From: Clostridiaceae bacterium
Lineage (GTDB): Bacteria; Bacillota; Clostridia; Saccharofermentanales; Saccharofermentanaceae
Assembly (NCBI GenBank): GCA_012729635.1
Contig: JAAYCT010000012.1
Location: 1 to 64,000 of the forward strand
Direction of reading: 5' to 3'
Length of the DNA: 64,000 nucleotides
Below the pieces are notes generated by a model. The model saw only the letters and a program-made list of their open reading frames with translations. It was not told the DNA's origin and ran no database searches. This document shows, one piece after another, positions 1-64,000 of this stretch. How positions within the stretch are numbered: position 1 is the stretch's first letter; each line of letters begins with the position of its first letter. The position numbers were made by a program, and so were the translations under genes.

Positions 1-96
1 CAGGAAATCAATCGCATTGAACAGTGGCTGAACACATATCCCCGGAAGATACTGGACTACAGGACGCCACAAGAAGAATACACCCGGGTCGCTTAA
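1..96 (+). CDS. IS30-family transposase, C-terminal fragment (cut by window edge)
   Basis: The frame is open from base 1 and stops with TAA at 94-96, giving the last 31 residues of a protein. The fragment contains INRIEQWLNTYPRK followed by LDYRTPQEEY, the pattern that ends the DDE domain of IS30-family transposases (a WLN.YPRK.L.YRTP-like tail). It is followed at once by a sequence resembling an IS30 inverted repeat. The rest of the gene lies left of the window, so it cannot be told whether the transposase is intact. Confidence 0.7.
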   Translation, partial: QEINRIEQWLNTYPRKILDYRTPQEEYTRVA

Positions 97-126
97 CAAC
101 TGCGACACTTAATATTGCAATCCGCA
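1..126 (+). mobile_element. Right end of an IS30-type insertion sequence
   Basis: The transposase tail is followed within a few bases by TGCGACACTTAATATTGCAA (about 101-120), which resembles the terminal repeats of IS30 elements from Gram-positive bacteria. The exact right boundary is uncertain because the left end, needed to match the inverted repeat, is outside the window. Confidence 0.5.
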
Positions 127-258
127 GCTTCCGACGAGTTCGGTGAAATAACTTGACGGAGAAACGCCGATGAAATATGCTGAAACGAGAGTCCTTAATG
201 ATTATTGACTCTGTTCGAAATATCGGACATTTTTTTCAAAAAAAGACGGAGGTGTTAT

Positions 259-825
259 ATGACCAAGTGTTCAACGTGCGGATTTGAGGCGGAAAACGCC
301 AGTTATTGTCCGGAATGCGGAGAAAAGATAGTTCGTGAGCCGATATCGGCGGGGGAAGATCTTTCGAGCCAAACCGTTTCCGAATCTCAGGTGACGGATT
401 CTCCGTTCGTTCCCCAAAGCGGAGCGGCAAGCACCACGGATTATACCGGTGAGAGCCCGGTTGTTACGGCTGCCCCGTATCAGGCATCCTCGGGGATTTA
501 TGAGAAGAAAGTTGACGGATCCGGACAAATGATTTTTGCTGTGGTAAATATCGTAATCAGCGCACTTCTTTGTTGTTGCTGTATCGGTATTTTCCCGTTG
601 ATTTTCGCGATTATTGCGGCTGTTTTTGCTTCCGGAGCGAATAAAGCGGTAACACAGCAGGAAGCCGAAGACAAGCTCAAGACCGCGAAAATACTCAACA
701 TTGTGGCATTGGTTGCCATCGTTCTATGCATTATCGGAGTCATTATCGGCTTTGCCCTGAACGGCAGACAAGCGATGGATCCGGAATATTGGATGGAGCA
801 GTATAGTTTCAGCTACAATTACTAA
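259..825 (+). CDS. Zinc-ribbon membrane protein with CD225/DUF4190-like helix pair
   Basis: This is a 188-residue protein. The start chosen is ATG 259, preceded by GGAGG at 249-253; an in-frame start at 205 has no ribosome site. Residues 4-20 form a short zinc ribbon (CSTC near the N-terminus, CPEC at 17-20). A low-complexity Ser/Thr/Pro linker runs to about residue 80. Two hydrophobic helices follow (about 90-122, including CCCC, and 145-166), separated by a charged loop NKAVTQQEAEDKLKTAK. That layout resembles CD225/dispanin or DUF4190 proteins. Function is unknown; it probably sits in the membrane with the ribbon in the cytoplasm. The next gene also starts with a zinc ribbon. Confidence 0.7.
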   Translation: MTKCSTCGFEAENASYCPECGEKIVREPISAGEDLSSQTVSESQVTDSPFVPQSGAASTTDYTGESPVVTAAPYQASSGIYEKKVDGSGQMIFAVVNIVISALLCCCCIGIFPLIFAIIAAVFASGANKAVTQQEAEDKLKTAKILNIVALVAIVLCIIGVIIGFALNGRQAMDPEYWMEQYSFSYNY

Positions 826-852
826 TCCGAATCATTCGCGATCAGCATCTTA

Positions 853-910
853 CATTTTGCCCCGCGGGATGTTATCCCGCGGGCGAAATGTTAACTGTAT
901 GTTTTTTTAT
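853..910 (+). terminator. Probable terminator hairpin after the zinc-ribbon gene
   Basis: A perfect 10-bp stem, CCCGCGGGAT (861-870) with ATCCCGCGGG (874-883), closes on a 3-base loop and is extended by CATTT/AAATG outside. A run of seven T lies further downstream at 902-908, so the spacing to the T run is longer than in a textbook terminator. Confidence 0.5.
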
Positions 911-1015
911 CGGAAGGCCCGAAGACGTGTCTTGCGGCCGGTTCCGTTGTATAATCATATATACTGAATACGAACTCAGGGGCGTATTATTTCAACAAAC
1001 GAAGAGGTGGCGTCA

Positions 1016-3118
1016 ATGAAAAAATGTCCTGTATGCGGAGTAATGATGGGCGATAACGTTGCCCGTTGTTTTATGTGCAAGTATGATTTTCAGAAAGCTG
1101 CGCGCGAGGGAGAAGATGTCGCCCAGAAGGAAGCGAAGGAATTCATCACCAAGGCCGAAGAAGAGAAAAGGAGCCAGGTTGAGGACAAGAAGGCGGATGA
1201 AGAAAAGTTTATCGCCGAGCTCAAAGAGCGTTATCAGAAGGAGATTGACAATCTAACACAACAATACGAGGAAGAAAAGCTTCGAATAGAGTCGGATTAT
1301 CTGAACCTCAAGAAGAAGGCTCTGGATGAGAAATCGAAGCTGGACAAAGAAGTTGAAGCCATCCGAAAACAAATCGAGGATGAGAAGAAGAAACTAACGG
1401 ACTCGGAGGAGGAAAGCAGGAAGATTCTGGAAGAAGCCCGGAAGCAGGGGGAAGCCGAAAAGGCCAAACTCATCAAGGAAGCCGAGGACCAGACCGAAAA
1501 GCTTGCCGTCCAAGTTCAAAAAGAATATAAGGAAGCCATGGCCCGGAAACAGCAGATGCTGGAGGAGGCCAAGGAAGCTGAGGAAACGACACTTAAAATC
1601 CGCGAGCTGGCCAAGGAAGCACAAAAGGAAAAGGAAAAGGCGGAGGCGGATTTCGAGAAGCTTAAGAAGGATATTGATTCCTACACGGGCAAGCTGGATG
1701 AGGAGAAACAAGAGGCGGTCCGAAAAGCCCAAGAGGAAGCGGCCGAGGCTAAAAAAGAAGCGCTTGCGATCGAAGAACAGAAAATCAAGGATGCGGAGAA
1801 CCAATACAAGGAAATCGTTAAGCAGGCGGAGGGCGTAGCCGAGGAAATTGAGGCAACCCGAAAACAGGCCGAAAAAGAACTGTCACTGTATATTGAGGAA
1901 GCGAAAAAGGCGATTGCGGAAACCGATAAGGCAGCGGAGGATCGGGATCGTCTGTCGGAAGAAGCCAAGGCTTTGAAGGCTGAACTTGAAGCACTTCGAA
2001 CCGAAATCGGAGAGAATCGAAAGAGCAAGGATCAATTAGAAAAAGAGGCGGATGAAATTCTCGCATCCGCCAAACAGGCCAAGACTGAAGCCGATAAAGA
2101 AGCCGAAAAGATCATCGCCACCGCGAATGAAAGCGTTGAAGAAGCGCGCAAGCAAGCCGAATCGATATTGACGGAAGCCGCGGAAAAAGTAACCGAAGCG
2201 GAAACGGAAGCGACGGGAATCATTTCTTCCGCAAACGAAATCGTGGCTCGTGCCGAAAAGCAGGCCGAAGAAATTGTCGCCGAGGCGGAGAGCGCCCGGG
2301 ATAAAATCCGGGAAGAGGCGGAAGAAGTTCTTGCATCCGCGAACGAGGTGAAGGCTCAGGCGGAACGACAGAGCGAAGAAATCGCCACCTCCGCGAACGA
2401 ACTGAAGGAAAACACCGAGAGAGAAGCGCAGGAATTGCTTCGCGATTCCCAGGAACAGAAAGCAGAACTCGAAAAAGAAATCGAGAAGTTGAGTACCGAA
2501 TTCGAGAAAATGAAAATGGCCGCGGAGGAAGAAACGGCTCAAATCGCTGCGGAACTGGAGCAGGCCAAAGCAGTTATTGAGGAATCCAAGACGGCGATGA
2601 AAGACGCGGAGGTCGAGGCGGAGATTTTCATATTCGAAGCCGAAAAGCGAGCTCTTGCATTGAAAGAGGCCGCTTTAAACGAAAGCGAAAGAGGTCGGAT
2701 GCAGAAGATTATCGAGGAGAAGGAGCAGTTGATCGAAGAGATGAGCAAGGCAAAGGAAGAAGCCGAGAAGAGAATCGAAGAACTCGAGAAACAGATCGAA
2801 ACGGCTCAGTCGGCTATCGACGAGCTTCGAGTACGTACGGAGGCTCTGGTCGTATCCGGAGGGTCCGGTTCATCCGGGCCGATGGAATACGAGGTCGAAA
2901 TTGTGGCACATACCGAGGCCGGTGAGATCAATGCGGAAGTTATCGCGAAAACACTCGCCAAGAGATCTTCCGGCGGCTGGCGTCTCCACACGATTATCAA
3001 TGACGAGGGCGGAAAGATTCTGTCTACTTTGGGCGGAGCCGAAAACATTTCCCTATCGGGCGGTCCGATGATCAAAGAAGACCGGACGATTATGGTGTTT
3101 GAGCGACCCGCTACATAA
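1016..3118 (+). CDS. Zinc-ribbon, long coiled-coil protein with DUF4177-like C-terminus
   Basis: This is a 700-residue protein. ATG 1016 is preferred over GTG 1007 because GAAGAGG sits at the right distance from the ATG. Residues 4-21 form a zinc ribbon (CPVC...CFMC). About residues 30-600 are almost uninterrupted Lys/Glu/Ala heptads, a very long coiled coil with Ala-rich quasi-repeats such as EAEKIIATANESVEEARKQA. Residues about 625-700 form a compact domain (MEYEVEIVAHTEAG, then GGWRLHTII, ending RTIMVFERP) that looks like DUF4177. No signal peptide is seen, so it is probably cytoplasmic and perhaps a scaffold. A TATAAT lies at 950-955. It could be confused with SMC or DivIVA proteins, but there is no ATPase motif. 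Confidence 0.75.
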   Translation: MKKCPVCGVMMGDNVARCFMCKYDFQKAAREGEDVAQKEAKEFITKAEEEKRSQVEDKKADEEKFIAELKERYQKEIDNLTQQYEEEKLRIESDYLNLKKKALDEKSKLDKEVEAIRKQIEDEKKKLTDSEEESRKILEEARKQGEAEKAKLIKEAEDQTEKLAVQVQKEYKEAMARKQQMLEEAKEAEETTLKIRELAKEAQKEKEKAEADFEKLKKDIDSYTGKLDEEKQEAVRKAQEEAAEAKKEALAIEEQKIKDAENQYKEIVKQAEGVAEEIEATRKQAEKELSLYIEEAKKAIAETDKAAEDRDRLSEEAKALKAELEALRTEIGENRKSKDQLEKEADEILASAKQAKTEADKEAEKIIATANESVEEARKQAESILTEAAEKVTEAETEATGIISSANEIVARAEKQAEEIVAEAESARDKIREEAEEVLASANEVKAQAERQSEEIATSANELKENTEREAQELLRDSQEQKAELEKEIEKLSTEFEKMKMAAEEETAQIAAELEQAKAVIEESKTAMKDAEVEAEIFIFEAEKRALALKEAALNESERGRMQKIIEEKEQLIEEMSKAKEEAEKRIEELEKQIETAQSAIDELRVRTEALVVSGGSGSSGPMEYEVEIVAHTEAGEINAEVIAKTLAKRSSGGWRLHTIINDEGGKILSTLGGAENISLSGGPMIKEDRTIMVFERPAT

Positions 3119-3222
3119 TCGGTGATACATGTTCGGTTTCCACATCGCTCGTAATGAGCAGAGAACGCAGTTCATTTTTCCTGCGGGTCATTGCGGAACG
3201 GGCAGATGACGGATCGGGCTTT

Positions 3223-3250
3223 GTGTGGGGTTTTCGACCCCACACTTTTA
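3223..3250 (+). terminator. Intrinsic terminator after the coiled-coil gene
   Basis: An 8-bp perfect stem GTGTGGGG (3223-3230) / CCCCACAC (3238-3245), with a 7-base loop, is followed by TTTTA. It separates the coiled-coil gene from the translation-factor gene. The rest of 3119-3411 holds only the likely promoter of the next gene (TATAAT at 3373-3378). Confidence 0.75.
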
Positions 3251-3411
3251 TGCCCTTTCCTTTTCTTTTTCGTGAAAGTGTGCATGGATTACACAATATA
3301 TGAGATGGACAATAAGTCGAAAAGAACTTGCATAAAGGCTTATTTTTTGTGGATATTGTGGAGTTCGCATAGTATAATGCCAATATTAGCTTATCCAAGG
3401 AGGACAGATAC

Positions 3412-5490
3412 ATGATCAATTATCCGGCTGAAAAGGTCCGCAATATTACCTTGTTAGGGCACGGCGGATCCGGAAAAACAGCGCTCGCCGAGGCGATGTT
3501 GTTCTGCGCCAAATCAATCGACCGCATGGGGAGGTCGACGGACGGAAACACAACCATGGATTTTGATCCGGAAGAAATCAGAAGGCAAATATCGATTAAT
3601 ACGACGATTGCCGCGTGTGAGTGGAAAAATACGAAAATGAATATCATCGACACGCCCGGCGATTTTGACTTTTTGGGTGAGACAATGGCGGGCATTCGTG
3701 TCGCGGACAGCGCAATCGTTGTGCTCGCTTCCAAGGGAGGCATTCAGGTCGGCGCGGAAAAGGCGGTGCGTCTTCTTAAGAAGAAGAATGTCCCGTATAT
3801 GTTTTTTGTCAACAGAATTGACGAGCCCAATGCGGACTTCGAAAATATTACCGAGGAGCTCCGCAGTCAGTACGGTGTGTCCGTAATCCCGCTTTCGATT
3901 CCCATCGTAAGCCAGGAGAAAATTACCGGAATCATCGACGTAATGAATAAACGTGCCTTTTCCATCGACGCAAAGGGCGCTTCCAAGGAAATCCCTTTTC
4001 CCGGCGAGTATGAGGAGCGGGTCACCAAGCTTCATGAACAAATTAATGAGGTGGTCGCGGAGAGCGACGAGGAGCTCATGGAGAAATATTTCTCGGGCGA
4101 ACCCTTCACGGAGGATGAGTTCCGCAGGGGAATCCACGCAGGTTTTCGTGAAGGAAGTCTGCACCCGATCTTTGCGGGATCTGCGCTGAACAACTGGGGC
4201 GTGGAGTTGCTGATGAACAGCATTTCCAAGGACACTCCCTCGGCCGGGGCGAAGAAATCGATCGCGGCGGAAAGCCCGGACGGAAATCCGATTGAGGTCA
4301 CAAATACCGATACGGAGCCGATGTCCGCATTTGTATTCAAGACCATCGCCGATCCGTTTGTCGGACGAATCAGCCTTTTCCGGGTATACTCCGGAGTTTT
4401 TAAGGGAAATACGACCGTATATAACGCGGACAAAGAGAAAGAAGAACGGGTCGGCGGATTGTTTTACATGGTCGGAAAGAAGCAGGTTCAAGCCGACCAA
4501 GTCGGATCCGGAGACATCGGGGCGGTGGCCAAACTCGTTCTTACCCAGACCAACGACACGCTTTGCGATAAACAACGACCGGTCATTTTGCCGAAGATCA
4601 GTTTCCCGACACCGTGCCTTACCATGGGTATCGTTCCGAAGGTTAAGGGCGAAGAGGATAAGATCGTTGCCGGACTCAATAAACTGGCGGACGAGGATCC
4701 CGTATTCACGGTCGTTAACGATCCCGAAACCAGACAAATCGTTATTTCCGGTCTCGGCGAGCAAGAGATCAACGTTCTTAAAAGCAAGCTGAAGAATAAA
4801 TTCAACGTCGACGCCGATCTTGAAGAGCCGCGTGTTCCTTACCGCGAGGCAATCCGGAAGAAGGTTAAGGTTCAGGGCAAACACAAGAAACAATCCGGCG
4901 GACACGGGCAGTACGGGGATGTCTGGATCGAGTTTGAGCCGGTCGAGTCCGATACGCTCGTTTTCGAGGAAAAGGTTTTCGGCGGATCGGTTCCGAAGAA
5001 TTATTTCCCCGCCGTTGAAAAAGGTCTGATGGATTCTGTCGGTCGGGGCGTCTTGGCCGGTTTTCCGGTTGTAAACCTGAAAGCGACATTGGTTGACGGC
5101 TCGTATCACGATGTTGACTCTTCCGAAATGGCCTTCAAAATCGCTGCGGGCTTAGCATTCAAGAACGGTCTCCCGCAGGCCGGTCCGGTTTTGCTGGAAC
5201 CGATCAGTTCGGTTACCGTGCATATCCCGGAAGATAAGCAGGGCGATATTATGGGGGATATGAATAAGCGGCGCGGCCGGATTATGGGCATTGACGCGGA
5301 CGAAGACGGATCGGTCATTTCGTGTGAGGTTCCTACCGCGGAGATGGCCTCCTATGCCACGGATCTTAAGTCAATGACTCAGGGGCGCGGCTGGTATACG
5401 ATTCAACATGCCCGTTATGAGCAGGCTCCTTCGGATGTCGCTTCTAAGGTAATCGAAGAGCGTAAGGCCCTCCTCGAGGAAGACGAGTAG
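3412..5490 (+). CDS. Elongation factor G-like translational GTPase (EF-G2 type)
   Basis: This is a 692-residue protein; ATG 3412 has AAGGAGGA just upstream. The domains follow the EF-G order: G domain (P-loop GHGGSGKT at 16-23, G3 box IDTPGDFDF near 80, FVNRIDE as the G4 box), a beta-barrel domain, domains III-V with GGHGQYGD and YHDVDSSEMAF. It differs from housekeeping EF-G: the P-loop lacks the usual HVDHGK form, and the catalytic His after DTPG is Asp. These are traits of the EF-G2 paralogue clade common in Clostridia, whose role in translocation is not settled. The canonical fusA of the str operon is not in this window. It is monocistronic between two terminators. Confidence 0.85.
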   Translation: MINYPAEKVRNITLLGHGGSGKTALAEAMLFCAKSIDRMGRSTDGNTTMDFDPEEIRRQISINTTIAACEWKNTKMNIIDTPGDFDFLGETMAGIRVADSAIVVLASKGGIQVGAEKAVRLLKKKNVPYMFFVNRIDEPNADFENITEELRSQYGVSVIPLSIPIVSQEKITGIIDVMNKRAFSIDAKGASKEIPFPGEYEERVTKLHEQINEVVAESDEELMEKYFSGEPFTEDEFRRGIHAGFREGSLHPIFAGSALNNWGVELLMNSISKDTPSAGAKKSIAAESPDGNPIEVTNTDTEPMSAFVFKTIADPFVGRISLFRVYSGVFKGNTTVYNADKEKEERVGGLFYMVGKKQVQADQVGSGDIGAVAKLVLTQTNDTLCDKQRPVILPKISFPTPCLTMGIVPKVKGEEDKIVAGLNKLADEDPVFTVVNDPETRQIVISGLGEQEINVLKSKLKNKFNVDADLEEPRVPYREAIRKKVKVQGKHKKQSGGHGQYGDVWIEFEPVESDTLVFEEKVFGGSVPKNYFPAVEKGLMDSVGRGVLAGFPVVNLKATLVDGSYHDVDSSEMAFKIAAGLAFKNGLPQAGPVLLEPISSVTVHIPEDKQGDIMGDMNKRRGRIMGIDADEDGSVISCEVPTAEMASYATDLKSMTQGRGWYTIQHARYEQAPSDVASKVIEERKALLEEDE

Positions 5491-5514
5491 GACGATCATT
5501 TACGGACCAACAAC

Positions 5515-5547
5515 AAAAAATCCGGTGCACGTGTACCGGATTTTTTT
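5515..5547 (+). terminator. Intrinsic terminator, probably bidirectional
   Basis: TCCGGTGCAC / GTGTACCGGA (5521-5540) forms a near-perfect hairpin with a G-T wobble. It is flanked by six or more A on the left and seven T on the right. It ends the EF-G2 transcript and could also stop transcripts arriving from the minus-strand gene at 5614. Confidence 0.85.
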
Positions 5548-5613
5548 GTGAAGGATTTTCGTGACACGAGTCGGATAAAATCGAATGAAATGAGTCTGCG
5601 ACGACGTTTGTCC

Positions 5614-7857
5614 TCAGTAATTGATTGCAAAAATGTATGCGTCGCTCTCATCCGGAAAATGTGCTACCTCCAAGAAATTTTCGAAGAAAAAATCACTGTT
5701 TACAACGTATTCGCCTGCCTCATTCTGATAGCTTCGTAATTCGATGTCCAAAATGATATATTCGATACCCTTTTCGCGACAGAGCCGACGAAACTCCTCC
5801 GGATTTCCGTTACATCCGGTGATCAAATACTCATAGTCATGAAAACGCGAGTCGGTATCGTGGCCGGCCGACCAAGCGTAATATGGGTGTCCGTAATAGA
5901 TCATTCTTCCCGACAGGAAGAAATTGTGGATGTACCAGTTGCGCGTGAGAAAAACGGAACGTTCGGGTGTGTTTTGCTCAATCCATTCGACCATTTCCGA
6001 TTCTGTGTTTAAACAGATTTGCCTGCTGTTTCGATTATGTTGAACAAACCATTCGCTGATTCCGGTTCCCGTAAGGGAGAGAAGCAGAACGATTGCGGTG
6101 ACGACTCCGAGGATTCGAATGACAACGCAAAGCCATATAGAAACGGATATCGAGCAACTCTCCGCGCTTTCGGTCTTTTGCTTGCTTCTGTTTCGGGAAT
6201 AAACCGGAAGAAGAAACAGAACGGCCAATACACCCGCGATAAAGATATCCAAAAGAAGAAAGCTCAGCTGAATGAACTTATGGTTGGCGAGCAGATCGCG
6301 GGAGACCAGGGCGAGAAACGCAAAGGTAAACGGAAGACAAACAACTCCAAGAATGATAATCCGGTATTTATTCCGGTCACGGATGAAGTCGTAAATTATC
6401 AGACCGATGAAAAGCAGCAAAGGGATGATTACGGCAAATCCGCCAAGCTTGAGAATGTATTCCGCTATGCCCGAAAAAGTGGGCTCATAAAGAATAAATC
6501 CTGAATGCTGTCGAAGAGAAACCACATTGCTGACATTTCCTGCAAAAAAGGTGGTTTGAAGGAAGGATGAACCGACAGCCGCAATCGCGACCGCAGCATA
6601 CGAGAGGCGATTTTCCGAAAAAACGGCCATCCCGAAAAGGATAATCATCGCGCTGATCAGCATCGATCCGTGGAAAAACGGAACGGTGATTACGAGAACG
6701 AAAGCGACGACCAGAAGAGAATTCGGAGACAGCGGATCGGATCTGCGCCAGATCCAGGCGGACCGCGAAGCGAAAAAGAGGCGAAGCTTTTCCCGAATTC
6801 CGCCGGTCTTGTTCAGGTGCAAAAACATCCTTCGAAGATGCGGAATAAAGAGAAACAACAAAATAAGCACCACGGAAACTCCGAGCATCAGGTGCCGCTG
6901 ATTGGCATACACATTGATTGCCCAAAGGCCCCAATTGTCATAGGGGGTCAACTCGTACCAGCTGTCCTGCTCCGAAAAGACCCGGAACAAGCGGCTCAAA
7001 TCCCATCCGTAGGAGCGGATCAGATCGGACATTTGGTAGAAGATATTGAGAGAACTGCGAAACAACACCAGAGCGGGAACGATTGCAAAGGCAAGCCGCC
7101 TGCCGGAAAGAAGAACGGCGAGTGTTCCGAGAAGGACAATCGCTCCCGCAAATGTCAAAATGAACGGGATATTAAATGCGAAGTCCAGCGGAAGTCCGAG
7201 CAGGTTCAGGTTTCCGCAAAGGAAGTAGAAGAAAAAATGATACTGGATCTTATCTCCGGGGAAATGCGGATACTGAGTCGGGAAGTTTGATCCTTTTGAA
7301 AAGGAAGACGCGACCGCGATATGAGGCCCGAAATCGCTCGCAACCGACTCGCCGACGCAAAGGCGGGAAGCATCCATGTGAAAAGAGTAAAAGCTGATAT
7401 ATGCGGCAGCCGCTACCACCCCGATCGTGACCAGGGAAAGCATCAGGATCATCGGAACGGAACGATCAAAATCGAAATTCCGAGCAGGATGATCTCCCTT
7501 GTCCGTTGTATTCGACACATCGATTTTTTTCATGTTTCGGAGAATGGCCTTCTGTCCGAATAGGCTTCCGAGATAACAGAAGAGACAAAGCGCAAAAATG
7601 TTTGCCGGATAAAGCGGATGCATATCCCCGGGCACGAAACGGTAGAAAAGGAATGCGGCATAATAGGTAACAAACGTGACCGACATCACCCCGATCACCA
7701 TTCCGGCGGGAAGGGTGAACAAAATGGAGGGGACCTTAACGGAAATATCCTGATTCGGGGCAATACCTAAAAAAAGCCTTCGGACATCCGGCACCATGAA
7801 GCGAATGAATTGGGTGCCGAAAAACAAGCAGACAAGAAGATACAGGACTGCAAACAT
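5614..7857 (-). CDS. Large polytopic membrane protein, GT-C glycosyltransferase-like
   Basis: This is a 747-residue protein with about a dozen hydrophobic helices. A soluble C-terminal segment starts near residue 610 (NTESEMVEWIEQNTPERSVFL...) and contains a Rossmann-like tail with REKGIEYIILD. This plan, many helices followed by a short soluble domain with a 'TPE.SVFLT' strand, is seen in GT-C-fold membrane glycosyltransferases of the DUF2298 kind, which use lipid-linked sugar donors. The start is ATG 7857 with AAGGAG upstream; it directly abuts the stop of the GT2 gene, so the two are co-transcribed. The likely job is transfer of a sugar from the polyprenyl carrier made by its partner to a surface acceptor. 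The acceptor is unknown. Confidence 0.7.
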   Translation of the reverse strand: MFAVLYLLVCLFFGTQFIRFMVPDVRRLFLGIAPNQDISVKVPSILFTLPAGMVIGVMSVTFVTYYAAFLFYRFVPGDMHPLYPANIFALCLFCYLGSLFGQKAILRNMKKIDVSNTTDKGDHPARNFDFDRSVPMILMLSLVTIGVVAAAAYISFYSFHMDASRLCVGESVASDFGPHIAVASSFSKGSNFPTQYPHFPGDKIQYHFFFYFLCGNLNLLGLPLDFAFNIPFILTFAGAIVLLGTLAVLLSGRRLAFAIVPALVLFRSSLNIFYQMSDLIRSYGWDLSRLFRVFSEQDSWYELTPYDNWGLWAINVYANQRHLMLGVSVVLILLFLFIPHLRRMFLHLNKTGGIREKLRLFFASRSAWIWRRSDPLSPNSLLVVAFVLVITVPFFHGSMLISAMIILFGMAVFSENRLSYAAVAIAAVGSSFLQTTFFAGNVSNVVSLRQHSGFILYEPTFSGIAEYILKLGGFAVIIPLLLFIGLIIYDFIRDRNKYRIIILGVVCLPFTFAFLALVSRDLLANHKFIQLSFLLLDIFIAGVLAVLFLLPVYSRNRSKQKTESAESCSISVSIWLCVVIRILGVVTAIVLLLSLTGTGISEWFVQHNRNSRQICLNTESEMVEWIEQNTPERSVFLTRNWYIHNFFLSGRMIYYGHPYYAWSAGHDTDSRFHDYEYLITGCNGNPEEFRRLCREKGIEYIILDIELRSYQNEAGEYVVNSDFFFENFLEVAHFPDESDAYIFAINY

Positions 7858-8832
7858 TTACGACTCCTTCCCCTTTGTTGCGTTTTCGGGACGGATATTC
7901 AAGTCCCGGACGGACCGGGTGTCTTCGGAAATAATGTATCGAGGACGATTCTTGACCTCATCGAAAATTAAAGCGATATAGGTTCCGATTAGCCCGAGAC
8001 TGATCATCAGAGAAGCGCCGACGGCCAGGTTAACGATGATTACCGTGGTGAATCCGCTTGCCGCTTCCCCGGAGAAATAATTAATGAGAGTCTGAACCAC
8101 GAGGATCAGTGTTCCGATAAGAAATACCGATCCGATCAAAGTAATCAGGTGCAACGGGATGGCTGAAAAGGAGGTAATTGCGTGGACGGAAAGGCGAATC
8201 AGGCCGCTGATCTTCCAACGGGATTTCCCCGTCTGTCGATCGGCTACGTCAAAGAAAAAGGTGGTGCGCTTAAATCCGAGCCAGGCGGAAAGACCGCGAA
8301 AAAAGGTGTTGTGTTCGGAAAGCATCCTCCATTTTGCGACGACCTTCCTGTCCAACAGTTTGAAATCAGAAGCGTCGGACAGATCATACCCGGACAGACG
8401 CCGGAACAATCCATAGAATAGTTTCGCCTGAATCTTTGAAAAAAAACCTTCCCGGCCGCGGCTCGACTTGACCCCTTCCACAATTTCGAAACCATCTTCA
8501 CGCCAGAGACGCAACATCTCGGGGATGCTCTCCGGCGGATGCTGAAGATCTCCGTCCATCAAAATGACCGCGTCCGCGTCTGCGGTATCCAGACCGGCGC
8601 ATATTGCGGCCTCCTTCCCGAAATTTCTGGAAAGGCTGATGCCGCGGACCTTCTCGGGAAACTCCCGGGCCGCTGCTTCAATCGCTTTCCAGGTGCCGTC
8701 GGAAGAACCGTCATCAATCATAAGAAGCGAATAGTGAAGATTCAGCCCGTCCAACAGCGGAATCATACGCTCCACCGTTACGGGAATTTGCATTTCCTCA
8801 TTGAAAAAAGGCATAAGGACAATCAGATCCAT
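7858..8832 (-). CDS. Family 2 glycosyltransferase, polyprenyl-phosphate sugar synthase type
   Basis: The protein has 324 residues from ATG 8832; upstream in-frame starts at 8844 and 8859 are possible and no site has a clear ribosome site. The N-terminal GT-A domain shows MPFFNEE, IDDGSSDGT, LSRNFGKEAAI and MDGDLQHPP (the metal-binding D.D region), and QTGKSRW near residue 200. Two C-terminal membrane helices follow. This is the DPM1/GtrB arrangement: a nucleotide sugar is moved to undecaprenyl phosphate on the cytoplasmic face. It is the first gene of a two-gene minus-strand operon with the GT-C-like protein, which would use the lipid-linked sugar outside. Confidence 0.88.
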   Translation of the reverse strand: MDLIVLMPFFNEEMQIPVTVERMIPLLDGLNLHYSLLMIDDGSSDGTWKAIEAAAREFPEKVRGISLSRNFGKEAAICAGLDTADADAVILMDGDLQHPPESIPEMLRLWREDGFEIVEGVKSSRGREGFFSKIQAKLFYGLFRRLSGYDLSDASDFKLLDRKVVAKWRMLSEHNTFFRGLSAWLGFKRTTFFFDVADRQTGKSRWKISGLIRLSVHAITSFSAIPLHLITLIGSVFLIGTLILVVQTLINYFSGEAASGFTTVIIVNLAVGASLMISLGLIGTYIALIFDEVKNRPRYIISEDTRSVRDLNIRPENATKGKES

Positions 8833-9008
8833 ATCCAAGCCCATCCCTTTCCGGATCAATTCTCACAATAATCTTAGCATATGTACTCGTGAATAAAACT
8901 ACTCTTCGATTACATTTGAGCGGGCTTTTTGGACTGCGAATATCGAAATCGGTGAATCGCTGTGATATATTCTATATGTTCATCTTTTTTTTCGGAGGAA
9001 CTTATCGA

Positions 9009-10055
9009 ATGAGAATCGTTGTATTGGCCGGCGGACTGAGTCCCGAGCGGGATGTGTCCTTTTCTTCCGGCAGTTTGGTTGCGAACGCGCTTTTGGAAAA
9101 AGGACATGAGGTCGTAATGGCGGATTTGTACGAAGGAATCGAACTGTCGTCGGATGCGTCGGATGTTTTCATCTCACCGTCCGACGCGTTTCGCTACTGT
9201 TTTGACATCCCCGACACCGCCCCGAATATTCGCGAAATCATCGCTCGAAACGGCGGTCGCGAGGAGCCGATCGGCAGAAATATTTTGTACCTTTGCCGCC
9301 TCGCGGATGTCGTTTTTATTGCCTTGCACGGATCTGTCGGGGAAAATGGTCAATTACAGGCGGTTTTGGAGTGTCACGGCATCCGGTACACCGGAACGGA
9401 TTATTGCGGAAGTCTTTTGGCAATGGATAAGGATTTGTCCAAAAAACTGATTCGGCTCGCGGGTGTTCCGACGGCGGATTGGTTGTTGGTGAAGCCGACC
9501 GGGGAGTCTTTACGCGAAGTAAGCGAGACGATCGGTTTCCCGTGCTTTGTCAAGCCGGTCCATTGCGGCTCAAGCGTGGGTATTTCCAAAGCGAACTGCG
9601 AGGAGGATTTTCTGACCGCAGTGCGTTTGGGCAATGAGTACGAGTCTACGGTGATGGCGGAAAAGATGGTTTCCGGCCGTGAGTTTTCGGTCGGTATTCT
9701 CGGCGACGAGGCACTTCCCGTAATCGAAATCATCCCGCACGAAGGCTTCTACGACTATAAAAACAAATATCAGAAGGGCCTGGCGACGGAGGTTTGTCCC
9801 GCAGACCTTACGAAAGAGCAGGCCGATCGTGTTTCTCGCTATGCGCGGATGGTCCATCGGGCATTGCGTCTGGGCAGTTACTCGAGGATTGATTTTATTC
9901 TCGACAAGGACAATGAGTTTATATGTCTGGAGGCCAATACCCTTCCCGGCATGACCCCGACCAGTTTGCTCCCCCAGGAGGCCGCACAGGTCGGAATCAG
10001 TTATGCGGAGCTGTGCGATCGAATTGTTCGAATGTCTTATGACGGAGAACGGTAA
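9009..10055 (+). CDS. ddl: D-alanine--D-alanine ligase
   Basis: This 348-residue cytoplasmic ATP-grasp enzyme joins two D-Ala for peptidoglycan precursors. ATG 9009 follows TCGGAGGA; an in-frame start at 8889 would add 40 residues with no family match. Visible motifs are GGLSPERDVSFSSG at the N-terminus, HGSVGENG, KPVHCGSSVGIS (ATP grasp) and CLEANTLPGMTPTSL near the C-terminus. The omega loop reads FYDYKNKY, with the Tyr typical of D-Ala-D-Ala rather than D-Ala-D-Lac ligases, so a vancomycin-type depsipeptide ligase is unlikely. It leads the ddl-flavoprotein-pabB-pabC cluster. Confidence 0.93.
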   Translation: MRIVVLAGGLSPERDVSFSSGSLVANALLEKGHEVVMADLYEGIELSSDASDVFISPSDAFRYCFDIPDTAPNIREIIARNGGREEPIGRNILYLCRLADVVFIALHGSVGENGQLQAVLECHGIRYTGTDYCGSLLAMDKDLSKKLIRLAGVPTADWLLVKPTGESLREVSETIGFPCFVKPVHCGSSVGISKANCEEDFLTAVRLGNEYESTVMAEKMVSGREFSVGILGDEALPVIEIIPHEGFYDYKNKYQKGLATEVCPADLTKEQADRVSRYARMVHRALRLGSYSRIDFILDKDNEFICLEANTLPGMTPTSLLPQEAAQVGISYAELCDRIVRMSYDGER

Positions 10056-10119
10056 TACGGTTAATCAAAGGATAAAGGATTAAAAATTCCGGTCGGATTT
10101 ATAAACAGGCGGTAAGAAT

Positions 10120-11385
10120 ATGGGAGTCGGCATAATCGGGGCGGGACCCGCGGGGTTGATGGCGGCGATCGCTGCCGCCGAGAACGGAGCCCATGTGACC
10201 GTTTTCGAAAAGAATACATTACCGGGACGCAAACTCCTGATGACCGGAAACGGCCGGTGTAACGTAACGAACCGGATGTCGATCGATCGGTATCCGGAAC
10301 AATATTTCGGCAACGGAAAATTTCTCTACAGAGCACTTCATGCGTTTTCTCCGGAGGAGGTCGAACGGTTTTTCGAAGCCTCCGGAGTACCATTAATCGA
10401 AGAAAATCAGGGTCGTGTTTTTCCGAAAAGCGGACGTGCTTCGGATATTCTTTCGGCATTGACGGAGCGTGCGGAACACCTCGGCGTTCGGATGGAGGGG
10501 CTTGAAAAAGCTTTGGATATTCGCAGGAGCCGTTCGGGCAGGGTCGCCGGGGTCGTTACCGAAAAGGGAATCCGCGAGATCAACGCCTGTGCCCTTTGTA
10601 CGGGCGGAGAAACCTATCCGACGACCGGTTCAACCGGGGACGGGGCGGTGATCGCGCACCGACTCGGACATACGATCATTCCTCACCGTCCGGCGCTCGC
10701 GCCGCTCGACATCGTGCCGAACGAATTGCCGGAGCTTCCGGGCGTTGTGTTGCACAATGTCCGGACGACGATTTTACAGGGCAACAAGGCGATTGCCCGA
10801 AGGTCCGGAGATGTTCTTTTTACCCATCACGGATTGTCCGGTCCCGCTGTGCTGCCGCTGGCAAGATTTCTTCCGACGGATCCGTCCGAGTACGCGGAGG
10901 GGATCCGGATTGAACTGGATTTATGGCCCGATTCGAAGGAAACGGGAGTAAAAGATATGATGATGCGAAGAATCGAAAGCAACCGAAACATGAAAATGAT
11001 TCAAATCTTCCGCGAATACTTTCCCGCATCGTTTCTTGTGCACCTTTTCGAGCGAGCCGGCGTGTCGGATCAGGTGTTTGCCCGCGATCTCAGAAGGGAA
11101 GACCGAAAAAAACTGCAAAGTTCGCTTCGCGGGCTTTCCTACAGAGTATGCAGGACGCCGATGTTTTCGACGGCAATGGTAACTGCGGGTGGCGTGAGCC
11201 TTCGAGAGATCGATCCCGGAACGATGGAATCGAGGCTGGTCGAGGGTCTGTTTTTTGCGGGAGAGGTGTTGGATATCGACGGTGAATCGGGCGGATTTAA
11301 TCTGCAGGCGGCCTTTTCAACCGGATTTCTTGCGGGACGCTCTGCGGCCGAATTCGCGGCAAAATCAAGAACGAAGCATGAATGA
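10120..11385 (+). CDS. HI0933/BaiN-family FAD-dependent oxidoreductase
   Basis: This is a 421-residue protein. The N-terminus has the FAD dinucleotide fold GIIGAGPAGLMAA, followed by PGRKLLMTGNGRCNVTN, the signature of the HI0933/YhiN/BaiN family. Later motifs are LCTGGETYPTTGSTGDG, FTHHGLSGPAVL and a C-terminal FAGEVLDIDGESGGFNLQ that closes the FAD site. Length matches the family (about 400-420). The physiological substrate is usually unknown; one relative (BaiN) acts on bile acid intermediates, but that should not be assumed here. The stop overlaps the pabB start by ATGA, so translation is coupled. Confidence 0.88.
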   Translation: MGVGIIGAGPAGLMAAIAAAENGAHVTVFEKNTLPGRKLLMTGNGRCNVTNRMSIDRYPEQYFGNGKFLYRALHAFSPEEVERFFEASGVPLIEENQGRVFPKSGRASDILSALTERAEHLGVRMEGLEKALDIRRSRSGRVAGVVTEKGIREINACALCTGGETYPTTGSTGDGAVIAHRLGHTIIPHRPALAPLDIVPNELPELPGVVLHNVRTTILQGNKAIARRSGDVLFTHHGLSGPAVLPLARFLPTDPSEYAEGIRIELDLWPDSKETGVKDMMMRRIESNRNMKMIQIFREYFPASFLVHLFERAGVSDQVFARDLRREDRKKLQSSLRGLSYRVCRTPMFSTAMVTAGGVSLREIDPGTMESRLVEGLFFAGEVLDIDGESGGFNLQAAFSTGFLAGRSAAEFAAKSRTKHE

Positions 11386-12926
11386 TAAGCATAAACGATG
11401 ATTCGGGAGCGTGCACGAAGGTGAGAAAAATCATTGCGTATGACGCGGATCCCGAAATGCTTTTTTCCCGACTCCGGGACTTGCCGGATGCGATTTTTCT
11501 GGACAGCTCCCTGGTGAACGACACACTCGGGAAATATTCGATTATTTTGGTTGACCCTTTTGCCGAGTTGACGATAAAGGGAAAACATGCATTTTTTCAA
11601 CGGTTTTCACCGACTCCTTCCGACGGTGTGAAAAAACATCGTCCGGGATCCCGGTATCCCTTTGAAAGCGCAACATTTGAAGTGATTGATGATCCGCTTG
11701 GTGTTGTCGAGGCAATGATGGAGTATTTTCATATGCCGGAAGCAAACGGCGCAACTTGTTCCGGTCATCGGTCCGGTGAAGTGCCGGATGATTCGGAACC
11801 GCTTCCTTGCGAGGACGGCTGCGCAGCCGGTTTTTTATCCTATGATCTGGGATTTTCGATCGAAAAAATTCGGGAGCGTGGATATCCCGCTTGCGGTATT
11901 CCGACCGTTCAACTCGGGTTGTATGATACGGCCGTGGTGACGGACCATGCAAAACGAGTCACATATCTTTGCGTCGCCGAGTGTCCGAACGGGCGAGCGA
12001 ATGATTTCGTTTCGGAGCGCGTCACGGATCTTCTTATGCGTATTCAATCGAAAACCGAGCCGGCGGAAACGAAAACGACGCGATTTTCCTGCGGGCCCGC
12101 AAAATCCGATTTCAGTGCCGAAAGATACCGGTCGGCGGTTCGCGCGGCAAAAGAACATATTTATAACGGGGATATTTATCAGGTCAACCTGTCACAATGC
12201 TTTGAAGGGCGTTTTTCCGGGGATCCGTACTGTGCGTACCGAGCACTTCGTAAAAACGGTCCCGCGCCCTTTTCCGCGTATATGTCCTTGGGTCCGCTCC
12301 AAATCCTGTCCGGCTCTCCCGAGCGTTTTTTTGAGACGGACGGCCGCATCATCCGAACACGCCCGATCAAGGGAACCCGTCCCCGGGGGAAATCCCCGGA
12401 GCAAGACCGGGCGATGCTCAAAGATTTGCTGGAAAGTGAAAAGGATCGCGCGGAGCTTACGATGATCGTCGACCTGCTTCGGAATGATTTCGGTCGATTC
12501 TGTCGTCCGGGGTCCGTACGCGTCGAAAAGCTTTTCGAGACGGAGGCATACGAAAATGTCTATCATCAGGTCGCGACCATCTGCGGTGAGTGTGGTGACG
12601 GGGTGAAAATTACCGACATTCTGCGTGCTGTTTTTCCGGGAGGCTCCATTACGGGCGCACCGAAAATTCGAGCGATGGAAATCATTGATGAACTCGAATC
12701 AAAAAAACGAGGAATTTATACGGGATCTCTCGGCTATATGGGATTTAACGGTCGGTCGGATCTGAACATCGCAATCCGTACGCTTGTTTGTTATGCCGAT
12801 CGGTTTTATTATCAAGTCGGGGGCGGGATCGTCTGGGATTCCGATCCGCAAGAGGAATACGAGGAAACCATGCACAAAGGAAGGGCGATTGAAAAGACTT
12901 TGAATTCTTTTCGGGTCGACCGGTAA
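11382..12926 (+). CDS. pabB: Aminodeoxychorismate synthase component I
   Basis: This 514-residue protein forms 4-amino-4-deoxychorismate from chorismate and ammonia for folate synthesis. The chorismate-binding domain fills the C-terminal half: IYQVNLSQ, GSPERFF, RPIKGTRPR, RNDFGR, PGGSITGAPK and GGIVWDSDP. The Lys in PIKGT is the PabB mark; anthranilate synthase has PIAGT. ATG 11382 overlaps the previous stop; GTG 11421 is an alternative start. The glutaminase PabA is not adjacent, so ammonia must come from a distant PabA or a shared TrpG-like subunit. PabC follows directly. Confidence 0.92.
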   Translation: MISINDDSGACTKVRKIIAYDADPEMLFSRLRDLPDAIFLDSSLVNDTLGKYSIILVDPFAELTIKGKHAFFQRFSPTPSDGVKKHRPGSRYPFESATFEVIDDPLGVVEAMMEYFHMPEANGATCSGHRSGEVPDDSEPLPCEDGCAAGFLSYDLGFSIEKIRERGYPACGIPTVQLGLYDTAVVTDHAKRVTYLCVAECPNGRANDFVSERVTDLLMRIQSKTEPAETKTTRFSCGPAKSDFSAERYRSAVRAAKEHIYNGDIYQVNLSQCFEGRFSGDPYCAYRALRKNGPAPFSAYMSLGPLQILSGSPERFFETDGRIIRTRPIKGTRPRGKSPEQDRAMLKDLLESEKDRAELTMIVDLLRNDFGRFCRPGSVRVEKLFETEAYENVYHQVATICGECGDGVKITDILRAVFPGGSITGAPKIRAMEIIDELESKKRGIYTGSLGYMGFNGRSDLNIAIRTLVCYADRFYYQVGGGIVWDSDPQEEYEETMHKGRAIEKTLNSFRVDR

Positions 12927-12938
12927 AGGAGGGTCAGG

Positions 12939-13805
12939 ATGCCTCTCGATCATTTGGAGGATCATATTCGAAGGACTGAGTCGAATATCCCGTCCAACAC
13001 GGATGTGTTCGAAACGTTCTGGGTGACGGATAACGGGAACGTTTTTATGCTGGATGAGCATTTGGAACGCATGAAAAAATCCGTCGGCGAACTCGAACTC
13101 GGAGAAACGCCGGACATTGAAAGGCTGAGCGACGAGATTCGGGAGATGACGCAAAAAAAAGAATTTCACAATCGTGTTCTTCGCCTGGAATACTCCGCGA
13201 ATACGAACGGATCCGCAAATTATTCGATCCATGTCCGGGAGACGGAATCGGGGATGGCTCCAAACCTGCCGATTCGACTCTTGCTCTCGGAGGTTAGAAG
13301 AAACCCGAAAAGCTATACTGTTTCCCACAAAACCGGGAATTATCTGGAGAATCGAATCGCGCGGAGGAAGGCAAAAAAATGCGGATACGATGACGCATTG
13401 TTTTTAAATACCGACGGCTATCTTGCAGAAACGACGGTGAGTAATATTTTTCTGGTCCGGGATCATACGCTGATTACGCCGAGCGCGGAAAGCGGAATTT
13501 TACCGGGAATCGTACGATCATGGGTCCTGGATTACGCGGTTCGAAGCGGTATCGTTGCGCTTTGTATATCCTGTGATCTGGACGAGCTCCGTGAGGCGGA
13601 CGAGGTTTTTGTGACCAATTCGGTGATCGGTATTCGACCGGTGTCGGAAATCGCTGACGGTGAAAGGGTTATATTCTCTTCTTCGGGATGTATTCATTTT
13701 ACGGAGCACCTTCAAAAAGCCTATCAGGAAGCGATTTCACACTCAAACGGCAGACGAGAGCCCGAAGAATCGGACAACGAATATAATCCGCATTCTCTTG
13801 TATAA
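12939..13805 (+). CDS. pabC: Aminodeoxychorismate lyase (class IV PLP enzyme)
   Basis: This 288-residue PLP enzyme would release pyruvate from aminodeoxychorismate to give 4-aminobenzoate. ATG 12939 has AGGAGGG. The catalytic Lys lies in SHKTGNYLEN. Further fold IV motifs are YDDALFLNTDGYLAETTVSN and TPSAESGILPGIVR, followed by EVFVTNSVIGIRPV. D-amino acid and branched-chain aminotransferases share this fold, so the PabC call rests on adjacency to pabB, 12 bases upstream. Confidence 0.87.
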   Translation: MPLDHLEDHIRRTESNIPSNTDVFETFWVTDNGNVFMLDEHLERMKKSVGELELGETPDIERLSDEIREMTQKKEFHNRVLRLEYSANTNGSANYSIHVRETESGMAPNLPIRLLLSEVRRNPKSYTVSHKTGNYLENRIARRKAKKCGYDDALFLNTDGYLAETTVSNIFLVRDHTLITPSAESGILPGIVRSWVLDYAVRSGIVALCISCDLDELREADEVFVTNSVIGIRPVSEIADGERVIFSSSGCIHFTEHLQKAYQEAISHSNGRREPEESDNEYNPHSLV

Positions 13806-13856
13806 GGATCTTTTTTTCGGGTATACTGAAAACCATGAATACCGGGAGGAATGCGG

Positions 13857-14336
13857 ATGAAAAGACAGGATTATATTTCTTGGGACGAGTATTTTATGGG
13901 GATCGCACTTCTTTCCGCACGCCGAAGCAAAGATCCCGGAACTCAGGTCGGCGCCTGTATCATCAGCCCCGACAAAAGAATCCTCACCATGGGTTATAAC
14001 GGAATGCCCGCCGGGTGCTCGGATGATGAATTCCCTTGGGAGAGGGAGGGAAATCCTCTGGACACCAAGTATTTGTATGTCTGTCACGCCGAGATGAATG
14101 CCATACTGAACAGCGGAACTTCGGATCTTCGCGGAAGCACCGTATATACCACTCTTTTTCCCTGTGCCGAGTGTACCAAAGCCCTGATCCAGAAGGGAAT
14201 CATCGAGGTTTGCTTTCTTTCGGATAAATACGCGGGCGATGACTTGTTTGTCGCCGCAAAAAGAATGATGGACTCGGCCGGTGTAAAATATCGAAGGTAC
14301 GAGCCGACCGGAAGAGAAATAACGATCCGCGTTTAG
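13857..14336 (+). CDS. dCMP deaminase (ComEB-type)
   Basis: This 159-residue zinc-dependent deaminase would convert dCMP to dUMP for thymidylate synthesis. ATG 13857 is chosen over ATG 13851 because GGGAGG is too close to the latter. Zinc motifs are CHAEMNAI (His and catalytic Glu) and PCAECTKAL. The N-terminal PGTQVGACI and GYNGMPAGC are typical of dCMP deaminases. It follows pabC by 51 bases; deoxynucleotide and folate supply are related themes. Confidence 0.9.
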   Translation: MKRQDYISWDEYFMGIALLSARRSKDPGTQVGACIISPDKRILTMGYNGMPAGCSDDEFPWEREGNPLDTKYLYVCHAEMNAILNSGTSDLRGSTVYTTLFPCAECTKALIQKGIIEVCFLSDKYAGDDLFVAAKRMMDSAGVKYRRYEPTGREITIRV

Positions 14337-14455
14337 AAACGACAAGCGTCGGTTTTCTCCGAAAGGGCCGTTTTTCGAAACGGGATCGTACGAAATGTCG
14401 CATCGGCTGAAGAAAGGGTCGCCGAGCCCAAGGCGTACAGAAGGATGGAATTCAA

Positions 14456-15352
14456 ATGATTCTTACGGTCAATGAGTTAAGTAAGACCTTCGGCGAAAAG
14501 AAGGCGGTCGATCGAATCGGCTTTTCGATGGATCGGCCGGGTGTTTTCGGGCTGATCGGCACCAACGGTGCCGGTAAAACAACGACGATTCGGATGATGC
14601 TCGGTATTATTCAGAAGGATTCCGGCTCTGCGCTGTGGAACGGAAAGCCCATCTCAAGAGAAACCATGAGCTTCGGGTATATGCCCGAGGAGCGAGGGAT
14701 CTATACCAAGACGAAGGTTATCAGCCAGTTGATATATTTCGGTCGACTGAGGGGGATGAGCCACGGGGATGCCAGAAAATCGGCGCTCTCCTGGATGGAG
14801 CGACTCGGGGTCCTTGAGTATAAGGATATGATTGCGGAGAAGGTTTCCAAAGGAAACCAACAAAAAATTCAACTGCTGGCCACATTGATCCATAATCCCG
14901 ACCTGGTGGTCTTGGATGAGCCGTTCAGCGGGTTGGATCCGGTGAACACCGAATTGATTCGCAAACTGATCGGAGAGCTTGTCTCGGACGGGAAATACAT
15001 CGTAATGAGCAGTCATCAGATGTCGACCGTCGAGGAGTTTTGTGAGAATCTGGTGATGCTCCATAACGGGCAGACCATCCTTAGCGGAAACCTGAAACAA
15101 ATCAAAGCCGGATACGGACATACGAATCTTGTGGTCCGAACCGAAAAGGATATTACGCCCGTTGCGCAAGAATGCGGTCTGGAGCTTTTGACGAAAAGGG
15201 CCGACGAGACCGAATTCAAGATCGACGGCGATGAAATGGCGGAAACATTCCTCAAAAGAATTCTTGCCGAAGGGCAATATCCGATCAAATACGAGATCCG
15301 GGAGCCGTCCCTGCACGAAATCTTTCTTGAAAAGGCGGGTGGTCCGAAATGA
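14456..15352 (+). CDS. ABC transporter ATP-binding protein (NatA/YhaQ type)
   Basis: This is a 298-residue ATPase. It has Walker A GTNGAGKTT (about 37-45), the signature VSKGNQQKIQLL, Walker B LVVLDEPFSGLDP and the switch His in MSSHQM. The SKGNQQK signature and the C-terminal DUF4162-like segment are typical of ATPases paired with NatB/YhaP-type permeases, which act in ion or drug extrusion. AGAAGGA lies upstream. The stop overlaps the permease start by four bases. The 119-base stretch before it (14337-14455) shows no other feature. Confidence 0.9.
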   Translation: MILTVNELSKTFGEKKAVDRIGFSMDRPGVFGLIGTNGAGKTTTIRMMLGIIQKDSGSALWNGKPISRETMSFGYMPEERGIYTKTKVISQLIYFGRLRGMSHGDARKSALSWMERLGVLEYKDMIAEKVSKGNQQKIQLLATLIHNPDLVVLDEPFSGLDPVNTELIRKLIGELVSDGKYIVMSSHQMSTVEEFCENLVMLHNGQTILSGNLKQIKAGYGHTNLVVRTEKDITPVAQECGLELLTKRADETEFKIDGDEMAETFLKRILAEGQYPIKYEIREPSLHEIFLEKAGGPK

Positions 15353-16575
15353 AACAGATTATTACGGTTTTTCGATTCACTTTTGCGGAAGCGATTCGCA
15401 AGAAGGCCTTCCTGATCATTACGTCTATCGTGCTGTTTCTCATCCTCGTCGCTTGCGCCATTCCCTTGATATCCGGAAAAATATCGGCGCCGAAAGACGA
15501 TCCGAGTAAAACAATCTATTTTGTCGGGGTCCCCGATCGTTTGCCCGGCGCCCGCGAGGCGATTGCGTCTTTATATCCCGAAGCCGAAATCATAAACGGA
15601 GACGCAACCCTTGTGGCCCAATACTCCGATGAGGTTCGTACCGACTCCGACAAGGCGATCATCGAACTGACGGAATCGGAGGGCTTTCCCAAGATTCGGG
15701 TAACGGCTAAAACGTTCATGTCCTTCATTGACGTAAATCAGGTGAGCGATGTGTTGACCCCGTTATTCGTTCGGGAAGAGATGAAGCGACTGGGTGCGTC
15801 GGATGATTTGATCGAACTGTCGCAAATGACACTTCCGAGTGAATTTATCATGGCCGGCAATATGGATTTGAGCGGGTATATCATCGGAATTGCGCTTCTG
15901 ATGATTATGTTCTTTGCCATTTACTACTATGGATACGGAGTTTCCATGTCGATTGCAAACGAAAAAGCTTCACGGGTTATGGAAACGTTGATCGTATCCG
16001 CAAAGCCTTCCCATGTTTTAATCGGGAAATGCCTGGGGATGGGCCTTCTCGGACTGGCTCAGCTTTCGGCGTTTCTGTTGACCGCTGCGTTGGGATATGT
16101 GCTTCTGGTGCCCAAGGACTTTACGTTGATGGGTATGCCGCTTTCGCTGTCTGCCTTTACGTTTTCTTCGGCGGTCCTGGTGTTGCTGTATTTTGTTTTG
16201 GGTTATTCGTTGTATGCGGTAATGAATGCGGTTTGCGGCGCGCTCGTCGATAAAATTGAGGATTTGAGCTCGGCGATGATGCCGGTGATGTTTATTACGA
16301 TGGTTTCCTTTTATGTCGGATACTTTACCGCAATATCGGGTACCACGAACATCGTTTCCAAAATCGCGGTCTATGTGCCCTTCAGTTCGCCGTTTGTTGT
16401 GCCGTTCAAGCTTTTAAATTCGGATATTTCGATTTCCGACATCGTGATTTCGATTGTGCTTTTGCTTACCGCCGTCGTAGTTGTCGCCTGGTTTTCCGCG
16501 CGGCTTTACACCGCATCGGTGCTTCATTACGGGAAAAGGCTGAGGATCAAGGATTTGTATCTGCAGAGAAAGTAA
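15349..16575 (+). CDS. ABC-2 type permease (NatB/YhaP-like)
   Basis: This is a 408-residue membrane protein. One N-terminal helix (about 20-42) is followed by an extracytoplasmic stretch to about residue 175, then five or six helices to the C-terminus. This is the layout of ABC-2 permeases of the NatB/YhaP group. It starts at ATG 15349 inside the stop region of the ATPase gene, so the two proteins should be made in step. The exported substrate is not evident from the sequence. Confidence 0.85.
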   Translation: MKQIITVFRFTFAEAIRKKAFLIITSIVLFLILVACAIPLISGKISAPKDDPSKTIYFVGVPDRLPGAREAIASLYPEAEIINGDATLVAQYSDEVRTDSDKAIIELTESEGFPKIRVTAKTFMSFIDVNQVSDVLTPLFVREEMKRLGASDDLIELSQMTLPSEFIMAGNMDLSGYIIGIALLMIMFFAIYYYGYGVSMSIANEKASRVMETLIVSAKPSHVLIGKCLGMGLLGLAQLSAFLLTAALGYVLLVPKDFTLMGMPLSLSAFTFSSAVLVLLYFVLGYSLYAVMNAVCGALVDKIEDLSSAMMPVMFITMVSFYVGYFTAISGTTNIVSKIAVYVPFSSPFVVPFKLLNSDISISDIVISIVLLLTAVVVVAWFSARLYTASVLHYGKRLRIKDLYLQRK

Positions 16576-16593
16576 CTCCTTTTTTGCGCGAGT

Positions 16594-16632
16594 AAAACGA
16601 CCCGATTCGAGAGGATCGGGTCGTTTTCTTTG
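16594..16632 (+). terminator. Intrinsic terminator after the ABC exporter
   Basis: A perfect 13-bp stem (16594-16606 with 16615-16627) and an 8-base loop end in TTTTCTTT. The stem starts with AAAA, so it may also work on the other strand. Confidence 0.88.
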
Positions 16633-16652
16633 GAAATATATGAAAAATAGTA

Positions 16653-16681
16653 TTGACTGACGTAGGATACCATATTATAAT
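16653..16681 (+). promoter_or_regulatory. Near-consensus sigma-A promoter of the PadR operon
   Basis: TTGACT (16653-16658) and TATAAT (16676-16681) are separated by exactly 17 bases, 39 bases before the padR start. PadR proteins usually repress their own operon; a clear ATGT/ACAT operator dyad is not visible, although AGTA...TACT flanks the likely transcription start. Confidence 0.85.
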
Positions 16682-16720
16682 CAGTACCGTAGAAACCATA
16701 CTACTGAGGAGGACACACAA

Positions 16721-17038
16721 ATGAATGTACAATTTAAAAAAGGCGTTCTTGATCTATGTGTTCTTTCCATGCTCAAAGACAGTGATCAATACGGGTACGA
16801 GCTGGCAAATACATTATCTGCACTGATTCAGATTGCGGACGGAACGGTGTATCCGATTTTAAGAAAACTGGCAACGGACGGCATGGTTACGACATATCTT
16901 CAGGAATCTCAGAGCGGGCCCCCGAGGAAATATTACAAGCTGACCGGGCTGGGGCGTAAAACATTAGCGGCACTTTTGGAAGAGTGGCTGACGTTCACCC
17001 GGAGCGTCAATCAGATCGTGGGGGGTGAGTGCAAATGA
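16721..17038 (+). CDS. PadR-family transcriptional regulator
   Basis: This is a 105-residue winged-helix protein. Recognisable PadR features are LDLCVLSML near the N-terminus, QYGYEL, and the wing region DGTVYPILRKLATDGMV followed by GPPRKYYKLTGLGR. The C-terminal dimerisation helix is short, as in the PadR-s2 subgroup. ATG 16721 has GAGGAGG. It overlaps the DUF1700 gene by four bases (ATGA). PadR/DUF1700 pairs are common in Bacillota and are thought to respond to membrane or cell-wall stress. Confidence 0.92.
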   Translation: MNVQFKKGVLDLCVLSMLKDSDQYGYELANTLSALIQIADGTVYPILRKLATDGMVTTYLQESQSGPPRKYYKLTGLGRKTLAALLEEWLTFTRSVNQIVGGECK

Positions 17039-17628
17039 CCAGAGAAGAATATTTGGCCGCGCTGAAGCGTGCGCTCGGATCACTCAAAGAAACAGAAATC
17101 ACGGAGATATGCAGCGATTTTGAAGAGCATTTTTCAATCGGTTTATCTCAGGGAAAAACAGAGCACGAGATTTCCGCGGAGCTCGGTGACCCCCGGATTG
17201 TGGCGGACACCTATTTAAACGACAACACGGAACAGGCGTCCGGATACCGGCCGACCGCACAAAATACTGCGGCGATTACGCAAACGGTGGCTCCGAACCA
17301 AGTCCCCGAAAAAGATCTGACCGGACCGAGATTGTTTGTAATCCTCTTTAACCTTTTCATCATGATCTGGGTCGCGATTTCGATATATGCGACTATCGTT
17401 TCCTTGTGGGCGGCCACAGCCGGCATACTCGTTGCTTCGGGAGCGGTGTTGACGACGATTCCGATCCTTCCGTCCGGAGCGGTGTTGGGTGTCATATTGG
17501 CGGGGATCGGGCTGTTCTTCCTGGCCGTATGTATAGGCATTCTCTGCTTCTTTCTGACAAAGCTATCGATTATTGTGACCAGAGAATATGTGAAATGGAA
17601 CAAAAAAGTATACAACGAGGGCTTCTAG
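17035..17628 (+). CDS. DUF1700/HAAS-domain membrane protein
   Basis: This is a 197-residue protein. The N-terminal 65 residues (TREEYLAALKRAL...EHEISAELGDPRIVADTYL) form the HAAS/DUF1700 helical domain. Two or three hydrophobic helices follow (about 100-185). ATG 17035 overlaps the padR stop, so it is translationally coupled. The HAAS domain is thought to interact with PadR-like partners and link them to the membrane; that is inference from the family. Confidence 0.85.
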   Translation: MTREEYLAALKRALGSLKETEITEICSDFEEHFSIGLSQGKTEHEISAELGDPRIVADTYLNDNTEQASGYRPTAQNTAAITQTVAPNQVPEKDLTGPRLFVILFNLFIMIWVAISIYATIVSLWAATAGILVASGAVLTTIPILPSGAVLGVILAGIGLFFLAVCIGILCFFLTKLSIIVTREYVKWNKKVYNEGF

Positions 17629-17649
17629 CCTTGAAACGGAGGTGAGAAC

Positions 17650-18027
17650 ATGAAAAAATCCACGATCGTCCTGATTATTATTTGCGTTGCGAGCCTGGTC
17701 CTGAGTGTGATTCTGTTCGTGGCCTCGGCGATCTCGCTGAAGGGCTTCGGAGTGCGTTGGGCGGATCGGTTCTTCCGGGACAACGTAGTCGAGTGGGACG
17801 GAACGGACTGGTACATCGATTGGCAGGAAAGAGGAGAAAACGGTGACGTGAATGTCAAAATGCCGTTCATCCGAATTGAAACGGACGAAAACGGTGAACG
17901 TATAGAAATCCCCTTTATTGACATCTCGATCAATGACGGGAAAGGATCGATATCGATCGGTACCCGAGAAAGTGAAGACGAAACGACTGCTTCGGTCGAA
18001 GACTCCGATCCTTCTCAAAAGGAGTAA
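17650..18027 (+). CDS. Small membrane-anchored protein of the PadR operon
   Basis: This is a 125-residue protein of unknown function. An N-terminal helix (about 5-30) anchors an acidic, probably external domain with the strands WYIDWQERGENGDVNVKMPF and IEIPFIDISINDGKGSISIG. DUF1700 operons often end with a DUF4097-type beta-repeat protein; the short strands here resemble a much reduced version, but the match is not clear. GGAGGTGAG precedes ATG 17650. Confidence 0.7.
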   Translation: MKKSTIVLIIICVASLVLSVILFVASAISLKGFGVRWADRFFRDNVVEWDGTDWYIDWQERGENGDVNVKMPFIRIETDENGERIEIPFIDISINDGKGSISIGTRESEDETTASVEDSDPSQKE

Positions 18028-18054
18028 CCGGTCGGCCATCATCAGGAAAAAGAT

Positions 18055-18094
18055 GAATCGTGCGCGAATGGAGTAATCCATCAGCGCACGATTC
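18055..18094 (+). other. Long extended hairpin after the PadR operon
   Basis: GAATCGTGCGC (18055-18065) pairs perfectly with GCGCACGATTC (18084-18094). A second stem, ATGGA/TCCAT, sits inside the loop. No T run follows, so it is not a standard terminator; it may protect mRNA 3' ends or terminate inefficiently. Confidence 0.5.
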
Positions 18095-18187
18095 GCATCT
18101 ACCGATACGGTTGTGAAAGGATAAAAATCGACGACCGGTTTTTTAAGTGATACAATAATGCCTGATTATTTTATCGGAGGGAAAGGT

Positions 18188-19531
18188 GTGGAAAACGAAA
18201 CGAGGAAATCCGAAAATGCTGTATCGGCGGTGTTCCGAAAGCCTTGGATGAGCATTGTATGGTTCGTTTTTGTCTTGCTTGTATTGTATTATCCCGGGTT
18301 TACGATTCAAGAGAAACTCGGAATGGTCGGATTGGCCATCACCGAACTAATGATTCTGGCGATGGCTCTTATACCGATTTTTATCTCAAAGCAAAAACTT
18401 TCCGATGTTTTTCCGGTTAAAAAGCCCGCATTTCGTCACGTCATCGGAGTCGTTCTTTTATGGATCGGTGCGTTTCTGGTCGTGATGGTCGTAAACATCA
18501 TTTCGTTTTCGTTATTCCCCGAACCCATGCGTCAAATGAATGAGGTAATGGGGAAGACATTTTCAAGCGTCTCCGTTATTGCCTCGATCCTGATTGTCAG
18601 CGTGATGCCGGCAATATGTGAAGAGGCGCTTCACAGAGGCTATATTCAATCCACCATGAGAGGCATTCGACGGGATTGGGTGGTCGTTCTGATTATGGGC
18701 GTTCTTTTCGGGGTGTTTCATATGTATCCTCTTCGTTTTGCGGGTACCGCACTGCTCGGTGCCGTATTGTCGTATATCATGATTAAGACACGAAACATCA
18801 TCTACCCCGCGTTCATGCACCTCATCCACAATCTGGTGCCGATTTTGATCGCTTTTTGGCTGTATGGCGATGGTGCCGAGGTTTCGACGACCGGGGATAT
18901 TTCTTCCGGGCAGGCGGGTAATTTGTTGGTTATCGGTTCCGTTGTTTTGGTTTCCTGTGTGGCACCGCTTCTCATCGCGGGCGGTGCGTCTCTTTTGCGC
19001 AAGAAAATTCGTGCGGAGGAGGATCCCGAGGGCAAGAAGGAGTGGAACCGGAAAAAGCTCCGCGTGATTATTGTTGCGGTCTTCCTGTCGGGTGTTCTTT
19101 TTATCGGCGGTATGGTCATGGTCTTTATCGGAAGCCTCTCGGGAATGACGCTTCAGGTGTCGGAGCAATTCAGTCTGACCCGGGCTTCGGATCCGAAGGA
19201 ATACGCCGTGGAAGTGAAGGCCGAAGGGAAATACCTTTTGCAGTACGACCTTGAAACGGATAAAGGCTTGCTTGTCTTCGAGATGTTTGACGAATCCGGG
19301 GAGCGTCAGACATTCTTTTTCGCCGACAAAGTTTTCGGAAACAAAACGCTTGATCTAGATGCCGGTACCCATACGATACGCATCAGCGTTATGGACGAAG
19401 ATATGAAATCGTTCTGCGCGGAGAACGGAATCGAATACGTACAGGATAATTTTGCAGACCTGACACTTCCGGCGAATGAAAATGACCCCGTACAAATCCG
19501 TGTGACAATGACCATGATTATGACCGGGTGA
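18188..19531 (+). CDS. CPBP-family intramembrane metalloprotease with C-terminal external domain
   Basis: This is a 447-residue protein. GTG 18188 is chosen because GGAGGG lies 7 bases upstream; ATG 18158 overlaps a likely -10 (TACAAT). CPBP (Abi) motifs are EEALHRGYIQ (EExxxR), FGVFHMYP and HLIHNLVP, spaced as in the family. About eight helices precede an additional membrane helix near residue 300. A roughly 120-residue C-terminal domain follows, which looks like a beta-sandwich of the kind that measures small ligands. Typical CPBP proteins end after the protease core. It ends 14 bases inside the convergent GNAT gene. Confidence 0.85.
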   Translation: MENETRKSENAVSAVFRKPWMSIVWFVFVLLVLYYPGFTIQEKLGMVGLAITELMILAMALIPIFISKQKLSDVFPVKKPAFRHVIGVVLLWIGAFLVVMVVNIISFSLFPEPMRQMNEVMGKTFSSVSVIASILIVSVMPAICEEALHRGYIQSTMRGIRRDWVVVLIMGVLFGVFHMYPLRFAGTALLGAVLSYIMIKTRNIIYPAFMHLIHNLVPILIAFWLYGDGAEVSTTGDISSGQAGNLLVIGSVVLVSCVAPLLIAGGASLLRKKIRAEEDPEGKKEWNRKKLRVIIVAVFLSGVLFIGGMVMVFIGSLSGMTLQVSEQFSLTRASDPKEYAVEVKAEGKYLLQYDLETDKGLLVFEMFDESGERQTFFFADKVFGNKTLDLDAGTHTIRISVMDEDMKSFCAENGIEYVQDNFADLTLPANENDPVQIRVTMTMIMTG

Positions 19532-20504
19532 GTTTTCGTTCCAGCGATTTTCGCATCAAAACCGCCTCCCCGTAAGGGGACGCAAAGGTGCGCACGGCTT
19601 CGAAATCAAATTTCCGATAAAGGGGTTCGGCATCTTCGGTCACCAGAAATAATTCTTTGCATCCGAGTCGCATCGCCTCATCAATCAAGCGGTCAATCAG
19701 TGCCATCGAGATGTCCTTCCCGCGATGGAAGGGATGAACGTAAAGCGACGCGAGCCAAGGTCCGATATCGGATATCCCGTGATCCGATTTCCACAGACTG
19801 ACCATGCCCGCGGGCTTAAAATCATGAACGGCGATCAGACTCAAAGGGATTTCATGTCCGGCGGATCCGGTGAATTTTTCCAGCGAAGCATTCAGAGATC
19901 CCTCGGCCTGAGAGCCCCATTGCCCGAATGCCCAACTCGCGCAGGCGGGGATGAATTCCGGGCGGTCGGCAAGCAAAGCGATTTCGAGTTTTTCATCTTT
20001 TCGCACCCGATAGAGGAAATGCGGCATGTTCACGCCGCGATAATGCTTTACAAAGTATTTTGTGCAGAACATTCCGAGTCGTTTTGCGACTGCGCGCGAA
20101 GGAAGATTGGTGCAGCGGATAATCGAGAAGAGTTCATCGGCTTGAAGGCTTGAAAAAGCGTAATCTCTGACGGCCGCGGCCGCTTCCGTTGCGTAGCCAC
20201 GGTGCCAGTATTCCTTTTGAAATAAGTATCCGATCTCAAGAACCGGCTTTTCAAAGGGAGTCTGATCGGTAATACCGCATTGTCCGATCATCCTTCCGGT
20301 TTCTTTTAGTATTACCGCCCAAAGTCCGTAGCCGTTTTGACGGTAAGAGGTTTGCATTTTATCAAACCAGGAGATCACCTCATCGTCTTGAAAAGCGCCG
20401 TTATAGGCGTACATCACCTCTTCGTCCTGAAGGAGGATGCGAAGACCCGGCAAGTCATCGCGCGTCATTTCCCGAAGAAGAAGTCTTCCGGTTTCAATCC
20501 TCAT
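19518..20504 (-). CDS. Double GNAT acetyltransferase (RimJ/RimL-like plus second GNAT)
   Basis: This is a 328-residue protein from ATG 20504, with AAGGAG 11 bases upstream; an in-frame start at 20573 lacks support. Residues 1 to about 160 are a RimJ/RimL-type GNAT (ETGRLLLREMTRDDL, IGQCGITDQ, LEIGYLFQKEYWHRGYATEA). Residues about 175-325 are a second GNAT (YVHPFHRGKDISMALIDRLI, LFLVTEDAEPLYRKFDFE). RimJ-type domains acetylate protein or peptide N-termini or small amines; the substrate cannot be told here. The 3' end overlaps the CPBP gene tail-to-tail by 14 bases. Confidence 0.85.
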   Translation of the reverse strand: MRIETGRLLLREMTRDDLPGLRILLQDEEVMYAYNGAFQDDEVISWFDKMQTSYRQNGYGLWAVILKETGRMIGQCGITDQTPFEKPVLEIGYLFQKEYWHRGYATEAAAAVRDYAFSSLQADELFSIIRCTNLPSRAVAKRLGMFCTKYFVKHYRGVNMPHFLYRVRKDEKLEIALLADRPEFIPACASWAFGQWGSQAEGSLNASLEKFTGSAGHEIPLSLIAVHDFKPAGMVSLWKSDHGISDIGPWLASLYVHPFHRGKDISMALIDRLIDEAMRLGCKELFLVTEDAEPLYRKFDFEAVRTFASPYGEAVLMRKSLERKLTRS

Positions 20505-20632
20505 ATCGGATGTTTCTCCTTTCCGTGAAAAACCGTTGAAAAGGTCAAGGTGAATCCATAACGATTTTATCACATCAAATTCTTGGTTTTATCCGTAATC
20601 GCCAAATCAAGCGCGCGAAATGATTTATGACC

Positions 20633-23524
20633 TCAATTCCCGTAGTACGGCTCGCACGGCGGAGAAACGGTTGAAAACACAATCACCGGATCTTGGTCAT
20701 AGATGAATACATCATCTCGGAGATCGTTCGTTCCGGATACTCCCTGTTGCGCGGCCAGAACCTCCTGAGATGGAATGTTGAAGGTGATTGTGGCCGTAAA
20801 TTTACAGTTGCCCAAGGATCCGTCATAATAACCCTTCCAACCCGGCATGTTGTTCGGGTTGGGGCGCAGATAGACGCGAATAAACGTTGATGTGCTTGGC
20901 TTGAGAGCAGGAATGGGGAGGAGAACCGTCTCGTACATACCCCAGCCGGATTTGCCTACGGGGTAATAGGAGATTCGAAGTTCGCCGGTCGGACTGGTGT
21001 TTTTCTGATTATTATAGATTTGTATATCTACATATGCGGGACGATACATGGCTTGTTTTGACGGCTGTAAGTAATCGACATTCAATGGATTGACACCGCT
21101 TATATCCCCAAGTTTCTTCATTTCTTCCGTGATGGTGTGGGAGACCTGATTTTTAACATCCTGCGGTAACTCGTCTACGGGGATTCCAAGCTCCGCAGAC
21201 GCCGTTTCATAGGCGATTTTCAGACAGTAATCCATTCCCGTCTCGGATAACTCCGTAAAATTCGGCAGGCTCGGGGGTATCCCGACGGATGCCAGTCCAT
21301 AATCGATCAGACCGGTTACGGCTTTTCGTAAAAACTTCTGCGCATCCTCTCCGAGAAATTCAAAACGGTCCACGATGATACTGACGACGGTCGTCTTTAA
21401 GTCGGAATATGCCGTCCGGATTCCTTCGTATATGTCCTCCAAAAGACTGAGATAGTCGGACCAAATTTTCGCCCATCCGCTTTTTTCTTTCAGCGACAAG
21501 TGAAACCATGCCCCCGGGGGAAGCATACGGTCGAGAACTTCCTGATACTGCTCCCGTGTCGTATTGGGATACAGATGCATATGCAGATCGTAGGGTAGCA
21601 GAAAGTCCCCGGTTTTATTATTTTTGATGCTGAAGCACAATTCTTCCGCCTGAATCGGTCGGGTCACTTCGTAATATTTATCGTATTCGGGAACAGCCCA
21701 ACGTGGCGGGATGTACCGATGAAAGTCTACGGAAGGAAGACCCGTCTTCACGACAACTTCCTCGGGAGGAAGAGATAAGGGAGGCACGTCCAATACAAAG
21801 AGCTCGCTGTCGCCCGTGTAATAGAGTGTAGCTGTCTCGGATACGATCGGGATCACCGTGCCCGGATCATCACCCGGAATGTAATAAACGATACGGAGAT
21901 AGTACGTGATCGTGTCCTTGCCGAGCTCGGATAGAGTCGGAGCAAATTTAGAAAAATCGACGTAATAGTAACCGGAATAAACACTGTGTGCCGGACTCGT
22001 TTCTTTCTTGCTGAATACAAGCCCGTCCGGGTTTCTTAATTGAGCCAATCCGGACTTGAACGGTACAGACGCGATCTGAAAATCGCTTTCCACACGATTT
22101 GCGCTCATATTACCCAGCGAAAATGTCCAAACGGGCTCTTCGCCGGCATAGATTACTTTCGACTTGCCTCCTACCGGCACGAATTGATTCTCGTTATTGC
22201 CGGCCTTTTCGAACATGTATATTTCCGGCGGTTCGGGAAGATTTTCCGCATGCGGCATCAGGTCGGAGACCGGGTCAATGCCCGGTGTCCCGTACAATAC
22301 CAGAAAATCCGACGAGGTCACGCCGATTATTTTCGAGTCCTTGTCGAGAAGAATAGCCCGAATATATAAAGGATACTGTGACATGGGAAGCAGTGTATGA
22401 TTTTCTCCGAGCGAAAAAGAATCGCCGCTGTTCTCTCCGGCCGACCCCGCATCCGAATCGCTCCCCGATATTGCATTCATGATCGCGGAAAAATCCAATT
22501 TGAATTCGAAACGGCCGGGTTCGATTTTTCCCTCGGCCAACAATCCGGCGGGTTTTTCGACGGCATAATCCACCCCGCACGGGAAGGGCACACGACTGAT
22601 TTGCCATACGATGTGATCTGCCGAGGAGCTCTCATTCTCCACCTGAAACCATCGCGCGGCCGTGACGCCGGGTATAATCATTGCACCGTCTTCTTCAATA
22701 TATTTCGGCGGCAAAGTCGGCGTTGCAGTGGGCGTCGGTGTGGATGTCGGCGGTGCCGATACCCGGAAAACGGGAGACAGGTTATACCACATAAAATTAT
22801 TGCCGATATAGGCATCAACACGGAAAACGCAACTTGAAGAAACCACGGACGGGATCGTAAGGTCGTACGTACCGTTGTTTTCAATACCGCTTGCGATTGT
22901 CGAAAAAGTCTTGCCTCCGTCACTGCTGAAGTAAATATTAATGGAGATTGTTCTTCCCGAATCGATGCTCCATTTGAGCGTAAACGAAGATCCGACGATC
23001 CATTCAGCGTCGGCTGCAGGTGTTTCGATGTTAATGATGTCCGATGGATTGGTACCCGGAAGATCCTCAACACGGATTACATCCGTAAAAATCGGCACGG
23101 AAGGGATCGGAACGATCGACAGATCCGGAATAAGCGGCAAAAATTCGGTCGGTGACGTTGAAGGTTCCGTCATTTCGGCGATATCCGGGAGGATCGATCC
23201 GTCGGGTGCCGGCGGACGACCGTAACCGTCCGAAATAAGAAGTTTGGCGGAATCGGAACAGTCATAGGAAGGAACACCCTCGAATGTCAGTTCTCTGTCC
23301 GTGAAGTCCTCGGGGGCAACCACTTCGGCCATTACTTTTTCGGCTTCCGCTATTTCTTCGGACCAATCCTTTGTAGTCGATGTTCCGGAAATTTCATCGG
23401 TCGATCCGTCGGTCGACGATTTTCCGGAGCACCGAAGAGCCAGAAAAAGAATCAGAATCAGGATCAGTAACATGCCCGAAACAGCAATGATCAAATGAAC
23501 TTTTTTATTGTATCGTATCTTCAT
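20633..23524 (-). CDS. Large exported membrane-anchored protein with Kre9/Ser-Thr-anchor-like domain
   Basis: This is a 963-residue protein. An N-terminal helix (about 10-32) with a positive flank anchors it; the rest should be outside. A low-complexity Pro/Ser stretch follows. Near residues 160-257 lies an Ig-like domain with IVGSSFTLKWSIDSG, INIYFSSDGGKTFSTIASGI, YDLTIPSVVSSSCVFRV, which matches the Kre9/KNH 'Ser-Thr-rich anchor' fold found in bacterial surface proteins. A Thr-Pro linker (PPTSTPTPTATPTLPP) separates it from about 690 residues with no family recognised. No LPXTG or lipobox is seen. A divergent 250-base intergenic region separates it from the J-like gene. Confidence 0.75.
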   Translation of the reverse strand: MKIRYNKKVHLIIAVSGMLLILILILFLALRCSGKSSTDGSTDEISGTSTTKDWSEEIAEAEKVMAEVVAPEDFTDRELTFEGVPSYDCSDSAKLLISDGYGRPPAPDGSILPDIAEMTEPSTSPTEFLPLIPDLSIVPIPSVPIFTDVIRVEDLPGTNPSDIINIETPAADAEWIVGSSFTLKWSIDSGRTISINIYFSSDGGKTFSTIASGIENNGTYDLTIPSVVSSSCVFRVDAYIGNNFMWYNLSPVFRVSAPPTSTPTPTATPTLPPKYIEEDGAMIIPGVTAARWFQVENESSSADHIVWQISRVPFPCGVDYAVEKPAGLLAEGKIEPGRFEFKLDFSAIMNAISGSDSDAGSAGENSGDSFSLGENHTLLPMSQYPLYIRAILLDKDSKIIGVTSSDFLVLYGTPGIDPVSDLMPHAENLPEPPEIYMFEKAGNNENQFVPVGGKSKVIYAGEEPVWTFSLGNMSANRVESDFQIASVPFKSGLAQLRNPDGLVFSKKETSPAHSVYSGYYYVDFSKFAPTLSELGKDTITYYLRIVYYIPGDDPGTVIPIVSETATLYYTGDSELFVLDVPPLSLPPEEVVVKTGLPSVDFHRYIPPRWAVPEYDKYYEVTRPIQAEELCFSIKNNKTGDFLLPYDLHMHLYPNTTREQYQEVLDRMLPPGAWFHLSLKEKSGWAKIWSDYLSLLEDIYEGIRTAYSDLKTTVVSIIVDRFEFLGEDAQKFLRKAVTGLIDYGLASVGIPPSLPNFTELSETGMDYCLKIAYETASAELGIPVDELPQDVKNQVSHTITEEMKKLGDISGVNPLNVDYLQPSKQAMYRPAYVDIQIYNNQKNTSPTGELRISYYPVGKSGWGMYETVLLPIPALKPSTSTFIRVYLRPNPNNMPGWKGYYDGSLGNCKFTATITFNIPSQEVLAAQQGVSGTNDLRDDVFIYDQDPVIVFSTVSPPCEPYYGN

Positions 23525-23774
23525 AGATATACCCGATGCTTTCTTCTTCTGCGGTGCGAAGTAAATACATATTTTATTGTCTTACATTTTCTTGACTGCG
23601 TCTATATATAAGAGAGTATCTTTGCATCATTTTCATTCGAATTATAAACGGTACTGATTTCCGTGAAGCAAAGGAAAAGCGATGAGCCGGAAACGCGGCG
23701 ATGAGAGGAGTGGCTGTCAATATGTTATAATAAAGTGTTACAAAATGTAATCCGAGAGAACGAGGCTGACGGAT

Positions 23775-25082
23775 ATGACCATGTGGGATATTCTGAAAAT
23801 CGAGAGAACAAAGGATGTTTCGGACATTCGAAACGCCTATGTGGATGTGCTGTGCGAAACAAAACCGGAAGAGTTCTCGATACCGGACTTCCTGGCTACG
23901 CACGAAGCGTACATCAGGGCATTGATTTACGCTCGTTCCGGGACGGATCCGAATTTCGAGATTCCGGAGGACCGGGGCTCGCTGAAGATTACTCGCGGAG
24001 TCATAGCGTATATGGAGCCGATCGTCCGATTACGTGAATTGACACCGCCCGACGCCTCGAAAGCACTGACTCCGCCGGAGGTTGTTTCAAGGCTTGACGA
24101 CATTGTTCGTTTCTATACGTCCATGATGGCTTTACACGATGATTTTTACAGCCGAATCGAGGTGGAAAACTGGAAGGCGCTTCTTCAGAGTGATTTGATG
24201 AGAAGTCAGACGATCATCCGATACTTGCGCTTACCCCTTTTGGCTTCCTGTGCCGCCGAGCCACTTCTGCCGCAGAACGTGTGGCTGTATCTGGACATGG
24301 TGTTTCAGTGGAGCAACCCGAATTTTCCGATGCCGAAGGATTATGCCGAGGAGATGAAGATTCTGAAAACGGAGACGGATCCGAGATGGAATCTGAGTTT
24401 TGCCCGATTCCGATTAACCAAAAAGCTCCCCGAGCGTACGCAAGTATATGATAATGAAGCGGAATCGGAAACGTGGGCATACCGAAAAGCCCGGCGTCCG
24501 TCACCGTATAATACCGATTTTGAAATGTATGCCGCATATCGGAAATTCGCACGCGACGCGATTATCGCCGGAAACGGATCCGCCGCGGAGCGGTGGTTTG
24601 TGCGCGCAGCAAACGTGTTTGACGGCGACTCGGATCTTTTCGTAATCTATTTTGATTTCATCCGGGGACTTCGCGACCGCGGGGAGTTTACAATGACCCG
24701 GGAAATGCATTTGGGGATTATCGAACGTCTGCTGGATTTTTTTCCGGAGCACGTCAACTTTTTGATCAGCCGTGCGGAGTACTACTCGGACCTGGGCCGG
24801 TTTGATAAAGCAATCGAAGAATTTAAAAAAATCGAGCTCCAATTTCCCGACAGTCTTACGGTTCTTTTCAAAATGGCCCTTGTGTATCGGGAAAGCGGTC
24901 GGGAATCGGATGCCAACCGCACACTCAAGCTGATCGAAAAACGATATAAATCCGTTCAGGAGCGCTTGCGGTCGGGTCGAAGCCACTCGTTGGACGCGGT
25001 GGCGATGCGATCCATAATGAGTGAGAATGAAGAAGTGTTTCGAACAGTAACCGGAAAGACAAAAGGAAAACCCCGCGGATAA
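23775..25082 (+). CDS. J-domain-like, TPR-containing protein (paralogue A)
   Basis: This is a 435-residue protein. The first 60 residues resemble a J domain: TMWDILKIERTKDVSDIRNAYVD... then HEAYIRALIYAR, but the HPD tripeptide needed to stimulate DnaK is missing. A conserved middle block contains RLDDIVRFYTSMMALHDDFY and SRIEVENWKALLQSD. The C-terminal third has TPR-like helices. There is no signal or membrane helix, so it is probably cytoplasmic. A clear paralogue lies convergent at 25122-26453. Function is unknown. TATAAT at 23726-23731 may be its -10. The stop codon sits in the loop of a hairpin. Confidence 0.75.
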   Translation: MTMWDILKIERTKDVSDIRNAYVDVLCETKPEEFSIPDFLATHEAYIRALIYARSGTDPNFEIPEDRGSLKITRGVIAYMEPIVRLRELTPPDASKALTPPEVVSRLDDIVRFYTSMMALHDDFYSRIEVENWKALLQSDLMRSQTIIRYLRLPLLASCAAEPLLPQNVWLYLDMVFQWSNPNFPMPKDYAEEMKILKTETDPRWNLSFARFRLTKKLPERTQVYDNEAESETWAYRKARRPSPYNTDFEMYAAYRKFARDAIIAGNGSAAERWFVRAANVFDGDSDLFVIYFDFIRGLRDRGEFTMTREMHLGIIERLLDFFPEHVNFLISRAEYYSDLGRFDKAIEEFKKIELQFPDSLTVLFKMALVYRESGRESDANRTLKLIEKRYKSVQERLRSGRSHSLDAVAMRSIMSENEEVFRTVTGKTKGKPRG

Positions 25083-25098
25083 AGATCATTCCGCGGGG
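25071..25098 (-). terminator. Terminator hairpin between convergent J-like paralogues
   Basis: CCCCGCGGA (25071-25079) pairs with TCCGCGGGG (25090-25098); the TAA of the plus-strand gene lies in the loop. Read on the minus strand the hairpin is followed by TTTTCCTTTT, a good terminator for the gene at 25122. On the plus strand the T run is weak. Confidence 0.7.
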
Positions 25099-25121
25099 CA
25101 AGCTTTGTTGCGTATCGCTTA

Positions 25122-26453
25122 TCAGCCGGCCCGGCTTTTTTTACGTACGACTGCGTCGCTTTCTTTATCCGACTTCTTTTGCTTTTCGATAAGATTCATC
25201 GCCTGTTCGTTCAGTCGAAGCTGTTCATTGACGGCGATCGGATCCACGGAGAAGCCGCGGCCGGTTTTCAATCGTTCCTGTACGGTCGGATACATCTTTT
25301 CGATTTGACGAATACATTTCTTGGCGGCGGCCGATTGACCCGCTTTTCGATACACCTCCGAAAGTTGGTAAATGACCATCAGACTATCCGGAAATTGCTC
25401 GGCCAGCTCCTTGTATTCGGCAATGGATGCGGAAGGATGCCGGCGAACGGAGTTGATTTCCGCCTTGCTTAGAAGGAACATGAAATGACCCGGGAAGAAC
25501 TCAAGCAGACGGTTCAGAATTACAAGGTGAAGATCCTTAATCGCGTTGAGTTTTCCTTCGTTTTTGATTGCGTTGAGATACTCGAAGTAAATGATATACA
25601 AATCCGGATCTTTATCGAAAATTTCCGCCGCCTTGACGAAATTGCGCTCAGCCTCCGCTTCATCCCCATCGACGATCGCATTGCGCGCGTTCATCCGATA
25701 GATCGCGTAAAGCTCATAGTCGGTTGTGTCGGGAGGAGAAATTGACATGGATCGCGCGTGATCCCACATCGGAAGAATTCGATCCGGCTTCCCTTCCGGA
25801 GTGGTTACACGCTCCTGTTTAAATAAACCGAAATTCAAATTCCATCGAGGATCAAGCTCGGTTTGAAGGGTGCGTTTTTCGTGGGCAAATTCCTTCGGGA
25901 TTGCCTGTGATGAATCGGTCCAGTGAAAGACCAAATTCAAATACACCCAAACATTTTGCGGGAGCAAAGGATTCGCGCAGCAAGCCCGGAGGATGGGCAG
26001 ACGAAGAAAACGGACAACCCGCGGGATGCAAAGAAATTCGCTTTGGAGGAGATCCCGCCAGTTTTTGACATCGATCCGGCCGTAGAAGTCATCATGCAAG
26101 GCCATCATGGAAGTCATGAAATACACAATATCATCCAAACGTGAGACGATTTCCTTGGGAAGCTCATCTTCGCTTTCCCGGAGAACGGAGCGTCGAATTT
26201 TGAGGATCTCATTCAAGTAACCGTTTACCTCGGCGGTAAGACACATCGATCGGTCGTTCGGATCGATATCGTCTACTTCGATAAGCCCGGTTCGTGCATA
26301 TCGGAGAGCTTTCAAATAGGCTTCTCTCATCACCAGAAAACCCTCTTCCGAGTAATACTGCACCTTGACGGAACAAAAATTATCTACGAAGGCCTTTCGT
26401 ATTTGCGGAATGCTGTTGGTTTTCGGCAAATCCAGTATTTCCCATATTTTCAT
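25122..26453 (-). CDS. J-domain-like, TPR-containing protein (paralogue B)
   Basis: This is a 443-residue protein from ATG 26453, with CGGAGGA upstream; the longer frame to 26537 has no support. The N-terminus KIWEILDLPKTNSIPQIRKA...REAYLKALRYAR is J-like without HPD. Shared with paralogue A are SRLDDIVYFMTSMMALHDDFYG, KNWRDLLQSE, PLLPQNVWVYLNLVFHW and LDPRWNLNF, then TPR helices with FPDSLMVIYQLSEVYRK and PTVQERLKTGR. A basic tail (KKQKSDKES... KKSRAG) follows that paralogue A largely lacks. The pair face each other across a shared terminator. The partner or client protein is unknown. Confidence 0.75.
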   Translation of the reverse strand: MKIWEILDLPKTNSIPQIRKAFVDNFCSVKVQYYSEEGFLVMREAYLKALRYARTGLIEVDDIDPNDRSMCLTAEVNGYLNEILKIRRSVLRESEDELPKEIVSRLDDIVYFMTSMMALHDDFYGRIDVKNWRDLLQSEFLCIPRVVRFLRLPILRACCANPLLPQNVWVYLNLVFHWTDSSQAIPKEFAHEKRTLQTELDPRWNLNFGLFKQERVTTPEGKPDRILPMWDHARSMSISPPDTTDYELYAIYRMNARNAIVDGDEAEAERNFVKAAEIFDKDPDLYIIYFEYLNAIKNEGKLNAIKDLHLVILNRLLEFFPGHFMFLLSKAEINSVRRHPSASIAEYKELAEQFPDSLMVIYQLSEVYRKAGQSAAAKKCIRQIEKMYPTVQERLKTGRGFSVDPIAVNEQLRLNEQAMNLIEKQKKSDKESDAVVRKKSRAG

Positions 26454-26779
26454 TGTATCCGTCCTCCGATTCTGTTTCGACCCAAACGCCGCTCCGGCGA
26501 AAGCATATGTCTTGTGTTTTTCGTGTAAGGGGATCATGTCGTTCGGAACTCCCTCACTAAAATAATAACGGCTTTATGTGAAGGTGCAGTGAATGACTCT
26601 TGGCCAAACCGTGTTCACAAAGTTACTAAATGTTAATTTTTTATGTAAATTGATATCGTCAAATCGATTCAAATTCGTTTTTCTGTGGTATTTTATTAAT
26701 ATTCGTGTGAAAAAATGAAGAAAATTCAAAAAACGCATGAGGGATTTTCCGATTTCATTACGTTAATCAGGAGGGTATT
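26454..26779 (+). other. AT-rich divergent intergenic region
   Basis: This stretch of 326 bases separates the starts of J-like paralogue B (minus) and the lipoprotein gene (plus). It is visibly A+T-rich, especially 26620-26760. AGGAGG at 26770-26775 is the ribosome site of the lipoprotein. No well-spaced promoter or RNA structure stands out. Confidence 0.5.
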
Positions 26780-27556
26780 ATGAAAAAAATTCGACTCATT
26801 TCGCTGTTGTTGATCGTTACTTTCGTTATTTCGGTGCTTTGCTCCTGCGAAGCGCTCGATTCGATAATGGATCTTTTGGGCGTCACTGAGAATGACGCTC
26901 TTAAAGGAGACGATTACATTTTTTACAGTAATGAAAAAAGAAGTGAAGTAATGAAGGAGTTTATCGGCAAAAAGGTTGACCAGGCAAAGGCAGATGTGCT
27001 TCTTGACAGTATTGAGCTTTCCTATGACTCCATTGAGGGTAAGGCCGATACCTATGAATTTTCCGTAGAGAACCTGGACGAGGAGTACTTATTCAACGGT
27101 GTCGTTTCGCTGATCGGAAACGACGAGGAGTTTACCGTTAACGTTGAAATGCTTCCCAACGATTGGTATGAGTACTTTGAGCTTGAACTAGAGGGCGAGC
27201 CCGAGGATTACGAATACTTCGCGGAGGGCGATTTCTACGAGTGGTCGAAAGAGATTCCGATGGATTACGAATTTTGGTTTGATGCCGAGGGGCTGGAGAA
27301 TTTTGAGGATGCGATCATTGTTTCCGTCGATGATCTGGACCTCGAGGTCGTGGAGGACTTTGCTTCGTACCTTTATATCATCGATTCGATCTATAATTAC
27401 GACAATTTCACCTATTTATTCCATACGGAACAGGATTATGTTCCGGGAAATAAGGAATGCGAGTATATTTTGGAAATGGATCTCGATAACCAAACGGCAA
27501 CGATTCTGATGAACGAGCCCGGAGAGGAGCCGACCGAGAAGATATTGACTTTTTAG
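26780..27556 (+). CDS. Very acidic predicted lipoprotein
   Basis: This is a 258-residue protein of unknown function. A signal peptide (KKIRLISLLLIVTFVISV) ends in LCSC, a plausible lipobox, so it is probably lipid-anchored at the outer face of the membrane. The mature part is rich in Asp, Glu, Tyr and Phe with few basic residues. Repeated short strands such as EYFELELEGEPEDYEYF suggest a beta-rich fold. AGGAGG precedes ATG 26780. The -35 element of the T-box promoter lies inside its last codons. Confidence 0.7.
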   Translation: MKKIRLISLLLIVTFVISVLCSCEALDSIMDLLGVTENDALKGDDYIFYSNEKRSEVMKEFIGKKVDQAKADVLLDSIELSYDSIEGKADTYEFSVENLDEEYLFNGVVSLIGNDEEFTVNVEMLPNDWYEYFELELEGEPEDYEYFAEGDFYEWSKEIPMDYEFWFDAEGLENFEDAIIVSVDDLDLEVVEDFASYLYIIDSIYNYDNFTYLFHTEQDYVPGNKECEYILEMDLDNQTATILMNEPGEEPTEKILTF

Positions 27557-27573
27557 CCTCAAACGAGCATAAT
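27545..27573 (+). promoter_or_regulatory. Promoter of the aromatic amino acid operon
   Basis: TTGACT (27545-27550), a 17-base spacer and CATAAT (27568-27573) give a good sigma-A promoter. It overlaps the 3' end of the lipoprotein gene. Predicted transcription start is near 27580, just ahead of the T-box leader. Confidence 0.75.
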
Positions 27574-27579
27574 CGGATT

Positions 27580-27909
27580 TAATTCTTTTTATCGGAAGAA
27601 CGCGTTGACGGAGAAAAGTAGCCCGTGACGGCCGGACAGAGAGAATGGGTCGATGACTGAGAGCCCGTTCACGAATCGGATCGAAGCGAAGTTCACTCTC
27701 GAGCGGATTGACGGAACCATTCCTTTTGGAGTGCAGTAGGTGAATACGGAGGTCCTCCGTTACAGGGATGAGGGCATAGAATCGTGTAAATGCGGTCAGT
27801 GCCTTAAAGAGAGCGACATACATCCGTAAGGAGCGTTGTCGAAGATGGGTGGTACCGCGGTTTTTTCGTCCCATTGCCGGATCGGATTCGATACGGCAAT
27901 GGGATTTTT
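27580..27909 (+). promoter_or_regulatory. T-box leader, probably tRNA-Phe responsive
   Basis: T-box features appear in order: AGTA (27617-27620), the stem I distal region with AGAGAG...GATGACTGAGAGCCC (27638-27665), and GAAG-TTC-ACTCTCGAGC, where TTC at 27692-27694 sits in the specifier position (Phe codon UUC). A stem III-like hairpin ACGGAGG/CCTCCGT lies near 27750. The T-box proper, TGGGTGGTACCGCG, is at 27846-27859. A strong terminator follows. Uncharged tRNA-Phe should pair with the specifier and T-box, form the antiterminator and allow transcription of the operon. The specifier assignment is by alignment to the usual motif, not by folding. Confidence 0.9.
27870..27909 (+). terminator. 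T-box regulated terminator
   Basis: CCCATTGCCG (27870-27879) pairs with CGGCAATGGG (27894-27903) and is followed by ATTTTTATTT. The left arm overlaps bases needed for the antiterminator with the T-box sequence, so the two structures are exclusive. Confidence 0.88.
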
Positions 27910-27947
27910 ATTTGATCATACGGTTTATCGGAGAAGGGAGAAAGAAA

Positions 27948-29270
27948 ATGGCCAGAAAAGAGATCAAAACCTATATTTGGGATTTAGCGGCGGAGTGTAT
28001 GTCCCAAGAGCAACTGCATGAGGTTCAAAGCAAGAGACTGGTCGACTGCGTCCGGAGAATGTACGATAAAGTGCCGTACTATCGCAAAAAAATGGACGAC
28101 GCCGGTATCGTGCCGGAGGATATCCGGGACGTGGACGATCTTCCGAAACTTCCGTTCACCGATAAGTATGATTTTCGAGACAATTATCCGTTCGGAACCT
28201 TGGCGGTACCGCGCGAGGAAATCGTCCGTTTTCACGCGTCATCGGGAACAACCGGCAGAATGAAGGTGGTCGGTTATACCCGGAACGACATCGATTTGTG
28301 GACGGATTGTCTTTGCCGGTCGATGGCCCGCTGCGGCGTGGAAAAGGGAGATCTCGTTCATATCGCTTACGGGTACGGATTGTTCACGGGCGGGTTGGGT
28401 CCTCATTACGCATGTGATCGAATGGGGGCGACGGCGATTCCCGTATCGGGAGGAAACACGCCCCGACAGATCCAGATTCTTCGCGAATGGCAGCCGAATG
28501 TGATTTTGTGCACGCCTTCCTACATGCTGCATCTGGCGGATAAAATGAATGAGATGGGTGTAGCGCGGGATGAATTAAATCTTAAATGCGGTATTTTCGG
28601 AGCCGAACCCTGGACGGTCGAAATGAGAGATCAGATTGAAGAGAAGCTCGGGCTCCGCGCTTTTGACATATACGGACTTTCGGAAATTCTGGGACCCGGA
28701 GTCGGCTGTGCCTGCGATCAATCAGATCTGATTCATCTGGAGGCGGACCACTTCATCCCCGAAATCGTTGACCCGGAGACCGGTAAACCTTTGCCGGAGG
28801 GTGAATTGGGAGAATTGGTGTTCTCATCCGTAACCAAGGAAGGAACGCCGCTTCTTCGATACAACACGCATGACCTGACGCGTATCTATTACGGAAAATG
28901 TGAATGCGGAAGAACAATGCCCCGCATGGAAAAAGTGACGGGAAGAGCGGATGACATGCTTATTATTCGCGGGGTTAATGTTTTCCCGACGCAAATCGAA
29001 GCGGTCATGCTTGCGTACAGTCAGGTGGAGCCGCATTATATCATCGTGATCGACCGGGTGGATAATCTCGATCGGATGACGGTTAAGGTAGAAATGTCAA
29101 ATGCTTTTTTCTCGGACTCGGTTAAGGAAATCGAGACGATCGAAAGGAAATTGGCGAATGATATCGCTTCGATTACGGGCGTTCACGCACGGATCGTTCT
29201 TTGCGAGCCGAGGTCCCTGCCGAGATCGGAAGGGAAAATCAAGCGGGTTTACGACGAGAGATTTAAGTAG
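27948..29270 (+). CDS. paaK: Phenylacetate-CoA ligase family enzyme
   Basis: This 440-residue adenylate-forming enzyme would make phenylacetyl-CoA or another arylacetyl-CoA from the acid, ATP and CoA. ATG 27948 follows AAGGGAGAAAG; a longer frame runs into the T-box terminator and is not real. Motifs are FHASSGTTGRMKVVGYT (ATP-binding), YGLSEILGPGVGC, RADDMLIIRGVNVFPTQIE and a C-terminal SEGKIKRVYDER. It is the first gene behind the Phe T-box. In anaerobes, PaaK-like ligases often work with indolepyruvate ferredoxin oxidoreductase, linking arylacetates to aryl-pyruvates; iorAB is not in this window. Confidence 0.88.
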   Translation: MARKEIKTYIWDLAAECMSQEQLHEVQSKRLVDCVRRMYDKVPYYRKKMDDAGIVPEDIRDVDDLPKLPFTDKYDFRDNYPFGTLAVPREEIVRFHASSGTTGRMKVVGYTRNDIDLWTDCLCRSMARCGVEKGDLVHIAYGYGLFTGGLGPHYACDRMGATAIPVSGGNTPRQIQILREWQPNVILCTPSYMLHLADKMNEMGVARDELNLKCGIFGAEPWTVEMRDQIEEKLGLRAFDIYGLSEILGPGVGCACDQSDLIHLEADHFIPEIVDPETGKPLPEGELGELVFSSVTKEGTPLLRYNTHDLTRIYYGKCECGRTMPRMEKVTGRADDMLIIRGVNVFPTQIEAVMLAYSQVEPHYIIVIDRVDNLDRMTVKVEMSNAFFSDSVKEIETIERKLANDIASITGVHARIVLCEPRSLPRSEGKIKRVYDERFK

Positions 29271-29359
29271 GAGTGAGCGGACGCAGCCGTTCGATTGAAT
29301 CCGAACGGCATAAGTCGATGGCGCGCACAAGGCAGTACGGAAGAGAAGAGGTAATCGGT

Positions 29360-30472
29360 ATGGCCGACAGCAAACGAAGTGAAACGAAGGATGAGGCAAT
29401 ATCGCGTGTCGGTATTTTCGGACTGGGATTAATCGGAGGATCGCTTGCGAAAGCCCTTCGAATCAAAGCCGGGATTCCGTATATCGTCGCGATCGATATC
29501 GATGCCGATTCCGGGAAACGGGCGATTGAGGAACAGATCATCGATCGTTTCGCTTCGCCCCAGGAAGGTCTTGATCTTTTTAACGATCTGGATTTGGTAT
29601 TGCTGTGCGCTCCGACATCGGTAATCGAGAAACGGATTCCCGAGTTTGCGCGGTTGAATATCGGAATTATCTCCGATGTCGGCTCGGTCAAAGAGCCGGT
29701 TATGGATCAGGTTACCCTGCCTAATTTTGTCGGCGGACACCCGATGGCCGGCTCCGAAAGACACGGATATGCCTGCTCGAACGCCTCGCTTTTTGAAAAT
29801 GCTCCGTATGTTTTATGTGTCGGAAAAACCTGCGAGGTTTCTGCGGTACGACTGATTCTTCTGGAAGATTTGATTCGGAAAATCGGAGCGTTCCCGTTAC
29901 GGATGGATGCCAAAGAGCACGATCGGCGAGTGGCGACGATTTCGCATCTCCCTCATATCGCTGCGTCGGCACTTTCTCTTCTTGCGGCACAGCTTGACGA
30001 CGGACAGCTGGCGGCACTTGCCGCGGGTGGGTTTCGGGACATTACCCGGATTGCTTCCTCGGACCCGGCGCTTTGGGCGGAAATTACCGAGGCGTCCGCA
30101 AAAAGACTCGTTCCGGTTCTTGCTTCGTACATCGACCTTTTATCCGGAATTCGCGATAAGTTGTCCGCGGGCGATAAACGAGCGGTCGAAGCGTTCTTTG
30201 CGCAGGCGGCTCATTTTCGAAACAGCCTTCCGACGGTCGGCAGAGGTGCTTTGGACGCGACGAGTTCACTGACCGTTTATTTGGAAGACAAGCCCGGTCA
30301 GCTCGGAATGATTTCGACCATTCTCGGTCGGGAGAATATCAATATCCGGAATATCAATATCCGAAATTTTCGGACATATGAAGGCGGACAGCTTCATCTT
30401 CTTCTCGAAAACAGCGCACAGGCCGTGCGTGCATACTCGATCCTGAAGGAGGCCGGCTATGAGTGCGATTAG
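29360..30472 (+). CDS. tyrA: Prephenate dehydrogenase with ACT domain
   Basis: This 370-residue enzyme converts prephenate to 4-hydroxyphenylpyruvate with NAD(P)+ for tyrosine. ATG 29360 with AAGAGG upstream is preferred; the frame is open back to GTG 29273. The Rossmann motif GIFGLGLIGGSLAKAL, then SDVGSVKEPV, GGHPMAGSERHG and ATISHLPHIAASAL, are family hallmarks. Residues about 295-370 form an ACT domain (LTVYLEDKPGQLGMISTILG), the usual site of feedback control by an aromatic amino acid. It overlaps the next gene by 14 bases. Confidence 0.93.
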   Translation: MADSKRSETKDEAISRVGIFGLGLIGGSLAKALRIKAGIPYIVAIDIDADSGKRAIEEQIIDRFASPQEGLDLFNDLDLVLLCAPTSVIEKRIPEFARLNIGIISDVGSVKEPVMDQVTLPNFVGGHPMAGSERHGYACSNASLFENAPYVLCVGKTCEVSAVRLILLEDLIRKIGAFPLRMDAKEHDRRVATISHLPHIAASALSLLAAQLDDGQLAALAAGGFRDITRIASSDPALWAEITEASAKRLVPVLASYIDLLSGIRDKLSAGDKRAVEAFFAQAAHFRNSLPTVGRGALDATSSLTVYLEDKPGQLGMISTILGRENINIRNINIRNFRTYEGGQLHLLLENSAQAVRAYSILKEAGYECD

Positions 30473-31829
30473 GATCGGTCTGGTCGGTCACCCCCTCGGG
30501 CACAGTATGTCCCCGTACATCCACGAGCGAATCATGGAAGCGGTCGGAATCCCGGGCCGGTACGAGCTTTTTGATATTGATCCGGAACAGATGGATCATT
30601 ATTTGCCCGTCTTGCTTCGGGACTTGCACGGATTCAATTGTACGATTCCTTATAAAGAGCGGATCATCGGGCATCTGGAAGGATTGGATTCGGTTTCCCA
30701 AAGACTTAAGGCGGTTAACACCGTCTTTGAGCGTCGAGGCTATAACACCGATCGCGACGGATTCTCTGCATGTAAAATCGAGCTTTCCGGGAAAAGAGTC
30801 TTACTTATCGGATCGGGGGGAGTCGCGCGAATGCTCGCCTTTGAGGCCGCGGATGCCGATGCCGAGATTTCAATTCTCGGCATCGATCGGGTTCAGACCG
30901 AAAAGCTGATCGGAGATATCCGGCCGTTCGCGCGATCGGTCCATAGAGTCGATTCCGACGAAGAAGCCGCCGGTTTTGCTCCGGAGGTCGTCATCAATGC
31001 AACCCCGCTCGGGATGTGGCCGAAGGTATCCGGGAAACCCTCCTTCTCCGATTTCATCACCCGAGGAACACGTGTTTTTGACACGGTTTATAATCCCCCG
31101 GCCACCCGAATGGTTCTTATATCGCGCAAAAAAGGAGCCGTCGCCACGGGCGGATTACCGATGCTGTTTTTTCAGGCTTTGGCCGCACAGAGAATTTGGA
31201 GCCCGGGCGTGAATTTCGATGTGAAAAGATTGCTGCCGATTTTGGATGATCTGCCTCGTGAAATGCTTAAGAAATCACCGATTAAAATCTTGATTACGGG
31301 ATTTATGGGATGTGGAAAAACGACCGTGGGAAGAAGAATCGCCGAGATTCTGAAGATACCGTTCATCGACACGGACGAACAGATCAAGCGGATTTGCGGA
31401 TGCGACATCACGGAGATTTTCGAGCGTGACGGAGAGGGTTCGTTCCGAAGGCTTGAGACGGATGTTTCGCGTGAGTATCTTGCGCGCGCCGGTTCATGTG
31501 TCATTGCGTCGGGAGGCGGGATGATCATGCAACATGAAAATCAGGCGCTGATTGAGGAATTCGGAGCGATGAATGTGTTTCTTCATGTTCCGATCGAGTC
31601 GCTGTGGGAGCGGATCCGTCTGGATCGGAGTCGTCCGCTCGCCGGAAATCCGGACGAGTCGGAGGGCGACCGATTTACAAAGGTGGCACGCCTTTTCGAG
31701 GCGCGGCTGCCGGAGTATAACAAAAATGCGGACTTAATCATCCATGCGGACCGTGATCCCGAGCTGGTTGCCCGGGCGGCGGTAAACGCTCTCGGATACG
31801 GAGGATACGATTATGATACTGGTTCTTAA
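30459..31829 (+). CDS. aroE/aroK: Fused shikimate dehydrogenase-shikimate kinase
   Basis: This 456-residue protein carries two consecutive shikimate steps. Residues 1 to about 268 are AroE: GHPLGHSMSPY, catalytic Lys66 in CTIPYKE, AVNT (85-88), NTDRDG (96-101), NADPH fold GSGGVAR, INATPLGM and GGLPMLFFQA. Residues about 274-456 are AroK: P-loop GFMGCGKTT (281-289), DTDEQI, SGGGMI (351-356) and the lid Arg region RSRPLAG. The linker is only about ten residues. AAGGAGG precedes ATG 30459 inside the end of tyrA, and the 3' end overlaps aroF by 17 bases. Confidence 0.93.
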   Translation: MSAIRIGLVGHPLGHSMSPYIHERIMEAVGIPGRYELFDIDPEQMDHYLPVLLRDLHGFNCTIPYKERIIGHLEGLDSVSQRLKAVNTVFERRGYNTDRDGFSACKIELSGKRVLLIGSGGVARMLAFEAADADAEISILGIDRVQTEKLIGDIRPFARSVHRVDSDEEAAGFAPEVVINATPLGMWPKVSGKPSFSDFITRGTRVFDTVYNPPATRMVLISRKKGAVATGGLPMLFFQALAAQRIWSPGVNFDVKRLLPILDDLPREMLKKSPIKILITGFMGCGKTTVGRRIAEILKIPFIDTDEQIKRICGCDITEIFERDGEGSFRRLETDVSREYLARAGSCVIASGGGMIMQHENQALIEEFGAMNVFLHVPIESLWERIRLDRSRPLAGNPDESEGDRFTKVARLFEARLPEYNKNADLIIHADRDPELVARAAVNALGYGGYDYDTGS

Positions 31830-32829
31830 AAACGGAGTAACAAAGGAAAAAACGGAAAACTTATGCGCCTTCCTCGAAAAGAATTACGGCGTTCAGACCA
31901 ATACGATTTACGGCAGTCAGACGACGATTATCGGATTAGTCGGGGACACCAGTGCCGTCGAGATCGAAGCGATGCAGATGCTCGAGGAGGTCGATCGCGT
32001 CATGAAGGTTCAGGAGCCTTACAAGCGAGCGAACCGAAAATTCCACCCCGACAACACGGTTGTCCCGATCGGTGATATTGAGATTGGCACGGATCGAATC
32101 ATTATTTGTGCGGGACCGTGCTCGGTCGAATCCGAGGAACAGGTCCTTGAGATTGCCGAAGCGGTAAAAACATCCGGCGCGACGCTCTTTCGCGGAGGCG
32201 CATTCAAACCGAGAACATCTCCCTATGCCTTTCAGGGGCTGAAGGCGGAGGGCCTTATGTACCTGAAGCGCGCGCGATTAAAGACCGGACTTCCGGTCGT
32301 GTCGGAAATTACCAATGCCGCTCAACTGGAGCTCTTTATCGAGTTTGTCGATGTTATTCAGGTGGGCGCCCGGAACATGCAGAACTTTGAGCTTTTAAAG
32401 GAGCTCGGTCGCATTTCGAAGCCGGTCCTTCTTAAAAGAGGGTTCGCCAACTCGATCGATGAGTTGCTGATGTCCGCCGAATATATCATGTCCGGCGGCA
32501 ATTCACGGATCATCCTTTGCGAACGCGGCATCCGGACTTTCGAGACATCGACGAGAAATACGCTGGATATCAGTGCGGTCCCGGTCCTGAAGGCAAGAAC
32601 ACACCTGCCGGTTGTCGTCGATCCGTCGCATGCGGGCGGAGCGGCGTGGCTTGTCGAGCCGCTCTCCAAGGCCGCCATTGCGGTCGGAGCAGACGGCCTG
32701 ATCATTGAAGTGCATAACGATCCGATTCATGCGCTGAGCGACGGCAAACAATCGCTGACTCCCGATGACTTTAACGATGTGATGAATCGTTTGCGTCCGG
32801 TTGCGGAATCGGTCGGAAGGTATATTTAG
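31813..32829 (+). CDS. aroF: 3-deoxy-7-phosphoheptulonate synthase, type I beta
   Basis: This 338-residue enzyme condenses phosphoenolpyruvate and erythrose 4-phosphate, the first shikimate step. Residues 1 to about 70 are the ferredoxin-like regulatory domain (MILVLKNGVTKEKTENLCAF) found in Thermotoga-type enzymes, where Tyr or Phe binds and inhibits. The barrel follows: IICAGPCSVES, FRGGAFKPRTSPYAFQG, VGARNMQNF, LLKRG, and VVDPSHAGG. Thus both transcription (T-box) and activity may respond to aromatic amino acids. It starts 17 bases inside the aroE/aroK gene. Confidence 0.95.
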   Translation: MILVLKNGVTKEKTENLCAFLEKNYGVQTNTIYGSQTTIIGLVGDTSAVEIEAMQMLEEVDRVMKVQEPYKRANRKFHPDNTVVPIGDIEIGTDRIIICAGPCSVESEEQVLEIAEAVKTSGATLFRGGAFKPRTSPYAFQGLKAEGLMYLKRARLKTGLPVVSEITNAAQLELFIEFVDVIQVGARNMQNFELLKELGRISKPVLLKRGFANSIDELLMSAEYIMSGGNSRIILCERGIRTFETSTRNTLDISAVPVLKARTHLPVVVDPSHAGGAAWLVEPLSKAAIAVGADGLIIEVHNDPIHALSDGKQSLTPDDFNDVMNRLRPVAESVGRYI

Positions 32830-32984
32830 CGGATTCCGGATCATATCCGGCCGACGCTCGGGTGAAGTCTCTTCCCAACAGGCCAACAGGGATTTTCAGG
32901 CAAAATGTTGGGTGTTTGACCGGTTCATGGCATAATGAAATGGATGGCCGACGGCGGATTTACCGAAAGAAAAGGAGACGCAAA

Positions 32985-34046
32985 ATGCCCGATATCATGG
33001 CAAATACGAATAACGGAAATTATCCGATCTTTATTCAGTCCGGGAAGTTGGACCGATTAGGAGAAATTGCGGCCTCTTGTGTTAAGGGTCGAAAAGCCTT
33101 CGTCGTAACAGACTCGAACGTGGCACCTCTTTATCTCGTCCGTGCGGTCGATGCGCTGAAAAAGGAAGGGTTCTCGACGCCGTCCTGTACCGTTCCGGCC
33201 GGAGAGTCGTCAAAGAGCCGGGACATCCTGTTTATGCTTTTTGAACAATTCAATGCTGCGGGCGTCTCAAGGGCGGACGTGATTGTCGCCTTAGGTGGCG
33301 GCGTAATCGGTGATTTGACGGGATTTGCGGCCGCGTCCTACATGCGCGGCTGTCCTTTCATTCAGGTGCCGACGACGCTTTTGGCACAGGTGGACTCTTC
33401 GATCGGCGGAAAAACAGGCATTGATTTACCGTTCGGGAAGAATTTGGTCGGCGCGTTTTACCAACCCCGTGCCGTCCTGATTGATCCGTCGGTTCTTTCT
33501 ACGCTGACCCGATCCGTTACGGCGGAAGGAATGGCCGAGGTCATTAAATACGGCTGTATTCGTGATCGCTTGCTTTTCGAATCGATCGAAAAGGGGATGT
33601 CCGATTTGGAGTGGATGATTGAGCGATGTGTCCGGATCAAAACGACGGTCGTTCAAAACGACGAGTATGATACCGGAGAGCGAATGCTTTTGAACTTCGG
33701 ACACACGATCGGTCACGCAATCGAAAAAGTATCCGGGTACTCCGGAATATCGCACGGCGAGGCGGTTGCAATCGGTATGGTCTATGCGGCCAAAACAGGC
33801 GAAAGTTTCGGACATACCGAGAAGGGTACCGCGGAACGAATTCGCAAGCTGTTAAAGAAATGGCAATTGCCGGTTCAAACCCACATTCCGGTCGAAGAGA
33901 TTTTTGACGCGATGATGTCGGATAAGAAGCGCCTGACCGGAAAATTCTTCTTCGTGTTTCTTTCCCGAATCGGAGAAGCTTCCGCGATTCCGACCGAAAA
34001 GGACTCGTTGTTTGAACGGATGAAAGGTGTATGGGATGATGAATAG
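32985..34046 (+). CDS. aroB: 3-dehydroquinate synthase
   Basis: This 353-residue NAD- and metal-dependent cyclase makes dehydroquinate from DAHP. ATG 32985 follows AAAGGAGACG; the longer frame to 32862 has no ribosome site. Motifs are GGGVIGDLTGFAA, QVPTTLLAQVDSSIGGKTGID, KNLVGAFYQP, the metal ligands in EVIKYG (Glu) and NFGHTIGHAIE, and HGEAVAIGM. It follows aroF after 155 bases, the largest gap downstream of tyrA; TTGGGT-17-CATAAT at about 32908-32936 could be a weak internal promoter. It overlaps aroA by 11 bases. Confidence 0.95.
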   Translation: MPDIMANTNNGNYPIFIQSGKLDRLGEIAASCVKGRKAFVVTDSNVAPLYLVRAVDALKKEGFSTPSCTVPAGESSKSRDILFMLFEQFNAAGVSRADVIVALGGGVIGDLTGFAAASYMRGCPFIQVPTTLLAQVDSSIGGKTGIDLPFGKNLVGAFYQPRAVLIDPSVLSTLTRSVTAEGMAEVIKYGCIRDRLLFESIEKGMSDLEWMIERCVRIKTTVVQNDEYDTGERMLLNFGHTIGHAIEKVSGYSGISHGEAVAIGMVYAAKTGESFGHTEKGTAERIRKLLKKWQLPVQTHIPVEEIFDAMMSDKKRLTGKFFFVFLSRIGEASAIPTEKDSLFERMKGVWDDE

Positions 34047-35331
34047 CGAAACCCCGGACAGGAGCTGTTCCCGGGGCAAAATGATCGAAATTATGCCCGG
34101 GGGTCTGGTGGGAGATGTTCGGCCGCCGCTCTCCAAAAGTCTTTTGCATCGGGCCCTGATTCTTTCCATGCTTGCGGGCGATTTGGGTCAGGTCATCATC
34201 CCGGAAGAGTCGATTTCGGAGGATATTTCCGCTACGCTCCAATGCCTTATGACGATTATGAAATCGGATGACGGGGATGAAATAGAACTCTTTTGCAACG
34301 AGTCGGGATCGACGCTCCGATTTTTGATTCCGCTGGTTGCGGTTCTCGGGCGCACGGCCGTTTTCACGGGCGTGGGAAGATTGCCGAGAAGACCGCTTCG
34401 GGAATACGAGCGGATTTTCAAAGGTTCCGGAGTACGACTGGAATTTCCCGACGGCGATCATTATCTTCCGCTTCGCGTAAGCGGTCGTCTTCCGGCCGGT
34501 CGCTATGAGGTTCCGGGCAATGTAAGTTCGCAGTACATTACCGGGCTGTTGCTTGCCTTGTCCGCGGCGACCGGAAATTCGGAGATTGTCATTACCACAA
34601 AGCTTGAATCCGAACCGTATATTGAAATGACCCGGGATGTTATGCGTGCGTTCGGCGTTTTTACATCGAAGAATGAAAACGTCTATACGGTCGGCGGAGG
34701 GCAGAGGTTTTTTCGTGAAAAACCGTATATTGCCGAACCGGATTTTTCGCATGCCGCCTTCTGGTATGTCGCGAATTATCTCGGCTCGGGCATCGACATT
34801 CTCGATATGTCGCCTTGTTCTTCGCAGGGTGACAGCGAGATTATTCCGCTTCTGGGTGCACTGAAAGATTACTCCGCATCGCCCAATGCCCGATCGAAAA
34901 ATTCCTGCTTCACCGTTGATGCTTCACAGGTGCCGGATTTAATCCCGGTATTGTCCGTCGCTTGCGCGGGGACTTTTTGCACATCCCGAATCATTAACGC
35001 GGAGCGATTGCGGCTTAAGGAGTGCGATCGCCTGGCCGCGACGCGCGATATGCTCACGCGTCTCGGAGTGAAAACCGAACAGAACGATGATGAATTATGG
35101 ATATTCGGAGCGCAACATGATCCCGGTGAGCCGATATTTGCATCCTGTGTCATCGAATCGTACGCAGACCATCGTCTTGTAATGGCCGCCGCTGTTGCGG
35201 CAACTCGCGCTGCGGGCCCGGTCCGGATCACGGACTATAGCGCGGTAAACAAATCCTATCCGGACTTTTTTCGTGATTTCAGGAGAATGGGAGGGAAAGC
35301 CGATGAGCTCGATTTGGGGAAACAAGGTTAA
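34036..35331 (+). CDS. aroA: 5-enolpyruvylshikimate-3-phosphate synthase
   Basis: This 431-residue enzyme adds enolpyruvate from PEP to shikimate 3-phosphate. ATG 34036, with AAAGGTG upstream, is preferred over GTG 34027; both lie inside the end of aroB. Motifs are PPLSKSLLHRALI, NESGSTLRFLIPL, GRLPRRPLREY, PGNVSSQYITGLLLAL, RLRLKECDRLAAT and SYADHRLVMAAA. Glyphosate sensitivity class cannot be settled by eye. It overlaps aroC by 29 bases. Confidence 0.94.
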   Translation: MMNSETPDRSCSRGKMIEIMPGGLVGDVRPPLSKSLLHRALILSMLAGDLGQVIIPEESISEDISATLQCLMTIMKSDDGDEIELFCNESGSTLRFLIPLVAVLGRTAVFTGVGRLPRRPLREYERIFKGSGVRLEFPDGDHYLPLRVSGRLPAGRYEVPGNVSSQYITGLLLALSAATGNSEIVITTKLESEPYIEMTRDVMRAFGVFTSKNENVYTVGGGQRFFREKPYIAEPDFSHAAFWYVANYLGSGIDILDMSPCSSQGDSEIIPLLGALKDYSASPNARSKNSCFTVDASQVPDLIPVLSVACAGTFCTSRIINAERLRLKECDRLAATRDMLTRLGVKTEQNDDELWIFGAQHDPGEPIFASCVIESYADHRLVMAAAVAATRAAGPVRITDYSAVNKSYPDFFRDFRRMGGKADELDLGKQG

Positions 35332-36370
35332 AATCAGTTTGTTCGGAGAATCGCATGGCGTCGGGATCGGCGCGGTGATTGACGGATTGCCTGCCGGATA
35401 CGCGATTGATCTGGAGCGCGCGAACCGGCACATGAAGCGCAGAAGTCCGGGATACCAACCCGGAGCGACGGCGCGAAGAGAAGAAGACCGGGTTCGGATT
35501 TTGTCCGGCCTCTATATGGACAAAACGACGGGGACCCCGCTTTGCGCATTGATTGAGAATCACGATACGAAATCCGCCGATTACAGCAAAATATCCGCTA
35601 AACCCCGCCCCGGACATGCCGATCTGACGGGATTGGCTCGTTATGAGGGATCAAATGACCCGCGCGGCGGGGGACATTTTTCGGGAAGACTGACCGCTCC
35701 GCTCACCTTTGCCGGAGCTTTAGCGCTCCAGATTCTCGAAAGCCGGGGCGTGATCGTTCGCGCCCACATATACAGCATCGGTACGATTGAAGATACTCCC
35801 TACGACCCGATGAAAATCCCCAAGGATTGCTCGGAGCATTCCATTCCGGTGATATCGGAAGGGCAGGGACTAAAGATGAGAGAATTGATTGAGACACTTC
35901 GAAATGAACTCGATTCGGTCGGCGGTGTGATCGAATGTATCGTTACCGGATTTCCTGCGGGTCTGGGCCGTCCGATTTTTGACAATATCGAGAGCCGTTT
36001 GTCTTCGATTATTTTCGGGATTCCGGCCGTTAAGGGCATTGAATTCGGGCGGGGATTCGGCGTTTCAAGTCAGAAAGGATCCACGAACAACGACGAACCG
36101 TACATGACCGAAAGAGGAATCCGTCTCCGGACGAACCATGCGGGAGGAATCGAAGGCGGAATTACGAACGGTATGCCGATTTTGCTTCGGTGTGCCTTTA
36201 AGCCGACCCCTTCCATCGGCAAACAGCAGAACACGGTCAATCTGGAAACGATGTCCGACGATACGATCGAAGTCGGCGGTCGTCACGATTCCTGTATCGT
36301 TCCACGGGCGGTACCGGTGGTTGAGTCGGCGGTCGCCTTCGCTTTGCTGGACATCATGGAGGAGGGCTGA
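35303..36370 (+). CDS. aroC: Chorismate synthase
   Basis: This 355-residue FMN-dependent lyase makes chorismate from EPSP. ATG 35303 follows GGGAGGGAAAGC; the frame opens further to 35273 without support. Family motifs are the N-terminal GNKVKISLFGESHGVGIGAVIDGLPAG, RRSPGYQPGATARREEDRV, RPGHADLTG, DPRGGGHFSGRLTAP, and the C-terminal GGRHDSCIVPRAVPVVES. It is two bases before the next gene, so the two are surely co-transcribed. Confidence 0.95.
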   Translation: MSSIWGNKVKISLFGESHGVGIGAVIDGLPAGYAIDLERANRHMKRRSPGYQPGATARREEDRVRILSGLYMDKTTGTPLCALIENHDTKSADYSKISAKPRPGHADLTGLARYEGSNDPRGGGHFSGRLTAPLTFAGALALQILESRGVIVRAHIYSIGTIEDTPYDPMKIPKDCSEHSIPVISEGQGLKMRELIETLRNELDSVGGVIECIVTGFPAGLGRPIFDNIESRLSSIIFGIPAVKGIEFGRGFGVSSQKGSTNNDEPYMTERGIRLRTNHAGGIEGGITNGMPILLRCAFKPTPSIGKQQNTVNLETMSDDTIEVGGRHDSCIVPRAVPVVESAVAFALLDIMEEG

Positions 36371-36372
36371 GA

Positions 36373-38022
36373 ATGAAAAATCACGCAAATCCCGTCGTGC
36401 TTCTGATTAACGGTCCCAATCTGAATTTGCTCGGAAAACGCGATCCCGAACAATACGGATCGTTTACGCTTCAGGAGGTTTACGACGCGTTTCGGAGCAA
36501 GGCGGAGGAACTGGAAGTGGAGCCTCGTTTTTTTCAGTCGAACAGCGAGGGAGAGATCGTAACCGAAATCCAGAAGGCGATGGAATACGCGGACGGAATC
36601 GTAATCAATGCCGGCGCGCATACTCATTACAGCTACGCAATCATGGATGCGATCGAGGTATGCGGGCTTCCGGTCATGGAGGTTCATATTTCCGATATAC
36701 ATAAACGTGAGCCGTTTCGAAGGGTATCCGTTATTCGATCCGTTTGTGTCGATCAGGTATACGGGCTCGGAATCAACAGTTACCTTGTTGGGCTCGAAAA
36801 GCTTTGTGGGGAGCACATTTTCAAGAGCAGAGAAAAATCCGGAAAGGCAGACCGGACCGGCACGGATGAAAGCGAGGACCACCGAACGCGTCTTACAAAA
36901 TTGCGCGGACAGATAACGGAGATTGATTCCGAGTTGATGCGCGTTTTTAATCGAAGAATGAGTCTTGCCGAAAAAGTGGCGTACCTGAAGGTCTCCTCCG
37001 ACACGTCGGTTTACGATGCCGAACGCGAAGCCCAGGTGTCCGGTTTTGCCCGGAAAATGGCCGGAGAGGAAATGGGGACACGGGTCGATTCCATGATGAA
37101 AACGATGATGCGAATCTCCCGCGAGCGCCAATACGACATCCTGATCCAAAGGGATGTCGATTGGCCGATCGGAAAAGAGTTGGCGGGAGCGGAACGGAGC
37201 CTTGCGTCCGTGTCGACCGTCGCGTATGCGGGAACGGAAGGATCCTATTCCGAAATAGCGGCCCGAAAATTATTTTCGGATAAGCAATTCGTACGGGCGA
37301 GGACATTCTCCGCCGCTTGTGAGCTGCTTACCGAAAAACGCGCGGATGTCGCCGTCCTGCCCCTCGAAAACACAATCGTCGGAAGCGTTGACAATGTGTT
37401 TGAATTACTGCAAAAGAAGAATTTGTACATCGTCCGGGCGACTTCGGTCGAGGTCGCCCATCGCCTGGCTGTGCTTCCCGGAACAAGAACGGAGGACATT
37501 CGTACGGTTTCGAGTCATCCGCAAGGTCTGGCTCAATGCTCCGAAGCCATCATTCGTTACGGATGGGAAACGCTCGTTTCCGACAATACGGCCTTTTCCG
37601 CGGAGGAGGTTGCCCGCAGGGGCGATCGCTCGCTCGCGGCCATTTCATCCGAGGAGGCGGCAAGGCGAAATCATCTGGACATTCTTCCGATTGATGTTCG
37701 AAACGCCGACCAGAACCGGACGCGCTTCATCGTTGTGTCTTCAAGTTTGATCATTACCCCCGACGCGGACCGCATCAGTACGTTAATGCATCTTCCGCAC
37801 CGAAGCGGAGCACTGGTCTCCGCTCTGCAGGTTTTTGCCGATCGAGGGCTGAATCTGACCGCGATTTCGTCCAGGCCCATCGTGGGAACACCGGGTGAAT
37901 ATGCGTTCTTTTTGGATTTTATGTGTCCCTCGATGGGAAAGGATGCGCTTCTTGCGCTGTACCAGTTGTCATCGGAAATGCCGTATGTTAAAGTTTTGGG
38001 GTGGTATGTTGAGGAGGGCTAG
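36373..38022 (+). CDS. aroQ/pheA: Fusion of type II dehydroquinase with chorismate mutase-prephenate dehydratase
   Basis: This 549-residue single frame contains three enzymes and a regulatory domain. Residues 7-145: type II 3-dehydroquinate dehydratase (NGPNLNLLGKRDPEQYGS with catalytic Tyr28; INAGAHTHYS with the His). Residues 148-172: polar linker. About 174-258: AroQ-class chorismate mutase (LRGQITEIDSELMRVFNRRM, VYDAERE). About 282-455: prephenate dehydratase (YAGTEGSYSE, LPLENTIVGSV, NRTRF at 448-452). About 460-549: ACT domain (RSGAL, ISSRPI), where Phe normally inhibits. CM-PDT-ACT is the ordinary P-protein; the dehydroquinase in front is unusual. It catalyses step 3 of the shikimate pathway plus the Phe branch. 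No stop or frame change interrupts it. Confidence 0.93.
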   Translation: MKNHANPVVLLINGPNLNLLGKRDPEQYGSFTLQEVYDAFRSKAEELEVEPRFFQSNSEGEIVTEIQKAMEYADGIVINAGAHTHYSYAIMDAIEVCGLPVMEVHISDIHKREPFRRVSVIRSVCVDQVYGLGINSYLVGLEKLCGEHIFKSREKSGKADRTGTDESEDHRTRLTKLRGQITEIDSELMRVFNRRMSLAEKVAYLKVSSDTSVYDAEREAQVSGFARKMAGEEMGTRVDSMMKTMMRISRERQYDILIQRDVDWPIGKELAGAERSLASVSTVAYAGTEGSYSEIAARKLFSDKQFVRARTFSAACELLTEKRADVAVLPLENTIVGSVDNVFELLQKKNLYIVRATSVEVAHRLAVLPGTRTEDIRTVSSHPQGLAQCSEAIIRYGWETLVSDNTAFSAEEVARRGDRSLAAISSEEAARRNHLDILPIDVRNADQNRTRFIVVSSSLIITPDADRISTLMHLPHRSGALVSALQVFADRGLNLTAISSRPIVGTPGEYAFFLDFMCPSMGKDALLALYQLSSEMPYVKVLGWYVEEG

Positions 38023-38090
38023 TCCCCGAAGTCTTCGGCAGAAAAATATTGTCTCATTCGCGATGTATCGAACGTATAGTGGAGGATACC

Positions 38091-39146
38091 ATGTCAGTGA
38101 ATACAACTCCGAACCAGGTGGGTGCCCAATGTCCCGGAAATATGCGAGCGACGGACAGCAGACCGAAAAAGAACGGATGTCTGATTGCCGCGCTGATCGG
38201 AGGGGGCGTCCTGATTGTGTTTATTATTGTTTTTTTCGCGTTGTTCGTTTATCTGCTTTCTGCGCCTTCTGCAGATGATGTGTCGACCTACTCCGGCCGC
38301 GACGGTTTTGTCGCCGTTCTTCATGTGGAAGGGACCATCACAAATACCCGGTCAACCGGATTATTTGCGACTCCGGAAGAATACGATCACGAATACCTTA
38401 TGAATGCCGTCCACTCATTGATCGGAAACCCGAATAACAAGGGAATTCTTCTTTATATCGATTCCCCGGGCGGAGAGGTCTATACGACCGATGAGCTGTA
38501 CTTAAAGCTCCTCGAATATAAGGAAATAACCGGTCGCCCGATTTACGCATATTGCGCCAGTATGGCGGCCTCCGGCGGCTATTACCTGGCCGTAACGGGG
38601 GATAAAATACTGATGAACCGGAACTGTATGACCGGATCGATCGGCGTAACCGCAGGCACGGTCATCGACATTTCCGGGTTTCTTCAGGAGAATGGGATAA
38701 AGACGACATCGATATACGTCGGGAAAAATAAGAACATGGGAAGCTATTTCGATGAATTTTCCGACGAACAAAAAGAAATATATACCGGTATCCTTCAGGA
38801 ATCATATGATCAGTTTGTCGAAGTCGTCGCCGACGGCCGTAATATGAGCGTCGAAGAAGTAACAGTCCTTGCGGACGGAAGAATATACTCCCCCAAGCAA
38901 GCCCTCGAAAACGGACTGATTGACGGAATCATGGGCTATCAGGAGACGGTTGATCTTTTTATTCGGGATCAGGAATGGCCGGAATCCGTTTCGTTTGTTC
39001 CCTTCCGACCGGTCACGCAAATCGGATTCGGCAGCTTATTTGCGATGCTTGAAGGGAATCGGCAAACGGATCTTGAGAACTATCTTTCCCATGCCGGGAA
39101 TCCGATTGAGGGAATGGCCTACTATTACGAAGGCTTCGGTAGATAG
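38091..39146 (+). CDS. sppA: Signal peptide peptidase SppA
   Basis: This 351-residue membrane serine protease degrades leftover signal peptides. ATG 38091 has GGAGG upstream. One membrane helix lies at about 31-56; the protease domain follows outside or at the membrane. The Ser-Lys dyad is likely Ser161 in MAASGGYY and Lys212 or Lys214 in GKNKNMGSY. The oxyanion region IDSPGGEV and the motif TGSIGV are typical. Length fits the short Gram-positive type. It is 68 bases after the aromatic operon and may have its own start. Confidence 0.92.
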   Translation: MSVNTTPNQVGAQCPGNMRATDSRPKKNGCLIAALIGGGVLIVFIIVFFALFVYLLSAPSADDVSTYSGRDGFVAVLHVEGTITNTRSTGLFATPEEYDHEYLMNAVHSLIGNPNNKGILLYIDSPGGEVYTTDELYLKLLEYKEITGRPIYAYCASMAASGGYYLAVTGDKILMNRNCMTGSIGVTAGTVIDISGFLQENGIKTTSIYVGKNKNMGSYFDEFSDEQKEIYTGILQESYDQFVEVVADGRNMSVEEVTVLADGRIYSPKQALENGLIDGIMGYQETVDLFIRDQEWPESVSFVPFRPVTQIGFGSLFAMLEGNRQTDLENYLSHAGNPIEGMAYYYEGFGR

Positions 39147-39174
39147 ATCCGTTTTTTTGGATCCGTTGATCGGT

Positions 39175-39951
39175 TTATTCGGATACAAGGGGCTTTCTCG
39201 ATGACCACAGAGATTCGAACCGCTCACAGACGTCGCGATAGTTTTCCGGAGTCCCGATATCGATGCAGGTTCCCTCCGCGCGAAAAGCGAAAACGTCCGT
39301 TTTTCCGTAAAGCCAAGCGGGGAAATTGCCCGGAGCGTCCGGCGTATTTCCCTCGTCGAGATACTCGCGTATTTTTTGAAGGGTTTCTTTTTTGTAAAAA
39401 TATGTCGCGTAAATGGCGGTGTCGGATTCCGGCTCCGACGGTTTCTCAACCATTTTCAGCACTTTCCCGTCCGCATCCAGAGTAGCGACCGCCAGCTTAC
39501 GGAGTTGATCCGGATCCGTTACCCGAACGGCAATCAAGGTGTCTTTCCCGGTTTTTTTGAAGAAATCATACATATCGCGCATTCGATACGTGAACAGATT
39601 GTCTCCGGCTACAATCACGACATCTTCATCGATTCCGAGCCTGTCGATTGCGAATTGAATGTCTCCGATTGCGCCGAGACGCGTTTCGTTATCCGAGGTC
39701 CCGTCATCAAGGACGATGATGGGTGTATCCGGTCGGATTTGACGTCTTTTTTTTGCCCATTCCTCAAAGTGCTCCGCGAATCGATGGTTGGTAATCAGAC
39801 AGATTTTGTTTATTTCGGGAAGGGTATCGATTTCGTCGACGATATAGTCCAGCATCGGGCGACCCGCAACCGGTAGAAGCGGTTTGGGCGTGTTGATTGT
39901 TAGCGGATAAAGGCGAGTCGCGTAGCCGGCGACGAGTAAAATTGCAATCAT
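39175..39951 (-). CDS. Sugar nucleotidyltransferase (NTP_transferase family)
   Basis: This 258-residue enzyme would join a sugar 1-phosphate to a nucleotide. The N-terminus ILLVAGYATRLYPLT is the nucleotide loop, with GYATR in place of the usual GxGTR; TPKPLLPVAGRPML follows. Other motifs are VVIVAGDNLF (metal Asp) and VEKPSEPESD. It resembles glucose-1-phosphate thymidylyl- or uridylyltransferases but is short; sugar and nucleotide cannot be assigned. GGGAGG precedes ATG 39951. It stands alone, divergent from glmU. Confidence 0.85.
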   Translation of the reverse strand: MIAILLVAGYATRLYPLTINTPKPLLPVAGRPMLDYIVDEIDTLPEINKICLITNHRFAEHFEEWAKKRRQIRPDTPIIVLDDGTSDNETRLGAIGDIQFAIDRLGIDEDVVIVAGDNLFTYRMRDMYDFFKKTGKDTLIAVRVTDPDQLRKLAVATLDADGKVLKMVEKPSEPESDTAIYATYFYKKETLQKIREYLDEGNTPDAPGNFPAWLYGKTDVFAFRAEGTCIDIGTPENYRDVCERFESLWSSRKPLVSE

Positions 39952-40195
39952 GGTTGCCTCCCGAGCGATTGTATTCTCACTTCATCGTATCAGGCATTCG
40001 CAAACAAGGGAAGTCCGCACCGGATTTATTACCGAAAAAGAAGCCGAAATCCATTTTATCGCTTTCCTCGACGCTTCAATCGTGTATAATGATTTCGGAT
40101 AAGAAAGCACCGGAAACAAGTCCCCCCGTAAGACAAGTTTTCGGCGCGTTTTCGCGTTCTTATGATGAACCGAGGAAATAAAGGAGATTACTTAT

Positions 40196-41605
40196 ATGGA
40201 TGTATGCGCGGTCGTAATGGCAGCCGGAGAAGGAAAGCGGATGAACACCAATCACTCGAAGGTCGTACAATGGGCGGCCGGACGACCGATTATCCTTTGG
40301 GTGGCAGAAGCTCTGAAAGGAGTCGGAGCCAAGGAACAGGTATACATCGTCGGGCACAGACAAGAGGAGGTTCGCGCGGTGCTCGGAGAGGATGTTGCGT
40401 TTGTTCTTCAGGAGCACCAACTCGGAACGGGACATGCCGTAATGCAGGCCACTCCGTTTTTGGAGGGCAGAAACGGCTGTACAATCGTTCTTCCGGGAGA
40501 CGCTCCGCTGATAACGAGCGATACGCTGCGTGCCGCCATCGATTATTTCGAAAAGGGGGATTTCGGAGCGGTAGTCGTTTCCGCAATCGCGGATAATCCC
40601 GCGGGGTACGGACGATTGGTTCGGGACGAAGAAGGGAACGTACAGAGGATTGTAGAGGATCGCGACGCGACGGAAAGCGAAAAAAAGATTCGTGAAATCA
40701 ATTCATCCATCTATTGTTTTCGCACACCGCTTCTGATATCCGCGCTCGGACGCATCGACGCAAAAAACGCACAGAAGGAATATTATTTGCCGGATACGAT
40801 CGGGATATTGATTCGGGACGGGCATAAGGTCGGCGCTCTGGTGGCGGATTTTGATGAGACCCGCGGAGTGAATGACCGAATCGAGCTCCAACAGGTCGGT
40901 AAAATATTGAACGGAAAAATATGCGAGCGACATATGAGAAACGGCGTTCAGATTATTGATTCAAATACAACCTGGATTGACGATACGGTTCGAATCGGAA
41001 AGGATACGGTTTTATTGCCGGGAACGATGATCCGGGGAGACACATCCATCGGAGAAGAGTGCAGAATCGGGGAGAATACCCGAATTGACGATTCGGTCGT
41101 CGGGGACAAAACCACGGTGGAATACTCGGTTCTTCGTAATTGCAGGGTCGGGAAAAACTGTAGAATCGGCCCGTTTTCACACATTCGACCGGAATCGGTT
41201 CTCGCGGATAACGTGACCATCGGAGCCTATGTCGAGGTGAAAAACTCAAACGTCGGGGATTTTTCGAGGGCCAGACATCTCACGTATATCGGAGATGCAC
41301 AGGTCGGTAAGAACGTCAATTTCGGCTGCGGAACCGTCACCTGCAATTATGACGGTTTGGACAAGTCCGCCTGTATCATTCGGGACAATGTGTTTATCGG
41401 CGGAAACTCCAACCTGATTTCCCCCGTTACGCTCAACGAAAACTGTTATATTGCAGCCGGCTCGACAATCACCGATGACGTGCCGGAATTGAGCCTGGCT
41501 ATCGCGCGTTCGCAACAAATCAATAAAGAAAACTGGGTCGTCAAGAAGAACCGTCTGCGGGCTGCGAAGCTGATTCAGCCGGATCGCAGACGGGAAGGGG
41601 TTTAA
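40196..41605 (+). CDS. glmU: Bifunctional GlmU (GlcNAc-1-P uridylyltransferase / GlcN-1-P acetyltransferase)
   Basis: This 469-residue enzyme makes UDP-GlcNAc, the entry to peptidoglycan. Residues 1 to about 230 are the uridylyltransferase: VVMAAGEGKRMNTNHSKV, QLGTGHAVMQA, LPGDAPL. Residues about 250-455 are a left-handed beta-helix acetyltransferase with hexapeptide repeats and GPFSHIRP, VEVKNS, TCNYDG. AAGGAGA precedes ATG 40196. A TATAAT lies at 40085-40090. It heads glmU-pth-mfd, an order common in Bacillota. Confidence 0.95.
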   Translation: MDVCAVVMAAGEGKRMNTNHSKVVQWAAGRPIILWVAEALKGVGAKEQVYIVGHRQEEVRAVLGEDVAFVLQEHQLGTGHAVMQATPFLEGRNGCTIVLPGDAPLITSDTLRAAIDYFEKGDFGAVVVSAIADNPAGYGRLVRDEEGNVQRIVEDRDATESEKKIREINSSIYCFRTPLLISALGRIDAKNAQKEYYLPDTIGILIRDGHKVGALVADFDETRGVNDRIELQQVGKILNGKICERHMRNGVQIIDSNTTWIDDTVRIGKDTVLLPGTMIRGDTSIGEECRIGENTRIDDSVVGDKTTVEYSVLRNCRVGKNCRIGPFSHIRPESVLADNVTIGAYVEVKNSNVGDFSRARHLTYIGDAQVGKNVNFGCGTVTCNYDGLDKSACIIRDNVFIGGNSNLISPVTLNENCYIAAGSTITDDVPELSLAIARSQQINKENWVVKKNRLRAAKLIQPDRRREGV

Positions 41606-41608
41606 CGG

Positions 41609-42142
41609 ATGTGGCTGATTGCGGGGCTGGGGAATCCCGGTCCGAAATATGTTTATAACTGGCATAACTGCGGCTTTATGGCGCTTGAGGTGCTCGCCCA
41701 AAGAAACAACATTTCGCTGAACCGGAGCAAGTTTTCCGGTTCGTACGGGAAGGGACGGATATTCGGGGAGGAAGTCGTTTTGCTTCGTCCCGGCACGTAT
41801 ATGAATTGTTCGGGACTGAGCATTCGTCAGGCCTTGCATTTTTATAAAATCGAGCCGGAGCGATTGATTGTTGTATATGATGACATCGATCTGAAACGCG
41901 GATCGATCCGCGTTCGCTCGTCGGGAGGAGCCGGGACGCATAACGGAATGAAATCCGTTATCGGGGAGATCGGATCCAAAGATTTCGTTCGGGTCCGAAT
42001 TGGTATCGGCCCGGCACCCGAGCATTTTGAACTCGCGGATTTCGTTCTTTCCGATATCCCGAAAGAAGATCATGAGCAAATGTTTACCGCTTTTACCGAA
42101 GCGGCTTTGGCGGTTGAAAAACGAGTCGGAGATTTTGCATGA
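41609..42142 (+). CDS. pth: Peptidyl-tRNA hydrolase
   Basis: This 177-residue enzyme frees tRNA from stalled peptidyl-tRNA. Motifs are IAGLGNPGPKY, catalytic His19 in NWHNCGFMAL, RPGTYMNCSG, VVYDDIDLKRGSIRVR and SGGAGTHNGMKSVI. It lies three bases after glmU and overlaps mfd by ATGA. Confidence 0.95.
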   Translation: MWLIAGLGNPGPKYVYNWHNCGFMALEVLAQRNNISLNRSKFSGSYGKGRIFGEEVVLLRPGTYMNCSGLSIRQALHFYKIEPERLIVVYDDIDLKRGSIRVRSSGGAGTHNGMKSVIGEIGSKDFVRVRIGIGPAPEHFELADFVLSDIPKEDHEQMFTAFTEAALAVEKRVGDFA

Positions 42143-45100
42143 GCGAGTCGGGTTTGGATACGAGCCATCGCCGACCGGAAGCGACGATTGATGATGTCAT
42201 TTCGGTTTCTCGAAATGATCCCGTAATCGGACGTGTTGTCCGGTTGATCTCGGAAGGCGGGACTTCTCCCCTGAATCTGACGGGGATGCCCGAGCCGATG
42301 AAGGCATATTTGATTGCGGTTCTTTCCTCGGAAACGGGACGACCCGCAGTAGTTGCGGTTGCCGACGAGCTGGTTGCAAGAAGAATGCAGGCGGACTTAT
42401 CGGCTTTTTTTGGAGATGAGGTGCCGATTCTGCGTCAGCGTGAGCTCAGTCTTACGGATGTGGATGCCTCGAGTCGCGGCACGGAGCTGGATCGAATACG
42501 GGTGCTTCGGCGGATTGTCTCCGGTGAATTCGCGGCCGTGATTGTAACCTCGGGAGCATTATGTAATAGACTGATGCCGGTTGAGGATTTTCGAAAAGCG
42601 GAAATTCGTTTGTCAAAAGGAATGCATGTAAGCCCGGAGGATCTCGCGATGCGCCTGGTCGGAAACGGCTTTGAGCGGGTACGTGCGGTCGAGGGAGAGG
42701 GAGAATTTGCTCGAAGAGGCGATATTCTCGACGTTTTTCCGGTCGGCTCCGAGCGCCCGATTCGATTCTCGTTTTTCGACGATGAAATCGACGGAATCAA
42801 ATCATTTGATATGAATTCTCAACGGTCGGTTGAGGTTCTTGCCTCCGTCCATCTCGACATCGCCCGTGAAATCCTGGTTCCCGAGGCACGACGGGATTCT
42901 TTGGCCGCCGAAATTGCCGACGAGGGTGAACGGGCAAGAGCGGACGCGATTGCGAACGGTGCGGAAAGAGATGTCTGCGATCGATTTCTTCGCGGCGCGA
43001 TTTCCGACGCTCAGCGTATTTCCGACGGGATTCCTTTTTCGGGACTTGAGAAGTGGATCCGACGAATCTACAAGCAAAGCAATACGACCCTTGATTATCT
43101 ACGATTGGGGAACACGTTGTTTTTCGCGGATGAATTGATTCAGATTCGGAAAAGAGCGGACGCACACACCGCGGATTTCAGACACAGATTTTCTTCGATG
43201 CTTGAAAAGGGACAGATTCTCCCGATCTCGGAGGATCTGTTACTTAGAAGCGACGAAGTGATGGCGGGGATATCCGGGCGACCGGGAACGGTTACGCTTT
43301 CCACGCTTCCGACATCCGGAAACGGTCTTTCGGGCGGAGAGCGTTTTGAAATCTCCGGAAGAGCATCGGACAGTTTTCGGGGAAACGAGGAGCGATTGGC
43401 TCAAACGATTTCCGAACGGAACCGACAGCGTTTATCCACTTATATTATGGCCGGTGAAGGAGCAAGAGCCGCCGGACTGAAGTCGTTGCTTTTTGAGCGG
43501 GAAGCATTCGCTCCGATTCTTTCCGCGACCCTTCCCTCGGGGTTTGAATATCCCGGTGCCGGGCTTTGGATCGTCGGTACGCAGGATGTTTTCGGCATTG
43601 ACCGTCCGATGCGTAAAAAAAGAGTTCAGGGAGTCCGCATCGACTTGTTCGGAGATTTGATTCCGGGCGAGCTGGTGGTACATGATATACACGGAATCGG
43701 AAGATACGACGGGATTGTGAATTTGCTCAGCGGCGGCATCCGGAGAGATTATCTGAAAATCAGCTATGCATCGGACGACTCGCTTTATATTCCCACGGAA
43801 AGTCTGGACTCGATTCAAAAATATGTCGGGACCGAGGGCCGAACCCCTAAACTGTCCCGACTCGGCGGACAGGACTGGAACCGCATGAAGGAACGTGCGC
43901 GGGGCAGTATCCGAAAGCTCGCGATCGACCTGGTCACGCTTTACGCGCGACGTCGTGAATTAAGAGGCCACGCTTTTTCACCGGATTCGCCCTGGCAGAG
44001 GCAGTTTGAAGAGGATTTTCCTTATACGGAAACACAGGATCAAATCAACGCGATTCGGGAAATCAAGAAGGATATGGAAAGCGATCGGATCATGGATCGA
44101 CTCCTGTGCGGAGATGTCGGGTTCGGAAAGACCGAGGTCGCTTTTCGCGCGATTTTCAAATGCATCATGGACGGGAAACAAGCACTCATGCTTGCTCCTA
44201 CGACTGTTTTGGTTCAACAGCATTATGAGAATCTGAAACAGCGATTGGACGGCTACCCGGTTCACATCGGTTTGCTGTCACGATTCGCGACGCCCGCGGA
44301 GGTGAAAAAGACCGTTCAGGGATTCAACGAAGGTACGATTGATGTGGTCGTCGGAACACACCGGGTTCTCTCGAAGGACATCGCCCCGAAGGATCTCGGT
44401 TTGCTCGTTGTGGATGAGGAGCAACGTTTCGGGGTCGAGCATAAGGAGCGCATTAAATCGCTCCGATCTTCGGTCGATGTTCTGACGATGACGGCGACAC
44501 CAATCCCGAGAACACTTCATATGTCTCTTTCGGGTATCCGCGAAATATCCGTGATCGAGGAGCCGCCTCTGGATCGTCGTCCGGTCCAAACCTATGTTTT
44601 GGAATTTGAGCCGGACATCATTTCCGAAGCTTGCGTGCGCGAAATATCCAGGCAAGGACAGGTTTTCTATCTGTTCAACGACACGCACCGAATCGAGGAG
44701 AAGGTGGCCGAGCTCGAAAAAGCTTTGCCCGGCGCCCGAATCGTCATGGGACACGGTAAGATGCCGGAGCGGCAGCTCGAGCAGATCATCGAGCATTTTA
44801 TTCGTCATGAGGCGGATATTCTGGTATGTACAACAATCATCGAGTCCGGGATTGATATGCCGAATGTCAACACGATTGTCGTGGAGAACGCGGACCGATT
44901 CGGCCTGGCTCAACTGTATCAATTGCGGGGACGCGTCGGTCGATCGGGTCGTCAGGCGTATGCGTATATCACCTATAAGAGAGATAAGGTGCTGACGGAA
45001 GACGCTCAAAAGCGATTGGCGGCGATCCGCGATTTTACCGAACTCGGATCGGGCTTTAAGATCGCACTGAAGGATTTGGAGGTCCGGGGCGCCGGAAATC

Positions 45101-45684
45101 TGCTCGGCGGGGAGCAGCACGGACAGATGGATGTAATCGGTTATGAGCTTTATTGCCGCATGCTGGACGAGGAGATCAAGAACCTCAGCGGAATCGAGAC
45201 GATACGGCCCCGAGAAGCCAGCGTGGATATTGAAATCGATGCGTATCTTCCTCCGGAATATATTCAGGATGAGGGACAACGCATGGATGCTTACCGCAGG
45301 ATTGCTTCCGTGATGAGTTATAAGGACTGGAAGGACGTGCTTGAGGAGCTGTCCGATCGCTACGGACCGCCTCCGAAGGAAGCCCGTGTTCTCGCGGACA
45401 TTGCCTATGTACGCAAGATGGCGGCGAATTTTGACTTCTCGCGTGTTACAATCAAGAGCGGTGCGGCCTATTTTTATTACGCGGATGACGCTCGACCGGA
45501 TATGAAGGCGCTGGCACGGGTTCTCGGCGATTCGCGATATTCGGGGAGAATTCTGGTTTCCTCCATAGGGAAACCTTATGTTCGCTTTCAGCCGGAACAG
45601 GCATCCGTCGAAAATATTACCCCGTTCTTACGGATGTTTTTTATGCGCATGGAAGGAATCGATCCGGAGGATGGAAATCATTGA
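42139..45684 (+). CDS. mfd: Transcription-repair coupling factor
   Basis: This 1181-residue ATP-dependent translocase removes RNA polymerase stalled at DNA damage and recruits UvrA. Domain order: UvrB-like N-terminal region, RNA polymerase-interacting domain near 505-575 (GELVVHDIHGIGRYDGI), RecG-like helicase with LLCGDVGFGKTEVAFRA (Walker A), VVDEEQRFGVEHKE (DEEQ box), MTATPIPRTLHMSL, and GLAQLYQLRGRVGRS, then the TRCF C-terminal domain. The UvrA-contact half appears divergent in sequence but the length is normal. Start overlaps pth. Confidence 0.96.
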   Translation: MSESGLDTSHRRPEATIDDVISVSRNDPVIGRVVRLISEGGTSPLNLTGMPEPMKAYLIAVLSSETGRPAVVAVADELVARRMQADLSAFFGDEVPILRQRELSLTDVDASSRGTELDRIRVLRRIVSGEFAAVIVTSGALCNRLMPVEDFRKAEIRLSKGMHVSPEDLAMRLVGNGFERVRAVEGEGEFARRGDILDVFPVGSERPIRFSFFDDEIDGIKSFDMNSQRSVEVLASVHLDIAREILVPEARRDSLAAEIADEGERARADAIANGAERDVCDRFLRGAISDAQRISDGIPFSGLEKWIRRIYKQSNTTLDYLRLGNTLFFADELIQIRKRADAHTADFRHRFSSMLEKGQILPISEDLLLRSDEVMAGISGRPGTVTLSTLPTSGNGLSGGERFEISGRASDSFRGNEERLAQTISERNRQRLSTYIMAGEGARAAGLKSLLFEREAFAPILSATLPSGFEYPGAGLWIVGTQDVFGIDRPMRKKRVQGVRIDLFGDLIPGELVVHDIHGIGRYDGIVNLLSGGIRRDYLKISYASDDSLYIPTESLDSIQKYVGTEGRTPKLSRLGGQDWNRMKERARGSIRKLAIDLVTLYARRRELRGHAFSPDSPWQRQFEEDFPYTETQDQINAIREIKKDMESDRIMDRLLCGDVGFGKTEVAFRAIFKCIMDGKQALMLAPTTVLVQQHYENLKQRLDGYPVHIGLLSRFATPAEVKKTVQGFNEGTIDVVVGTHRVLSKDIAPKDLGLLVVDEEQRFGVEHKERIKSLRSSVDVLTMTATPIPRTLHMSLSGIREISVIEEPPLDRRPVQTYVLEFEPDIISEACVREISRQGQVFYLFNDTHRIEEKVAELEKALPGARIVMGHGKMPERQLEQIIEHFIRHEADILVCTTIIESGIDMPNVNTIVVENADRFGLAQLYQLRGRVGRSGRQAYAYITYKRDKVLTEDAQKRLAAIRDFTELGSGFKIALKDLEVRGAGNLLGGEQHGQMDVIGYELYCRMLDEEIKNLSGIETIRPREASVDIEIDAYLPPEYIQDEGQRMDAYRRIASVMSYKDWKDVLEELSDRYGPPPKEARVLADIAYVRKMAANFDFSRVTIKSGAAYFYYADDARPDMKALARVLGDSRYSGRILVSSIGKPYVRFQPEQASVENITPFLRMFFMRMEGIDPEDGNH

Positions 45685-45808
45685 TGGATTCCGATTGCGG
45701 CTGACCGGATTTCGACCATTCTTTTCTGCCGATCCGTTCCGATAAAAAAATGGTTGTACGAACCAAGGATATGCTATATTGGATAAACAAGAAAAAAGGG
45801 AGGAAAGC

Positions 45809-46738
45809 ATGATGAACAACGAGGAAGAAGAGAAGACCCTTTCCGTGAACGGGGATGAAGAGATGACCGGTCAGGAATGGACTGAGATAGAAGAACAATC
45901 GGATGAGGAACAGGAAGAGACAACCTCGGATTACGCTGAGCATCCGATTTTATCAACCCCGGAAAAGAAGCCGATCGCACGTCCGACGGTCATTCTTTCC
46001 ATCCTATGTGTGGCGCTTGCGGTTGTTCTTGTACTTACTCAATTCGGAGTCATCGGAACCTTACGAAAAGCGGAACAAGAGAGGGCGGATTGGTTTGATT
46101 CTCCGGAAGCTGCGATTCGTTTTTTTGTAGAAAGTATCCGGGACGGTCGGTTCGATGCGGCCGTATCTTCATTTGCGGCGATTGAAACCGCTCCGAAATC
46201 CAATTTTTCTTCACAGCTGGATACGGTAGGCTCCTATTTCCCGGTCTACCAATACAATATGCCGGAGCAATACCCGGATTATGAATCGTTGGTTTTATCC
46301 ATTGAACAGGGAAGAGCCGCAAGCAGTACTCTTCAATTTGCATCCAGCATTCTTCTCGGCGAGAATTACATGAAGACGGCGAGTTTTCCGGAGGATGCGC
46401 AAGCAAGAAAAGAGCAGATCGATTCGATCATTACGGTTTTAAATCCTGTTTTGCTGGAAAAGATATCCGTTTCCCGGATTGATATCGTTTTTGCGGATTT
46501 TCAGAGTACGGAAGAATACACGGCACATATGAGCAGTCACGTGAATGCCTACGGATATGAAGGATATCTCGAGTATATCGCCTTGATTCAGTTCAACGAA
46601 CAGACTTTTCTGGCTCCCTTCTCGATGGTATCCAGCGCAGGGAAATGGAAGATTCTACAAATGACATCCGGAATTATGCAAATCGAGTATTCGAGCGCGA
46701 TACCGATATCCGAGGAGGAGTATCTGAATTATATCTGA
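45809..46738 (+). CDS. Membrane-anchored acidic protein of unknown function
   Basis: This is a 309-residue protein. ATG 45809 follows AAGGGAGGAAAGC; a TTG frame start at 45779 is not supported. The first 55 residues are very acidic (EEEEK, EEQSDEEQEETTSD) and should be cytoplasmic. A helix at about 60-85 (VILSILCVALAVVLVL) crosses the membrane. The external part begins with SPEAAIRFFVESIRDGRFDAAVS, a helix pattern seen in DUF4878/NTF2-like extracellular domains. No family is certain. It is followed by a strong terminator. Confidence 0.7.
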   Translation: MMNNEEEEKTLSVNGDEEMTGQEWTEIEEQSDEEQEETTSDYAEHPILSTPEKKPIARPTVILSILCVALAVVLVLTQFGVIGTLRKAEQERADWFDSPEAAIRFFVESIRDGRFDAAVSSFAAIETAPKSNFSSQLDTVGSYFPVYQYNMPEQYPDYESLVLSIEQGRAASSTLQFASSILLGENYMKTASFPEDAQARKEQIDSIITVLNPVLLEKISVSRIDIVFADFQSTEEYTAHMSSHVNAYGYEGYLEYIALIQFNEQTFLAPFSMVSSAGKWKILQMTSGIMQIEYSSAIPISEEEYLNYI

Positions 46739-46754
46739 GCACCTTTCCATACCG

Positions 46755-46810
46755 AAAAAACAAACGATCCCCCGCATCAAAAGACGAGTCGGGGGATCGT
46801 TTTCGGTTAT
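46755..46810. terminator. Bidirectional terminator between the acidic protein gene and the tRNA unit
   Basis: A perfect 12-bp stem, AAACGATCCCCC (46762-46773) with GGGGGATCGTTT (46791-46802), is flanked by an A-rich run on the left and TTTT on the right. It should stop the plus-strand gene and, read on the minus strand with CGTTTGTTTTTT, the tRNA transcript. Confidence 0.85.
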
Positions 46811-46846
46811 TGTCGGAACGCGCCGGTCCAAATAGTATTCCGGATC

Positions 46847-47001
46847 GGTGTACCCGTCGGGGAAACCATCGGTGTACCCATCGGGGAAACCATCGGTGTA
46901 CCCATCGGGGAAACCATCGGTGTACCCATCGGGGAAACCATCGGTGTACCCATCGGGGAAACCATCGGTATACCCGTCGGGGAAACCATTGGTGTACCCG
47001 G
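46847..47001. repeat. 24-bp tandem repeat, six full copies plus a partial
   Basis: Units start at 46847, 46871, 46895, 46919, 46943 and 46967; a partial seventh runs 46991-47001. Inner copies are identical; edge copies differ by one to three bases. Read on the minus strand, each unit is two similar 12-mers, GATGGTTTCCCC and GATGGGTACACC (9 of 12 matching). No spacers separate the units, so it is not CRISPR. It lies 12 bases after the 3' end of tRNA-Arg, inside the stretch between that tRNA's promoter and the terminator. Confidence 0.95.
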
Positions 47002-47013
47002 GAATCGGATAGT

Positions 47014-47088
47014 TGGCGCTTCGGACAGGAGTCGAACCCGTATCGGCAGTACCGGAAACTGCTGTCCTATCCATTGAACGACCGAAGC
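47014..47088 (-). tRNA. tRNA-Arg (anticodon CCG)
   Basis: The minus strand folds into a full cloverleaf: acceptor GCTTCGG/CCGAAGC, D arm GTTC/GGAC, anticodon stem GCAGT/ACTGC with loop TTCCGGT (anticodon CCG, reading codon CGG), T arm ACGGG-TTCGACT-CCTGT, discriminator G and an encoded CCA. Length is 75 bases with CCA. Confidence 0.95.
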
Positions 47089-47119
47089 ATGATCCGATTC
47101 GGCACAAGCCGCGAAACCT

Positions 47120-47148
47120 ATTATAACGGTGTCGGGGGTGGTTGACAA
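47120..47148 (-). promoter_or_regulatory. Promoter of tRNA-Arg
   Basis: On the minus strand TTGTCA (47148-47143) and TATAAT (47125-47120) are 17 bases apart. The start would be near 47113, about 25 bases before the mature tRNA. Confidence 0.85.
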
Positions 47149-47227
47149 GGTGCTCGCGGAAAACCGTCGTCTCTTTTCGAGCACGCGGGAAAGTCTCTCG
47201 GGGGATGAGCAGATGACCGGATTTCTT

Positions 47228-47761
47228 CTAGATGGCGAAGTGAAGGTTATAAATGTAGCAGACCAAAATGCCCGTTCCGACTCCGAAGAGGATTCCGAAC
47301 AAAACATCCGAGAGGTAGTGCACATACAGGTAAAGGCGTGAAAAAGCGATTCCTGCGGCGTAGACAAGGGCAATAATCCCGAGCCGGGGCGCATACATCA
47401 GAATAGCGGTCGCCGCGGCAAATGAGGAATATGTGTGGCCGGACGGAAACGAGAAATCGTCGGGCGGTGCAATGATGGTCTGTCGGTCGTCCCGGATGAG
47501 GAACGGGCGCTCCCGTTTCATTGCACGCTTCAAAACGATATTGGCGATAAAGACACTCGAAAACAAGGCGCCCAGGATGCAAAAGGTTGCTTCGCGACTG
47601 ATCTTGGTCACGTACAGCGTGATTGCGACAGCAAGCCAGATGATTCCGACATTGCCGGAAAAGGATAAAAAACGCATAACGGGATCCAGCTTCCTGGACC
47701 GGAGGTTTTCATAAATCCAATCAATCGCCCGGGTGTCGAGAGAACGAAGTCGCGTGCCCAT
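47228..47761 (-). CDS. PAP2-family membrane phosphatase
   Basis: This is a 177-residue protein with five or six helices. The three-part phosphatase signature is complete: KRAMKRERP, FPSGHTYSS, and SRLYLYVHYLSDV. Such enzymes remove phosphate from undecaprenyl pyrophosphate or phosphatidic/phosphatidylglycerol phosphates at the outer face; which one is not clear. ATG 47761 has AAGGAGG only three bases away, a short spacing; the frame extends to 47803 without a better site. It is divergent from dusB. Confidence 0.88.
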   Translation of the reverse strand: MGTRLRSLDTRAIDWIYENLRSRKLDPVMRFLSFSGNVGIIWLAVAITLYVTKISREATFCILGALFSSVFIANIVLKRAMKRERPFLIRDDRQTIIAPPDDFSFPSGHTYSSFAAATAILMYAPRLGIIALVYAAGIAFSRLYLYVHYLSDVLFGILFGVGTGILVCYIYNLHFAI

Positions 47762-47856
47762 AAACCTCCTTATCGTTTGCTCTCGAACGCAAAGGGTGAA
47801 CATTGCGGGAAAGAAACGATATAATAAATGTCAAATCAATCATTGAGGTAAACATA

Positions 47857-48882
47857 ATGATATATAAAAATACGACGAAAGGCAACACTGCCGGAGAATA
47901 TCGCATCGGATTAGCGCCAATGGCCGGGACCACGGATGTCACATTTCGAAGGATTTGCAAGGGCTTCGGCTCCGAATTCGGATGTACCGAACTGGTCAGC
48001 GCCCGGGGAATTGCCTATCGGAAGTCTGTCGAGAGCAGTTTTCGCTATTTAATGATTGATCCGGAAGGCGAGGGACCTTGTGCAATCCAGCTGTTCGGTC
48101 ATGAGCCGAAAGACTTTGCCGAGGCGATCCCGATTGTGTTGTCGCATCCGGTTTTATCTCATGCGTCCCACATAGACCTGAATATGGGATGCCCGGTCTC
48201 GAAAGTGGTAAAAACAGGTGCCGGCGCGGCATTGATGCTGGATCTGCCGCGCGCCTTTAAAATCATTGAGGCGAGCGTCCGTGCGTCCGAGACCTTCGGA
48301 TTGAAGGTGACGGTCAAGTTCCGGAAGGGATGGGACGAAAAGCACATCAACGCAGTTGAATTTGCCCGGATGTGTGCGGATGCGGGTGCGTCGTCGATTA
48401 CGATTCACGCGAGGACACGGGATCAGATGTATGGCGGTGCGGCTGATTGGACGATCATTGCCGAGGCGGTTGAATGCTTGCGCAAAACCGGAGTGCTCGT
48501 CATCGGAAACGGGGATGTATGTGACGGAGCTTCCGCCGAGCGAATGCGGGTCGAGACCGGAGCGGACGGCGTAGCGATCGGTCGGGCCGCCCTCGGAAAC
48601 CCTTGGATATTTAAAGAAATCCGTTCGCATCTCGGAAAAGATGCATGTTTCAGGGAGCCGACGGCGCTTGAGCGCTCGGAGGTGATGCTTCTTCATCTGG
48701 AAGGATTGACCGAAAGACTGGGCGAGGAACGAGGGATCAAGGAGATGCGAACCCAGCTCGCCCACTATTTAAAAGGTCGGCAGAACGCGGCGGAATACAG
48801 GTCCATTGCCGTTCGTGCAAGGACAAAGTCGGAGGTCCGGGAAATTATTCATCGATGGACCGAGTCGGCCGATACCGTCTGA
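47857..48882 (+). CDS. dusB: tRNA-dihydrouridine synthase (DusB type)
   Basis: This 341-residue FMN enzyme reduces uridines in the tRNA D loop. ATG 47857 has TGAGGTAA upstream; the longer frame to 47803 overlaps the -10 (TATAAT 47820-47825; TGAACA at -35, 17 bases apart). Motifs are LAPMAGTTDVTFRRIC, ELVSARGIAY, QLFGHEP, catalytic Cys112 in LNMGCPVSKV, VTVKFRKGWD, IHARTRDQMYGGAADW and GNGDVCDG. Confidence 0.93.
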   Translation: MIYKNTTKGNTAGEYRIGLAPMAGTTDVTFRRICKGFGSEFGCTELVSARGIAYRKSVESSFRYLMIDPEGEGPCAIQLFGHEPKDFAEAIPIVLSHPVLSHASHIDLNMGCPVSKVVKTGAGAALMLDLPRAFKIIEASVRASETFGLKVTVKFRKGWDEKHINAVEFARMCADAGASSITIHARTRDQMYGGAADWTIIAEAVECLRKTGVLVIGNGDVCDGASAERMRVETGADGVAIGRAALGNPWIFKEIRSHLGKDACFREPTALERSEVMLLHLEGLTERLGEERGIKEMRTQLAHYLKGRQNAAEYRSIAVRARTKSEVREIIHRWTESADTV

Positions 48883-48909
48883 TTCTTCACCAGAAAAAGG
48901 TCTGTTTTT

Positions 48910-50415
48910 TCACTTCAAAAAGCCGCCCAAAAGACCGCGAATCAATCTGCGACCGATTTCGCGACCGGCCGTGCTGGCCGCCGAGCTGACGACTTTTCCG
49001 ATCGGAGAAGAAGCGGCTTTTTTCTTTTTTGCGGCGGCCTCCTTGGCCTTGGCGGCCTCCTCTTTTTGCTTTTCTTTTTGAGCTTTTTCCTCCGCTTCCT
49101 TTCGGGCCGCTTCCGTTTCGACCGCTTCTGCCGCCCGGTACTTGTCCGAGAGCATTTCGTAGGCGCTTGTCCGATCCAAAGACTCGAGATATTTGGTGTA
49201 CAGAAGAGAGCTGCTTACGACGGACCGGATTTTTTCTTCTCCGGCCGGACCGATGAGGCTTTGCGGGGGAAGAACCAACGCACGCTCGACGACGGACGGG
49301 ACACCCTTTTCGGAAAGGAAGCTGACGAGTGCTTCTCCGGTTGCGAGCTCCGTAAGAACGGTCTCGGTGTCAAACGCATCGTTTACACGAAATGACTGCG
49401 CTGCGGCCCGAATATTTTTCTGCTCGGCCGGCGTGTACGCACGTAACGCATGCTGGACGCGGTTTCCGAGTTGAGAAAGGACGATTTGCGGGACATCCGA
49501 CGGATTCTGTGTGACGAAATAGACACCGACTCCCTTGGATCGGATCAGCCGGATGACTTGCTCAACCTTTTCGATCAGGTACTTCGGTGCGTCGTTAAAC
49601 AAAAGATGCGCTTCGTCGAAGAAAAAAATCATCTTCGGCTTTTCCATGTCTCCGACTTCGGGAAGCACTTCAAAAAGCTCCGAAAGAAGCCAAAGAACAA
49701 AGGTCGAATAGAGCAAGGGGCGGGAATAGAGTTCGACCGCGTGAAGAATGTTCACCATTCCCTTGCCGTTTGCATCGGTCTTCATCCAATCGGAAATATC
49801 AAAACTCGGTTCGCCGAAAAAGTGCGCGGCACCCTGATCTTCAAGCAGTGCAATGGATCGTTGGATTGCGCCGACGGACGCTTTGCTTACATTTCCGTGG
49901 GAAAGGATGAAGTCGTCGGCATGGTCACCGACATACTGAAGCATCAACCGTAAATCCTTTAGGTCGAGAAGAAGCAGGCCTTGCTCGTCCGCGATGCGGA
50001 ACACCATGGAAAGGACCGCGCGTTGCACATCGGAAAGATCCAGCATCCGACCGAGCAAAAGGGGTCCCATTTCGGAAACCGTGACCCGAAGGGGATGGCC
50101 GTTTACCCCGAAAACGTCGAAAAATTCGGTCGGGTAAGCCTTGTATTCAAAATCGGAGATCCCGAATTTCGCGACGCGTTCCCGGAGCTTCCCGTTTTCG
50201 ATACCGGGCAGACAAAGGCCGGACATGTCTCCTTTGATATCCGCCAAAAAAATCGGTACACCCAAATCGGAGAATGACTCGGCAATTACTTTGAGGGTTA
50301 CGGATTTACCGGTTCCGGTCGCGCCGGCGATCAATCCGTGACGATTTGCCATGGCCGGGTGGAGTAAACACCGGGTTTCTGTTCCCGCGATCCAAAGGTC
50401 GTTTCCGCTTCTCAT
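48910..50415 (-). CDS. HerA-like ATPase (DUF853 family)
   Basis: This is a 501-residue protein. Walker A is GATGTGKS (31-38); Walker B is [43 protein letters not shown] is typical of the DUF853/YjgR helicase-like family. A Lys/Glu/Ala-rich tail ([20 protein letters not shown]) leads to a short conserved end, [14 protein letters not shown]. Its cellular role is not known in detail; no NurA nuclease partner is nearby, so a HerA-NurA repair or defence pair is not supported. CGGAGG precedes ATG 50415. Confidence 0.88.
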
Positions 50416-50521
50416 GACAGAGGTACCTCCGATTCAGTGATGATGTTATTCTACCGTAAATAAAGAGGTCGGGAAAGGGATCGATATTGTCGAAAAAACG
50501 GTGTCGTGATAACCTTGTTTC

Positions 50522-51385
50522 ATGAAAAAAGGAAATTCGTTTCAACGGGCATTCGGGATTTTCCTCTGTGCCGCGATTGTTCTTTCTTTATTGTATTTTT
50601 CGGGTGCGATGGAATCAATCATCGAAGTCTTGCCGTTCGCGAAGGAAAAACCGCGGATGAATCGGGTCGACCTGACCGAATCGGAGCTGTTTTCGTTTTC
50701 GACGGATGGTGCGACGCTTGACCGACTCGGCATTACGAGGGATGATGCGTTGTTTCTTATTAACCGGGATCATCCGGTCCCGGAGGATCGTGAATTTGCG
50801 ATCGACGAGTATAAAACGTCCGGCGTCCTGATGAATCGGGCGATGCTCGAAGATTACGCAAGACTCAGTGCCGCGGTTACCGAAAGGACGAACGACAAAC
50901 TCTACGTAATGTCCTCTTTCCGCTCCTTTGAAAAGCAAAGGGCGCTTTTTGATGAAGATCCCGAGACGGCGGCAGAACCGGGATTCAGCGAGCATCATTC
51001 CGGACTTGCACTGGATGTGTATGTATATATGTATGCCGGAGCGGGATTTTTGAATTCCGAGGCCGGGAAATTTGTCAATCGAAACGCTCACGATTACGGG
51101 TTTATTATCCGGTATCCGCGCGGCAAGGAAAAAGTCACGGGATTTCCTTTCGAACCGTGGCACATACGGTATGTCGGTTCGCCGCATGCCCGCTATATCT
51201 CGCTGAACAACATCACCTTGGAGGAGTATATCGAATCGCTCGAGGAGGGTGTTTTTTACGAGATTGACGGGTCGATCGTCAGCAGACAAATCGGGGATCT
51301 TCTGTATGCTCCCCAAAAAGCGATTGACATCACCGTTTCGGAGGATAATACCGGAGGTTATATCATCACGGCGAAAATGAAATGA
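50522..51385 (+). CDS. VanY-type D-alanyl-D-alanine carboxypeptidase (M15B)
   Basis: This 287-residue membrane-anchored zinc peptidase trims D-Ala from peptidoglycan stems. An anchor helix lies at about 10-30. The M15B motifs are SSFRSFEKQ, PGFSEHHSGLALDVYV (zinc His and Asp) and FEPWHIRYVG (catalytic Glu and zinc His). No ribosome site is seen before ATG 50522, and a weak promoter ends just before it, so the mRNA may be leaderless. No later Met keeps the anchor. No vanR/S genes are near; it looks like a housekeeping enzyme. Confidence 0.9.
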   Translation: MKKGNSFQRAFGIFLCAAIVLSLLYFSGAMESIIEVLPFAKEKPRMNRVDLTESELFSFSTDGATLDRLGITRDDALFLINRDHPVPEDREFAIDEYKTSGVLMNRAMLEDYARLSAAVTERTNDKLYVMSSFRSFEKQRALFDEDPETAAEPGFSEHHSGLALDVYVYMYAGAGFLNSEAGKFVNRNAHDYGFIIRYPRGKEKVTGFPFEPWHIRYVGSPHARYISLNNITLEEYIESLEEGVFYEIDGSIVSRQIGDLLYAPQKAIDITVSEDNTGGYIITAKMK

Positions 51386-51431
51386 TATAATGACTTCATG
51401 AAAACCAAAATCCGTTTGTAAGGAGAATAAA

Positions 51432-52202
51432 ATGTTAACATTCACATTAATCATTTCTCTTTCTATCGGCATTGTGCTCTGTTTCATGGGATACCGTTTT
51501 TTCAGAGTTGCCATGGCGCTCGGCGGCTTTGCCATCGGTGCCGCGATCGGGTATTTTCTTTATCCGTTTGCGGCGGAGTATCTGCCGGACGCGGGACACG
51601 GGATTTGGCTTTTGGCCTTTATGGGAATTGCCGGGATACTCGTGGCGTTTCTGTCGTTTGCGGTTTACAAGGCGGCACTCTTTTATATTTCCGCTCTTTT
51701 CACCGCATTTCTCATCGTGAAAACGTTCCTGATGAGTTTTGCGGGCGGTGTCGGTGTTGCCGCGTTTATCAAAACGGCAATCGGTAAAACGGCAATCATG
51801 GGGAGTGCGAACGCCATTACCGACTATGAGGTGGCGGACCGGGGGACGGTCGGCGAGCTGATTCAAAAAGGTTTGGAGATGCTTCCGGGCGACACCCCGC
51901 TCGCAAAGACGGGGACGGTTTTACTGGCGGCCGTAATCGTGGGTGCGATTGTCGGAATCATTGTGTGCGTCCTGCAGAAACCGGCGATTATCGTCATGAC
52001 CTCCGTGATCGGAGCGATGCTGGCGTCCGAAGGGATTTGCTCCCTTCTGGACAGCTTGGAAAATATCGACATGACCGCAGAGTCGGTGATTGCCAATTTC
52101 TCTGTCGGCGGTGAGAATTTGGTTCTTTCCATGCTGGTCACCATACTTTTGGTCGTGGCCGGGATGGTCGTTCAATTTAAAACGACGAAGAACATGAGCT
52201 AG
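51432..52202 (+). CDS. DUF4203-like polytopic membrane protein
   Basis: This is a 256-residue protein with seven or so helices. The opening segment GIVLCFMGYRFFRVAMALGGFAIGAAIGYFL matches the DUF4203/TM7SF3-type repeat (hydrophobic with GYR.FR and GGF..G). AAGGAG precedes ATG 51432 and TATAAT lies at 51386-51391. Function is unknown; no partner gene is obvious. Confidence 0.7.
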   Translation: MLTFTLIISLSIGIVLCFMGYRFFRVAMALGGFAIGAAIGYFLYPFAAEYLPDAGHGIWLLAFMGIAGILVAFLSFAVYKAALFYISALFTAFLIVKTFLMSFAGGVGVAAFIKTAIGKTAIMGSANAITDYEVADRGTVGELIQKGLEMLPGDTPLAKTGTVLLAAVIVGAIVGIIVCVLQKPAIIVMTSVIGAMLASEGICSLLDSLENIDMTAESVIANFSVGGENLVLSMLVTILLVVAGMVVQFKTTKNMS

Positions 52203-52278
52203 TGTTTCCCGAAAAGGCCTGAAGCGAATCGGATTGAACTTCTTTGCTCGTTGCGGGGGAATTTTTTGTCGGCAGGAT

Positions 52279-53280
52279 TTATTTTTGCCCGACCATTCCG
52301 AGCATGAGGACCTTCTCGATCCATGCGTCCCAATCGGGATCAAATATCTGAAGTTCCGGGCGCTCCATCAGCGCTCCGATCGACTGGCGAATTCCTTCGT
52401 CAAAGCGGATGGACGCGAAAAAGCCCGGAACCAAACGTTTGATTTTTGAATTGTCAAAAACGACGCTGTGTGCTTTGTCTCCGTTAAGGGGACCGTCCAG
52501 AGAGGAATCCAGACGGACGAGCATATCAGTGGAAACATGGGCGATTTTCGGTGCCACACCGAGTGCCTTTGCAATACAGGTATAGATCTGATTCCATGTG
52601 AGGGATTCGTCGGAGGTGATGTGTACCGCTTCTCCGACGGCGTGGATGTTTCCCATCAGCCCGATGAAGCCTTTGGCGAAATCGACACTGTGCGTAACGG
52701 TCCAAAGCGAACTCCCGTCTCCGTGAAGGAGAACCGGCTTCCCCGCTCGCATCCGCTCAATCTCGGTCCAGCAACCTTTGGGACTGTGAAACGAGAGCGG
52801 AACCGATCCGTCCGCATATGTATGACTCGGACGAACGATCGTAATCGGAAAGCCGGTTTGCCGGTATTGTTGCATCAAATAATCCTCACAGGCTATTTTC
52901 GCTTGCGAGTATTTCCAGTGCGGGTTGAAAAGCGGAGTGCTTTCCGTAACGGCGAAGTGGGATAATGGCTTTTGATAGACCGAAGCGGAACTGATAAAGA
53001 TATATTGGCCGCATTTTCCCTCAAAAAGTCGTACATCCCGATGAACCTGCTCGGGAACGAACGCAATAAAATCCGCAATAACATCAAATTTCTCGTCTCC
53101 GATCAGGGAAAGAAGGGAATCCTCGTTGTTGATATCACAAGTGATTTGCCGGATATTATCCGGAACCTCTTCCACGCGGTTTCCGCGGTTTACAAGGGTC
53201 AATTCCCAATCCGTTTCAGCCAGCGCCCGCGTGATTGACATGCTGATGGTTCCGGTACCGCCGATAAACAATGCTTTCAT
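52279..53280 (-). CDS. NAD-dependent epimerase/dehydratase family protein
   Basis: This is a 333-residue extended SDR protein. The N-terminus ALFIGGTGTISMSITRAL is the NAD fold; FISSASVYQ and YSQAK (YxxxK) are the catalytic region. GTG-like and ATG starts at 53292 and 53280 are both open; ATG 53280 with GAGGGTGAAGG is preferred. Substrate is unknown; sugar-nucleotide or small carbonyl substrates are both possible. It stands alone with no sugar pathway genes beside it. Confidence 0.85.
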   Translation of the reverse strand: MKALFIGGTGTISMSITRALAETDWELTLVNRGNRVEEVPDNIRQITCDINNEDSLLSLIGDEKFDVIADFIAFVPEQVHRDVRLFEGKCGQYIFISSASVYQKPLSHFAVTESTPLFNPHWKYSQAKIACEDYLMQQYRQTGFPITIVRPSHTYADGSVPLSFHSPKGCWTEIERMRAGKPVLLHGDGSSLWTVTHSVDFAKGFIGLMGNIHAVGEAVHITSDESLTWNQIYTCIAKALGVAPKIAHVSTDMLVRLDSSLDGPLNGDKAHSVVFDNSKIKRLVPGFFASIRFDEGIRQSIGALMERPELQIFDPDWDAWIEKVLMLGMVGQK

Positions 53281-53371
53281 GGTCGCCTTCACCCTCTAAT
53301 CTCGAATCCGATCTACGAGATCATTATATCATTTCCAAATCGCAGATTATCTTTCCTTTTGCACCGGATGC

Positions 53372-53400
53372 TTGAATAATCCCTTCGACCGCATTAGAAT
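53372..53400 (+). promoter_or_regulatory. Orphan plus-strand promoter
   Basis: TTGAAT (53372-53377), a 17-base spacer and TAGAAT (53395-53400) point to the right. No gene begins downstream on this strand before a terminator at 53465-53500. Confidence 0.5.
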
Positions 53401-53406
53401 CTTTAT

Positions 53407-53500
53407 ATGATGTCTATATGAGGCCCCCTTGTATAGGCAGGCATTTGTACGGGGGTACGCTGACGAAGGCGATGCGGTAACGCATCGCCTTCATCTGTTT
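53407..53500 (+). ncRNA. Candidate small RNA of unknown type
   Basis: A promoter-like element and a strong plus-strand terminator enclose about 94 bases with no open frame of note. Within it, CCCCC near 53423 can pair with GGGGG near 53450, giving a first hairpin ahead of the terminator hairpin. It does not match SRP RNA, 6S, tmRNA or riboswitch motifs that can be recognised by eye. Expression and strand are inference. Confidence 0.35.
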
Positions 53501-53502
53501 TT
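53465..53502 (+). terminator. Strong plus-strand terminator with no upstream plus-strand gene
   Basis: GAAGGCGATGCG (53465-53476) and CGCATCGCCTTC (53481-53492) form a perfect 12-bp stem on a GTAA tetraloop, followed by ATCTGTTTTTA. The minus side has no T run, so it would not serve the minus-strand gene ending at 53523 well. Confidence 0.75.
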
Positions 53503-53522
53503 ACGGATCGTTTGGGATATCG

Positions 53523-54017
53523 CTATAAGAGAAAATTCAAAAAACCCAGAACTCCGTAGGTAATCGCGGTGACAATAACGCCCGCAATCAGTACGCCGAG
53601 GGAGATGGCCAGCATGGCGTCGCGAAAACGCACCTCAAAAAGGGCTGCGATTCCCGCACCCGTCCATGCTCCGGTGACCGGAAGCGGGATGGCGACGAAG
53701 AAAACCAGGCTCCAGAATGTGACCCCTTTCATTTTTTCCGCCCTGCGAACAAAGCGCGCTTCAAATTTCTCTACGAGTTTTCTTGATTTTTCGTACTTCC
53801 TCATCCAGTCGAAAACCTTCCGGACAAAAAGAAGGATAAAAGGAACAGGAAACAGGTTCCCGGCGACAGCCAGGAGGTAGTTCTGCCAGAACGGCAGGCC
53901 GAGAGGCGCACCCACCAGCGGAATTGCTCCCCGTAGTTCCAGAATCGGTATCATCGAGACAATGAAAACCGCTATCGGTCCGTACGGACGAAAAAACGCA
54001 ATAATCGCATCTTTCAT
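53523..54017 (-). CDS. COG2426 small membrane protein ('small multidrug export')
   Basis: This is a 164-residue protein with four or five helices. The N-terminal IVSMIPILELRGAIPLVGAPLGLP is the conserved signature of COG2426, and the C-terminal half repeats a reentrant-like segment, PLPVTGAWTGAGIAALF. Despite the family name, a transport function is not well proven. It lies 29 bases after the dehydrogenase gene in the same direction, so it may belong to the same transcript. Confidence 0.85.
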   Translation of the reverse strand: MKDAIIAFFRPYGPIAVFIVSMIPILELRGAIPLVGAPLGLPFWQNYLLAVAGNLFPVPFILLFVRKVFDWMRKYEKSRKLVEKFEARFVRRAEKMKGVTFWSLVFFVAIPLPVTGAWTGAGIAALFEVRFRDAMLAISLGVLIAGVIVTAITYGVLGFLNFLL

Positions 54018-54046
54018 GGATCGCCTCCGAAAAGCAAAAATCGTGT

Positions 54047-55021
54047 CTAGGATACCACATTTTCAGGGTTGTCGGAAAGAAATGCACGAAGATTCGAAAC
54101 GGCGGTGCGAATCAGACGCGCACGCGTCTCAAGAGGCGCCCAGGCGATGTGCGGCGTTATTATACAGTTTGGTGCGTAAAGTAAGGGGTTATCGGGTTTT
54201 GCCGGTTCGACGGAAAGAACGTCGACCGCAACTCCGGACAGTTTACCCGCGCAAAGAGCATCCGCGACTGCTTTTTCATCGATTAACGGGCCTCGCGCGG
54301 CGTTAATCAGGAAAGCGCCGTCTTTCATATCCCGGATGGCGTTTTCGTCAATCAGACGATAGGTTTGTTCGGTCAAGGGGCAGTGCAGGGAAAGAAAGTC
54401 GGAGCGTTTGAAAAGCTCTTCTTTGGAGACGGTTGAGGGAGCGGCAGGGTCGTCCTCCGGAAGAGACGTGCCTTCAGAGCCCGGCCTTCCGCATGCAAGA
54501 ACGGTCATCCCGAGCTCCCGGGCGACACGAGCAACCGTTTTTGCGATTCTGCCGTAGCCGTATAGCCCGAGTGTTTTCCCGGACAACTCAATCAACGGAC
54601 CGTCCCAGAAACAAAAATGCGGCGTCTGCATCCATTTCCCGTCGTGGACCAAACGGTCGTGATGTCCGACTCGATTGGATAATTCGAGTAATAGCGCAAT
54701 TGTTGCCTGCGCGGTTGCCATCGTTGCGTATTCCGGAATATTGGTCACCGTAATTCCCAAATCGGCAGCGGTCTGAACATCGATGACATTGTATCCCGTA
54801 GCCAGAACTCCGATGTACTTTATACCGGGAAAAGCGCAAAGCCGTTTCCGATCAAAAGTGACCTTGCTCGTTAAAACGATTTCGGCGTCTCCGATTCGCT
54901 CGTCGGCCATTGATTCCGGGGTTTGGTCATATACCGTAAGGCGGCCGAACTCCTCCAGGGCAGACCATGAAAGGTCGCCGGGGTTCATTGTATATCCGTC
55001 CAGAACAACTATTTTTTTCAT
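54047..55021 (-). CDS. D-isomer 2-hydroxyacid dehydrogenase (hydroxypyruvate reductase-like)
   Basis: This is a 324-residue NAD-dependent enzyme. The nucleotide fold is GLYGYGRIAKTVA; the catalytic Arg is in NAARGPLIDE, and the Glu/His pair is near ITPHIAWAPLETRARL. TGYNVIDVQTAADLGITVTN matches glycerate/hydroxypyruvate reductases rather than lactate dehydrogenases. The ATG overlaps the stop of the upstream Nfn-like gene (ATGA), so they are translationally coupled. That pairing suggests the oxidoreductase supplies or uses the same nicotinamide pool. Confidence 0.88.
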   Translation of the reverse strand: MKKIVVLDGYTMNPGDLSWSALEEFGRLTVYDQTPESMADERIGDAEIVLTSKVTFDRKRLCAFPGIKYIGVLATGYNVIDVQTAADLGITVTNIPEYATMATAQATIALLLELSNRVGHHDRLVHDGKWMQTPHFCFWDGPLIELSGKTLGLYGYGRIAKTVARVARELGMTVLACGRPGSEGTSLPEDDPAAPSTVSKEELFKRSDFLSLHCPLTEQTYRLIDENAIRDMKDGAFLINAARGPLIDEKAVADALCAGKLSGVAVDVLSVEPAKPDNPLLYAPNCIITPHIAWAPLETRARLIRTAVSNLRAFLSDNPENVVS

Positions 55022-57243
55022 AAGCCCCGAATGTATTCGTCGATGGATACAGCCGCTGTTTTTCCGGCACCCATCGCCATAATTACGGTCGCCGCGCCGG
55101 TCGCCGCGTCTCCTCCGGCGAAAACACCCGGCCGTGACGTCGCCATGCGTTGGTCGGTTACGATCGTTCCCGAGCTTGCCACCTCAATTCCTGCGGTGTT
55201 CGCCCGAATCATGGGATTCGGAGAGGTGCCGATCGCGACAATTACCGTGTCGACCGGAATGCGGGATTCGGAGCCGATTTTAACGATCGGGCGTCTGCGT
55301 CCGGAGGCGTCCGGCTCTCCGAGCTCCATCTCTACGACCTCCATCTCGCATACCTCGCCATGCTCGTCCCCCAATATCCGTGTCGGAGCACACAGGTTTT
55401 TAAATACGATGCCTTCTTCCTTGGCGTGGTGGACCTCTTCGGATCGTGCGGGCATCTCCGCATCCGAACGCCGGTAGACGATATATACCGTCTCGGCACC
55501 GAGACGTTTTGCGGTGCGTGCCGCATCCATGGCGACATTTCCCCCGCCGATGACGGCAACCGTTCGACCTCGGGATATCGGTGTGTCGTACCGATCGTCA
55601 TAGGCCTTCATCAGGTTTGCGCGTGTCAGAAACTCGTTTGCGGAGCATACACCGTTCAGGGACTCGCCCTCTATGTTCATAAAGGACGGTAACCCCGCTC
55701 CCGAAGCGATATAAACCGCTTTGTATCCCTGTTCAAACAGATCATCGACGGAAAGGGTTTTTCCGATGACCGTATTATGCAAGATTTGGACGCCACGCGC
55801 CTTAAGAACTTCGATTTCTTTGTCCACGATGGATTTGGGCAGACGAAACTCCGGAATTCCGTAAGTGAGAACACCGCCGGCCTTGTGAAATGCCTCGAAA
55901 ATCGTCACGTCGTAGCCCAGTAGCGCAAGATCTCCGGCGCAGGCCAGTCCCGAAGGCCCCGAACCGATAATAGCGACCTTGTGGCCGTTGGAAGCGCCCG
56001 GCATCGGAAGTGCTTTCTGATGGGCGAAATGGTAGTCCGCCACGAATCGCTCCAGTTGCCCGATTGCGACCGGTTCACCTTTGCTCTTGCGCACGCAGAC
56101 CGCCTCGCACTGGGTTTCCTGAGGACAAACACGACCGCAAACAGCCGGGAGACAATTGGTTTCCAATATGATCCGGTACGCTTCCTCAAATTGCCCGGCC
56201 ACCACTTTCCGGATGAATTCAGGAATTTGAACATGAACCGGACACCCGTCAACGCAGGGCTTATATTTGCAGTTGAGGCATCGCTTGGCTTCCTCGATTG
56301 CCATTTCGGGCGTGTAGCCCAGGGTGACCTCATCGAAATTAGCAATGCGCTTCTCGGGTTTTTGCTCCGGTACGGGCACCTTTTTCGGGGACATATTCGG
56401 TTTCCGGTTCTGATCCAGACCGATTCGGCAGGTGTGATCGGAATCCGACTCTTCCTGATTGCGAAAAAAGGCTTTCCTTCGAATCAGTTCATCAAAATCA
56501 ACGAGATGTCCGTCGAAGTCGGGACCGTCCACACAGGCGAACTTTACCTTGCCGTCAACGGTGACGCGGCATCCGCCGCACATTCCCGTACCGTCGATCA
56601 TAATCGGGTCCAGGCTGACGATGGTATGGATACCGTGCTCTCGGGTCAGCTCGCAAACTTTTTTCATCATGATCAACGGACCGATGGTTACCACCAAATC
56701 ATAATTTGCGCCTTCTTCGATACGCTTACGAAGAATATCGGTGACATAGCCCTTTTGCCCGTAAGAACCGTCATCCGTCGAAACGATCAGACGATCGGAA
56801 GCCGTGGCCATCTCGTCTTCGAGGAAAACAAAATCCTTCGATCGAAAACCCGCAATCATTTCCACATGCGTTTTCTTTTCGTGTAAGGCTTTTGCGGAAG
56901 GATAGGCAATCGCGCATCCGACCCCGCCTCCGATAACACAAGCTCTTTGATATCCGTCCAATTCGGTCGGCTTACCGAGCGGGCCGACGAAATCAAGGAT
57001 CGAATCCCCCTCGTTTTTTTCCGCGAGCAGCTTGGTGGATCGACCGACCGCCTGGAAAATAATGGTAACGGTACCTTTTTCGCGATTATAATCCGCAATG
57101 GTTAGAGGTACTCTTTCCCCGAACTCGTCAACACGAAAAATGATGAACTGACCGGCCTGTGCCTTTTTTGCAATAAGAGGGGCCTTTATTTCCATCATGG
57201 TAATCAGGTTATTGAGTCGTCTTTTCGATATGATTTTGTACAT
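55018..57243 (-). CDS. Fused NfnAB-like flavoprotein (PyrK-like part plus glutamate-synthase-small-subunit-like part)
   Basis: This is a 741-residue single chain. Residues 1 to about 270: a PyrK/NfnA-like FAD and NAD binding unit (QFIIFRVDEFGERVPLTIADY) with a [2Fe-2S] Cys cluster in DGTGMCGGCRVTV and FACVDGPDFDG. Residues about 300-741: an NfnB/GltD-like unit with [4Fe-4S] motifs (CLNCKYKPCVDGCP, CGRVCPQETQCEAVC), FAD fold AIIGSGPSGLACAGDLA, NADPH fold VAVIGGGNVAMDAARTA and a final AGGDAATGAATVI. In Nfn the halves are separate subunits that bifurcate electrons between NADH, NADPH and ferredoxin. The fusion is known in Clostridia; bifurcation is inference. Confidence 0.88.
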   Translation of the reverse strand: MYKIISKRRLNNLITMMEIKAPLIAKKAQAGQFIIFRVDEFGERVPLTIADYNREKGTVTIIFQAVGRSTKLLAEKNEGDSILDFVGPLGKPTELDGYQRACVIGGGVGCAIAYPSAKALHEKKTHVEMIAGFRSKDFVFLEDEMATASDRLIVSTDDGSYGQKGYVTDILRKRIEEGANYDLVVTIGPLIMMKKVCELTREHGIHTIVSLDPIMIDGTGMCGGCRVTVDGKVKFACVDGPDFDGHLVDFDELIRRKAFFRNQEESDSDHTCRIGLDQNRKPNMSPKKVPVPEQKPEKRIANFDEVTLGYTPEMAIEEAKRCLNCKYKPCVDGCPVHVQIPEFIRKVVAGQFEEAYRIILETNCLPAVCGRVCPQETQCEAVCVRKSKGEPVAIGQLERFVADYHFAHQKALPMPGASNGHKVAIIGSGPSGLACAGDLALLGYDVTIFEAFHKAGGVLTYGIPEFRLPKSIVDKEIEVLKARGVQILHNTVIGKTLSVDDLFEQGYKAVYIASGAGLPSFMNIEGESLNGVCSANEFLTRANLMKAYDDRYDTPISRGRTVAVIGGGNVAMDAARTAKRLGAETVYIVYRRSDAEMPARSEEVHHAKEEGIVFKNLCAPTRILGDEHGEVCEMEVVEMELGEPDASGRRRPIVKIGSESRIPVDTVIVAIGTSPNPMIRANTAGIEVASSGTIVTDQRMATSRPGVFAGGDAATGAATVIMAMGAGKTAAVSIDEYIRGL

Positions 57244-57262
57244 AATAATTCCTTCCGTCTGC

Positions 57263-57290
57263 GAGTTTCGGTTTGATCGCCCCGAAACTC
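57263..57290 (-). other. Perfect inverted repeat in the 5' leader of the Nfn-like operon
   Basis: GAGTTTCGG (57263-57271) is an exact inverted match to CCGAAACTC (57282-57290), 10 bases apart. It lies between the predicted start of transcription and the ribosome site. It has no T run. It may be a regulatory RNA stem or a repressor operator. Confidence 0.55.
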
Positions 57291-57302
57291 TTGTTGGGGA
57301 GA

Positions 57303-57332
57303 ATTATATCACCTTTTTCAAATTCTCTACAA
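57303..57332 (-). promoter_or_regulatory. Promoter of the Nfn-like operon
   Basis: On the minus strand TTGTAG (57332-57327) and TATAAT (57308-57303) are 18 bases apart. The transcript would begin near 57296 and carry the inverted repeat at 57263-57290 in its leader. Confidence 0.6.
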
Positions 57333-57548
57333 CAAGAAGAAGGAAGCTTGTTTTTCACCCGAAGGAGAGGATGAAATAAACGCCGAAGTATTGAGTGTGG
57401 TCCCGATATCGCGATCTGTAAACGAACGGTAAACGGACTGTAAAGCTTTGACCATCAAAATCTTGACAAATGAGTAGAAATGAAAAGGAATGTCGGATAT
57501 AATCGACGTTGATAAGTTCAATTTTGGGGAGAGCGACGAGCAATCGTC
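57333..57548 (+). other. Intergenic region before the GGDEF-EAL gene
   Basis: The 216 bases hold TTGACA (57463-57468) and TATAAT (57498-57503), too far apart (29 bases) to form one promoter, so the -10 may use a poor -35. A small hairpin CGACGA-gcaa-TCGTCG lies near 57532-57547. No c-di-GMP riboswitch motif is visible. Confidence 0.4.
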
Positions 57549-59186
57549 GTGTCGGGTGGTGAAGTGAGCAGAATTTATGATCATAACAAAACGATTCGCC
57601 TCCCTCTTTATTTTCTCTTTTCCTTCGTCCCTTCATCCACCCGGTCCTTTTTGTTTCCGACTCGATTAACCGGTTATGCGTTCGCATCACCGATCGGTAT
57701 TGTTTCGGAAAAGACCGTTCAGAGTATTCTGATTCTCTCTCTTTTTGTAATGACGATTATTTCCGGTGTCCTTATATTTAAGTTTATCGCCGAAAACAAA
57801 CGACTTAAAAAAACACAGAATGACTTGTTAAAAAGTCAGGAAGACCTTTTTGAATCGGCCTATCGGGACACATTAACGGGTCTTCCGAATCGTGCGCATT
57901 TCTATCACAATCTTTCGGAAATTTCGGAGAAAACAAGAGAAGAGAAGTCCGGGAAAAACGAGACGTTTGTCCGCGAAATCGCGATAGTTTATGCTGATTT
58001 GGATGATTTTAAACTGATTAACGAGTCCAGAGGGCATCAGACCGGCGACATGTTACTGAAAATGATTGCCGACGAGCTTCAGAAAATATGTCTGGAGTAT
58101 CCCGATGTTTACGTGGCAAGAATCGGAGGGGATGAGTTCATCGCGATGATCAAAAATCCCGCCAGTAGAAAAATTACCGAATCGATTACGGCGTCTATTC
58201 AGGGAATTTTTGAGAGAAAGTATTGTGTAGGTGACTGCAATGTCTATCCGACGGCTTCCATCGGAATTGCCCGGTTTCCTCAGGATGCGGAAAATGTCTT
58301 TGATCTGGTTACCCATGCCGATCTGGCTCTTTTCGAGGCGAAAAAGGACGGGAAAAACCGTTTCCTTTTTTATAACCCGTCCATGAACGAGATGATGAGA
58401 CAGGTGACGCACATCCGTAATCGAGTCCCGGAGGCCCTTCAGGGTGATCAATTGTACCTGCTTTATCAGCCGCAAATCGATTTTTCGAAACACAAGCTGA
58501 TCGGCTATGAGGCCTTGCTTCGCTGGATGGACCCGGAGGAGGGGATGCTCATGCCGTCCCATTTCATTCCGATCCTCGAAAAAACGGGACAGATTCTTTC
58601 CATCGGCAAGTGGGTGCTCGAAAAAGCATGCATTTTCGCCCGGAAGGTAAACGAAAAAAGCGAGGATGATATTATCGTTTCCGTGAACATCTCGGGAGTC
58701 CAACTGATCCAGAAGGATTTTTTCGATTCCGTCGTCGAAATCGTCGGAAAAACGAATGTCCGGCCGTCTCTGATCGGCCTTGAACTAACCGAAACAGCTT
58801 TGATTACCTCACTCAAACAGAACGCGAACGTCCTTTCCCGTCTTCAGCAAATGGGCTTTCATGTGTATCTGGATGACTTCGGCACCGGTTATTCATCGAT
58901 TCATTATCTTCGCGAACTACCCATTGAGACCGTGAAAATCGACCAGACCTTTGTCAGTGCGGTCGGGGCTTCCGAGGATGATGATGACCTTTTGCGACTG
59001 ATCATTCATATTGCGCATCTGATGAAAATGAACGTTATGGCCGAGGGTGTCGAGACCATAGAGCAACTCAATTTTCTGGAAGAAAACCATTGCGACACCT
59101 GTCAGGGCTTTCTTTTCAGCATGCCGATCACCGAGGAAGAAGTCTTCAGCGGGAATGTTGTCCCGGATTTCAAGTACAGAAGATAA
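57549..59186 (+). CDS. Membrane GGDEF-EAL protein (cyclic di-GMP synthesis and breakdown)
   Basis: This protein is up to 545 residues; the start is uncertain (GTG 57549 or GTG 57564). One or two N-terminal helices are present (clear one at about 57-78). The GGDEF domain (about 100-275) has LTGLPNR, YADLDDFKLIN and an intact GGDEF; no RxxD inhibitory site is seen five residues upstream. The EAL domain (about 290-535) has YEALLRW, VNISGVQL, ELTET, LDDFGTGYSS, KIDQTFV and AEGVET, all key residues present. Both activities look possible; which dominates is unknown. The N-terminus has no recognised sensor domain. It stands alone. Confidence 0.9.
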   Translation: MSGGEVSRIYDHNKTIRLPLYFLFSFVPSSTRSFLFPTRLTGYAFASPIGIVSEKTVQSILILSLFVMTIISGVLIFKFIAENKRLKKTQNDLLKSQEDLFESAYRDTLTGLPNRAHFYHNLSEISEKTREEKSGKNETFVREIAIVYADLDDFKLINESRGHQTGDMLLKMIADELQKICLEYPDVYVARIGGDEFIAMIKNPASRKITESITASIQGIFERKYCVGDCNVYPTASIGIARFPQDAENVFDLVTHADLALFEAKKDGKNRFLFYNPSMNEMMRQVTHIRNRVPEALQGDQLYLLYQPQIDFSKHKLIGYEALLRWMDPEEGMLMPSHFIPILEKTGQILSIGKWVLEKACIFARKVNEKSEDDIIVSVNISGVQLIQKDFFDSVVEIVGKTNVRPSLIGLELTETALITSLKQNANVLSRLQQMGFHVYLDDFGTGYSSIHYLRELPIETVKIDQTFVSAVGASEDDDDLLRLIIHIAHLMKMNVMAEGVETIEQLNFLEENHCDTCQGFLFSMPITEEEVFSGNVVPDFKYRR

Positions 59187-59210
59187 AGGAATGAGTCAGG
59201 TGCTGCCGGG

Positions 59211-59238
59211 CGCCCTCGCGAGAGGACGTCTTTTTTAT
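59211..59238 (+). terminator. Terminator after the GGDEF-EAL gene
   Basis: CGCCCTC (59211-59217) and GAGGACG (59222-59228) form a stem with one mismatch on a GCGA loop, followed closely by a run of six T (59231-59236). Confidence 0.65.
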
Positions 59239-59351
59239 GTTTCTTGACCCGCTAAAAATCAAACACCTTAAATTTGCTCAACCTTGTTTACATTTACTCG
59301 AGGTTTCGGGACGTATAATGGACAGAGAACCATAGAAAGGAAATATTACGC

Positions 59352-61736
59352 ATGAAAAAATTCCTCGGTCGCATTCTGGCTCTTCTGATTACTTCCTCCA
59401 TGCTCCTGACCGTTGCAGCCTGTACGAAGGATCAACAACCGACCGCATCCGGGGGCGATTCGATCGGCGGCGATGCGACGGCATCTCCTTCTTCCGTGAC
59501 GGGAGAAACGGAGCCGCCGTACTATTCGGCAAAGGAAATCGAGATCTTTTCCGCGGAGAAAGACGGCGATTGGATCACTCCCGAAGTGATCCCGATGGGG
59601 GATCGGATCGGACTTCTGCTTTCCGTCGAGCGATACGTATATTCGGATGACCCCAATCGTTCGGGGTTGTCGCGGAAGAGCGTACTGTATACTTTCGATT
59701 TGGAGGGCAATCAACTCGCTGAAGCCGATCTTTCCGCATTCTCCGGGGAGTATTCTTCTGTCGGATCCTTTCAGTCCGACGGGGAGGGCAATATTCGGGC
59801 TCTTCTCCGAACGACGGATGAAGATTACTATGAAACCTATGAAAGCACCCTCGAGATGATCACGCTGGATCCCTCCGGCAAGGAAGTGAAGCCGCGCGTC
59901 GATCTCGGTACGGGCACGACCCCGATGTCCGACGCCGTTATTGACGATCAAGGCAGGATCTATATCCTCGAAGGTATCGTTTCAATGAGCATTCGGATCA
60001 TCAATGCCGACGGAACTCCGCTTTGTACGATCCCCGTTGATTCGCCGCAGGGGTGGTTCAAGAAAATCGGAAAAAACGTCTATTTCAAAACATATCAATC
60101 GACGCAGATCGGATCAGACTGGATCGATAAAGAGGTTTATTTTCCGATCGATCCGGACACCCAAAGTCTCGGCGAAGCGGTGGATCCGGTGCGTTTAATG
60201 AGCTCGATCGAAGGCGGATGTGAAATTCGCTCTCAGGATGTTTTCCTGCTCGACCCGGAGTCTGAGCAGATGGCGCGTTATCAAGCGTGGGAAACGACCT
60301 ATGACCCGGCGAAATACCAAATCAATTCATGGCTTCCGATCTCCGCAGAAAAGGTGGTGGGAATCGCCAAGTACAATGACATGTACCGGATGAGCCGGAA
60401 AACGACAGATACCTATTTCCTGATCATCCTGACCCGGGAAGCGAACAACCCGGATCTCAATAAGAAGGTCCTGGTTTTGGGGATGACGAGAGCATATTCA
60501 CCCGAGATCAAGTCGGCGGTATTTCGCTTCAACCGAAAAAGTGAAGAGTACCGGATCGAGATCCGCGATTATTCGAGCGGCGTGGTTTTTGACGGTATTG
60601 ATCCGAGGGATTGGTACGAACATGAAAAGTCAAGTGCCGCGGAGCTCTTGAGAGCGGATATCCTGCTCGGCGAGGGACCGGATATTCTCGTCCTTCAGGA
60701 GGACGCGTATCTGGCTCCCGAGATCCTCGAGCGGCAAGGGTATCTGGTCGACCTATATGCTTTGGCCGAAGGAGACCCGTCTTTTCGAAAAGAAGACTAC
60801 CGCACGAATATCCTCTCGCTTTTCGAGCGGGACGGAAAGATGTTTCGCTTTCCGCTCACGTTTGGTTTAAGCGGGCTCGTCGGACCGACGCGTCTTCTCG
60901 GCGACCGGAGCGGATGGACGATCGAGGAGTGCACCGGGGCATTGAGTTCCTTGCCCGACGGCGCCGTCGCCTTCCCCAATCTTGAGCGAAAGGATCTCCT
61001 GGCCGGATGTCTTCAAGCTTCCCTGTATTCTTTTGTGGATTACAAGGAGAAAACGGTCGATTTTGACAGCGACGAATTCCGGGCGATTCTTGCCTTTGCC
61101 GACCGGTTCGGATCGGATGAAGTGATATGGGAGGACGGAACCGAAGATGACATCATGTATGAACCGGAAGGGCTTATAAATTGGAGCGAATTGCTTCGCC
61201 AGGGCAATTTAGCGATCCAACCGGCCGGAGTCGGGAATGCGTTTTCAATATCGAACGAGGAAAGTATCCATATGTTCAATGAACCGGTTACTTTCGTCGG
61301 ATACCCCTCCGCGGATCGTTCGGGCATGAAGGTTCACGCCGGCACGAGCATCGCGATCTGCGAGAGTTGTCCGGACACGGCGGCCGCTTGGGAATTCGTC
61401 CGCATTTGTATCGGCGAGGAATTCCAATCGGAATTTTATCCCTATTCGGAAGAACCCATTCATCTGGGCGTGTCACAGGCTCGCATCGAACAGGCGATTT
61501 CGGCTCCGCTTGGAGCTATGGAGTCCATGTATACAATGGATGTTTTGACACAGCAAGACGCGGACTATTACATCCGACTGGTTGAATCGGCCTCCGTACT
61601 GGCCGGGCAGGATCAACCGATTATTGATATCGTTCAGGAGGAGGCGGCGGCCTACTTCGCGGGCGTAAAGACCGCGGAGGAGGTATCCCGGATCGTCCAG
61701 GACCGGGTGACGACATTCGTGAACGAGAGGGGCTGA
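59352..61736 (+). CDS. Lipoprotein, propeller-like part plus solute-binding-like part (copy 1)
   Basis: This is a 794-residue protein. The signal peptide ends in the lipobox TVAAC, so it is lipid-anchored outside. A Ser/Thr/Gly linker follows. Residues about 55-400 show repeated short blade-like strands (FDLEGNQLAEADLS, SDGEGNIRALLRT, DDQGRIYILEGI), suggesting a beta-propeller. Residues about 410-790 resemble a type-1 ABC solute-binding protein: AVFRFNRKSEEYRIEIRDY, GPDILVLQ, RQGYLVDLYAL, FRFPLTFGLSGLVGP and SCPDTAAAWEFVR. No ABC permease is adjacent. TATAAT is at 59314-59319; AGAAAGGA precedes ATG 59352. A paralogue follows 33 bases later. Confidence 0.8.
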   Translation: MKKFLGRILALLITSSMLLTVAACTKDQQPTASGGDSIGGDATASPSSVTGETEPPYYSAKEIEIFSAEKDGDWITPEVIPMGDRIGLLLSVERYVYSDDPNRSGLSRKSVLYTFDLEGNQLAEADLSAFSGEYSSVGSFQSDGEGNIRALLRTTDEDYYETYESTLEMITLDPSGKEVKPRVDLGTGTTPMSDAVIDDQGRIYILEGIVSMSIRIINADGTPLCTIPVDSPQGWFKKIGKNVYFKTYQSTQIGSDWIDKEVYFPIDPDTQSLGEAVDPVRLMSSIEGGCEIRSQDVFLLDPESEQMARYQAWETTYDPAKYQINSWLPISAEKVVGIAKYNDMYRMSRKTTDTYFLIILTREANNPDLNKKVLVLGMTRAYSPEIKSAVFRFNRKSEEYRIEIRDYSSGVVFDGIDPRDWYEHEKSSAAELLRADILLGEGPDILVLQEDAYLAPEILERQGYLVDLYALAEGDPSFRKEDYRTNILSLFERDGKMFRFPLTFGLSGLVGPTRLLGDRSGWTIEECTGALSSLPDGAVAFPNLERKDLLAGCLQASLYSFVDYKEKTVDFDSDEFRAILAFADRFGSDEVIWEDGTEDDIMYEPEGLINWSELLRQGNLAIQPAGVGNAFSISNEESIHMFNEPVTFVGYPSADRSGMKVHAGTSIAICESCPDTAAAWEFVRICIGEEFQSEFYPYSEEPIHLGVSQARIEQAISAPLGAMESMYTMDVLTQQDADYYIRLVESASVLAGQDQPIIDIVQEEAAAYFAGVKTAEEVSRIVQDRVTTFVNERG

Positions 61737-61769
61737 CCCGAATACACTTTCGAAAGTGAGAAAAGAATA

Positions 61770-64000
61770 ATGAAGAAAACATTCAAGTGCCTGATGACGC
61801 TGTTGATCGGGCTTTCAATGATCGTGCCCCTTGCGGCCTGTACGAAGGATCCGGTAAAAAACGAAGGTGTGACTTCGGTAGTTCCTTCCTCGATGGCGGC
61901 GGAATATGATCTCCCGTACTATTCGGCAAAGGAAGTCGAGATTTTTTCCGCGAAATATGAGGACGACTGGGTCTATCCCGTAGTGATTCCGATGGGAGAC
62001 CGGATTGGGCTTCTTCTGACCATTGATCGATACGACCCGGAAAAATCAGAGCGGACATATACAGATATGCTATATACGTACGATCTCGACGGAAATCAAC
62101 TTTCGGAAGCCGATCTGTCCGCGTTTTCCGGATATAACTCGTTTTCCGGATATAATAATTATCTTGATGCTTTTCAGTCCGACGGCGAGGGCAACATTCG
62201 GGCGATCCTCCGGACGCCGGATGAGAATTATTTCGAAAACTCTTTAACCAAGCTCGAGATGATCACGCTGGATCCTTCCGGTAAGGAAACGAAGCCGCGC
62301 GTCGATCTCGGTACGGGAACGACGCAAATATCCGACACGTTTATAGATGCGAAAGGAAGAATATATATATCCGAGAGCATCGTTTCGGGGAACATTCGAA
62401 TCCTCAATGTCGACGGAACTCCGCTCGGTACGATCGCGGTCGATTCCCCGAACGGGTCTTTCTTTCTCGACGGGGAGACCGTATATTACGACGCGAATCA
62501 ATACACACCAAGAGAATGTTTTCCGATCGATCCGGACGCTCTTGCGCTCGGCGAACCGGTCAATCCCGAGACAACGCTTTGGGGATCGCCGATCGAGACG
62601 GAAGGGGGATATGAGATCCGGCAGGAGGGCGTGTACCGGCGTGATGCAAAGTCCGGGGAGTTGACGTTGTGCTCATCGTGGAGCACGACCTATGATCCTT
62701 CTTTATATTCGGCCCGGACATGGATTCCGTTCTCCGCCGAAAAAGTGATCGGGATCGCCTCATACAGCGAATCGTACCGGATATCGAACGGAGTGCCCGA
62801 GGCTTTTTTCATGATCATTTTAACCAAACAGGCGACCAATCCGGATATCAACAAGAAAGTGCTGGTCTTAGGCGGACTGCGGATCGAAAACGATCCGGAA
62901 TTGCGCTCGGCGGTGTTCCGTTTCAATCGGGCCAACGAAAATTACCGCATCGAGATCCGCGATTACCTGAACGAGGTGGATTTTACCGGGATCGAGCCCG
63001 AGGACCAATGGAATTACGAAAAAAAGAGATACGCGGAACTTTTGTCGGCAGACTTCTTGAACGGTAAGGAGCCGGATATTCTCGTTATGGATCAGCACGC
63101 GTTTTTGGCTCCCGAAATCCTCGAACGGCAAGGGTATCTGGTCGACCTGTATGCTTTGGGCCAAGGGGACCCGTCCTTTCGAAAAGAGGACTACCGGACA
63201 AACATCCTTTCGCTTTTCGAGCGGGACGGAAAACTGTTCCGTTTCCCGCTTACAATCAGCCTCGGCGGCTTGGTCGGACCGGTGCGACTTCTCGGCGACC
63301 GGAGCGGATGGACGGTCGAGGAATGTACCGGGGTGTTGAACTCTTTACCCGATTGCGCCGTCGCCTTCCCCAATCTCGAGCGAAAAGATCTCCTGGCCGG
63401 ATGTATTCAATCCTCCCTGTATTCATTTGTGGATTACGCAGAGAAAACGGTCGATTTCGACAGCGACGAATTCCGGGAGATTCTTGCCTTTTCCGACCGA
63501 TTCGGATCGGACGAGCTGCCGGAAATCGACGATTCGGGAGATATTGTCAATCCGGAAGGGTATGTGGATACTTCCGAGTTGATCTTTCAGGGAAATCTGG
63601 CGATCGAGACGCACGGAATTTCGGACGCGACCTCAGTGTCGAATGCCAAGTACACTTTCGGGGAACCGGTTACCTTCGTCGGGTATCCTTCCGCGGATCG
63701 TTCAGGTATGGGAGTGGAGGCGAGCATGAGTCTGGCGATCTGCGCGGGATGTCCGGATCCGTCCGCCGCTTGGGAATTTATACGGTTATGCATCAGCGAG
63801 GAATTTCAATCGGAGTTTTCAATATATTCGGGAGAACCCATGAACCTGGGCGCGTCCCGGACGCATATCGAAAAGGCTCTTTCGTCTTCTCCGAGTTCTC
63901 TTGAACAGATGTACATTGGCGATGCGCTTACCCGGGAAGATGCGGATCAATACATCCGGCTCCTCGATTCCGCTTCGGTGTTGAACGGGCAGGATCAGCC
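61770..64000 (+). CDS. Lipoprotein, propeller-like plus solute-binding-like (copy 2, runs off the window)
   Basis: The frame is open from ATG 61770 to the end of the window (743 codons) with no stop. The signal peptide ends in PLAAC. The plan equals copy 1: PYYSAKEVEIFSAK, then blade-like strands, then AVFRFNRANENYRIEIRDY, RQGYLVDLYALGQGDPSFRK, GDRSGWTVEECTG and DPSAAWEFIRLC. The middle (about 200-300) differs most from copy 1. An 18-base direct duplication at 62123-62158 adds FSGYNS/FSGYNN. A few dozen residues are probably missing at the right edge, judging from copy 1. Confidence 0.85.
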   Translation, partial: MKKTFKCLMTLLIGLSMIVPLAACTKDPVKNEGVTSVVPSSMAAEYDLPYYSAKEVEIFSAKYEDDWVYPVVIPMGDRIGLLLTIDRYDPEKSERTYTDMLYTYDLDGNQLSEADLSAFSGYNSFSGYNNYLDAFQSDGEGNIRAILRTPDENYFENSLTKLEMITLDPSGKETKPRVDLGTGTTQISDTFIDAKGRIYISESIVSGNIRILNVDGTPLGTIAVDSPNGSFFLDGETVYYDANQYTPRECFPIDPDALALGEPVNPETTLWGSPIETEGGYEIRQEGVYRRDAKSGELTLCSSWSTTYDPSLYSARTWIPFSAEKVIGIASYSESYRISNGVPEAFFMIILTKQATNPDINKKVLVLGGLRIENDPELRSAVFRFNRANENYRIEIRDYLNEVDFTGIEPEDQWNYEKKRYAELLSADFLNGKEPDILVMDQHAFLAPEILERQGYLVDLYALGQGDPSFRKEDYRTNILSLFERDGKLFRFPLTISLGGLVGPVRLLGDRSGWTVEECTGVLNSLPDCAVAFPNLERKDLLAGCIQSSLYSFVDYAEKTVDFDSDEFREILAFSDRFGSDELPEIDDSGDIVNPEGYVDTSELIFQGNLAIETHGISDATSVSNAKYTFGEPVTFVGYPSADRSGMGVEASMSLAICAGCPDPSAAWEFIRLCISEEFQSEFSIYSGEPMNLGASRTHIEKALSSSPSSLEQMYIGDALTREDADQYIRLLDSASVLNGQDQ

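Follow-up and report, generated by a model that had tools for sequence, protein, structure and literature searches.

Described fusions and the architecture of the locus

The P-protein PheA (NCBIfam NF007910) carries a chorismate mutase (CM_2), a prephenate dehydratase (PDT) and an ACT domain on one chain, in that order. A CM-PDT base can also carry further enzymes; the TyrA-CM-PDT proteins of Archaeoglobus and Ca. Huberarchaea comprise three aromatic-pathway enzymes, the third partner being prephenate dehydrogenase, a neighbour at the branch point (PMC11237513). Rare joins of a mutase with a Phe-branch dehydratase are also represented by the CM-cyclohexadienyl dehydratase fusions of a few species, which are exported, feature an AroQ-gamma mutase and no dehydroquinase, and for which independent origins have been proposed in two groups (PMC10520331). 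Type II dehydroquinases (DHQ; TIGR01088, PF01220) form tetrahedral dodecamers (PMC10772564) and are usually stand-alone proteins of about 145-180 aa. Fused shikimate enzymes that include a dehydroquinase are likewise known, namely AroD-AroE, reported alongside AroE-AroK (PMC11237513), and the pentafunctional fungal Aro1 (PMC9074039). AroD-AroE, AroE-AroK and Aro1 all combine enzymes for successive steps in the common pathway, and the dehydroquinase that AroD-AroE and Aro1 contain is of type I.

The protein described here adds a join of non-consecutive steps to this list of aromatic-pathway multi-enzymes. It is encoded within a 64,000-nucleotide stretch of a Clostridiaceae bacterium genome (positions 1 to 64,000 of contig JAAYCT010000012.1, assembly GCA_012729635.1), referred to here as the window, by a plus-strand gene at 36373..38022. 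The 549-aa product, found at full length in 14 genomes, comprises the Pfam domains DHquinase_II, CM_2, PDT and ACT in that order. Residues 173-548 reproduce the domain order of PheA and share its AroQ-class active-site residues and TRF motif; the differences are an additional N-terminal type II dehydroquinase of ~145 aa and an altered ESRP motif. Because the CM-PDT-ACT chain carries another catalytic domain, the fusion is by definition not a P-protein, and it reaches 173 bits against the curated NF007910 cut-off of 577, a low score such as a divergent branch would be expected to give. Compared with stand-alone type II dehydroquinases, the domain is complete, with all nine key residues, and is extended C-terminally by ~400 aa. 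Like TyrA-CM-PDT, the fusion builds on a CM-PDT base to unite three enzymes of the aromatic pathway, but its third partner catalyses an early, non-adjacent step. The open-access papers searched describe no protein that couples CM-PDT to a type II dehydroquinase, and we provisionally regard the DHQ-CM-PDT-ACT fusion as undescribed. Our preferred reading, to which we assign a probability of roughly 0.7, is that it is a trifunctional enzyme derived from one in-frame merger of aroQ and pheA, probably in an ancestor belonging to the window's Clostridia order, and later exchanged with Verrucomicrobiota.

An unbroken frame at the end of an aromatic gene run

The gene reads from ATG to TAG with no internal stop, in agreement with the single 549-codon frame originally predicted. 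That prediction also named residues 145-172 as the place where a hidden stop might lie; this stretch contains none, and it is open in all 14 genomes. The start signals of the gene appear good, with a Shine-Dalgarno sequence, AGGAGG, at 36360..36365 (plus strand) within the 3' end of aroC, the stop codon of which lies 2 bases upstream of the fusion's ATG. The possibility that CM-PDT is translated on its own from a start inside the gene was considered and rejected: the DHQ-CM linker of the window gene contains no in-frame ATG or GTG, and its single in-frame TTG lacks a Shine-Dalgarno sequence. For the window and its relatives alike, the genomes are drafts, most of them MAGs, which is the setting in which a sequencing or assembly artefact might conceal a stop between two genes. 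However, 14 assemblies show this open frame, their proteins being 48-77% identical to that of the window, so that such an error is barely conceivable. The frame is real and the artefact reading is refuted; the fusion itself is apparently undescribed, though not revolutionary.

The fusion is the last of seven tightly spaced plus-strand genes. These begin with tyrA (29273..30472), a prephenate dehydrogenase that has an ACT domain of its own, and continue with an aroE-aroK fusion (shikimate dehydrogenase-shikimate kinase, 30459..31829; a fusion type already known), aroF (DAHP synthase with a ferredoxin-like domain, 31813..32829), aroB (dehydroquinate synthase, 32862..34046), aroA (EPSP synthase, 34027..35331) and aroC (chorismate synthase, 35273..36370). 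The run covers the pathway from DAHP synthase to chorismate in full, together with enzymes of the Tyr and Phe branches, and its close spacing and conserved order suggest a single operon. Pfam recognises neither an ACT nor a CM domain on the DAHP synthase of this operon. Downstream of the fusion lies an S49 peptidase gene; this adjacency is shared within the window's genus and by genus g5.

The window's genome is ~97% complete. Within it, the fusion contains the sole type II dehydroquinase, the sole CM_2 domain and the only dehydratase that could be detected; searches of this genome found no type I dehydroquinase and no second type II dehydroquinase, mutase or dehydratase. The cell relies on the fusion for three steps, provided that the small missing portion hides no substitute. 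Three of the Verrucomicrobiota carriers introduced below (G563, G567, G688) feature an additional, weaker type I dehydroquinase match.

Conservation of the catalytic domains and the linker

The type II 3-dehydroquinate dehydratase domain occupies aa 9-144 (36397..36804, plus strand; Pfam PF01220, E 4.3e-52), scoring 176 bits against a Pfam cut-off of 23.3 and passing the curated cut-off of the TIGR01088 equivalog (172 against 169.85 bits). Nine of nine key residues (N16, R23, Y28, N79, H85, E103, H105, R112 and R116) are invariant across the 14 fusions in alignment A1; these are reported to be catalytic or substrate-binding in the C. glutamicum enzyme (PMC10772564). An AlphaFold2 model of the fusion, run on the same alignment with the protein as a monomer, has a mean pLDDT of 82 and a pTM of 0.60, with low-confidence stretches at residues 1-3, 157-166 and 333-338. 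In Foldseek searches the dehydroquinase part of this model matches the type II dehydroquinases 6cv6, 1d0i and 1gqo with target TM scores of about 0.86-0.94, including 0.93 for 6cv6.

The AroQ-class (type II) chorismate mutase follows at aa 177-254 (36901..37134, plus strand; PF01817, E 2.1e-14). All eight mutase positions examined (R178, R195, K206, D215, R218, E219, S249 and Q253) are invariant in the 14 fusions in alignment A1, and we take them to correspond to R11, R28, K39, D48, R51, E52, S84 and Q88 of the E. coli mutase. The profile of this domain retrieves solved AroQ mutases including 6al9, 1ybz and 1ecm, and the model gives it a three-helix fold. With every residue checked invariant, the dehydroquinase and the mutase both appear catalytically intact.

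The prephenate dehydratase domain spans aa 283-457 (37219..37743, plus strand; PF00800, E 2.5e-46), and its part of the model matches the prephenate dehydratases 6vh5, 2qmx and 3mwb with target TM scores of about 0.71-0.79. The TRF motif (T450, R451, F452) and residues S381, H382, P383 and Q384 are invariant in the fusions. The dehydratase 'EN' pair lies in PLEN at 330-333 of the window protein and is retained by all Clostridia fusions, whereas all nine Verrucomicrobiota fusions feature PLAN or PIAN, replacing 'EN' with 'AN' (E332 to A). Dehydratase activity is therefore uncertain in the Verrucomicrobiota proteins, where activity or substrate may be altered. At the 'AN' loci (L073-L079, L084, L085) the remainder of the dehydratase site looks intact.

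The C-terminal ACT domain (aa 467-548; 37771..38016, plus strand) is matched by PF01842 at 471-529 with an E of 9.1e-7, and shows a beta-alpha-beta-beta-alpha-beta order in the model. It had been described as a Phe-type ACT, a label that fits in part: GALV is present at 479-482 and retained in the Clostridia fusions, but ESRP is absent, being replaced by SSRP at 499-502 in the window and Clostridia fusions and by [SC]SQP in the Verrucomicrobiota fusions. ESRP is a Phe-binding motif of ACT (PMC10845154). In unfused relatives within the window's order the ESRP glutamate is already replaced by Q, H or L, so the change is older than the fusion.

Between the first two enzymes lies linker 1 (aa 147-172; 36811..36888, plus strand), a hydrophilic, variable segment with a core at aa 157-166 where pLDDT falls below 50. 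The mean conservation of window residues across the 14 fusions is 0.72 for the dehydroquinase, 0.53 for the mutase (the lowest value among the enzyme domains), 0.58 for the dehydratase and 0.66 for the ACT domain; linker 1 falls to 0.22 with zero invariant residues. Being variable and predicted to be disordered, the DHQ-CM join looks like a tether rather than a conserved interface. These features bear on the suggestion, made in the original prediction, that Phe, once bound to ACT, might modulate the dehydroquinase too and so place feedback near the pathway entrance, which would here mean slowing that enzyme. The presence of an ACT domain on the same chain, the GALV motif of the Clostridia fusions, and a DAHP synthase with a ferredoxin-like domain as its only recognised addition would all suit such long-range control. 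However, the signal would have to pass the intervening mutase and dehydratase and then this 22%-identity linker, the ESRP glutamate is missing from every fusion ([SC]S[RQ]P) as well as from the unfused relatives, and genus g4 possesses a DHQ-CM protein without PDT-ACT; we consider regulation of this kind very unlikely.

Distribution across two phyla

The full architecture was found in five genomes of the window's Clostridia family (G000, G001 and G002, of the same genus, together with G006 and G010 of genus g5) and in nine Verrucomicrobiota/Lentisphaerota MAGs (G563, G564, G565, G566, G567, G688, G694, G788, G794), the proteins of which are 48-54% identical to the window protein. A sixth case from the family, in G004 (genus g3), is cut off where DHQ-CM runs into the contig end. 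The nine Verrucomicrobiota fusions comprise the matches of a contig scan of named genomes, which found the full-length fusion in Lentisphaerota and Verrucomicrobiota MAGs (L016-L020), and those of a scan covering 240 genomes from their class. Outside these two groups, samples of the window's class (391 genomes), of its phylum (398) and of the Verrucomicrobiota phylum (388) contained no full-length fusion; each sample is spread evenly over a larger group, and some genomes recur in more than one scan. Across about 1,950 genome scans, some of repeated genomes, the fusion is thus confined to one Clostridia family and one class-level Verrucomicrobiota group. Together with the absence of an open-access description, this range bears out the expectation that the arrangement is unusual. 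Two of the carriers, the Clostridia MAG L013 (76% identity to the window protein) and the Lentisphaerota MAG L016 (53%), have isolate names that share the prefix AS10tlH2TH, and therefore probably come from one sample series.

Probable origin, transfer and later separation

The sister family f3, from the same order, features the same gene order, ending in separate adjacent genes for the dehydroquinase and then the mutase-dehydratase. Its aroC, aroQ and pheA are distinct neighbouring genes, in different frames or interrupted by a stop; aroQ and pheA overlap or have a short gap or stop between them. Two apparent fusions, in G183 and G184 (open frames of 572 and 610), were discarded as two genes in one frame with a stop between.

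In a CM-PDT tree of 44 rows, all fusions form one clade (100/99), within which those from Clostridia (100/100) and those from Verrucomicrobiota (100/99) are sister groups. This clade is nested among the split-gene relatives that families f3 and f4 contribute, and native Verrucomicrobiota CM-PDTs fall apart from it; the tree accordingly disfavours an independent fusion in Verrucomicrobiota. The tree of the DHQ domain (147 columns) places the Verrucomicrobiota fusions G788 and G794 outside the remaining fusions, but an AU test does not reject a single fusion clade (p 0.32); this short tree is ambiguous, and decides neither single origin nor the placement of genus g4. The operon order aroK-aroF-aroB-aroA-aroC-fusion is held in three Verrucomicrobiota genomes. 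In a concatenated aroB-aroA-aroC tree, the Clostridia fusion genera group with genus g4 (96/97), and the Verrucomicrobiota operon takes no firm position. GC content of the Verrucomicrobiota fusion genes follows that of their flanks, from 0.43 to 0.72, which speaks against contamination and in favour of long residence there.

As the fusions form one CM-PDT clade among split-gene relatives, a single merger is the simplest account, and these sequences suggest that the most likely history is one end-to-end merger of adjacent genes, followed by inter-phylum transfer and by later splits. Under this history aroQ and pheA, the terminal pair in a complete aro operon, would have merged in frame once, in an ancestor probably within the window's Clostridia order. 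The fusion gene would later have been exchanged with Verrucomicrobiota, bringing the operon along with it, and the probable direction is from the Clostridia order to Verrucomicrobiota.

Several relatives depart from the full architecture. Within the Verrucomicrobiota fusion clade, G676 encodes its dehydroquinase and CM-PDT on different contigs; a 658-aa dehydroquinase frame in this genome (L081) was set aside as probably a stand-alone dehydroquinase that sits last in an extended open frame of GC-rich sequence. Dehydratases at L082 (G636) and L083 (G656), also nested in the fusion clade, have no recognisable mutase in front, and a profile search of the whole G636 genome returned no CM_2 match. 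In genus g4 of the window's family (L067-L071), the aro run ends in a DHQ-CM protein of ~250 aa without PDT, and the dehydratase is encoded elsewhere in the genome. This shorter protein may be the full fusion minus its PDT, or else a separate join. The unfused G676, the reduced G636 and G656, and genus g4 together indicate that the join is reversible and that the fusion is not indispensable.

The same relatives bear on whether the dehydroquinase activates or orders the mutase, with DHQ-CM as the functional unit. Persistence of the DHQ-CM join without PDT in genus g4 and the low conservation of the mutase among the enzyme domains are consistent with this idea, and the intracellular mutase of M. 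tuberculosis is activated by DAHP synthase (PMC4281200). Against it, the mutase possesses all eight of its catalytic positions, the linker is unconserved and G676 has both parts unfused, which leaves activation by the dehydroquinase an unlikely explanation.

Relatives in two phyla thus display split adjacent genes, the full fusion, DHQ-CM without PDT, and post-fusion splits. With naturally fused and split pairs this closely related, the benefit of fusing non-adjacent steps becomes directly testable.

Assembly and possible advantage

In the trifunctional enzyme that we favor, all three domains would be active and work largely independently, each retaining its usual oligomer. The dehydroquinase dodecamer could then act as a passive scaffold bearing CM-PDT dimers on flexible arms, and the gain would lie in fixed stoichiometry, co-expression and co-assembly, with early and late enzymes kept together. 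Direct channelling from dehydroquinase to mutase is not expected, because AroE, AroK, AroA and AroC act between them; simple channelling had already been discounted in the original prediction on the grounds that the fused steps are not consecutive. For the same reason the fusion lies outside the definition of an AROM-type channelling enzyme, which joins consecutive steps.

A more elaborate arrangement would be a metabolon, in which the dodecamer anchors both ends of the pathway, recruits AroE/K, AroA and AroC, and channels their intermediates. The gene run does span the whole pathway, and six mutase dimers would, on geometric grounds, fit the two-fold axes of a dehydroquinase dodecamer. Conservation across the 14 fusions nevertheless revealed neither a surface suited to recruitment nor a shared motif in the linker, and published kinetics of the exported CM-dehydratase fusions gave no sign of channelling (PMC10520331), making a metabolon highly improbable. 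A further improbable reading is that a dodecameric dehydroquinase core and dimeric mutase and dehydratase domains build a multi-enzyme particle of defined form, with an aromatic amino acid or an intermediate of the pathway controlling its assembly or its activity, the early dehydroquinase step included.

Other aromatic-pathway fusions among the relatives

Other arrangements were encountered in the course of these scans. In genus g2 of the window's family, minus-strand frames L091 (G014, 526 aa) and L092 (G003, 518 aa) feature a mutase fronting shikimate dehydrogenase; the G014 frame also includes shikimate kinase, and a separate dehydroquinase comes next in both genomes. The aro clusters of family f4 at L065 (G031) and L066 (G034) are without a type II dehydroquinase, and a type I enzyme is encoded elsewhere in the genome. 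Finally, an 800-aa minus-strand frame in G073 (L064) is an apparent aroB-aroA fusion of dehydroquinate synthase and EPSP synthase.
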